A stretch of 32,329 nucleotides of DNA from Lachnospiraceae bacterium NK4A179 (GTDB lineage: Bacteria; Bacillota; Clostridia; Lachnospirales; Lachnospiraceae). A program made the position numbers and the translations under genes. Under the pieces are notes generated by a model that was given only the letters and a program-made list of their open reading frames with translations, ran no database searches and was not told the DNA's origin. Shown piece after piece: positions 1-32,329 of the stretch. The stretch's first letter is position 1, and every line of letters starts with the position of its first letter. Location of the stretch: the NCBI GenBank assembly GCA_000421045.1, contig ATWC01000035.1, positions 1 through 32,329 on the forward strand, written 5' to 3'.

Positions 1-234
1 ATTATAAAGGGAATACCCCAGACATCCTGCCTCATAGCCACACTCAATGTCATAAGTATCATTCAAGCCAAGCTTCTGCTTTAAATTTTCAATGAACAGT
101 ATTATGTTCTTATAATCCGGCGTTACCTGGACATTTGCAAAAACACGATCCTCTGCTCCGATTACCGGCTCCATTGCACATAAAGTGTAGTTTGTACTAT
201 GGACATCCATTCCGATTTTTAGTATTCTTTTCAT
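1..234 (-). CDS. IS110-family transposase, 5' part only (cut by window edge)
   Basis: This is the first 78 codons of a DEDD-type (RuvC-like) transposase of the IS110 family, the serine-assisted recombinases that use a bridge RNA to choose donor and target DNA. The N-terminus reads MKRILKIGMDVHSTNYTLCA, the usual opening of the family. G8-M9-D10 holds the first acidic residue of the DEDD site, and E65 in the stretch IECGYEAG is in the position of the second. An AGGAGG Shine-Dalgarno lies just upstream (around 241-246 on the minus strand). The rest of the gene, including the C-terminal serine domain, lies beyond base 1, so I cannot say whether the element is intact. Family assignment rests on the N-terminal motif alone but is distinctive. 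Confidence 0.85.
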   Translation of the reverse strand, partial: MKRILKIGMDVHSTNYTLCAMEPVIGAEDRVFANVQVTPDYKNIILFIENLKQKLGLNDTYDIECGYEAGCLGYSLYN

Positions 235-330
235 AGTGACCTCCTTTGTATGTGGTAATCCCTGTTACCGTCGACTTTTCCAAATCGTAGTATACAGGTA
301 AATCCACGATGCTACAAATGCGAGGTCACT
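235..330 (-). promoter_or_regulatory. Inverted repeat that could mask the transposase ribosome binding site
   Basis: AGTGACCTC at 235-243 and GAGGTCACT at 322-330 are perfect 9-bp inverted repeats 78 bases apart. In a minus-strand transcript the arm next to the start codon contains part of the AGGAGG ribosome binding site. Pairing would close the intervening RNA into a domain and hide that site, limiting transposase translation. Pairing is seen in the sequence; the regulatory effect is inferred. Confidence 0.5.
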
Positions 331-343
331 TCATATTATCTAA

Positions 344-397
344 CCCCGTCCCCCCGGTCCATCCGAAAGTGAACCACAACCCCCGTCCCCGGGGTTC
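344..397. repeat. GC-rich palindromic REP-like patch
   Basis: Two direct copies of CCCCGTCCCC lie 37 bases apart in otherwise AT-rich DNA. The second forms a hairpin with 6-bp stem AACCCC / GGGGTT (378-396). The intervening GGTCC...GAAAGTGAACC text resembles REP-like palindromes seen in other Firmicutes. It may be part of the IS110 end or an independent short repeat. Confidence 0.4.
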
Positions 398-452
398 AAA
401 ATATAAAATTCGCAACTTAGACACTTTCAGTTGCAACTTAATACAACTTCCA

Positions 453-481
453 TTGTTTGATCATTTGTCGCGGGGTAAGAT
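453..481 (+). promoter_or_regulatory. Sigma-A-type promoter of the membrane protein gene
   Basis: TTGTTT (453-458), a 17-base spacer and TAAGAT (476-481) form a good vegetative promoter. It lies 46 bases before the start codon at 527, which has a GGAGG ribosome binding site at 513-517. Confidence 0.6.
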
Positions 482-526
482 GCGTTTGTAAGCAAAAAAC
501 AAACAAATTTCTGGAGGAAAAGACAA

Positions 527-952
527 ATGAAAAACATATGGGAAAAGTACTTAAGAGGAATTTTATTCTTATATTTTGAGATATATACAGCAGCTACGCT
601 CCTTAACAGCGCAATATATCTTGCACAGGGGGTATATGAGGATCCGTCAGGAAACTGGCATGAGATAGACAGAGCAGTGATCGTACTTGTAGCAGTCCTC
701 GCATATGTGCTTATAAGATACATCAAGGTAAATAACTTCTTCTTGAAAACTATTATCGTATATGTACCTACGATGCTTCTGGTATTCTTATATGTATTCC
801 TTCGCGGATTAACAGTTGAGCTTGCAAGTTCGGCATATAGAGATATCTTTATTAACTACACAGCCGGATTCTTGTTTGTAACCATCATCGTGTTAATAGT
901 AAATGTGATAAAGAAGAAGAAAGCGGCAAATAAAACCGTAAAAGCGTCATAA
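527..952 (+). CDS. Small membrane protein, four predicted helices
   Basis: A 141-residue protein of unknown function, mostly hydrophobic, with four likely transmembrane helices at about residues 9-33, 48-66, 73-95 and 109-127. The C-terminal tail is lysine-rich (VIKKKKAANK), which predicts a cytoplasmic C-terminus. The layout resembles the uncharacterised DUF6608-like membrane proteins of Lachnospiraceae; I give that as an impression only. The start is supported by GGAGG nine bases upstream and a promoter at 453-481. The gene is a single unit closed by the hairpin at 963-992. It lies beside the IS110 end, so it may sit in a mobile or variable region. Confidence 0.75.
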   Translation: MKNIWEKYLRGILFLYFEIYTAATLLNSAIYLAQGVYEDPSGNWHEIDRAVIVLVAVLAYVLIRYIKVNNFFLKTIIVYVPTMLLVFLYVFLRGLTVELASSAYRDIFINYTAGFLFVTIIVLIVNVIKKKKAANKTVKAS

Positions 953-962
953 CCATGACAGC

Positions 963-992
963 AAAAAAGGGACGGCGTATGCCGTCCCCTTT
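963..992. terminator. Bidirectional terminator between convergent genes
   Basis: GGGACGGC (969-976) and GCCGTCCC (981-988) form an 8-bp perfect stem with a GTAT loop. A-rich sequence on the left and CTTT on the right let it act in both directions, ending the membrane protein gene and the gene read from 1658 leftward. Confidence 0.85.
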
Positions 993-1007
993 AGTGTAAG
1001 TTTACGT

Positions 1008-1658
1008 TCAAGCCTGTGTCTGTTGTGCCTGTTCATTGGCGTACTGATCGAAAAGACTCTGAACTCTTTCGTAGGTCTTCTGGCTTATGTCGGGAAGCTC
1101 ATCGCCCCACGCATCTGTTGCCTGTTTGAAGCCCTTCTCAAAAGCCTTTCTCATTTCTTCCATCTTTTCAGGATCACCGCCTGAAAGAGCCTTTGCAAAA
1201 TCGAATATTCTTTCTGATGTCTGCTTAACACCGTAATATCCGTCTTCTGAAATGTCTTTCTGAGCCTGCGCCCTTGTTGCGTCATCAACCTGTAAGTCTG
1301 CAAAGAAATCCTTCAAATTGGTTCCCGTTGCGATAGAGAACTGTTTTCCCTGTCCGCTGATGAGCTGATTTACGATATTCTCAAGCTGTTTCGTATGAAG
1401 TTCCGATTCAGCTTTGATACGTGCGATCAGTTCGGGATCCTGCTTATAGGTTTTCTTTGACTGTTCTGCCTGTTTTGAGGCAGCGGTATCGGTATCCCTT
1501 TCATAAACAACGCCGGTTGACGCGCCTGTTTCGGTTCCCTTTACCTGTGAAGTTCCTGTCTTTGGTGCTGTGCTGGCTCTGACAGCGTCATCGTTTGTTT
1601 TATAGACGAAGCTGTCCTGTACCGATGCCACATTACCCGTAATTCCATTTACGCCCAT
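1008..1658 (-). CDS. Conserved Lachnospiraceae hypothetical protein (216 aa)
   Basis: A soluble, Gln/Lys/Glu-rich protein without signal peptide or membrane segment. The first 70 residues are low-complexity (Ser, Thr, Ala). The rest is predicted helical and ends in the segment GDPEKMEEMRKAFEKGFKQA followed by WGDELPDIS, which I recognise as recurring in uncharacterised Lachnospiraceae proteins. No function is known to me. Two ATGs are three codons apart. The inner one (1658, protein MGVNGITG...) is chosen because the AGGA of AGAAAGGA lies about nine bases before it and touches the outer one at 1667. A promoter lies at 1710-1739. The gene is monocistronic and convergent with the membrane protein gene. 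Confidence 0.75.
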   Translation of the reverse strand: MGVNGITGNVASVQDSFVYKTNDDAVRASTAPKTGTSQVKGTETGASTGVVYERDTDTAASKQAEQSKKTYKQDPELIARIKAESELHTKQLENIVNQLISGQGKQFSIATGTNLKDFFADLQVDDATRAQAQKDISEDGYYGVKQTSERIFDFAKALSGGDPEKMEEMRKAFEKGFKQATDAWGDELPDISQKTYERVQSLFDQYANEQAQQTQA

Positions 1659-1709
1659 GTTCACCATTCCTTTCTGAAAATTAATGCAGCGGCCTATAGA
1701 TACAGATTA

Positions 1710-1739
1710 AGTATATCATTAAACTGGGTAAATTGTAAA
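1710..1739 (-). promoter_or_regulatory. Promoter of the hypothetical gene ending at 1008
   Basis: On the minus strand TTTACA (1734-1739), an 18-base spacer and TATACT (1710-1715), preceded by TG one base upstream (extended -10). It sits about 50 bases before the start codon at 1658. The rest of the 1659-1971 gap holds only this, the recU promoter and a short leader frame. Confidence 0.6.
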
Positions 1740-1851
1740 GACTTTTTGATGATTTTGTTTAAACAGTTGTTACTCTCACGGCATTTCATGTTGTAAGTGT
1801 AAGGAGGGACGTAACCGTGCGGTAAATACGCGATCAGACTGGCAGTTTTAC

Positions 1852-1880
1852 TTGCGGATAAAGGCTTGTAAAGGTACAAT
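1852..1880 (+). promoter_or_regulatory. Promoter of the recU-aspS operon
   Basis: TTGCGG (1852-1857), a 17-base spacer and TACAAT (1875-1880). Transcription would start near 1887 and give a leader of about 85 bases before recU. Confidence 0.5.
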
Positions 1881-1915
1881 ATACGGGGTAAAAACAGCAG
1901 GGACGGGTGTTTTAT

Positions 1916-1972
1916 ATGAACAAAGAGACAGCTTTCATTAAGGACAGGATAAGGATCTGTCCGGATATATAA
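1916..1972 (+). CDS. Possible 18-codon leader peptide overlapping recU
   Basis: A short frame starting ATG at 1916 encodes MNKETAFIKDRIRICPDI and stops at TAA (1970-1972), whose last A is the first base of the recU ATG. Its second half contains a hairpin, GGACAG (1942-1947) with CTGTCC (1957-1962). recU itself has no clear ribosome binding site, so translation could be coupled to this frame. The upstream AGGGACGGG is a weak ribosome site. No homologue is known to me, so this is tentative. Confidence 0.3.
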   Translation: MNKETAFIKDRIRICPDI

Positions 1973-2511
1973 TGGCCGGCTGGAAAGGCAGGGGCCTGCG
2001 CGGTTCGGTCCTTGAGGAGATGATCAACCGCAGCAATGAGAAGTACCGGGATGAAGGCCTTGCGCTCGTGCAGAAGATTCCCACACCTATCACGCCTCTT
2101 ACCATAGATAAAAAGAGTTCACAGATAACGCTTGCTTATTTTGATCAGAAATCTACTGTGGATTATATCGGCGCCGTGCAGGGTATACCGATATGTTTTG
2201 ATGCAAAGGAATCTGCGTCGGATACTTTCTCTCTTCAGAATATACATGAGCATCAGGTGAGGTTCATGCAGGATTTTGAAAAGCAGAAGGGAGTCGCCTT
2301 TTTTCTTGTATATTACAGCAAAAAAGATATATTCTATTATCTGAGGCTGTGTGATCTGCTTCCTTTCTGGGAAAGGGCTGCAGGCGGAGGAAGAAAGAGC
2401 TTCAGATATGATGAACTTGATCCGTCATGGGTGATATCGCGTAGAAAAGAAGTGCTTGTGCCATATCTTGATATGGTAAATCTGGATCTTATGTCCAGAG
2501 ACGATGAATAA
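1972..2511 (+). CDS. recU: Holliday junction resolvase RecU
   Basis: RecU cleaves four-way DNA junctions in recombinational repair and chromosome segregation in Firmicutes. The 179-residue product opens GWKGRGLRGSVLEEMINRSN, the usual start of clostridial RecU. It carries the nuclease core around residues 45-85 (QKSTVDYIGAVQGIPICFDAKES), where D54 and the D-x-K motif (DAKES) supply metal and catalytic residues. These are followed by LQNIHEHQ near 86-93 and the FWERAAGGGRKSFRY segment near 135. Length fits the family. The start at 1972 is fixed by that N-terminus although no strong Shine-Dalgarno precedes it. It is the first gene of a rightward cluster and is followed after 13 bases by the next start. 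Confidence 0.93.
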   Translation: MAGWKGRGLRGSVLEEMINRSNEKYRDEGLALVQKIPTPITPLTIDKKSSQITLAYFDQKSTVDYIGAVQGIPICFDAKESASDTFSLQNIHEHQVRFMQDFEKQKGVAFFLVYYSKKDIFYYLRLCDLLPFWERAAGGGRKSFRYDELDPSWVISRRKEVLVPYLDMVNLDLMSRDDE

Positions 2512-2524
2512 GGGGGCTGTGTTT

Positions 2525-2986
2525 ATGGCAAAAGATAAAACTCTGGGTGGCAGAAAAGGCTTGTCACAGAGACAGATCGAACGCAGGACCATGTCAAAAG
2601 AAGATCTGCTCAAATGGACAGAACAGTCTGAAATATCAAAGATAAAGTACAAACATTATTGGGAGACTGAAGAGCATATGGTGCTCACTCATTCGGGTGA
2701 TGAGTATCTGATATTTGTGGGAAAGACAACCGAGCTCACTGCAAAGATATGGAATATAATGGATACTCTGGTGCCGCATACTATTTATATACTGCGGAAT
2801 GAGCCGGAATGCAGATATGATCTGAGCGAGAAGGAAGGCCTTCTTATGCACTTTGTATTCAGGGATCGCTGCCGTATAATGAACAGCGAAAAGCTCCTGC
2901 TTGAACTGGAAGGCGCTGAGCTTACAGTCTACAGGAAGATGGATGATATCATAGTAAAGATAGACGAAAGACCGTCCGTCATATAA
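2525..2986 (+). CDS. Hypothetical protein between recU and aspS
   Basis: A 153-residue soluble protein I do not recognise. The first 35 residues are basic and helical (KDKTLGGRKGLSQRQIERRT). The rest alternates strands and helices, with EYLIFVGKTTELTAKIWNIM near 60-80 and LTVYRKMDDIIVKIDE at the end. No cysteines suggest metal binding and there is no signal peptide. An in-frame ATG at 2504 overlaps recU, but the ATG at 2525 has a better ribosome site (AAGGGGG at 2510-2516, eight bases away), so that start is preferred. It is probably co-transcribed with recU and aspS. Confidence 0.7.
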   Translation: MAKDKTLGGRKGLSQRQIERRTMSKEDLLKWTEQSEISKIKYKHYWETEEHMVLTHSGDEYLIFVGKTTELTAKIWNIMDTLVPHTIYILRNEPECRYDLSEKEGLLMHFVFRDRCRIMNSEKLLLELEGAELTVYRKMDDIIVKIDERPSVI

Positions 2987-3006
2987 ATATATCGTGGAGG
3001 ATAACT

Positions 3007-4782
3007 ATGGAAGAAAGAATGGTACAGTCAAGAACACACAACTGTGATCAGTTACGACTTTCCGATGCAGGAAAGACAGTCGTACTCGCAGGATGGTATG
3101 AGAACTTAAGGCAGGTGAGCAAGAACCTTGCGTTTCTTCAGCTCCGTGATTTTTACGGTGTAACACAGATCGTGTTTGAAGATGAGGCAATGCTTGAAAA
3201 GCTTTCGGGCGTAAATAAGGAATCAACTCTTCAGATAACAGGAACCGTAAGAGAGCGTTCAAACAAGACGGACAAGCTCCCTACAGGTGAGATCGAAGTG
3301 GTTCCCACCGACGTTAAACTTTTAGGCAGATGCATTTACAATGAACTGCCGTTTGAAATAAGACAGTCAAAGAATGCGGGCGAGGATTTCCGTCTCAAGT
3401 ACAGATATCTTGATCTGCGCAACCCCGAAGTTAAGGAAAAGATCCTTATAAGAAGCCGCGTGGTTACTGAGCTCAGACAGAGAATGAATGATGAGAACTT
3501 TGTTGAGATCACCACACCGATACTTACATGTTCATCTCCGGAAGGCGCAAGAGATTACCTTGTTCCTTCAAGAAAATTCCCCGGACATTTCTATGCACTG
3601 CCCCAGGCACCGCAGCAGTTCAAGCAGATACTTATGGCCAGCGGCTTTGACCGTTACTTCCAGATAGCTCCCTGCTTCCGTGATGAGGATGCAAGAGCAG
3701 ACAGAAGCCCCGGAGAATTCTATCAGCTTGATATGGAGATGGCTTTTGCAGGACAGGAAGACGTATTCGAAGTAATTGAAAAAGTACTTCCTCCCGTGTT
3801 TGAAAAATATGGAACTTATGCAACGGCTTCAAAGCCTCCTTTCAAGCGCATCCCTTATCTTGAGAGTCTTGAAAAGTACGGAACAGACAAGCCTGATCTC
3901 CGTATAGATCTTCAGGTTACGGATGTAACAGAAGTGTTTGGAAAGACTGAGTTTGAGCCGTTTAAAGATGCTGTTGTGAAGGCTGTAAAGACAGACGGCT
4001 TCACCGCAACAAGAAAAGAAATAGACAAGATGATGGCTGATGTTGAAATGGAAAGCGGCAACAAAGGCTATTGGTTCAGGGTTGATGAGAACGGCGCGTA
4101 TGTAGGCGGCATCTCAAAATTCCTTAATGATCATAAGGCAGAAGTTGATGCAGCACTTTCTCTTAAGCCCGGCGATTTTGTCGGCGTATGCGCAGGAAAG
4201 AAAACCGCTGCCATCAAGACATCAGGAGTTATCCGCAGAATGCTCGGTCAGGCATCGGAGGGACACTTCGATAAAGAAAGATACGAGTTCTGCTGGATCG
4301 TTGATTTCCCGATGTATGAGATAGGTGAAGAGTCAGGAGAGCTTGAGTTCTGTCACAATCCGTTTTCAATGCCTCAGGGAGGCGCAGAAGCTCTTGATGC
4401 TGCAGATCCTCTCACAGTACTTGCTTATCAGTACGATCTGGTATGTAACGGTGTTGAACTTTCATCAGGTGCAGTACGTAACCACGATCCCGAGATCATG
4501 GTAAAGGCATTCAAGCTTGTAGGTCTTGGAGAAGAAGATGTGAAGGCCAAGTTCCCTGCCATGTACAATGCGTTCTGCTACGGAGCACCGCCTCACGCAG
4601 GTATCGCACCCGGAGTTGACCGTATGGTAATGCTTCTTACCGGCGAGGAATCGATCCGCGAGATCATTCCGTTTCCTATGAACAAGCAGGCACAGGATAT
4701 CATGATGGGTGCTCCTGCAACGGTAGAGCAGAAGCAGCTTGATGAGATCCATATAGCGATCAAGGAAGAAAAATCTGAATAA
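3007..4782 (+). CDS. aspS: Aspartyl-tRNA synthetase, bacterial type
   Basis: Charges tRNA-Asp with aspartate in the cytoplasm. The 591 residues match the bacterial enzyme: an OB-fold anticodon domain (about 8-110), class II motif 2 near 219-245 (CFRDEDARADRSPGEFYQLD), a GAD insertion domain (about 300-430), and motif 3 near 525-545 (GIAPGVDRMVMLL). The stretch GVELSSGAVRNHDPE resembles AspRS forms of alphaproteobacteria and other organisms that also charge tRNA-Asn, so a non-discriminating role with GatCAB is possible but unproven. A GGAGG site precedes the ATG. The gene starts 20 bases after its upstream neighbour and lies 29 bases before the sirtuin gene. Confidence 0.96.
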   Translation: MEERMVQSRTHNCDQLRLSDAGKTVVLAGWYENLRQVSKNLAFLQLRDFYGVTQIVFEDEAMLEKLSGVNKESTLQITGTVRERSNKTDKLPTGEIEVVPTDVKLLGRCIYNELPFEIRQSKNAGEDFRLKYRYLDLRNPEVKEKILIRSRVVTELRQRMNDENFVEITTPILTCSSPEGARDYLVPSRKFPGHFYALPQAPQQFKQILMASGFDRYFQIAPCFRDEDARADRSPGEFYQLDMEMAFAGQEDVFEVIEKVLPPVFEKYGTYATASKPPFKRIPYLESLEKYGTDKPDLRIDLQVTDVTEVFGKTEFEPFKDAVVKAVKTDGFTATRKEIDKMMADVEMESGNKGYWFRVDENGAYVGGISKFLNDHKAEVDAALSLKPGDFVGVCAGKKTAAIKTSGVIRRMLGQASEGHFDKERYEFCWIVDFPMYEIGEESGELEFCHNPFSMPQGGAEALDAADPLTVLAYQYDLVCNGVELSSGAVRNHDPEIMVKAFKLVGLGEEDVKAKFPAMYNAFCYGAPPHAGIAPGVDRMVMLLTGEESIREIIPFPMNKQAQDIMMGAPATVEQKQLDEIHIAIKEEKSE

Positions 4783-4811
4783 ACAAAAAAGATTTTAAGG
4801 AGGATGGGGTT

Positions 4812-5555
4812 ATGGCTGATATTGAGAAACTGCAGGAACTGATCGATTCGTCAAACAAGATCGTATTTTTCGGCGGCGCAGGCGTTTCCACCGAAAGCGG
4901 TATACCCGATTTCAGAAGTGTGGACGGCCTGTATCATCAGAAGTTTAAATATCCGCCTGAGACTATGCTCTCGCATTCTTTCTATGTGTCGCACAAAGAT
5001 GAATTCTATGAATTCTACAGAGAAAAGCTTTTGCTGAAGGTTGTGGGAACTCCAAAAGAGCCTAAGGCAGAGCCGAATGCGGCACATAAATTCCTTGCCG
5101 AACTTGAAAAGGCAGGAAAACTTTCTGCTGTTGTTACGCAGAATATAGACGGGCTCCATCAGGCAGCAGGGAGCAAAAACGTATACGAACTGCACGGATC
5201 CGTGCTCAGAAACTATTGCCAGAAGTGCGGGAAACTCTACAGTGCTGAAGATATCTTCAACAGTAACGGAGTTCCGAAATGCAGCTGCGGCGGTGATATA
5301 AAGCCTGATGTGGTTCTTTATGAAGAAGGACTTGATAACGATATCATGTCGGGTGCCGTGCGTGCGATCAGCGAAGCGGATATGCTCATCATCGGCGGCA
5401 CATCACTTGTTGTATATCCTGCAGCAGGTCTTATCGATTATTACAGAGGAAACAAACTGGTACTTATAAACCGTGATGCCACAGCGCGTGACGGCGCTGC
5501 CGACTATGTATTCCACGGAAAGATAGGAGAGATATTTGGAAGTCTCCATGTCTGA
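4812..5555 (+). CDS. cobB: NAD-dependent protein deacylase (sirtuin)
   Basis: SIR2-family enzyme that uses NAD+ to remove acyl groups from lysines, giving nicotinamide and O-acyl-ADP-ribose. The 247 residues show all signature parts: GAGVSTESGIPDFRS at 22-36 for NAD binding, TQNIDGLH at 109-116, catalytic His128 in ELHGS, four zinc ligands Cys136, Cys139, Cys157 and Cys159, and GGTSLVVYPA at 195-204. There is no signal peptide, so it is cytoplasmic. AAGGAGG precedes the start. It follows aspS closely and its last eight bases overlap the DUF951 gene, so it is in the same operon. Its acylated targets cannot be read from the sequence. Confidence 0.94.
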   Translation: MADIEKLQELIDSSNKIVFFGGAGVSTESGIPDFRSVDGLYHQKFKYPPETMLSHSFYVSHKDEFYEFYREKLLLKVVGTPKEPKAEPNAAHKFLAELEKAGKLSAVVTQNIDGLHQAAGSKNVYELHGSVLRNYCQKCGKLYSAEDIFNSNGVPKCSCGGDIKPDVVLYEEGLDNDIMSGAVRAISEADMLIIGGTSLVVYPAAGLIDYYRGNKLVLINRDATARDGAADYVFHGKIGEIFGSLHV

Positions 5556-5730
5556 AATAAAAGAAGGAAGCATCATAAAACTCAAGAAGTCGCATCCCTG
5601 CGGCTCGCAGGAGTGGAAGGTGTTGCATGCAGGTTCCATGCTGCATATAAAGTGCCTGGGCTGCGGTCATCTTACCGAGGTGCAGGCAAGAAAAATAGAA
5701 AGAAATATCATCGGAGTGAGACAGGAATGA
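5548..5730 (+). CDS. DUF951 family protein
   Basis: A 60-residue protein of the small DUF951 family, with the signature HPCGSQEWKVLHAGS (16-30) and LGCGH (37-41). Cys18, Cys36 and Cys39 are conserved and could bind metal or nucleic acid; the function is not established. The ATG at 5548 matches the family N-terminus. An in-frame TTG at 5536 has the better spaced ribosome site (AGGAGAG at 5525-5531) and would add MEVS. The gene overlaps the end of cobB, and its TGA overlaps the ATG of the next gene (ATGA at 5727-5730), so translation is probably coupled. Confidence 0.88.
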   Translation: MSEIKEGSIIKLKKSHPCGSQEWKVLHAGSMLHIKCLGCGHLTEVQARKIERNIIGVRQE

Positions 5731-6593
5731 AAGGCATCCTTGCTGTAAATGAATTTGTGCGATCCGAAAAATTTGCCGGACTGTTCGGGATGCTTACAGA
5801 TGCTGCAAAAAGATGCGGCGTAGAACTGACAAAGAAAACAGGTGCTCAGATATGGGCTGATCTGGGACGCACATCCTATAAAAGACCTGATGTCGATTTC
5901 TGTCTCTTTTGGGATAAAGATGTAAGACTGGCTGAAGCCCTTGAGATATCAGGGCTCAGAGTATTCAATTCATCACGTGCGATTGCTGACTGTGATGACA
6001 AATCACTGACATATCTTAAGCTTCAGGCTGTGGGGATACGGCAGCCTGAAAGTTTTATATCACCTAAAAAATTTCATGCGGACGGACTGGTGTCGGAGGA
6101 ATTTCTTGATGCGGCTGCAGAGAGTCTTGGCTACCCGCTTGTCTTCAAGGAATGCTTCGGATCCTTCGGCGCGGAAGTGAGTCTTGTGAAAGACCGTGAA
6201 GCGCTTATAAAAAAAGCGATCGAAACAGGCGACCGTCCTTACATGCTTCAGCGTTATATCGCCGAATCAGAAGGTTGCGATGTGCGTATACAGATAGTCG
6301 GAGGCAGGGTGGTCACTTCCATGAAACGTCTGAATGATAATGATTTCAGAGCCAATATCACAAACGGCGGACGTATGGAAAATTTCGAACCTGATGACGA
6401 GATGAAGGCACTTGCCATAAAGGCGGCCGAAGTTTTGAAACTTGATTTTGCGGGAGTGGATGTGCTTTTTGGAAACGACGGACCGTATATCTGCGAAGTG
6501 AATTCAAATGCTCATTTCAAAAATCTTTATGACTGCACAGGCGTAAATACCGCCGATCACATACTGCAGCATATAAAGGATTCCCTTGGATAA
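5727..6593 (+). CDS. RimK-like ATP-grasp ligase, first of a pair
   Basis: ATP-grasp enzymes join a carboxylate to an amine or thiol through an acyl-phosphate. This 288-residue protein has the RimK-like layout: an N-terminal pre-ATP-grasp domain (1-90), the ATP-binding loop VFKECFGSFGAEV (139-151), LQRYIAESEGCDVRIQIVGG (174-193), DFRANITNGG (206-215), and the magnesium-binding ending CEVNSNAHF (256-264), with E257 and N259 in the expected places. The catalytic set looks complete. Substrates cannot be inferred: relatives add glutamate to proteins or cofactors, or build short peptides. The ATG overlaps the DUF951 stop and is preceded by ACAGGA. An upstream extension in the same frame is ignored because it would overlap most of the DUF951 gene. 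Confidence 0.87.
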   Translation: MKGILAVNEFVRSEKFAGLFGMLTDAAKRCGVELTKKTGAQIWADLGRTSYKRPDVDFCLFWDKDVRLAEALEISGLRVFNSSRAIADCDDKSLTYLKLQAVGIRQPESFISPKKFHADGLVSEEFLDAAAESLGYPLVFKECFGSFGAEVSLVKDREALIKKAIETGDRPYMLQRYIAESEGCDVRIQIVGGRVVTSMKRLNDNDFRANITNGGRMENFEPDDEMKALAIKAAEVLKLDFAGVDVLFGNDGPYICEVNSNAHFKNLYDCTGVNTADHILQHIKDSLG

Positions 6594-7422
6594 CTGGTGG
6601 CTTATATACAATGAAGCGGATGTGGAACGCAACCGCGCATACATAGATATGTATTTCGCATCCTGCGGGAAGCGCGGGATAGATCTGCGCCTGATCACTG
6701 TTAATTCAGTACCGTCGGATCCCGAAAAATTATGTTCCGGACAGCCACTTCCGTCCAAAGCGATAAATCGTTCACGCGACTGGCAGCTGTCTGCATATCT
6801 TGAAGAAAAAGGCGTCAGAGTCTATAATGACAGTCATACAGCGGAACTTGGAAACGATAAGTTAAAAGCTGTTCGTTTTGCTGAAAAACTCGGTATCCCG
6901 GTGCCTGTGACCGTCGAAAATGAAGGTGATATAGACACATGGCCGAAGGTGATGAAAAGCCGTGGGGGACACGGCGGCACTGAAGTATTCCTGCTTCATG
7001 ACAGACATGAGTATGAGGTGCTCAAAGATACAAAGACGGCAGACGGCAGCAGCTTCATATTTCAAAAGCCTGTATCCGATATGGGTAAAGACCTTAGGAT
7101 ATATATAACCGGCGGTGAGATAACCGCTGCGATGATGAGGCAGTCTTATAACGATTTCCGCAGCAATTACTGTCTTGGTGGGACTGCATCCGTTCATGAA
7201 CTTACGGATGAAGAAAGACAGATCGCTGAAAAGATCTGCAGCGAACTGCATCCGGCACATATAGGGATCGATCTTATATATGATGGCGGCAAGCCGGTGT
7301 TCAATGAGATAGAGGATGCCGTTGGTTCAAGGATGCTTTATCGCTACACGGATATTGATGTAGTGGAGCTGTATGTGGCACATGTTTTGGGGGGAGCAAG
7401 GCGTGATGCCGGAAAGGACTGA
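6586..7422 (+). CDS. RimK-like ATP-grasp ligase, second of a pair
   Basis: A second ATP-grasp protein (278 aa), similar in plan to its neighbour but well diverged. It has the ATP loop KSRGGHGGTEV (124-134), DLRIYITGGEITAAM (169-183), DFRSNYCLGG (190-199) and the metal site VFNEIEDAVGSRM (238-250). Here the usual E-x-N reads E-I-E, which may alter metal binding or substrate. The start is TTG at 6586, supported by AAAGGA five bases upstream and by the conserved opening NWWLIYNEAD; no ATG lies nearby. The gene overlaps its upstream neighbour by eight bases. Two adjacent paralogues suggest sequential or heteromeric ligation of one product, which is inference. Confidence 0.85.
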   Translation: MDNWWLIYNEADVERNRAYIDMYFASCGKRGIDLRLITVNSVPSDPEKLCSGQPLPSKAINRSRDWQLSAYLEEKGVRVYNDSHTAELGNDKLKAVRFAEKLGIPVPVTVENEGDIDTWPKVMKSRGGHGGTEVFLLHDRHEYEVLKDTKTADGSSFIFQKPVSDMGKDLRIYITGGEITAAMMRQSYNDFRSNYCLGGTASVHELTDEERQIAEKICSELHPAHIGIDLIYDGGKPVFNEIEDAVGSRMLYRYTDIDVVELYVAHVLGGARRDAGKD

Positions 7423-7425
7423 CAT

Positions 7426-7767
7426 ATGAATATAGACGCTCTTGGTTTTCTGGATACAGATACCGGACTTACTTTCTGTGGGGATGATGAGGAATTTTAT
7501 GCAGAGGTCCTGCAGGGATATATTGACGGAGACAGAAGTGATGAGCTTGATAAGCTGTTTGATGTGCAGGACTGGAAAGGTTATCAGATAGCGATCCATG
7601 CAGTGAAGAGCACATCAAAGACTATCGGCGCCATGGATATGTCAGAAAAAGCGAAGGCGCTTGAACAGGCATGCAAGGATATGGATGCAGCGTACATCAC
7701 TGAGAAACACAAAGCTGTGATGGAAGAATACAGAGACCTGATAGAAAAAATAAAGAATGCCCTGTAA
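7426..7767 (+). CDS. Histidine phosphotransfer (Hpt) domain protein
   Basis: A 113-residue single-domain Hpt protein that would relay phosphate between a hybrid kinase and a response regulator. The four-helix layout and the motif HAVKSTSKTIGAMDM around His58 match the family consensus H-x-(L/V)-K-G/S-x-S-x-x-(I/L)-G-A, making His58 the likely phosphorylated residue. No kinase or receiver gene lies in the window, so its partners are elsewhere. It starts four bases after the second ATP-grasp gene and is the last gene before the terminator. The terminator stem begins inside its final codons. Confidence 0.85.
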   Translation: MNIDALGFLDTDTGLTFCGDDEEFYAEVLQGYIDGDRSDELDKLFDVQDWKGYQIAIHAVKSTSKTIGAMDMSEKAKALEQACKDMDAAYITEKHKAVMEEYRDLIEKIKNAL

Positions 7768-7780
7768 GGGCATTCTTTTT
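7753..7780 (+). terminator. Terminator of the recU-Hpt operon
   Basis: AAGAATGCCCT (7753-7763) pairs with AGGGCATTCTT (7767-7777) around a three-base loop, followed by T residues to 7780. It includes the stop codon of the Hpt gene. A-rich sequence on the left could let it also serve the convergent gene ending at 7790. Confidence 0.88.
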
Positions 7781-7789
7781 AATTCTTTT

Positions 7790-9322
7790 TTATTCTCCTC
7801 TTATCAGATGATTCATCTGGAAATATCGTACCAGCTTGTCTTTGGCTTTACTGGTCGTCAGGTAACGGAACCATTCTATTGAAGGTCTTGCGTTTTTGTT
7901 GCAGACTATCTCGATCGTATCATTATCGTTCACTCTTGTATAAGGTCCCATCTGAGCGGAAGAGCCGTTTACCAAAGCATATGCAAAGTGAAGGCCTATA
8001 TCTGTATGTATCTGGAATGCAAAGTCGAGAACGGATGCGCCGGCTTCGATCTTGTCTGAAGAACCGTTCTTTCTGAATACCGTTATCCTCGGAATATAAG
8101 TGTCTCTGGGTTCTACTTCGTTCACATCATAGTTAAGAACGGAGTCATCATCGATCATTATCTTGCCGAAGCAGTAATCAAAGTATTCGGTTTCTGTTCT
8201 TACGAAAAGTCTGTAGTAGTTTGCGGAGCCATCCTGAAGCTTGAAATATGAAGTGATCCCGTTAGTGGTGTTCTTTATCTTCACCGGATATATATCGTTG
8301 GGGATCAATGCGTTCTTAAGATATGTAAAGAAAAGATCCTGCGATGTGACAACGGTATCTTTTGCTGCGACCGAGTCATCAAGTATGAGCATGAGATCAT
8401 AGAGCGCCATGTTCTTTCTGTTCATTATGCCTTTTTCTATGGTCTCGTTTACGTTGGCACTGAAAGTATTCAGATAGCGGAATACGGAGATCATGTAGCG
8501 CTCGTCGACAGAGAATTCGACTATGCGTCCGCACAATGCATCTGTTCCGTATTTTTCCTGTATGGAAGTTTCTGCTTTATTGAAACACTTGCGCATCAGA
8601 TCGAGAGTTTTATCCGTGCTGTATGTGCTCTGTGAAAGCAGTTCGTCGTAGCGTTTTCTGATCGTGTTGTAGATGCGCCTGTGTGCAGTTTCAAAACAGA
8701 GTTCTTCAAGTATGTCGGCAAGCATGTATGCTCCGACGTCTCTTATCATCGGAAGTATGATCTCTCTGGTACGCTGAGCCTTCTTTAACTGCTTTTCTTC
8801 GGGCATGGCGTCGATGGTCTTTAAGTTGTCTATTCTGTCGGCTGCTTTTACAAGAAGCGCTCTGGGATTCATGACTGTCTGCATTTTCACTTCAGACATG
8901 ATGTCACGTTCTGCCTTGGAAAGATCAGGGTCGGAATCTTCATCAAGTTTTGTGACGGCATTTACTATGTCGGCAACAGCCTGTCCGTAGTCGGCCGCAA
9001 GTACCACAAGAGAAGCGCCCTTTTCACGGCAGTCTTCAACTACATCATGAAGAAGCGCAGCTATGACAGTCTCCAGATCCGCGCCGCAGAGTGATACGGT
9101 GTAAGCGACTCTCAAAGGATGAGTGATATAGGGTTCACCGCTTTTACGGAAAACACCTTCATGCATCCTCTCGGCATATTTATACGCTTTGATGAGAGCA
9201 TCCTCATCAAAGAACTTGTGATGGATCTTCACTTCTTCAAGGATCTTGTCGAAACTGCAGTCAGTTTCGTAATCCTTCATTGCAGCGAGAAATTTATTTA
9301 TTGTTTTTATCTTTTCGTGCAT
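7790..9322 (-). CDS. RelA/SpoT homologue with HD hydrolase, degenerate synthetase region and TGS domain
   Basis: The N-terminal 40-210 region is a (p)ppGpp hydrolase HD domain: RMHEGVFRKSGEPYITHP with His53, LLHDVVED with His92-Asp93 and the following acidic pair, and DRIDNLKT with Asp162 and Asn166. The segment from about 413 to 475 is a TGS domain, followed by ARPSIEWFRYLTTSKAKDKL, typical of the end of RSH cores. Between them, where a synthetase should lie, I cannot find the usual R-x-K-x-x-x-S or the NGYQSLH motif. The expected reaction is therefore removal of pyrophosphate from (p)ppGpp without synthesis. At 510 residues it is shorter than full RelA/SpoT (about 700-740) and lacks the ACT end. 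It shares an operon with the HTH gene 20 bases upstream. Another nucleotide substrate is possible. Confidence 0.82.
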   Translation of the reverse strand: MHEKIKTINKFLAAMKDYETDCSFDKILEEVKIHHKFFDEDALIKAYKYAERMHEGVFRKSGEPYITHPLRVAYTVSLCGADLETVIAALLHDVVEDCREKGASLVVLAADYGQAVADIVNAVTKLDEDSDPDLSKAERDIMSEVKMQTVMNPRALLVKAADRIDNLKTIDAMPEEKQLKKAQRTREIILPMIRDVGAYMLADILEELCFETAHRRIYNTIRKRYDELLSQSTYSTDKTLDLMRKCFNKAETSIQEKYGTDALCGRIVEFSVDERYMISVFRYLNTFSANVNETIEKGIMNRKNMALYDLMLILDDSVAAKDTVVTSQDLFFTYLKNALIPNDIYPVKIKNTTNGITSYFKLQDGSANYYRLFVRTETEYFDYCFGKIMIDDDSVLNYDVNEVEPRDTYIPRITVFRKNGSSDKIEAGASVLDFAFQIHTDIGLHFAYALVNGSSAQMGPYTRVNDNDTIEIVCNKNARPSIEWFRYLTTSKAKDKLVRYFQMNHLIRGE

Positions 9323-9342
9323 GATTCAAACCTTCTGCCTGA

Positions 9343-10458
9343 TCAGTTTTCTTCCTTGATACCGAAATACTTTATGGTGTGATACCACTCGTCATCATCG
9401 ATCTCGGAAACCTTTGCATATCTCAAAAGATTCCTTGTAAGACTTTCTTTTATGATACGTTCAAGATTCGACTGCACCAGCAGTTCACGCTGTGTGTCAT
9501 TGAAAGTGAAGCCGGTGTTTTCATTATTCATATAGAGGTTCTTGAATGTCTTTATAAGTTCTTCGCTTTCCTGTCCTGCGTGATAGTTGGGATAGGAAAG
9601 GAGCATTGCTTTGTGTATATCTTCTTCCGAAAGATTGAGAGCTTTTCTTGATAAGCCGATGAACTGTACGGTGGGCATATGCTGGCGTCCGCGTGATACG
9701 GAGTTTACAGTTCCTATGCCGCCGATATATTCCGGTTTTCTGGTGTTGGGCCTGTGAAGTATTATCGATATCCTGTCTTCATTCTCGTGAACGAGCTCAA
9801 GATAGTAATGATCTTTTGAAGTGAGTATTCTGCCGTAGTAAATATATTTCTCAAATCCCTTATCTATTAAGAGATTTATGGACTGTCCGGCATTTTCTGT
9901 TTTATCCAGGGCCTTTCTCAGATCGCGTATCCTGTCGCGGTCTTTTTTGCCAAGCATTGCAACAACGTCATAAACAGGCTTTCCTGTAGCTGATGTGGTT
10001 TCCGTGATCGAAAGCACACCGTAATTAATGGAAGCATCTGCGCTGTTGTTATCTTTTCCTTTATAGTTTTCCGTATCGAGATAATAGGTATAGTAATTAC
10101 CTGCGAGACGCTTAAGTTCGACGGGATCATAACTCTCAAAGAGACTTCTGAAATCATCTGCGTTTGTGTTCAGACCTTCGCGCAGTCTCAGCTGTTTGAG
10201 ATAAATATCTTCCGGGGTGTCTTTTCTTGAAATGAAATCGTCGATGGAAATTTCAAATATGTCCTTGAGTTCAAGGAGAAATCCGTAGTCGGGAGTTTTT
10301 CTGCCTTCGCAGTAATCATCCATAAGTTCGGCTGAGATGCGGAGCTTGTCCGCCATGTCCTCACGCGTGGTGCCGAGCCTTTCTATCAAGTGGTTCAGAT
10401 TTGCAGAAATGTTTGATCTTATCCTTTCATCGAGTTCTTTTCTGTTTTCTGAGCTCAT
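9343..10458 (-). CDS. XRE-type HTH regulator with a large C-terminal domain
   Basis: Residues about 15-80 form a Cro/C1-type helix-turn-helix (LNHLIERLGTTREDMADKLR, then GRKTPDYGFLLELKDIF). The remaining 290 residues are soluble and unfamiliar: a stretch around 140-280 looks like alternating strands that could bind a ligand, and the last 80 are helical. I do not recognise that domain. The start is well supported by AGGAGG eight bases before the ATG. The gene leads a two-gene operon with the RSH hydrolase gene and probably controls it or responds to the same nucleotide signal. It is divergent from hisS across 118 bases that hold promoters for both. Confidence 0.75.
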   Translation of the reverse strand: MSSENRKELDERIRSNISANLNHLIERLGTTREDMADKLRISAELMDDYCEGRKTPDYGFLLELKDIFEISIDDFISRKDTPEDIYLKQLRLREGLNTNADDFRSLFESYDPVELKRLAGNYYTYYLDTENYKGKDNNSADASINYGVLSITETTSATGKPVYDVVAMLGKKDRDRIRDLRKALDKTENAGQSINLLIDKGFEKYIYYGRILTSKDHYYLELVHENEDRISIILHRPNTRKPEYIGGIGTVNSVSRGRQHMPTVQFIGLSRKALNLSEEDIHKAMLLSYPNYHAGQESEELIKTFKNLYMNNENTGFTFNDTQRELLVQSNLERIIKESLTRNLLRYAKVSEIDDDEWYHTIKYFGIKEEN

Positions 10459-10511
10459 AGCAGCCTCCTGGATCCGATACGGAAATTTGAAGATTTGAAA
10501 ATTTGCTATAC

Positions 10512-10517
10512 ATTATA
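10512..10517 (-). promoter_or_regulatory. -10 element of the HTH/RSH operon
   Basis: The minus strand reads TATAAT here, 54 bases upstream of the HTH start codon. No good -35 box is visible at the right distance, so this promoter may need help. Confidence 0.45.
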
Positions 10518-10535
10518 CTACCTGTGAAGTTTATA

Positions 10536-10544
10536 TGCTATAAT
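10536..10544 (+). promoter_or_regulatory. Extended -10 promoter of hisS
   Basis: TG-C-TATAAT is a perfect extended -10 element with no clear -35 box. It would start transcription near 10551, about 26 bases before hisS, leaving room only for the AAGGAGG ribosome site. No T-box leader is present. Confidence 0.65.
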
Positions 10545-10576
10545 CCTTCAGTAGTTTTTTTAAGAAGGAGGCTCAG

Positions 10577-11896
10577 ATGAGCGACAATATAATTAAGCCC
10601 GGTATACTTTCGGGATTTATGGAACTGCTTCCTGAAAAGCAGAAGATTTTTGACGAGATGCAGGGAACCTTAAGGGATGTGTTCTCATCCTACGGTTTTT
10701 TCGGCCTTGATACTCCGGTTCTGGAGAGAAGCGCAGTCCTTCTTGCAAAAGGCGGCGGCGAGACCGAGAAGCAGGTATACAGATTTGACAGGGGTGATAC
10801 CGATATAACTATGCGTTATGATCTTACGGTGCCTCTTGCAAGATATGTCGCAATGCATTATTCAGAGCTTTCATTCCCCTTCAAGAGATATCAGATAGGA
10901 AAGGTTTACAGAGGCGAGCGCAGTCAGAAGGGCCGCTTCCGTGAGTTCTATCAGTGCGATATAGATATCATCGGCGACGGAAAGCTTGATGTGCTTAATG
11001 AAGCCGAGTGCCCTGCCGTTATGGCATCTGCTCTGAAGGCCCTTGGTCTTAAGGAGTTTAAGATAAGGCTCAATAACAGAAAAGTGCTCAACGGACTTTT
11101 TGAAATATACGGTGTATCGGATAAGAAGACAGAGATGCTCCGTACCATAGATAAATTCGAAAAGATAGGCCGCGATAATGTTATAGAAGAGCTTACCGGT
11201 TTTGGTGTGGAAGCTTCAAAGGCAGGCGAGATCCTTGATCTTGTCACCTGCGCCGGCAGCAATTCCGAAATAGAAGCAAAGCTTGCGGGTTTTGCAGGAA
11301 AGTCGGAAATATTTGATGAAGGCGTGGCAGATTTAAAGAAGGTTGCCGAAGCTCTCAGTGCTTCCGGCGTTTCGGAGGACAATTTCGGTTATGACTTAAG
11401 CATCGCGCGCGGTCTTGATTACTATACCGGCACAGTCTATGAGACTCAGTTCCTGCCTGATCCTTCTATAGGAAGCATATGCAGCGGCGGACGATATGAT
11501 GATCTTGCAGGTTACTTCATAGACAGGCCTCTTCCGGGCGTTGGTATGTCCATAGGTCTTACGAGACTCTTCTATATACTTGATGCGAAGGGCTTCTTTG
11601 ATGAGACCCCCGCACCTCCCGCTGATGTGCTGCTCCTTCCCATGACAGAGGATGTGAGCGTAGCTCTTAAGTCTGCGGCAGAGCTCAGAAATGCGGGCAT
11701 CAGCGTGCAGACATATATGGAACAGAAGAAATTCAAGAAAAAGATGGAATATGCAGATAAGCTGCACATTCCCTATACCGTGTTTATCGGTGAGGATGAA
11801 ATAAAAGAAGGAAAGATATCGGTCAAAAATATGACCTCAGGCGAACAGTCTATGATGACGATCGCCGAAGCTGCAGAGCTTATTCTAAATAAATAG
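10577..11896 (+). CDS. hisS: Histidyl-tRNA synthetase
   Basis: Charges tRNA-His in the cytoplasm as a class II dimer. The 439 residues contain motif 2 (VYRGERSQKGRFREFYQCDI, about 115-134), the HisRS-specific ARGLDYYTGTVYE (about 275-287), motif 3 (GVGMSIGLTRL, about 319-329), and a C-terminal anticodon domain from about 345. Length fits the bacterial enzyme. AAGGAGG precedes the ATG. The gene is on its own and is followed, two bases after its stop, by the 246-bp inverted repeat element, which may also end its transcript. Confidence 0.96.
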   Translation: MSDNIIKPGILSGFMELLPEKQKIFDEMQGTLRDVFSSYGFFGLDTPVLERSAVLLAKGGGETEKQVYRFDRGDTDITMRYDLTVPLARYVAMHYSELSFPFKRYQIGKVYRGERSQKGRFREFYQCDIDIIGDGKLDVLNEAECPAVMASALKALGLKEFKIRLNNRKVLNGLFEIYGVSDKKTEMLRTIDKFEKIGRDNVIEELTGFGVEASKAGEILDLVTCAGSNSEIEAKLAGFAGKSEIFDEGVADLKKVAEALSASGVSEDNFGYDLSIARGLDYYTGTVYETQFLPDPSIGSICSGGRYDDLAGYFIDRPLPGVGMSIGLTRLFYILDAKGFFDETPAPPADVLLLPMTEDVSVALKSAAELRNAGISVQTYMEQKKFKKKMEYADKLHIPYTVFIGEDEIKEGKISVKNMTSGEQSMMTIAEAAELILNK

Positions 11897-11897
11897 A

Positions 11898-12143
11898 TAA
11901 CTAAATTTACCCATACCGGCGGCCTTATCTGACGGTGTTAAAGTGAGCCTTAGCAGTTCTCGAAAATGCATAGATCCACCAGGAACGGACCGTCACGGAT
12001 GGCGGGACGAGTGAACAACGCCACATGGATGTGGCGTGTGAACGGTTCCGGAAAGACCCAGTAGTTTGGGGCATTTTCGTTAGAACTGCTTGGCGAACGG
12101 TTCCACCGTCAGATAAGGCCGCCGGTGTGGGTAGATTTAATTA
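11898..12143 (-). repeat. Structured repeat, copy A (minus orientation)
   Basis: A 246-bp foldback element filling most of the hisS-rpsF gap. Its arms, 11898-11937 and 12104-12143, are complementary over about 40 bases, with a few G-T wobbles in the outer part and perfect pairing from ACCGGCGGCC through TCTGACGGTG. Inside lie a second helix (AGCAGTTCT 11952-11960 with AGAACTGCT 12082-12090, continued by CGAAAATGC 11961-11969 with GCATTTTCG 12071-12079) and a hairpin CGCCACAT / ATGTGGCG (12019-12026, 12029-12036). The core recurs in reverse orientation at 20645-21324 and 32139-32329. It has no coding frame of note. It could be a structured RNA or a non-autonomous mobile element. Confidence 0.85.
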
Positions 12144-12156
12144 ATAAAACTTCTTC

Positions 12157-12185
12157 TTGCAATTAAAATTTCCTCATGGTAATAT
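12157..12185 (+). promoter_or_regulatory. Promoter of the rpsF-ssb-rpsR operon
   Basis: TTGCAA (12157-12162), a 17-base spacer and TAATAT (12180-12185), giving a start near 12192 and a 67-base leader. It begins 14 bases after the end of repeat copy A. Confidence 0.7.
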
Positions 12186-12206
12186 TTAAGTCCGTGAATT
12201 ATCCTT

Positions 12207-12228
12207 GCCTGTCATTAAAAGGGCAGGC
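12207..12228 (+). promoter_or_regulatory. Leader hairpin before rpsF
   Basis: GCCTG (12207-12211) pairs with CAGGC (12224-12228) in the leader of the operon encoding S6 and S18. In many bacteria the S6:S18 complex binds this leader to repress its own synthesis. Position fits, but I could not match the full consensus. Confidence 0.35.
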
Positions 12229-12258
12229 CAATAAGTCCAAAAGGAGGTAAGAGACAGC

Positions 12259-12555
12259 ATGAACAAGTACGAATTAGCCGTTGTAGTCAGCGCAAAGTTC
12301 GGAGATGAAGAGAGAGCTGCTGTCCTTGACAAATGTAAGGAATATGTTGCCAGATTCGGCGGCAATGTTACAGGTGTCACGACAGACGAAGCTCCCCGCA
12401 AGCTTGCTTATGAGATCCAGAAGCAGAAGGAAGCATACTACAGCTTCATTCTTTTCGAGTCTGATAACAGCGATACTCCGGTCGAGCTTGAGAACAGGTT
12501 AAGGCTGAGAGAAGATATTCTCCGCTTCTTATGCGTCAGACTTGACGAAGCATAA
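12259..12555 (+). CDS. rpsF: 30S ribosomal protein S6
   Basis: Small-subunit protein that pairs with S18 on 16S rRNA. The 98 residues match the family in length and pattern: the opening NKYELAVVVSAKFGDEE, then GGNVTGVTTDEAPRKLAYEI, and RLREDILRFLCVRLDE near the end. AAGGAGG precedes the ATG. It leads the operon rpsF-ssb-rpsR, the usual order in Firmicutes, and is 14 bases from ssb. Confidence 0.95.
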   Translation: MNKYELAVVVSAKFGDEERAAVLDKCKEYVARFGGNVTGVTTDEAPRKLAYEIQKQKEAYYSFILFESDNSDTPVELENRLRLREDILRFLCVRLDEA

Positions 12556-12569
12556 GAAAGGAAAATTGT

Positions 12570-13025
12570 ATGAACAAAGTTATATTGATGGGACGTCTCA
12601 CAAGAGACCCGGATGTAAGATATTCACAGAATAACGGAAATTCAATGGCGATCGCGAGATATACTCTTGCGGTTGACCGCAGATTTTCAAGGAGCAATTC
12701 AAACGGTGATCAGCAGACAGCCGATTTCATTGGATGCGTAGCATTCGGCAAGTCAGGAGAGTTTGCTGAGAAGTATTTCCGCAAGGGTACAAAGGTTGCA
12801 GTTACCGGCAGGATCCAGACCGGAAGCTATACTAACAAAGACGGACAGAAGGTCTATACCACTGATGTGGTTGTTGAGGATCAGGAATTCGCTGAGAGCA
12901 AGAATGCTTCAGGTCAGAGTTTCGCAGGCGGTCCGGCAGCGGACAGTGCCCCCGCTCCCGAAGGGGATGACGGATTCATGAATATTCCCGGGGGGATTGA
13001 TGATGAGATCCCGTTCGGAAACTGA
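12570..13025 (+). CDS. ssb: Single-stranded DNA-binding protein
   Basis: Coats single-stranded DNA in replication and repair and recruits partners through its acidic tip. The 151 residues comprise an OB fold (1-105: NKVILMGRLTRDPDVRYSQ, then FIGCVAFGKSGEFAEKYFRK), a Gly/Ala/Pro-rich linker, and the C-terminal tip DDEIPFGN. The tip ends in two extra residues rather than exactly at the usual Phe. It lies between rpsF and rpsR, the standard place for the essential SSB. Confidence 0.95.
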   Translation: MNKVILMGRLTRDPDVRYSQNNGNSMAIARYTLAVDRRFSRSNSNGDQQTADFIGCVAFGKSGEFAEKYFRKGTKVAVTGRIQTGSYTNKDGQKVYTTDVVVEDQEFAESKNASGQSFAGGPAADSAPAPEGDDGFMNIPGGIDDEIPFGN

Positions 13026-13078
13026 GATTCCGGATAGTCTTGATCAGAGACTTGTGCGCATGAACAGGAGGCAATGCA

Positions 13079-13372
13079 ATGGCATTTAACAAAGAAGACA
13101 GAGGCACCGCACCCAGACGTCGTCCGGGCGGGATGCATCGTCGCAGGAAGGTATGCGTTTTCTGCGGTCAGGCAGTTAATAAGGATGGAGAGAAGAATCC
13201 TGAAGTGATCATTGATTACAAGGATACAGCCAAGCTCCGCAAGTATGTGTCAGAGAGAGGAAAGATCCTTCCCAGACGCGTAACAGGCTGCTGTGCAAAG
13301 CATCAGAGAGCGCTTACTACGGCTATAAAGAGAGCACGTCATATCGCTCTTATGCCCTATGCGACAGATTGA
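13079..13372 (+). CDS. rpsR: 30S ribosomal protein S18
   Basis: Binds S6 on the small subunit. The 97 residues include the basic N-terminus, CVFCG (a zinc-type CxxC near 26-29), [20 protein letters not shown] and [20 protein letters not shown]. The cysteines correspond to a zinc-binding S18. AGGAGG lies upstream of the ATG; 53 bases separate it from ssb. It ends the operon and is followed by a strong terminator. Confidence 0.96.
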
Positions 13373-13401
13373 CATAATTTTATTTACATAAGTGAAACAG
13401 G

Positions 13402-13430
13402 CTCCGGAGCTGGTGCTCCGGAGTTTTTTT
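13402..13430 (+). terminator. Terminator of the rpsF operon
   Basis: CTCCGGAGC (13402-13410) and GCTCCGGAG (13415-13423) form a perfect 9-bp stem with TGGT loop, followed by seven T residues. This classical intrinsic terminator isolates gdpP from the ribosomal operon. Confidence 0.93.
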
Positions 13431-13443
13431 ATTTTGATTCTTC

Positions 13444-13472
13444 TTGAGTATGGCCTCTTATTCGGTTAAAAT
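13444..13472 (+). promoter_or_regulatory. Promoter overlapping the gdpP start
   Basis: TTGAGT (13444-13449), a 17-base spacer and TAAAAT (13467-13472). The -10 box ends two bases before the first gdpP ATG, so transcription would begin near 13479, next to the second ATG at 13481. There is no ribosome binding site. Confidence 0.55.
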
Positions 13473-13474
13473 AG

Positions 13475-15529
13475 ATGTCTATGAGAAACAGACTTAAGGT
13501 CAGGGGAAAACTTAGATCATACCTGCAGCTCCCGCTTCTTCTGGGGATACTGCTTGCCGTGATGAATGTCCTTATCTTCATGATCAATACTGAAGCGGGC
13601 ATAGCTCTGTGCATATTCACGGTGATCTATTTGGGCGTAGTGATCTTCACGATGCTGCTGTCGGGACCGGCGATCAGTTCGGAGCTGATAAGTTTTGCCA
13701 CTGAATACGGACAGATACAAAAACAGCTCCTAAAAGACCTGGAGATGCCGCATGCACTTCTTGATGAAGGCGGCAGGGTCATCTGGATGAACCATGCTTT
13801 TGAGGCGCTGACAGAGAAGGACAAGCTGTACAGAAAGCCTGTCGATAATCTCTTCCCGCAGATCACAAGGGACCGTTTCCCCAAGGAAGGCGAAGTCACC
13901 GATATAGAAGCAACGCTTGATAACAAGGATTTCCTTGTAAGGCTCAAGCGTATAAGCCTGCAGGATATGGCGCTTCTTTCCGATATGAAGAAGTCGGATG
14001 ATTACAACGGCTATCTGATAGCTATCTATCTTTTCGACAGGACCGCCCTCAATATGGCTTTAAAAGAGATAGATGACCAGAGCCTTGCGGTGGGTCTTGT
14101 TTATATCGATAACTACGAGGAGACCATCGAGAACATACAGGATGCCGAACGACGCAGTATGATGGCAGTCTATATGGATACAGCCATCAACAAGAATTTC
14201 TCGAGCATAGACGGCATAGTCAGAAAGACCGAGAAAGATAAGTATCTCGTTATCTTAAGAAAGAGCGAGCTTAAGACTCTCGAAACCGAACGCTTCAGGG
14301 TGCTTGAGGAAGTTAAAAAGGCAGGCTCCGGAACACAGACATCCGTGACGCTCAGTATAGGTGTGGGTGTTGACGGACTGACATACGCGCAGAACTGTGA
14401 GTTTGCGAGAAACGCGATAGACCTTGCACTCGGCCGCGGCGGTGATCAGGCGGTGGTAAAGAGCAGACAGAGTGTTTCATATTACGGAGGCAAGAGCCAG
14501 CAGAAAGAGAGTATGACCAGAGTTAAAGCCCGTGTAAAGGCTCAGGCTCTTGAAGAGATCATCTCCGTAAGAGACAGGGTTTTTGTCATGGGACACAGGA
14601 ACGGAGACGCCGACAGCTTTGGTGCGACCGTAGGTATAAAGAGTGCCTGCTCCTGGATCAAGAAGGAGTGCCATATCGTATGTGATGATGTGGATGCTTC
14701 CCTTAAGCCGTTAGTGGATATGTACAGGAATGATCCTGATTATGAAGAGGGCACGCTAATAAACAGCGCCCAGGCCTTGGAGATGGCGGGTGATAATTCC
14801 GTACTCGTTGTTGTTGATGTGAACAGGCCGACCATAACCGAATGTCCGGATCTGCTTAAGAAATGCAAATCAATAATCGTTCTCGATCATCACAGACAGG
14901 GTACGGAAGCGATAGAGAATGCGACGCTCTCATACGTGGAGCCTTATGCTTCCAGCACCTGTGAGATGGTTGCGGAGATACTTCAGTATATTCATGACGG
15001 AGTAAAGTTCAAGGGCGTAGTCGCTGACTGTCTCTACAGCGGACTTGTGGTGGATACACAGAACTTCACGACCAAGACCGGTGTGCGTACCTTTGAAGCG
15101 GCCGCATATTTAAGACGCGGCGGCGCTGATGTGACAAGAGTGAGAAAGCTCTTCAGGGACGATCCCGTGGATTACAAGGCAAAAGCCGAGGCCACAAGAA
15201 GGGCAGAAATTTATAAAAAGTGCTTTGCCATTTCGTCCTGTCCAAGCGAAGGCTTAAAGAGTCCTACGGTTGTTGCGGCACAGGCGGCAAATGAACTGCT
15301 CAGTATCAACGGTATAAAGGCAAGCTTTGTGATGACAGAGCATCAGGGCAAGATATTCATATCAGCCCGCTCGATAGATGAAATGAATGTCCAGCTTGTC
15401 ATGGAGAAGCTCGGAGGCGGCGGCCATATGAACATAGCCGGAGCCCAGATCGAGAACAGTACCATAGAAGATACGATAGAACTGGTTAAGAACACAATAG
15501 ATCAAATGCAGCAGGAGGGAGAGATCTGA
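13475..15529 (+). CDS. gdpP: c-di-AMP phosphodiesterase GdpP
   Basis: Membrane protein that hydrolyses cyclic di-AMP to pApA and so affects cell wall, potassium and osmotic balance. The 684 residues show two N-terminal membrane helices (about 18-62), a PAS-like domain (about 75-160), a degenerate GGDEF domain (about 180-335), and a DHH-DHHA1 catalytic unit. DHH motifs include GHRNGDADSFGA (373-384), DHH at 471-473 and GGGGHMNIAGAQ near 648. An ATG at 13481 is an equally likely start given the promoter position. No Shine-Dalgarno is visible and a stop codon precedes 13475 directly. The TGA overlaps the rplI ATG, linking it to rplI and dnaB as in many Firmicutes. Confidence 0.93.
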   Translation: MSMRNRLKVRGKLRSYLQLPLLLGILLAVMNVLIFMINTEAGIALCIFTVIYLGVVIFTMLLSGPAISSELISFATEYGQIQKQLLKDLEMPHALLDEGGRVIWMNHAFEALTEKDKLYRKPVDNLFPQITRDRFPKEGEVTDIEATLDNKDFLVRLKRISLQDMALLSDMKKSDDYNGYLIAIYLFDRTALNMALKEIDDQSLAVGLVYIDNYEETIENIQDAERRSMMAVYMDTAINKNFSSIDGIVRKTEKDKYLVILRKSELKTLETERFRVLEEVKKAGSGTQTSVTLSIGVGVDGLTYAQNCEFARNAIDLALGRGGDQAVVKSRQSVSYYGGKSQQKESMTRVKARVKAQALEEIISVRDRVFVMGHRNGDADSFGATVGIKSACSWIKKECHIVCDDVDASLKPLVDMYRNDPDYEEGTLINSAQALEMAGDNSVLVVVDVNRPTITECPDLLKKCKSIIVLDHHRQGTEAIENATLSYVEPYASSTCEMVAEILQYIHDGVKFKGVVADCLYSGLVVDTQNFTTKTGVRTFEAAAYLRRGGADVTRVRKLFRDDPVDYKAKAEATRRAEIYKKCFAISSCPSEGLKSPTVVAAQAANELLSINGIKASFVMTEHQGKIFISARSIDEMNVQLVMEKLGGGGHMNIAGAQIENSTIEDTIELVKNTIDQMQQEGEI

Positions 15530-15975
15530 TGAAAGTCATACTGACAGAAGATGTTAAAAGCCTTGGAAAGAAAGGTGACATAGTTGAAGTAAGCGATGGA
15601 TATGCAAGGAATTTCCTTTTATCCAAAAAGAAAGGTCTTGAGGCTACAGCTTCAAACCTCAATAATCTGAAACTCAAGAATGCAAATGACGAAAAGATCG
15701 CAAAGCAGCAGCTTGAAGATGCGAAGGCTTTCGCAAAGGAACTTGAGACAAAGACAGTGACCGTACGCATCAAAGCCGGCGAGAACGGAAAGACCTTCGG
15801 TGCAGTTTCTTCAAAGGAAATCGCAGAGGCAGTCGAGTCACAGTGCGGAATGGCTCTTGATAAGAAAAAGATAGTTCTCGCTGAAGCCATAAAGGCAGTG
15901 GGAACATACAAGGTGGCTGTAAAGCTTCATCCGCAGGTAACGGGTGAGTTTACGGTAGTAGTGGAGGCTCTCTGA
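15529..15975 (+). CDS. rplI: 50S ribosomal protein L9
   Basis: Large-subunit protein with two globular domains joined by a long helix. The 148 residues begin MKVILTEDVKSLGKKGDIVE, continue with VSDGYARNFLLSKKKG (the rRNA-binding part), the long helix around 45-75, and a C-terminal domain containing GKTFGAVSSKEIAEAV. Its ATG overlaps the gdpP stop (TGATG) and dnaB starts two bases after its stop, so the three are co-translated. Confidence 0.96.
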   Translation: MKVILTEDVKSLGKKGDIVEVSDGYARNFLLSKKKGLEATASNLNNLKLKNANDEKIAKQQLEDAKAFAKELETKTVTVRIKAGENGKTFGAVSSKEIAEAVESQCGMALDKKKIVLAEAIKAVGTYKVAVKLHPQVTGEFTVVVEAL

Positions 15976-15977
15976 TA

Positions 15978-17324
15978 ATGGCTGAAACAGCTGCCGTAGT
16001 ACGCACACTTCCAAATGATCGAACAGCGGAATTGGCCGTCATTGGCGGTCTTTTTATCGATGATTCCAAGATAGATCTTATAAAGGATATCCTTCCGAAC
16101 GGAAAGGCTTTTTATTACAGAGCCTTCGGTTCGATCTATGATGCTGCCCTTGCATTAAGGAGTAAGGGTATGAATGTCGATTACGGCACCGTACGTTTCG
16201 AACTTAAGGAGCTGGGCATACCCGAAGAGGTAGCCAGCGATGAGAATATCTACGAGGCTGTAAGCAGCGTCACATCTGCATCCAAGATCGAAAGCTATGC
16301 CAAGATAATCAGGGAAAAGGCATCTCTCCGCGCGATGATAAAAGCCGCCGCCGATATACAGGAGCAGTGCTACGAAGGTGTGGGCGGCGCAGAAGAGATA
16401 CTCACAAAGGCAGGAGAAAAGGTCCGCAAGGTCGTGGACGGCTCTCTTGGCGACGATGGCATGAGCACAAAGGATTTTGTTCTCCAGGCCATGGACTCAA
16501 TTCAGAATGCGGCCAAGAATGCCGGAGCCGTGACAGGTCTTGCGACAGGATTTACCGATCTTGATAAAGCTACGAGCGGATTCATGCCGGGCAATCTGGT
16601 GATCATAGCTGCACGTCCCGCAATGGGTAAGACAGCGCTTGTGCTCAGCATGGCAAAGAATATAGCAGTTGATACCAAAAAGCCCATACTCATGTTCTCG
16701 CTGGAAATGTCGGGCGAGGAGCTTGTAAAGCGAGTAATATCCATGGATTCGGGCGTAGAGTCCGAGAAGTTCAAGACAGGTATGCTTGATGATGCGGATT
16801 TTGAAAGCATAGTTATAAGCGGTGGAAACGTTGCGGGTTCGGGATTATTGATAAAAGATACGGTATTCTCGCTTGGAGGCATATGTTCCACGGCAAGAAA
16901 ATTTAAGACTGAGTATGACATACAGCTTGTGGTGGTCGACTATCTGCAGCTTGTTGATGCAAGCGGCGGCGCAAGGAACGCCAGCAGAGAGAATCAGATA
17001 TCCGAGATATCGCGAGGACTCAAGCTTCTTGCAAAGGAACTTGGCATCCCGATCATCGCGCTTTCACAGCTTTCCCGAGAAGTTGAAAAGAGGACTGACA
17101 AGCATCCCATGCTTTCGGATCTGCGTGAATCCGGTGCCATAGAGCAGGATGCCGATACGGTAATGTTTATCTACCGTGATGAAGTATATAATCTTGATTC
17201 CGAGGAGAAGGGCATTGCCCAGATCATCATAGCCAAGCAGAGAACCGGCCCCATCGGCACGGTCAAGCTTGCATGGCTTCCTCAGTACACGGTATTCAAG
17301 AATCTTGCACCTCAGGTGCGGTAA
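15978..17324 (+). CDS. dnaB: Replicative DNA helicase DnaB
   Basis: Hexameric helicase that unwinds DNA at the replication fork (called DnaC in Bacillus). The 448 residues have the N-terminal primase-interacting domain (about 15-115), a linker, and the RecA-like ATPase with Walker A AARPAMGKTAL (near 210-220), Walker B VVVDYLQLVD (near 316-325), LSQLSREVEKR and the arginine-finger region IIIAKQRTGPIGT. No intein interrupts it. The ribosome site GGAGG lies within the end of rplI. pflA follows after 25 bases. Confidence 0.96.
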   Translation: MAETAAVVRTLPNDRTAELAVIGGLFIDDSKIDLIKDILPNGKAFYYRAFGSIYDAALALRSKGMNVDYGTVRFELKELGIPEEVASDENIYEAVSSVTSASKIESYAKIIREKASLRAMIKAAADIQEQCYEGVGGAEEILTKAGEKVRKVVDGSLGDDGMSTKDFVLQAMDSIQNAAKNAGAVTGLATGFTDLDKATSGFMPGNLVIIAARPAMGKTALVLSMAKNIAVDTKKPILMFSLEMSGEELVKRVISMDSGVESEKFKTGMLDDADFESIVISGGNVAGSGLLIKDTVFSLGGICSTARKFKTEYDIQLVVVDYLQLVDASGGARNASRENQISEISRGLKLLAKELGIPIIALSQLSREVEKRTDKHPMLSDLRESGAIEQDADTVMFIYRDEVYNLDSEEKGIAQIIIAKQRTGPIGTVKLAWLPQYTVFKNLAPQVR

Positions 17325-17349
17325 CTTAAACGGCTGGAGAATATTTGTA

Positions 17350-18174
17350 TTGATCGCGGAAAGACCTGATGCTATAAGCAAAGAAATTGAACAGAAGACC
17401 GCTGCCATGTTAGAGGAGCAGGAGAAGGAGACGGAACAGCCCACCGAGGTGAGAGGCCGTATCCATTCCATTGAGACTTTCGGTTCGGTTGACGGACCGG
17501 GCGTGCGTTACATTATCTTTCTAAAAGGCTGCAACATGAGATGCCGTTACTGTCACAATGCGGACACATGGGATCCCGATACGGATGATATGCGCTCTGC
17601 GGAGGAAGTTCTTGACCATGCCGAGCGTTATCACAGCTACTGGCGCAATGGCGGAGGCATCACTGTCAGTGGAGGCGAGCCTCTTCTTCAGATCGACTTT
17701 CTGCTTGAGCTTTTCAGGCAGGCAAAAGAGAGAGGGATACATACCTGTATAGACACTTCACTCCAGCCTTTCACAAGGGAAGAACCGTTTTTTTCTAAAT
17801 TTGCTGTGCTTATGCAGTTGACGGATCTTCTTTTAGTTGATATAAAACATATCGACCCCGAAGAGCATCTGAAGCTCACGGGAAAATCGAACGACAACAT
17901 ACTTGATGGTATGCGCTATCTTTCGGATATCGGCAGGGACATATGGATAAGACATGTGCTTGTTCCCGGGATCACCGATGATGATGAGTATCTCCGCAGG
18001 ACGGGAGAGTTCATCAAAACCCTAGATAATGTCAAAAAGATAGAAGTGCTTCCCTATCATTCGATGGGTGAGTACAAATGGAAGGAGCTAGGTATTCCTT
18101 ATTCTCTGGAAGGCGTGGAACCGCCGTCTGAGGAAAGGGTGAAAAATGCCGGGCGCCTGCTGCGCGGCGAATAG
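17350..18174 (+). CDS. pflA: Pyruvate formate-lyase activating enzyme
   Basis: Radical SAM enzyme that abstracts a hydrogen from a glycine of PflB to make its active glycyl radical. The cluster motif C61-x3-C65-x2-C68 (GCNMRCRYCHN) follows IETFGSVDGPGVR. GGITVSGGEPLLQ and DIKHIDPEEHLKLTG are also family signatures. The start is taken as TTG at 17350 because TGGAGA lies about ten bases upstream; this gives 274 residues. An ATG at 17407 (255 residues) is nearer the usual length of about 245 and is the alternative. It lies 25 bases after dnaB, an unusual companion, and is separated from pflB by a terminator and a new promoter. Confidence 0.92.
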   Translation: MIAERPDAISKEIEQKTAAMLEEQEKETEQPTEVRGRIHSIETFGSVDGPGVRYIIFLKGCNMRCRYCHNADTWDPDTDDMRSAEEVLDHAERYHSYWRNGGGITVSGGEPLLQIDFLLELFRQAKERGIHTCIDTSLQPFTREEPFFSKFAVLMQLTDLLLVDIKHIDPEEHLKLTGKSNDNILDGMRYLSDIGRDIWIRHVLVPGITDDDEYLRRTGEFIKTLDNVKKIEVLPYHSMGEYKWKELGIPYSLEGVEPPSEERVKNAGRLLRGE

Positions 18175-18185
18175 ATCGAAAAGAG

Positions 18186-18207
18186 GCCGGGCAGCAGCCC
18201 GGCTTTT
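18186..18207 (+). terminator. Terminator after pflA
   Basis: GCCGGGC (18186-18192) and GCCCGGC (18197-18203) enclose an AGCA loop and are followed by TTTTCT. It ends the gdpP-rplI-dnaB-pflA unit. Confidence 0.88.
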
Positions 18208-18307
18208 CTATGCGCAGGGATGCGGGCTCTATCAACATATACAAAAAAATCAGCACCATATGATGTATATTTGGATAAAATTCCGTATTATATATTGTAT
18301 GCGCTGG

Positions 18308-18316
18308 TGCTATAAT
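18308..18316 (+). promoter_or_regulatory. Extended -10 promoter of pflB
   Basis: TG-C-TATAAT lies 38 bases before the pflB ATG with no clear -35 box. One arm of an inverted repeat, TGGTGCT (18305-18311), overlaps it; the other arm, AGCACCA, is at 18252-18258. A regulator or DNA loop at these arms could control the promoter. Confidence 0.65.
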
Positions 18317-18354
18317 CACAGCGTGGTATTTATAGTTTCTTCAGGAGGCAAGCA

Positions 18355-20619
18355 ATGAGAGAAGAATGGAGAGGTTTCAAAGGTTCACACTGGACAGATG
18401 ATGTGAATGTCCGTGCATTTATTCAGGATAACTATACGCCATATGATGGCGATGAGGAATTCCTTGAGGGACCGACGGAGGCCACAGACAAGCTCTGGGG
18501 CAGACTTACGGAACTGCAGAAAGAGGAACGTGCAAAGGGCGGCGTGCTCGAGTGCGAGACAGAGGTGGTTTCATCCCTCACTGCATATGGTCCCGGATAT
18601 ATCGATGAGTCAATGAAGGATCTGGAACAGATCGTAGGTCTTCAGACAGATAAGCCGCTCAAGCGTGCATTCATGCCTTTCGGCGGTATCAAGATGGCCG
18701 AGCAGGCAGCAGAGACATACGGATACAAGGTTAATCCCCAGTTCCACAAGATCTTCAATGATTATCACAAGACGCACAACCAGGCTGTGTTTGACGCATA
18801 CACAGATGAGATGAAGGTTGCAAGACACACTCATATCGTAACCGGTCTTCCCGATACCTACGGCAGAGGAAGGATCGTCGGCGATTATAGAAGAGTCGCT
18901 CTTTACGGTATCGATTATCTTATAGAGAAAAAGCAGGATGATCTTAAGAACTGCGGACACGGCGATATGACTGATGATATCATCAGACAGCGTGAGGAAC
19001 TCGCAGAGCAGATCCGTGCACTTAAAGGAATGAAGGAGATGGCAAAGATCTATGGATACGATATCTCCGGTCCTGCAAAGAATGCGAAGGAAGCAGTTCA
19101 GTGGCTCTACTTCGGTTATCTTTCCGCAATAAAGACACAGAACGGCGCCGCTATGAGCGTAGGCCGTATCTCAACATTCCTTGATATCTATATTAACAGG
19201 GATCTGAAGGAGGGAACTCTTACAGAGAAAGAAGCGCAGGAACTCATCGATCATCTTGTAATGAAGTTCAGGATGGTAAAGTTTGCGCGTATCCCTTCAT
19301 ACAATGAACTGTTCTCCGGCGATCCCGTATGGGCAACGCTTGAGATGGCAGGCATAGGCATGGACGGCAGACACATGGTAACAAAGAATGACTACCGTTT
19401 CCTGCACACACTCGAGAATATGGGACCTTCACCCGAGCCCAACCTTACGGTGCTCTATTCAAGCAAGCTTCCTGAGAATTTCAAGAAGTATGCTGCCAAG
19501 ATCTCCGTAAACACAAGCTCCATACAGTATGAGAATGATGACGTGATGAAGCCCATCTGGGGTGATGACTACAGCATCTGCTGCTGCGTATCCGCTACCC
19601 AGACAGGTAAGGAGATGCAGTTCTTCGGAGCAAGAGCAAACCTTGCAAAGGCTCTGCTCTATGCAATAAACGGAGGCAAGGACGAGAAGCATCTCGATAA
19701 GGCCGGAAAGCATATGCAGTGCGGCCCTGAGCTTGCACCCATAACCTCCGAGTATCTTGATTATGATGAGGTTATGCACAAGTATGATCTTATGCTCGAC
19801 TGGCTTGCAGGTCTGTATGTAAATATCCTCAATCTCATCCAGTACATGCATGACAAGTATTACTATGAAGCTGCCGAGATGGCCCTTATCGATACAGATG
19901 TAAGACGTACATTTGCAACAGGTATCGCAGGCTTCTCTCATGTTGTTGATTCACTCTGCGCTATCAAGTATGCAAAGGTAAAGTGCATACGTGACGATCA
20001 GGGCGTTGTTACAGGCTTTGAGACAACAGGTGACTTCCCCAGATACGGCAATGATGATGACAGAGCTGACGAGATAGCAGTATGGCTTCTCAAGACCTTC
20101 ATCACAAAGGTTAGAAAGTTCCATACCTACAGAGATTCAGAGCCTACAACATCGATACTTACAATCACTTCAAATGTGGTATATGGCAAGGCAACAGGTG
20201 CAACACCTGACGGAAGAGAGGCATACAAGCCTTTCGCACCCGGAGCAACACCTTCATACGGAGCTGAGAAGAACGGCCTTCTTGCATCACTCAATTCCGT
20301 TGCAAAGGTTCCTTACGAATATGCTCTCGATGGCATCTCAAACACACAAACCATCAGCCCCGGAGCACTTGGACATTCGCTTGATGAGCAGAAGCAGAAT
20401 CTTGTGAATGTTCTGGACGGATATTTTGACAGGGGTGCACATCACCTTAACGTGAATGTATTCGGTCTCGACAAGCTCAAGGATGCAATGGAACATCCCG
20501 AGAAGCCTGAATATGCGAATTTCACGATCCGTGTTTCAGGATATGCGGTGAAGTTCATCGACCTCACAAGAGAGCAGCAGGAAGACGTTATCAGCCGTAC
20601 CTGCCACGAGAGGATGTAA
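18355..20619 (+). CDS. pflB: Formate C-acetyltransferase (pyruvate formate-lyase)
   Basis: Glycyl-radical enzyme converting pyruvate and CoA to acetyl-CoA and formate, the main route of pyruvate use in anaerobic fermenters. The 754 residues match PflB in length. The active-site cysteine pair is Cys410-Cys411 in [15 protein letters not shown]; an extra cysteine sits at 409 where E. coli has alanine. The radical glycine is Gly729 in RVSGYAV near the C-terminus. CAGGAGG gives a strong ribosome site. The gene has its own promoter and, like an abundant protein gene, uses a narrow codon set. The activase gene is directly upstream. A long palindromic region follows. Confidence 0.97.
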
Positions 20620-20713
20620 TTAAATCTTACAGTTACACTACGAACTTCCCACACCGGTAGCCAAGGCTTCCGGTGTACCGTTCGCCAAGCAGTTCTTACG
20701 AAAATGCCGGGGG

Positions 20714-20873
20714 CTAGTACATCGAATATTAATTTCCTAGCCATATCCTTGCCTGATGCTCTGGATGCTTCTTCGTCGTCAATCGCCGTAGCCCGCTACG
20801 GCTCACTCCTCCTCATCGCCTCCAAAACATCATGCAGCGGATTTGGCTAGTTATTAATTATTCGATGCACTAG
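20714..20873. repeat. 160-bp imperfect foldback inside copy B
   Basis: The segment is symmetrical about 20793: outer arms CTAGTACATCGAATATTAAT (20714-20733) and its near complement ending at 20873, then CTAGCCATATCC with GGATTTGGCTAG, an imperfect middle, and a perfect central hairpin GCCGTAGC-CC-GCTACGGC (20785-20802). It occupies the place of the short variable loop of copies A and C. It may be an inserted palindrome or an expanded variable hairpin; no target duplication is visible. Confidence 0.75.
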
Positions 20874-20918
20874 GGCTTACGTCCGGAACCGCTCACAGTT
20901 CGCATCGGCCCGCCGTCC

Positions 20919-21225
20919 CAATGTCATTTAGATAAGAAAATGCAGCAAATGCAAAATAGGCACGCTACGTTCTTCAGATTATATAGTAGCGTGAACATCT
21001 ACGTGACACCGCTTTATCTTTAGACTGTTATCACGTAATTTAGCAATGATTTTCTGGCATTCTACGTGATACACCTCCGTTAATAAGCCTCTCCTCACGT
21101 ATTTTTTCCAAATATCTGTTTAGTTTTACGTGCTCTACTACTAATAAAGAGCAGCATCTCACGTAGACGCTATAGATATCATGCTTGTTGCTCTGTCACA
21201 TCTTTTTCTTATCTAAATGACATTG
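20919..21225. mobile_element. MITE-like insertion with 22-bp inverted repeats and 9-bp target duplication
   Basis: The 307-bp element has perfect 22-bp terminal inverted repeats, beginning CAATGTCATTTAGATAAG at 20919 and ending with its complement at 21225. It is flanked by the 9-bp direct repeat CCGCCGTCC (20910-20918 and 21226-21234). Removing the element and one duplicate restores a sequence that aligns with copies A and C. It encodes no protein, so it must have been moved by a transposase elsewhere. The interior holds a regular array of short hairpins with CACGT stems. Confidence 0.88.
20961..21164. repeat. Array of four short hairpins in the MITE
   Basis: Hairpins: CACGCTAC / GTAGCGTG (20961-20993), ACGTGA / TCACGT (21001-21036), ACGTGA / TCACGT (21064-21100), ACGTG / CACGT (21128-21164, with inner stem GCTCT / AGAGC). 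In the last three the left arms are 63 and 64 bases apart and the right arms 64 and 64, so alternating motifs occur about every 32 bases. Confidence 0.7.
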
Positions 21226-21373
21226 CCGCCGTCCTGGCGGCCCGTTCCTGGGTGATATAAGCATTTTCGAGACCTGCTAAGGCTCACTAAATACCGGAAG
21301 CCTTGGCTGCACGGTGGGGGAAGTGTTAGAAAGATTATCTAAGAGTAAATTAATTTAAAGACATATTATGTAT

Positions 21374-21407
21374 GACCAATGGGGATATCTCTGTTGGTCA
21401 TTTTTTT
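21374..21407 (+). terminator. Intrinsic terminator after the repeat block
   Basis: GACCAA (21374-21379) pairs with TTGGTC (21394-21399), followed by A and seven T residues. It lies 750 bases past pflB and would stop any transcript crossing repeat copy B. Confidence 0.8.
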
Positions 21408-21425
21408 CGCAAGGGGCGGCTGTAC

Positions 21426-21454
21426 TTGCATCGTTTCGGTCTGAATTATAAAAT
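21426..21454 (+). promoter_or_regulatory. Promoter of the 21622-23854 gene group
   Basis: TTGCAT (21426-21431), a 17-base spacer and TAAAAT (21449-21454). It would produce a structured leader of about 160 bases. Confidence 0.55.
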
Positions 21455-21483
21455 ACTTGATATACGAATCGCTTCGCAATTCT

Positions 21484-21609
21484 GAAACATTCGGAATTCG
21501 CTAATTTGCCTGCTATGCAGGCAAATTGCTACTTCCTCATGTTTCGCGGGTCCCAAGGTCAAAATCCTCATTCAAGCAAGCTTGATTCGGATTTTGTACC
21601 TTTTGACCC
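21484..21609 (+). other. Highly structured leader or palindromic element
   Basis: Two large stem-loops lie back to back. The first is closed by GAAACAT (21484-21490) / ATGTTTC (21539-21545) and topped by AATTTGCCTGC / GCAGGCAAATT (21503-21513, 21517-21527). The second is closed by GGGTC (21548-21552) / GACCC (21605-21609), continues as AAGGT-CAAAATCC with GGATTTTG-ACCTT (one bulge) and is topped by CAAGC / GCTTG. An alternative small stem AATTCTGAA / TTCGGAATT competes with the first. It ends 12 bases before the next start codon. Whether it is a regulatory leader or a dispersed palindrome is open. Confidence 0.65.
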
Positions 21610-21621
21610 TAATATCATAAA

Positions 21622-21900
21622 ATGAACCCTATGAATGATCTGAGAACAGAACTTATAAAAGAAATAGAAAGACTGGGATTTCCCACAGCGCTCGGTGAAG
21701 CTGTTGCAAAAAATCTCGGCTCGGAAAAGACTATGTCGCGTATGCTCGGATATCTGAAGAACGTAAAGCCTGACAAAGAGGAACTGATCGTCGATGAGAT
21801 GCTTGCGATAATGGAAGACAGGAAGCGCTGGATAGACAAAAAAGAAGCCGAATATTCGAATGCGCGGTATAATGATATCCTGAATAATGGGATAGGATAA
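21622..21900 (+). CDS. Conserved small hypothetical protein
   Basis: A 92-residue acidic, helical protein without membrane segment. The pattern MLGYLKNVKPDKEELIVDEM followed by LAIMEDRKRWIDKKEAEY and YNDILNNG looks like a small family I recall in Lachnospiraceae; no function is known to me. The ribosome binding site is poor for both ATGs (21622 and 21631), and the structured leader lies just upstream, so translation may be controlled. The next gene starts nine bases after its stop. Confidence 0.7.
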   Translation: MNPMNDLRTELIKEIERLGFPTALGEAVAKNLGSEKTMSRMLGYLKNVKPDKEELIVDEMLAIMEDRKRWIDKKEAEYSNARYNDILNNGIG

Positions 21901-21908
21901 TTTAGAAA

Positions 21909-23033
21909 ATGAAAAACAGATTTTTAACTATTTTGTGGCGGACATTTCTTGCGGTGCTCACGATCCTTTTTCTTCTGATCGTTGAAGTATTCGGAGCCGT
22001 TTCGGTGATATCACTCGGACCGTCTGAAACAGCAAAGAGCATGTTTGTAAATACCGTGATGTCTACAAGCGCGGCTAAGTTTCTTGCGCATATTTATTTC
22101 TCGGACGAAGAGATAGCGAAGCTCACATCAGCCGGAGAGGAAGAGGTGGTGGAGGCTGCATATTCACCTTCATCGCTTGATATGGTAAACATAGCTTCTG
22201 CTGAAAGCGCAGTCTCAGATGATTCGGTTTCAGAGGATGGAGCATCCGGTGAAGCAGGAGATAGTGGCGTTGTGATCGAACGTGAGCAGGTAAGTTCAGT
22301 CATCACTGCGGACATGGATCCCGCAGCGATCAATTCAGACGATGACGGGGACGGCATAGAATATGTGAAGATAGTAGAGGATTCCTTTAACGGGGACCTC
22401 CTCATTGTCTATGATCCTTCACGCGTGGAGTTTTATTCTATCAAAAACTTTTCACCCGAAGGCTACGGCAAGACGATCACGGCAATAATGGAAGAAACGG
22501 GAGCGGTCGCTGCCATCAATGCAGGAGGCTTCTATGATCCGGAAGGACATGGCCACGGCGGCATGCCGCTCGGTCCTGTCATAAAGAACGGACAGCTTAT
22601 AAGCAACTTCCAGTCAGACTGGTATACCATCATAGGGATGACTGCCGATCACAAGCTCATGGCCGGCAATATGTCGGGTTCGGAAGCCATATCAAACGGA
22701 ATGGTCGAGGGCATAACTTTCGGTCCCACGCTTGTCTCCGGTGGAAAGGCTGCCGATTTTGAATCCACAAGAGGCGGCCTCAATCCCAGGTCTGTTATAG
22801 GTCAGAGAGCGGACGGCGCAATACTCCTGCTTACGATAAACGGCAGACAGCCCGGATCGCTCGGCGCGACATATAAGGATACCGCGGCACTTATGCTCAA
22901 ATACGGCGCGGTGACTGCGGCAAATCTTGACGGTGGATCATCTTCAAGACTTTTCTACAAAGGTGAGCAGTTAAACAAGTCATCATCATTGCTTGGAATG
23001 CGCCCTGTGCCCAATGCGATAATAGTTAAGTGA
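21909..23033 (+). CDS. Membrane-anchored phosphodiester glycosidase (NAGPA) domain protein
   Basis: A 374-residue protein with an N-terminal transmembrane anchor (about 8-36) and an acidic Ser/Ala/Glu linker (about 75-145). The extracellular NAGPA-type domain is marked by AINAGGFYDPEGHGHGGMPL, ITFGPTLVSGG, GLNPRSVIGQ, and AANLDGGSSSRLFYKG near the end. This family removes N-acetylglucosamine from phosphodiester links or acts on exopolysaccharide and teichoic acid glycans. The exact substrate here is unknown. A role in cell-surface polymer processing is inferred. It is co-transcribed with the small gene upstream and probably with the anchored protein downstream. Confidence 0.87.
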   Translation: MKNRFLTILWRTFLAVLTILFLLIVEVFGAVSVISLGPSETAKSMFVNTVMSTSAAKFLAHIYFSDEEIAKLTSAGEEEVVEAAYSPSSLDMVNIASAESAVSDDSVSEDGASGEAGDSGVVIEREQVSSVITADMDPAAINSDDDGDGIEYVKIVEDSFNGDLLIVYDPSRVEFYSIKNFSPEGYGKTITAIMEETGAVAAINAGGFYDPEGHGHGGMPLGPVIKNGQLISNFQSDWYTIIGMTADHKLMAGNMSGSEAISNGMVEGITFGPTLVSGGKAADFESTRGGLNPRSVIGQRADGAILLLTINGRQPGSLGATYKDTAALMLKYGAVTAANLDGGSSSRLFYKGEQLNKSSSLLGMRPVPNAIIVK

Positions 23034-23071
23034 TCACGGAAAAATCTGAATTATAAGTTTGAATAAATGAT

Positions 23072-23854
23072 ATGAATAACTCAAAAAATAAAAAGAAAAA
23101 AAAGAAAAAGAAAGCGATGCCCGTATTCTACAGGGTGCTGCTGGCTGTGTTCATAATCGGACTGGGAATAGATGCCGTGAGCCTGCTCCTTTTGTATGGC
23201 ACACTTGGCAGATATGAAGAACAGGTAATGGCAGCCAAAGAGGCAGAGGAGGCAGTCGCGGAAGTGGTATCTCTTCCCGGTGCAAGTGCTGCAAATGTTC
23301 CTGCCACATCTGATACAGAGCCGGGAGATGCAGCATCTGAAGATGCAGCATCTTCAGATGCAACTGAGCATGCTGATACTTTGGATGGGTCCGCATCAGC
23401 ATCAGAGAGCTCTCTTTCAGAAGATGAAGCCCGGGCTGCAAATGAGGCTGCGGAAAGCGGTCCGTCATTTGAGATCACTCCCGAGGAAACAGCTCTTGTG
23501 ACTGCGACGGCTACTGATTTTACAAAGGCATATGCCGTATACTCTCTCAAGAAAAATGCGCCCGGCGGTGAAGCTCTTTCATACGTTTCGCACGACAGCG
23601 ACCTGTACGGACGGCTTAAATCATATAACAATGACTGGGGCGTGACTTATTCGAGCGATTCCTTTGACAGCCTTACCGTTGATAAAGTGAAAAAGATAAG
23701 TGAGGACCCGGTGCAGTATTCCTGTGTGGTGGACTGCACATATTCCGTATCGACGGGCAGCGGCGGCAATTCATATGATCTGGATTTTGAATACACTCTG
23801 GTACCGGATGAGAGCGGAACAAAGATGAAGATATTTGAAATGCAGAACAGATAA
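23072..23854 (+). CDS. Membrane-anchored hypothetical protein with low-complexity linker
   Basis: A 260-residue protein. Residues 4-14 are almost all Lys or Asn-Lys, followed by one transmembrane helix (about 20-43), so most of the chain is outside. Residues 65-130 are a linker rich in Ala, Ser, Glu and Asp (GDAASEDAASSDAT). The last 120 residues look like a small alpha+beta domain of NTF2 or lipoprotein type (DFTKAYAVYSLKKNAPGG, then VVDCTYSVSTGSGGNSYDL). I do not recognise a family. The lysine tract is encoded by long A runs prone to replication or transcription slippage. No good ribosome site is seen. It is followed by the esterase promoter. Confidence 0.75.
   Translation: MNNSKNKKKKKKKKAMPVFYRVLLAVFIIGLGIDAVSLLLLYGTLGRYEEQVMAAKEAEEAVAEVVSLPGASAANVPATSDTEPGDAASEDAASSDATEHADTLDGSASASESSLSEDEARAANEAAESGPSFEITPEETALVTATATDFTKAYAVYSLKKNAPGGEALSYVSHDSDLYGRLKSYNNDWGVTYSSDSFDSLTVDKVKKISEDPVQYSCVVDCTYSVSTGSGGNSYDLDFEYTLVPDESGTKMKIFEMQNR
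23333..23361. repeat. 29-base palindrome within a linker-coding region
   Basis: GCATCTGAAGATGC (23333-23346) and its exact complement GCATCTTCAGATGC (23348-23361) are separated by one base. It encodes part of the Ala/Ser/Asp linker of the anchored protein and would form a very stable hairpin in DNA or mRNA. Confidence 0.8.
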
Positions 23855-23873
23855 GGATAGAGCAATTTTTCAA

Positions 23874-23903
23874 TTGCGGTATCTTCAGAAAAAACACTAT
23901 AAT
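23874..23903 (+). promoter_or_regulatory. Promoter of the esterase-GH8 operon
   Basis: TTGCGG (23874-23879), an 18-base spacer and a perfect TATAAT (23898-23903). It lies 26 bases before the esterase ATG. Confidence 0.75.
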
Positions 23904-23929
23904 AAAATAAAAAAACAGGGGGTGGAAGT

Positions 23930-25456
23930 ATGCTCAGAGAAGTCAGAACTGAAAACGGTCTGGTACGCGGTATCGAAGCGGCAGATCCCAGGATCACAGC
24001 GTTTAAGGGTATTCCTTTTGCTGCACCGCCTATCGGCGACAACAGATGGCGTGCTCCGCAGCCGGCAGCAAACTGGGATGGAGTAAAGGAATGCTACAGG
24101 TTTGCTCCCATTCCTTTTCAGAATCAGCCCGGTGTGGGCACGGATATCTACTGCCGTGAGTGGCATGTGGATCCGGATATCGCCATGAGTGAGGACTGTC
24201 TGTATCTTAACGTATGGACAGGCGCAAAGTCTGCAGACGAGAAGCGGCCGGTCGTTGTATGGTTTTTTGGTGGCGGCTTCCAGTGGGGGTATCCTGCCGA
24301 GATGGAGTTCGACGGCGAGCGCGTTGCCAGACGTAACGTGGTGGTCGTAACAGTCGGCTACAGACTTAATGTCTTCGGTTTCCTTGCTCATCCCCAGTTA
24401 ACCAAAGAACAGCCCGATGCGCCTACAAACTTCGGTCTTCTTGACCAGCAGGCAGGCGTAAAGTGGGTTAAGAGAAATATCGCTGCGTTTGGCGGCGATC
24501 CCGATAATATCACCATAGCAGGACAGTCGGCAGGCGGCGGAAGTGTTATGGCTCAGGTTACAAATCCTGCCAACAAGGGCCTGTTTTCCAAGGCTATAGT
24601 TCAGAGTGGCATCATCAACAATCCCTATAACAACGAGGGCTTTTGCTCCGATCCTCTTGATTCTGCAGAGGCAAACGGAAAACGTTTCTTTGAATCCATG
24701 GGAGTGAGCACTCTTGAAGAAGCAAGAAAGATCCCCACAAAGGAACTCCTTGATAAGTATGACGCATATGTACCGGGAATGATGATGTTTACCGATGCGG
24801 ACAAACCGCACAGGATGTTCCCCGTAATAGATAACAAGTTCGTATACGGAAATGCATATGATCTTTATCTTGAGGGCAAGCACCTTCCCGTAAAGCTTCT
24901 GGCCGGCAATACCGCGGATGAATTCCCCTGGGGACTTCCCGCAAAGGATGAAGCCGACTTTATACAGAAGGCAACGGAAAGATTTGGAACAAAGACTTCG
25001 GACTTCCTGTATGCACTTGGCGATACGCACAAGAATGAGCAGACAGGTATGTTCGGCAGCGTGAACGGAATAGAAGTGGCAGTTAAGAAGATTGCCATAG
25101 CTGAGGAGAAGAGAGGCGGAGATCCGGTATATTATTATCGCTTTGAACCCGATATCCCCGGTGATGACAATCCCGGCACTTTCCATTCATGCGAACTCTG
25201 GTTCTTCTTTGAGACACTGGCAAAGTGCAGCAGACCGTATGTCGGAAGACATTATGATCTGGCAAGAAAGATGTGCGATTACTGGTGCAACTTTATAAAG
25301 ACCGGAGATCCCAACGGAATAGGAACAGACGGAGAGAAGCTTCCCGAATGGAAGCCTTACACAGAGGAAGGCAGGGACGGAATGTCCTTCAGGTCCGAGG
25401 GACCGGTTGCCGAGAACAAAGATCCGGATCTTATAAGATTTCTGGTTGAAGAATAA
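23930..25456 (+). CDS. Type-B carboxylesterase
   Basis: Alpha/beta hydrolase of the carboxylesterase/para-nitrobenzyl esterase family that cleaves carboxylic esters. The catalytic triad is Ser200 in AGQSAGGGS, Glu330 in GNTADEFPWG and His418 in GTFHSCELW. The oxyanion segment is FFGGGFQWG (112-120). The 508 residues fit the family and there is no signal peptide. It shares an operon with the GH8 exo-oligoxylanase, and an alpha-glucuronidase is close by, so a role in removing acetyl or feruloyl-type groups from imported xylo-oligosaccharides is likely, though inferred from context. GGGGGTGG precedes the start. Confidence 0.9.
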   Translation: MLREVRTENGLVRGIEAADPRITAFKGIPFAAPPIGDNRWRAPQPAANWDGVKECYRFAPIPFQNQPGVGTDIYCREWHVDPDIAMSEDCLYLNVWTGAKSADEKRPVVVWFFGGGFQWGYPAEMEFDGERVARRNVVVVTVGYRLNVFGFLAHPQLTKEQPDAPTNFGLLDQQAGVKWVKRNIAAFGGDPDNITIAGQSAGGGSVMAQVTNPANKGLFSKAIVQSGIINNPYNNEGFCSDPLDSAEANGKRFFESMGVSTLEEARKIPTKELLDKYDAYVPGMMMFTDADKPHRMFPVIDNKFVYGNAYDLYLEGKHLPVKLLAGNTADEFPWGLPAKDEADFIQKATERFGTKTSDFLYALGDTHKNEQTGMFGSVNGIEVAVKKIAIAEEKRGGDPVYYYRFEPDIPGDDNPGTFHSCELWFFFETLAKCSRPYVGRHYDLARKMCDYWCNFIKTGDPNGIGTDGEKLPEWKPYTEEGRDGMSFRSEGPVAENKDPDLIRFLVEE

Positions 25457-25472
25457 GAAAGGAAACGCAGGG

Positions 25473-26618
25473 ATGCAGGGCGCATATTATACAGGAAAGT
25501 ACAGAAACCGCTTTGAAGAATTAGGATACTCGGCGGAAGAGATCAATGAAAGAAAGAATAAGATATTTGAAACCATTTTCCACGGTCCGGAGGATGAGCG
25601 TTTCTATCATGAGTTCGGTGAAGACATGGCATATATGGAAGATACCGGAAACCATGATGCCAGAACCGAAGGCATGAGCTATGGTATGATGATGTGCGTC
25701 CAGATGGATAAGAAGGACGAGTTTGACCGTCTGTGGAGATGGTCAAAGAAATACATGTATATGGAATCCGGCAATGAGGCCGGATACTTCGCCTGGTCCG
25801 TGAGTCCTGAAGGGGTCAAGAATGCGCAGGGCGCTGCTCCGGACGGTGAAGAGTTCTTTATAACAGCACTTTTTATGGCCTCAAAAAGATGGGGCGACGG
25901 TGAGGGGATATTGAATTACAGGGCAGAGGCTGAAAAGCTTCTTGACGCCTGCATCAACAATGAGCACAGAGGACTCAGAAGCATGTGGGATCCCTCAAAC
26001 AAGCTGATCAGGTTTGTTGCGAATTTTGATTTTTCGGATCCTTCATACCATCTTCCTCATTTTTATACTTTTATAGCTGATCAGACATCAAACGAGGAAA
26101 ACAGGAAGTTCATGCTGGAAGCTGCAAAAGCCAGCAGGGATTTCCTTTCGAAGGCCTGTCACCCGGTTACAGGTCTTAATCCCGAATACAGCAAATTTGA
26201 TGGCACCCCCATTGACAAGCCGTGGTTCGACGGCAATTGCCATCAGCTGTATTATTCTGATGCCTACAGGACAGGCGCTAATATAGCGCTGGATTATTCC
26301 TGGTTTGGCGCAGATGAAAGGGAGTTAAAACAGGCTGAGAATCAGATCAGATTTTTCTGTGAGACTCTCGGAAAACAGAACTGGGACGGTATATATGATC
26401 TGGACGGAACTGTGATGGAAGGCAAAGCACTGCACCCTGTTGCTATCATAGCGACTAACGCACAGGTTTCATTAAACTTAGAAAGTGAGGATGCAGAGTA
26501 TTGCATAAGGAAATTCTGGGACACTCCGCTCAGAAAGGGAGACAGAAGGTACTACGACAACTGTCTTTACTTCTTCGCATTTCTGGCACTGTCAGGAAGC
26601 TACAGAGCTGAATGGTAA
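25473..26618 (+). CDS. GH8 reducing-end xylose-releasing exo-oligoxylanase
   Basis: Hydrolyses xylo-oligosaccharides from the reducing end, releasing xylose (EC 3.2.1.156). The 381 residues fit the Rex group of glycoside hydrolase family 8, typified by Bacillus halodurans BH2105: ARTEGMSYGMMM with Glu66 as the likely acid, APDGEEFF near 122-129, and YYSDAYRTGANIALDYSW with Asp263 as the likely base. There is no signal peptide, so it acts in the cytoplasm. The ATG at 25473 is preferred over an in-frame TTG that overlaps the esterase gene; GAAAGG lies about eleven bases upstream. It begins 16 bases after the esterase stop and ends at a two-way terminator. Confidence 0.92.
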   Translation: MQGAYYTGKYRNRFEELGYSAEEINERKNKIFETIFHGPEDERFYHEFGEDMAYMEDTGNHDARTEGMSYGMMMCVQMDKKDEFDRLWRWSKKYMYMESGNEAGYFAWSVSPEGVKNAQGAAPDGEEFFITALFMASKRWGDGEGILNYRAEAEKLLDACINNEHRGLRSMWDPSNKLIRFVANFDFSDPSYHLPHFYTFIADQTSNEENRKFMLEAAKASRDFLSKACHPVTGLNPEYSKFDGTPIDKPWFDGNCHQLYYSDAYRTGANIALDYSWFGADERELKQAENQIRFFCETLGKQNWDGIYDLDGTVMEGKALHPVAIIATNAQVSLNLESEDAEYCIRKFWDTPLRKGDRRYYDNCLYFFAFLALSGSYRAEW

Positions 26619-26641
26619 AGATCATATTCTGTGCAATGAAG

Positions 26642-26673
26642 AAAGAGGACAGGGCTTATGCCTTGTCCTCTTT
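26642..26673. terminator. Bidirectional terminator between GH8 and the sensor gene
   Basis: AAAGAGGACAGGGC (26642-26655) pairs with GCCTTGTCCTCTTT (26660-26673) with one G-T wobble and a TTAT loop. The loop holds the stop codon of the leftward gene, whose last codons form the right arm. A-rich and T-rich flanks let it work both ways. Confidence 0.88.
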
Positions 26674-28578
26674 TGCATGAAGTTTTCTTTTTATCTCATA
26701 CATCGTATTGTCAGCAAGCTTGATGTAATCCTCCAGTGAACGTGAATCCTTCGGATCGGTTATAACGTAGCCGCAGCTTGCGGTGAGCTTGTATGGCAGT
26801 TTTGCTTTTTTACTGTTGCGCCTTATATTCTCGGCAATCGTTTTCTTTATCTCCGCGGCGCTTTCGCCATTTTCATCGGAACCTATTATCAGGAACTCAT
26901 CGCCGCCATAGCGTATCGCAAACCAGTCACCCGGGATGCCGGCCTGTATACTCTGTGCAACGGTTCGGATCGCGTTGTCACCCTGCAGATGGCCGTACTC
27001 GTCGTTTATCTTTTTCATCGAGTTGATATCAACAAACATGATAGTCATCGGTTCGCCGATATTTTTGCATCTTTCGAAGAGAGGCACACCGTTCTTTACA
27101 AAACCGAAACGGTTGTAAAGGCCTGTCATCTGGTCGGTATCATAGAGCAGGGTAAGCTCTTTGTTAAGGTAACCTATGCGCAGGTTGATGCGCAGCATCT
27201 TTATGGCCTGCTCTATCTTTTCCAGATAGTTAAAGATTCCGGATGCTTCGTCCATGATCTTTGCATTGTCACGGTATACGGTATAGCCGTAGTCGTATTG
27301 CTCTATATGGAGTGGCAGGAAGTAGAATACATGCTGCTCCCCGCGTTTCTTTTTATATCCCGGAGTCAGATCTGCAGGATCCTTCGCTTTTACCGTGACA
27401 GCTTTGCCGTCGATGATCGAGACGGTGGGATCAAAAAGATCCGCAAACCCGTTCGAAAGTATTTCCGCTTCATCGGGATTCAAGTCCTTAAGATACCTGT
27501 CATTGAGCATCAGATAGAAGGTGTCTCCGCAGAAAAACTGGGATTTTTCGAAATATTCGGAGACGGATTTTTTCAGGGATTCATAATCAGGCGCATTTGA
27601 TATGCGTGCGAATACAGACCTTACTTCGTTATCCAGACGATTTGTATCAGTGTTGCGTGTATATATCTTCTGACAGTATGCGCGACGACATAAGCTGAAT
27701 CCACCGTTATCGTGGCAGCCGCAGCTTTCACCGTCTACCATATGCGACTCGATGTAAGTGATCGGACTTGCTTCCTTTCCTTTCATAAGGTCAGAGAGTA
27801 TCCTGCCCACGGTATCGCCCACAACGTCAAAGCGCTGGGTGACTGTGGTGATGGCCGGATAGAAAACACTGCTGTTGTTCACATTGTCAAATCCGGTGAT
27901 CAGCACATCGTCGGGAAGATTAAATCCAAGTCTTGAAAGTTCCGAAGCAGATGCAAGAGCCGTCACATCATTGGCACATATAAATGCATCCGGCATATTT
28001 TCCTGTGCGACACGTCCTACTATCTCGGATGCAAGAACTGTATCCCAGTTTGAGGAATAGATATCCTCCGGCGCAAGTGTCAGGCCGTGAGCCTCCAATA
28101 CTTCCTTCGTTACTTTGAGACGGCATATATTATCTATATGGTCAGCGCCTCCGCCTATGTATACAACTCTTTTAACATGGTGTTCTTCTACGAGATGTGT
28201 TACCAGCTCTCTCATACCCGTTGCATTATCTACTACAACGCAGGGAATGCCTGTGTCTTCAATGGGAATGCCAATGCTTACGATAGGCACGCCGTGTTTC
28301 TTTGCATTCCGGCACAGCTCAACAGCTGTGTTTTCGGCATTGAGCATGTTTGTAAAGACTATGGCAGCGTCATAGTCTTCTATATGGCACAGATCATAAA
28401 TATTCAGTTCGCCGTGGATAAAATCAGTGAACGGGCTGTATGAAGCGTGGCTGCAGAATACGTAGATATCAAAGTCTTCGCTCTTTGCCCATGGCTGAAG
28501 TCCGCTTAAAACGCTGAAAAGTGCATCACGATTCCATCCATTAGCATATATGGCAATTTTGTGTTTGCGAGCTTTCAT
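26656..28578 (-). CDS. LacI-like sugar-binding sensor fused to a diguanylate cyclase
   Basis: The 640-residue protein begins directly with a periplasmic-binding-protein fold of the LacI type (about 6-285; SIGIPIEDTGIPCVVVDN, FICANDVTALASASELSRLG, LPDDVLITGFDN) but lacks the LacI helix-turn-helix. The motif ESCGCH (284-289) ends that domain. A middle segment (about 300-480) follows, ending in a coiled region, then a GGDEF domain (about 480-636) with YGGDEF at 557-562 and VDINSMKKINDEYGH. The active site is intact, so it should make cyclic di-GMP. No membrane segment or signal peptide is present, so it senses a cytoplasmic ligand, probably a sugar. It is divergent from the GH115 gene. Its ribosome site is weak. 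Confidence 0.88.
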   Translation of the reverse strand: MKARKHKIAIYANGWNRDALFSVLSGLQPWAKSEDFDIYVFCSHASYSPFTDFIHGELNIYDLCHIEDYDAAIVFTNMLNAENTAVELCRNAKKHGVPIVSIGIPIEDTGIPCVVVDNATGMRELVTHLVEEHHVKRVVYIGGGADHIDNICRLKVTKEVLEAHGLTLAPEDIYSSNWDTVLASEIVGRVAQENMPDAFICANDVTALASASELSRLGFNLPDDVLITGFDNVNNSSVFYPAITTVTQRFDVVGDTVGRILSDLMKGKEASPITYIESHMVDGESCGCHDNGGFSLCRRAYCQKIYTRNTDTNRLDNEVRSVFARISNAPDYESLKKSVSEYFEKSQFFCGDTFYLMLNDRYLKDLNPDEAEILSNGFADLFDPTVSIIDGKAVTVKAKDPADLTPGYKKKRGEQHVFYFLPLHIEQYDYGYTVYRDNAKIMDEASGIFNYLEKIEQAIKMLRINLRIGYLNKELTLLYDTDQMTGLYNRFGFVKNGVPLFERCKNIGEPMTIMFVDINSMKKINDEYGHLQGDNAIRTVAQSIQAGIPGDWFAIRYGGDEFLIIGSDENGESAAEIKKTIAENIRRNSKKAKLPYKLTASCGYVITDPKDSRSLEDYIKLADNTMYEIKRKLHAKEDKA

Positions 28579-28663
28579 TCAGTCATCTCTCAACTATAGA
28601 GTATGAAAAAATGCACAATAAATATTCTGGATATGTCTAATAATATAGCATTAAGCATTAAAA

Positions 28664-28693
28664 TTGTCTATGTATTTTTGCATACAAGATAAT
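28664..28693 (+). promoter_or_regulatory. Promoter of the GH115 gene
   Basis: TTGTCT (28664-28669), an 18-base spacer and GATAAT (28688-28693). Transcription would begin near 28700, just before the cre-like operator. The region from 28579 to 28761 holds only this, the operator and the unmarked promoter of the sensor gene. Confidence 0.55.
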
Positions 28694-28705
28694 ATATAAT
28701 ATACC

Positions 28706-28723
28706 AATGTAAACGGTTACATT
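28706..28723 (+). promoter_or_regulatory. cre / LacI-family operator
   Basis: AATGTAAACGGTTACATT matches the CcpA catabolite-responsive consensus (WTGNAARCGNWWWCAWW) at every position. It is also a near-perfect palindrome like those bound by LacI-family repressors. It lies just downstream of the predicted start of transcription, where bound protein would block elongation. CcpA or a local xylan repressor is the likely ligand. Confidence 0.85.
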
Positions 28724-28761
28724 TTTCTCGAAGAGATACACAGATCGGAGGAAATTTTTTT

Positions 28762-31656
28762 ATGAAAGTCAGGATATCGGCAGAGAATATCAGAAACGGT
28801 TCAGTGCAGTTTTGTCACAGTGAAGGCGAGCTCCCCGGCGTTATCAGAGCTGCGGGCTATGTAAGGGATGACCTGGCGGCCATTTTTGATGCAAGGCCGG
28901 AAGATACAGCAGGGGATGCTGCATCCGAAGGATGTGTTTCAGAGACAGACGGAGTCTTTGATCTGGGCAGGGTTATATATAAGACCGAAGAGAGCGGCAA
29001 ACGTGAAGTATATTCAATAGAGATCTCCGTAAACGCAGCTGATAAGAAAGCAGATATCCATATCACCGGAAGCGACAAGAGAGGCAGTATATACGGTCTG
29101 TTCAAGCTGTCCGAGCTCTGCGGCATATCTCCGTTCATAAACTGGGGCGATGTGAAGCCTGTAAAAAAGTCAGAGCTTGTGATAGATGTGCCTGCGGGAT
29201 ACACATCCAAAGAACCTTCGGTTGAATACAGAGGCTTCTTTATTAATGATGAGTGGCCTGCATTCGGCAATTTTACGAACAACAGAGCCGGCGGCTTCAA
29301 TGCCGGTATATACGAGAGAGTGTTCGAGCTGCTTCTCAGACTCAAAGGCAACTATCTCTGGCCTGCAATGTGGTCGGCGCAGTTCTACCTGGACGGCCCG
29401 GGCCTTGCAAATGCCGAGCTTGCCGATGAGATGGGCGTTGTCATGGGTACTTCCCATCACGAGCCGTGCATCAGGAACGGTGAGGAATACAAGTATGTGC
29501 GCGGAGAAGGTTCCATCTACGGCGATGCATGGAATTTCAGGACCAACAGGGAAGGCATAACCAGATTCTGGGAGGATGGCCTTAAGCGTTCGGGAAGATA
29601 TGAAAATGTGATCACTGTCGGCATGAGAGGCGAAGCTGATTCAACGATACTCGGAAAGAATGCAACACTTAAAGATAATATAGATCTGCTCCGTGATGTG
29701 CTTAAGACACAGAACCGTCTCATCAGGGAAAATGTAAATGAGGATCTTACCAAGGTGCCTCGTATGATCGCTCTTTACAAAGAAGTGGAGCCTTTCTTTT
29801 ACGGTGATGCCGAAACCGAAGGCCTTGCCGGCGATCCTGAGCTTGAAGGCGTTACGCTTATGCTCTGCGATGATAATCACGGAAACTTAAGGACAGTTCC
29901 CGAGGTTTCGATGCGCGATCATAACGGCGGCTACGGCATGTACTATCATTTTGATTACCATGGCTGGCCCATATCCTATGAGTGGGTGGGATCATCGGCA
30001 CTCTCACGCACATGGGATCAGATGACAAATGCGTATGAATCAGGCATCAGAAAACTCTGGATAGTAAATGTCGGAGATGTATATTCAAACGAGTTCAGTC
30101 TCGCGTATTTCCTTGATCTGGCATATGATTATGACAGATGGGGCTCGTCTGATGTAAACAGCCCCGTTAAATACACAGCTGCTTTTGCGGATCACATGTT
30201 TGGTCAGTACACTGATAAGAAGACCTGCAGTGACATCGCAGAGCTGCTCACTGCATATTCACGCATATCAAACAACAGAAGGCCTGAGGCAATGAATGAC
30301 AATATCTACGCGCCCATGGCCTACAGGGAAAGAGAAAAGCTTGAGGCAGAATGCTTAAGGCTTCTTGAGACCAACTCACTTATTGAGAAGAATGCATCAC
30401 CCGAGATGGAATTCCCGTATTATGAATTCGTTTCCCATCCGTTAAAAGCAACACTCAATCTTCAGCTCATGTGGCTCGAAACGACATACGATCATTATCT
30501 TACAGGCATATGTGCCGCATCTGCAGCCGATGAGAGTGCAGACAGGATAGAAGAATATTTTGCAAAGGATAAGGAGATATGTGCACGTCTCGACTGGAAG
30601 CATTTCGGATGGTGGTTTGGAATGAGTCACTCCGAGCATATTGGCTTCACGCAGTGGAATGAAGAGGAGTGCAGGAACCCTGTTGTATCAAGGATACATC
30701 CTTCAAGAAAGAACAGAATCATCGCCGTTATCCCCGAAACAGGCGCACATACAGAAGGTGGCGACTGGACCAAGAAAACTCTCGTGCTCCCGGATTTTGT
30801 AAGATACAACGCTGATAAAGCAGAAGTATATATCTATGCTGCAGGAGATCCGAACAATACCGATTTTACGGTCGAGGTTGATGGCGATGCCATAAAGCTT
30901 GATACGGATGTTGCTGCAGGTTACCGCGAGTTATCAGATGGCAGGTATCTTATGACTGCATCCAGGGCAGTATTAACATTTGTACGCAATAAAGATTCTG
31001 CAAATAAATTTGCTAAGGTTTCAGGCTTTGAAAATGCTCAGATAGTCATCAGAAGGGAACTTACGAATATATTTATAAACGTTCCCATATGTGAGTTTGC
31101 AGCTGCATTTCCGGGTGCGGGAGAAAATGTATTCCCGTTTGCAGACAGCTATATTTCGATCGAAGCAGGGCATTATGCTGCGAAGAAAGATGACGGAGAA
31201 AAGAGTTTTACCGAGCTTCCCGAATTTGGAAGAACAGTTTCCGGAATGAAGGCCCTGCCTGCTTTTGCGGATGCATCGGGAAAGCCCGAACTGTATTATG
31301 ACTGCATGACAAAAGAAGCCGGTGAGTACAGGATCAGATTCTATATCAATCCTGTGAATCCTTCATACAGAAACAATGAATCATATTTTACATGCCGCGT
31401 GAATGACGGAAATGAAGAGAGAGTATCATTTGCATCAGAGACATTCAGGGTTACGGATGACTGCTATGAATGGATGGACGGAGTGCTCGATCAGATAAGG
31501 TACGCGGATATGACAGTGAGCCTTAAGAAAGGTTTAAACCGCATCACGGTATGTGCAGGATCAGAAGCGATAGTGCTTGAGAAGCTTGTTATATCAGAAG
31601 CTGCTGTAGAACCGCAGAAGTCATATCTTGGTGCAGCAGAGACATATCATTTTTGA
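28762..31656 (+). CDS. GH115 xylan alpha-1,2-glucuronidase
   Basis: Removes (4-O-methyl)glucuronic acid from xylan or its oligosaccharides (EC 3.2.1.131). The 964 residues show the family layout: an N-terminal domain (about 1-145) containing GSDKRGSIYGLFKLSELCGI and FINWGD, a TIM barrel with EYRGFFINDEWPAFGNF (155-171), GNYLWPAMWSAQF, GTSHHEP (229-235) and ITVGMRGEADST, a helical domain, and a C-terminal beta domain. There is no signal peptide, so the substrate must be imported. Residues about 45-66 are a low-complexity Ala/Ser/Glu/Asp insert unlike the rest. GGAGG lies eleven bases before the ATG. The upstream cre site indicates repression by preferred sugars. Confidence 0.93.
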   Translation: MKVRISAENIRNGSVQFCHSEGELPGVIRAAGYVRDDLAAIFDARPEDTAGDAASEGCVSETDGVFDLGRVIYKTEESGKREVYSIEISVNAADKKADIHITGSDKRGSIYGLFKLSELCGISPFINWGDVKPVKKSELVIDVPAGYTSKEPSVEYRGFFINDEWPAFGNFTNNRAGGFNAGIYERVFELLLRLKGNYLWPAMWSAQFYLDGPGLANAELADEMGVVMGTSHHEPCIRNGEEYKYVRGEGSIYGDAWNFRTNREGITRFWEDGLKRSGRYENVITVGMRGEADSTILGKNATLKDNIDLLRDVLKTQNRLIRENVNEDLTKVPRMIALYKEVEPFFYGDAETEGLAGDPELEGVTLMLCDDNHGNLRTVPEVSMRDHNGGYGMYYHFDYHGWPISYEWVGSSALSRTWDQMTNAYESGIRKLWIVNVGDVYSNEFSLAYFLDLAYDYDRWGSSDVNSPVKYTAAFADHMFGQYTDKKTCSDIAELLTAYSRISNNRRPEAMNDNIYAPMAYREREKLEAECLRLLETNSLIEKNASPEMEFPYYEFVSHPLKATLNLQLMWLETTYDHYLTGICAASAADESADRIEEYFAKDKEICARLDWKHFGWWFGMSHSEHIGFTQWNEEECRNPVVSRIHPSRKNRIIAVIPETGAHTEGGDWTKKTLVLPDFVRYNADKAEVYIYAAGDPNNTDFTVEVDGDAIKLDTDVAAGYRELSDGRYLMTASRAVLTFVRNKDSANKFAKVSGFENAQIVIRRELTNIFINVPICEFAAAFPGAGENVFPFADSYISIEAGHYAAKKDDGEKSFTELPEFGRTVSGMKALPAFADASGKPELYYDCMTKEAGEYRIRFYINPVNPSYRNNESYFTCRVNDGNEERVSFASETFRVTDDCYEWMDGVLDQIRYADMTVSLKKGLNRITVCAGSEAIVLEKLVISEAAVEPQKSYLGAAETYHF

Positions 31657-31663
31657 TCAAGTA

Positions 31664-31707
31664 CTGATCTGAATTAAAGTTCATTAAGGATCATTGATTC
31701 AGATCAG
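31664..31707. terminator. Hairpin between convergent genes
   Basis: CTGATCTGAAT (31664-31674) and ATTCAGATCAG (31697-31707) form an 11-bp perfect stem with a 22-base loop. The right arm lies in the last codons of the leftward gene. No T run follows, so it may be a weak terminator or an mRNA 3'-end stabiliser. Confidence 0.55.
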
Positions 31708-32080
31708 AGCTTTCTGTGGGAAGGATGCGTATGCACTTCCTGCAGTCAGGTACCATAACGGTCGTGCCGTTGTCACAGTCAATATAGATGCGGTTTAGGG
31801 CATTGTCGTATCTCATTGAAAGTACTTTGCCCTCTGCCGGTATGTAGCCGTCTTCGGGCCTTGATATAAGCGGGGTCTGTGTCCACTCATGGCCCAGTAC
31901 AGATCTGAACAGAACCGGATTTCCGTTTTCGTCATTGCCTGCGGCAGCATAGCCTGCATCAGTCATACAAGTACATGCAAAGAATACGCCGGGGTAATAC
32001 CCGGCGTATTTTTCGTTAAAGCCAAGGGGCTCTGCTCCGAGAAACAGTTCGCCCTTTTCATTGATCGTAAGATTTTCCAT
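31691..32080 (-). CDS. Hypothetical protein, probably beta-rich
   Basis: A 129-residue protein I do not recognise as a named family. The sequence is predicted to be mostly strands and turns, as in part of a beta-propeller: a repeat-like pair KGELFLGAEPLGFNEK and GYAAAGNDENGNPVLF, and a C-terminal segment TTVMVPDCRKCIRILP with a CxxC pair that could bind metal. No signal peptide or membrane segment is visible. The ribosome site before the ATG is weak. It is convergent with the GH115 gene, and repeat copy C lies 58 bases upstream of its start. Confidence 0.65.
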   Translation of the reverse strand: MENLTINEKGELFLGAEPLGFNEKYAGYYPGVFFACTCMTDAGYAAAGNDENGNPVLFRSVLGHEWTQTPLISRPEDGYIPAEGKVLSMRYDNALNRIYIDCDNGTTVMVPDCRKCIRILPTESSDLNQ

Positions 32081-32138
32081 AAATTACTAATACTTCCCAC
32101 TTGTTACAAAACGTTAACTGCCTCACACCGTGCAGCAC

Positions 32139-32329
32139 TGTCTGACAGTGGAACCGTTCGCCAAGCAGTTCTTACGAAAATGCCCAAAGATATTGTTATA
32201 TTCCGGAACCGTTCACACGCCACATCCATGTGGCGTTGTTCACATCGGTCCGCCTTCCGTGGCGTCCCGTTCCTGATGAATCTCTGCATTTTCGAGAACT
32301 GCTAAGGCTCACTTTAACACTGTCAGACA
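32139..32329 (+). repeat. Structured repeat, copy C (plus orientation, cut by window edge)
   Basis: The visible outer helix is TGTCTGACAGTG (32139-32150) with CACTGTCAGACA (32318-32329). The right arm continues past the window, so the left arm may begin nearer 32110. The core is like copy A in reverse: AGCAGTTCT (32164-32172) with AGAACTGCT (32295-32303), CGAAAATGC with GCATTTTCG (32175-32183, 32286-32294), and the hairpin CGCCACAT / ATGTGGCG (32218-32225, 32228-32235). Most core bases are the same as in copy A, while the outer helix differs. Confidence 0.85.

Follow-up and report, generated by a model that had tools for sequence, protein, structure and literature searches.

Short, non-coding, palindromic, intergenic repeats such as ERIC, Correia, BOX and RUP are moved in bacterial genomes by a helper transposase. 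TwoAYGGAY is among the RNA motifs of Weinberg et al. 2010 (PMC2864571), and PMC4333381 carries the suggestion that it binds CsrA as an sRNA. The TwoAYGGAY literature examined, itself partial, mentions neither multi-copy mobility, target duplications nor IS4 ends, and among publications on MITEs, CsrA and IS4, covered as titles and abstract beginnings and mostly outside subscription journals, none reports TwoAYGGAY as transposon cargo. For the ISPepr1 subgroup, PMC2266710 gives ends of the form YT-AA-YTT---A, a size of 1500–1600 bp, 7–8-bp repeats and AT-rich targets.

We analyzed a 32,329-nt stretch of DNA (the window) from Lachnospiraceae bacterium NK4A179; this genome is denoted G000, compared genomes carry G-numbers and loci L-numbers. 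Three related copies of an inverted-repeat element, A, B and C, lie at roughly the positions proposed in an initial annotation (Table 1), on strands opposite to those it gave: the motif is on the plus strand in A and on the minus strand in B and C (by Rfam; B by eye). That annotation could assign the repeat to no named RNA class; copies A and C nevertheless match the full model of Rfam RF01731 (TwoAYGGAY, positions 1–168) above its gathering cut-off of 43 bits, and copy A contains both of the AYGGAY hairpin loops. The almost fixed core attributed to all three copies does not extend to copy B, in which it is split by inserts and hairpin 2 is missing, and which has no Rfam match up to an E-value of 10. 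The pairing of copy A's own arms makes the foldback longer than the core; aligned as inverted arms, copies A and C are 87% identical over 112 nt and 88% over 83 nt. Folded as RNA, the 246 nt of copy A reach -142.3 kcal/mol (z = -16.5 relative to 200 shuffles), and the values for DNA and for the other strand (z = -14.6 and -13.9) are nearly as striking.

Table 1. Features of the three TwoAYGGAY copies in the window (dot, no strand assigned).
Feature	Position	Strand	Remarks
Copy A, whole degraded element	11901..12139	+	ends CTAAATTTACCCA / TGGGTAGATTTA
TwoAYGGAY core, copy A	11938..12103	+	Rfam RF01731, 90.3 bits
Left outer arm, copy A	11898..11937	+	93% complementary to 12104-12143; beyond Rfam match
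Right outer arm, copy A	12104..12143	+	beyond Rfam match
Hairpin 1 loop ACGGAT, copy A	11995..12000	+	
Hairpin 2 loop ATGGAT inside CATGGATG, copy A	12025..12030	+	
Copy B, degraded and interrupted element	20638..21329	-	hairpin 2 missing (by eye)
Element nested in copy B hairpin 1, 307 bp	20919..21225	.	perfect 22-bp terminal inverted repeats CAATGTCATTTAGATAAGAAAA
9-bp target duplication CCGCCGTCC, left of nested 307-bp element	20910..20918	.	
9-bp target duplication CCGCCGTCC, right of nested 307-bp element	21226..21234	.	
Second inverted-repeat insert in copy B, ends CTAGTRCATCGAAT...	~20714..20873	.	
Copy C, cut by contig end 32329	32087..32329	-	long right end ...GTAACAAGTGGGAAGTATTAG
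TwoAYGGAY core, copy C	32151..32317	-	RF01731, 78.1 bits

Copy A is flanked by ORFs that we take, from their translations alone, to be hisS (stop codon at 11894-11896) and rpsF (12259); the neighbors of copy B are an ORF presumed on the same grounds to be pflB and an ORF at 21622. The sequences immediately bordering copy A (11893-11900 and 12140-12147) agree at six of eight positions by eye, possibly the remnant of a target duplication. No clean empty site for copy A was found among the relatives compared: downstream of hisS in seven relatives, and upstream of rpsF in 12, the two genes are not adjacent and the element is absent. The hisS/rpsF junction that holds copy A may be a rearrangement, possibly between copies. 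Adjoining copy B, on the minus strand at 21458-21617, is a 94.4-bit match to a different Rfam family, RF01699 (Clostridiales-1 sRNA). The element nested within copy B has perfect 22-bp ends, CAATGTCATTTAGATAAG..., and its ends and duplication length would, by eye, fit the IS4Sa subgroup in the table of PMC2266710.

RF01731 has 20 matches in G000, 19 of them above the cut-off, and a search with the arm sequences added one more partial copy (C6:118258) together with internally deleted or core-less relics. Within the genus, 26 of 35 genomes were found to contain the motif, at most 24 times in any one of them, and it was detected in none of 25 genomes sampled elsewhere (60 genomes in total; the filters used here were stricter and miss weak matches). 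Among GTDB contigs the hairpin-2 pattern matched 24 stretches, every one under a Lachnospiraceae title, and it gave no exact match in IMG/VR; copy A as a query had no match in plasmids or phages. The loci fetched for comparison, which are not a census, yielded 122 distinct cores, of which 107 were full and 15 partial ones were dropped; L044 and L045 aligned badly but remained in the search profile. Some arrangements are unusual. Two near-identical cores stand in direct tandem at L063 (G003:C13) and at L064 (G029:C118), and at L080 (G011:C60:2500-6650) copies are interspersed with serpin-like genes arranged in tandem (by eye). The possibility that inverted cores on this G011 contig enclose an ORF as a composite transposon was considered and rejected: the gene array looks to be of serpin type (by eye), and no transposase was seen there.

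The initial annotation had proposed an outer stem that changes in sequence while remaining paired, and this is borne out. Among the 17 G000 copies with both arms, the median pairing score is 25.1 for a copy's own arms and 17.6 for those of other copies, and in 15 of these copies the own-arm score is above the average obtained with the arms of the rest. Across all clades (100 copies) the corresponding scores are 21.7 and 6.8, against 6.6 after shuffling. Its further statement that the outermost helix differs from copy to copy stands insofar as the sequence varies, but the arms in G000 are all variants of ~AACTTCCTCACACCGTGTAGCCTTATCTGACGGTG (by eye); those of other clades of the genus are quite different from the G000 type.

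A tree of the 107 full cores groups them by genome, requiring 45 changes for 21 genomes where shuffled labels require 81.2 on average; the 19 rows of G000 require 2 changes, versus 17.9 shuffled, and the cores of G002, G007, G017 and G027 cluster no better than shuffled ones. In four species (G002, G008, G026 and G034), whose long DNA matches with one another are ~81–93% identical, cores that are 95–99% identical occupy almost without exception unrelated sites, the sole orthologous pair being G008 L086 and G034 L255. The flanks of these cores are 0.38–0.58 identical (the right ones including a few nucleotides of the element), compared with a 95% range of 0.38–0.52 for random 90-nt pairs. Furthermore, three orthologous sites differ between these species in the presence or absence of the element; the initial annotation had held that such differences, together with target duplications, would support a mobile element. 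Site S0, which separates convergent genes, holds the element in G034 and G002 and an apparent ordinary terminator in G026 (by eye). Site S1 is filled in G026 and G008 and empty in G034; in G002 it holds other sequence and an arm remnant. Site S2 contains a full element in G026 and a core-less one in G034, and is empty in G008 and G002. Near the arm remnant at S1, a different inverted-repeat element with AGTTCTGTGACTGCTATATG... arms can be recognized by eye (L217, G002:C1:94900-95750), which suggests that insertion has occurred more than once in the same place.

The intact form in the sister species is ~264 bp long with terminal repeats CTAAAACTTCCCACACC...; young copies begin with CTAAAACTTCCCACACC on the left and close on the right with a ~28-nt tail terminating in GTGGGAAGTTTTA. 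Target duplications of 7–8 bp were recognized by eye at L231 (ATATAATA) and at L297, the same copy as L238 (ATACTTTA), and in core-less forms at L298 (TCAGAGA) and L296 (TTAATAAT). Both ends are recognizable in 21 of 49 clade copies; among these, the mean duplication match is 0.654, versus 0.571 when permuted, and 6 of 2000 permutations were as high; most G000 copies in this test have no convincing duplication.

The initial annotation had matched the repeat to no IS end and had named a match to an IS end or to an Rfam family as a refutation; both were found, the young copies in relatives sharing their ends with an IS4-family element. When a single mismatch is tolerated, the 13-nt end motif has 25, 142, 33 and 84 occurrences in G034, G026, G008 and G002, respectively, versus 4, 2, 1 and 8 for the reversed-motif control. 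In G026 (C41:3-1586) the young-copy ends bound a 1.58-kb element with a 471-aa ORF, which encodes an IS4-family transposase (NF049925, 560 bits against a cut-off of 250, E = 3.4e-168; Pfam DDE_5 and DDE_Tnp_1); its left end lies at a contig end, so that its own target duplication is not visible. Matches to this transposase were found in 7 of 35 genomes: G026 itself, one of 100% in G008, cut by a contig end, one of 63% in G032, short pieces in G002 and G021, and weak ones (24–25%) in G004 and G028. None of these matches, in the 35 genomes searched, falls in G000 or G034, which for G000 is as expected of old orphan copies. The IS4 relative in G032 has similar ends, and the TwoAYGGAY copies inspected there are without them (by eye). 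G034 has young copies and a single 224-bp element with IS4 ends (L295, G034:C1:245754-245977), which by eye looks like an internal-deletion derivative that retains the end of a transposase. In G026, six loci (L288, L290, L291, L293, L299 and L302) represent a second family of palindromic elements, 134–365 bp long, with the same IS4 ends and with unrelated interiors of growing length.

The young element and the 1.58-kb IS share CTAAAACTTCCCACACC and fit the ISPepr1 end consensus given in PMC2266710, and all five ends present in the window (both of A, both of B and the right end of C) fail that consensus when it is applied strictly. As these ends fail the consensus and G000 has no transposase match, the membership of the window copies rests on their kinship with young copies elsewhere, from which we infer that they arose in the same way and then decayed. 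Mobility and the likely engine are well supported by the comparison in sister species. On these sequence data, TwoAYGGAY in this clade is very probably the cargo of a non-autonomous IS4/ISPepr1-type MITE, the window copies being old and degraded. The G026-type transposase, or a lost relative of it in G000, would have moved the elements in trans. Movement as a REP/REPIN-type repeat by a Y1 (RAYT) transposase is highly improbable: both the target duplications and the IS4 ends suggest an enzyme of the DDE type, and although inverted core pairs occur in G017, G032, G019 and G031 and G000 has two Y1_Tnp matches, none was found in G003, G006 and G002, where the element is present in 9, 6 and 5 copies. 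A link to Y1/RAYT transposases was not supported in the 34 genomes searched, 21 of them of the genus.

The core itself seems to be a passenger. It is dispensable for movement, because its ends and arms recur in four core-less forms of 97–133 bp, and clear duplications can be recognized by eye around two of these; the IS4 ends are also common to quite different palindromic interiors. In other clades the core resides in elements with other ends, for example ...GGATTCGGGTGTCAAAAGG in G018 and its kin and ...GGGGACGGTCCT in G031, which were linked to no transposase in this analysis, and in G017 and G032 two inverted cores form a composite, seen in both orientations.

The helices covary strongly, with many Watson-Crick pair types in the paired columns of the core, and the initial annotation had read a conserved core with a covarying outer stem as the signature of a structured RNA or of a foldback element. 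Its mobile-foldback half proved right; the step from covariation to RNA is weak here, because at well-aligned paired columns a change into G-T is no more common than one into A-C. With folds of both strands, 21 changes into G-T and 20 into A-C were counted in the 24 of 36 shared pairs that remained after columns less than 60% filled or with more than 6% odd pairs were dropped. RNase P from the same genus (27 of 30 fetched loci used) has 37 and 7, which differs from the core at p = 0.002, the copies not being independent. Wobble pairs are thus not clearly favored in the core, unlike in RNase P. Counted by cells, G-T/A-C is 42/68 in the core (78/69 with the plus-strand fold, 103/90 unfiltered), 59/9 in RNase P and 135/85 in the outer arms.

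Long palindromes correct themselves by template switching. Outer-stem covariation could then arise from self-correction of a DNA foldback with no selection on RNA, an account compatible with the MITE explanation, to which we give a substantial chance, somewhat short of even. The parity of G-T and A-C changes relative to RNase P favors it, as does the existence of core-less forms whose arms still pair; but the copies compared are not independent, the cell counts shift with the columns chosen, and the arms have an excess of G-T over A-C. Nor does palindrome correction explain why the loops, like the G-A mismatches next to hairpin 2, are strand-specific. A purely DNA-based reading must further contend with the GGA of hairpin 2, present in 106 of 107 cores (hairpin 1, 87 of 107), and with the stems, which vary least: within G000 the variation is 0.054 in stems and 0.044 in the hairpin-2 loop, three- to fourfold less than the 0.167 at unpaired positions.

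The same conservation of stems and GGA loops would be expected if the copies were genes for a host sRNA that titrates CsrA through these loops, a proposal compatible with mobility that we regard as possible, with a rather low likelihood. Of the 107 cores, 97 have a hairpin 2 that fits CANGGANG and 53 a hairpin 1 that does so, and csrA is present in G000. Moreover, when clades are grouped by hand according to parts of the tree, hairpin 2 has the full CANGGANG loop less often where csrA is lacking (8 of 14 cores in G019, G031 and G025) than in nearby csrA genomes (22 of 23 cores in G029, G001, G030, G006, G032 and G017), with no difference between G007 and its kin (3/3 and 12/12). Against this, the presence of csrA and that of the motif are unlinked in the 35 genomes (21 with both, 8 with csrA only, 5 with the motif only and 1 with neither; Fisher p = 1.0, the genomes being non-independent and some incomplete). 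Cores in the four genomes with no detected csrA (G007, G019, G025 and G031; completeness 88–100%) keep GGA in 17 of 17 hairpin-2 and 14 of 17 hairpin-1 loops, and a host sRNA leaves mobility and target duplications unexplained.

A cis-acting role, as a terminator, stabilizer or leader of neighboring genes in keeping with the Rfam type, appears improbable. According to a crude gene finder, the 47 loci considered lie between genes, with one of them touching an ORF, and often less than 150 nt from a gene, and at S0 the element stands where G026 has the apparent terminator. However, there is no strand bias relative to the neighbors: 16 loci are in tandem sense and 14 in antisense orientation (p = 0.86), 7 are divergent and 4 convergent, the other 6 having a neighbor missing and the orientations of L042-L045 being guessed from motifs. 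In addition, S1 and S2 look by eye like gaps between co-directional genes that are filled or empty depending on the species.

Returning to the MITE explanation, the fold probably serves the element or the host after insertion, since the stems and the hairpin-2 GGA loop are conserved though the core is dispensable for movement. In read-through transcripts it might, for example, bind CsrA or another protein that recognizes GGA loops; alternatively, it might act as a foldback in DNA. More tentatively, the core might be a captured protein-binding RNA hairpin module that transposons have spread on at least three kinds of ends in a single genus, seeding dozens of GGA (CsrA-type) hairpins across the genome. 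Such a module could, with equal reserve, be imagined as a mobile, distributed counterpart of CsrB, kept as insertions become tolerable or useful to the host. The lower frequency of the full loop in csrA-less genomes slightly raised our estimate for this captured-module possibility and, to the same degree, for the CsrA-titrating sRNA.

If the MITE explanation is correct, DNA transposons carry in this clade a motif that is catalogued as a 'cis-regulatory RNA' and for which an sRNA hypothesis has been published, and the annotation of RF01731 matches should change. For mobile palindromes, covariation alone is no proof of RNA, and comparing G-U with A-C in paired columns against an RNase P control offers a cheap check for other orphan RNA motifs. 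Were it true that the GGA loops bind CsrA, transposons would be spreading the binding sites of a global regulator.

In relation to known systems, the window elements agree with RF01731 in matching its full model (A and C) and in having two hairpin loops with GGA; they differ in that Rfam classes the family as Cis-reg and its match stops short of the transposon ends. With the ISPepr1 subgroup (PMC2266710), the young elements and the IS share ends, the young elements also 7–8-bp AT-rich target duplications and the IS also the size; the transposase family NF049925 (IS4) is common to the subgroup and the G026 IS, whereas the TwoAYGGAY element has no transposase and a structured interior. Like CsrB, CsrC and RsmZ (PMC4333381), TwoAYGGAY presents GGA in hairpin loops closed by C-G, but it does so in dispersed mobile copies with two sites each, whose presence is unlinked to csrA in the genus. 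The closest likeness in overall form is to bacterial MITEs such as ERIC, Correia, BOX and RUP, which are likewise short, non-coding, palindromic and intergenic; unlike them, the TwoAYGGAY element has an interior that is a named RNA family with loops resembling protein-binding sites, and it comes with several end types in a single genus.
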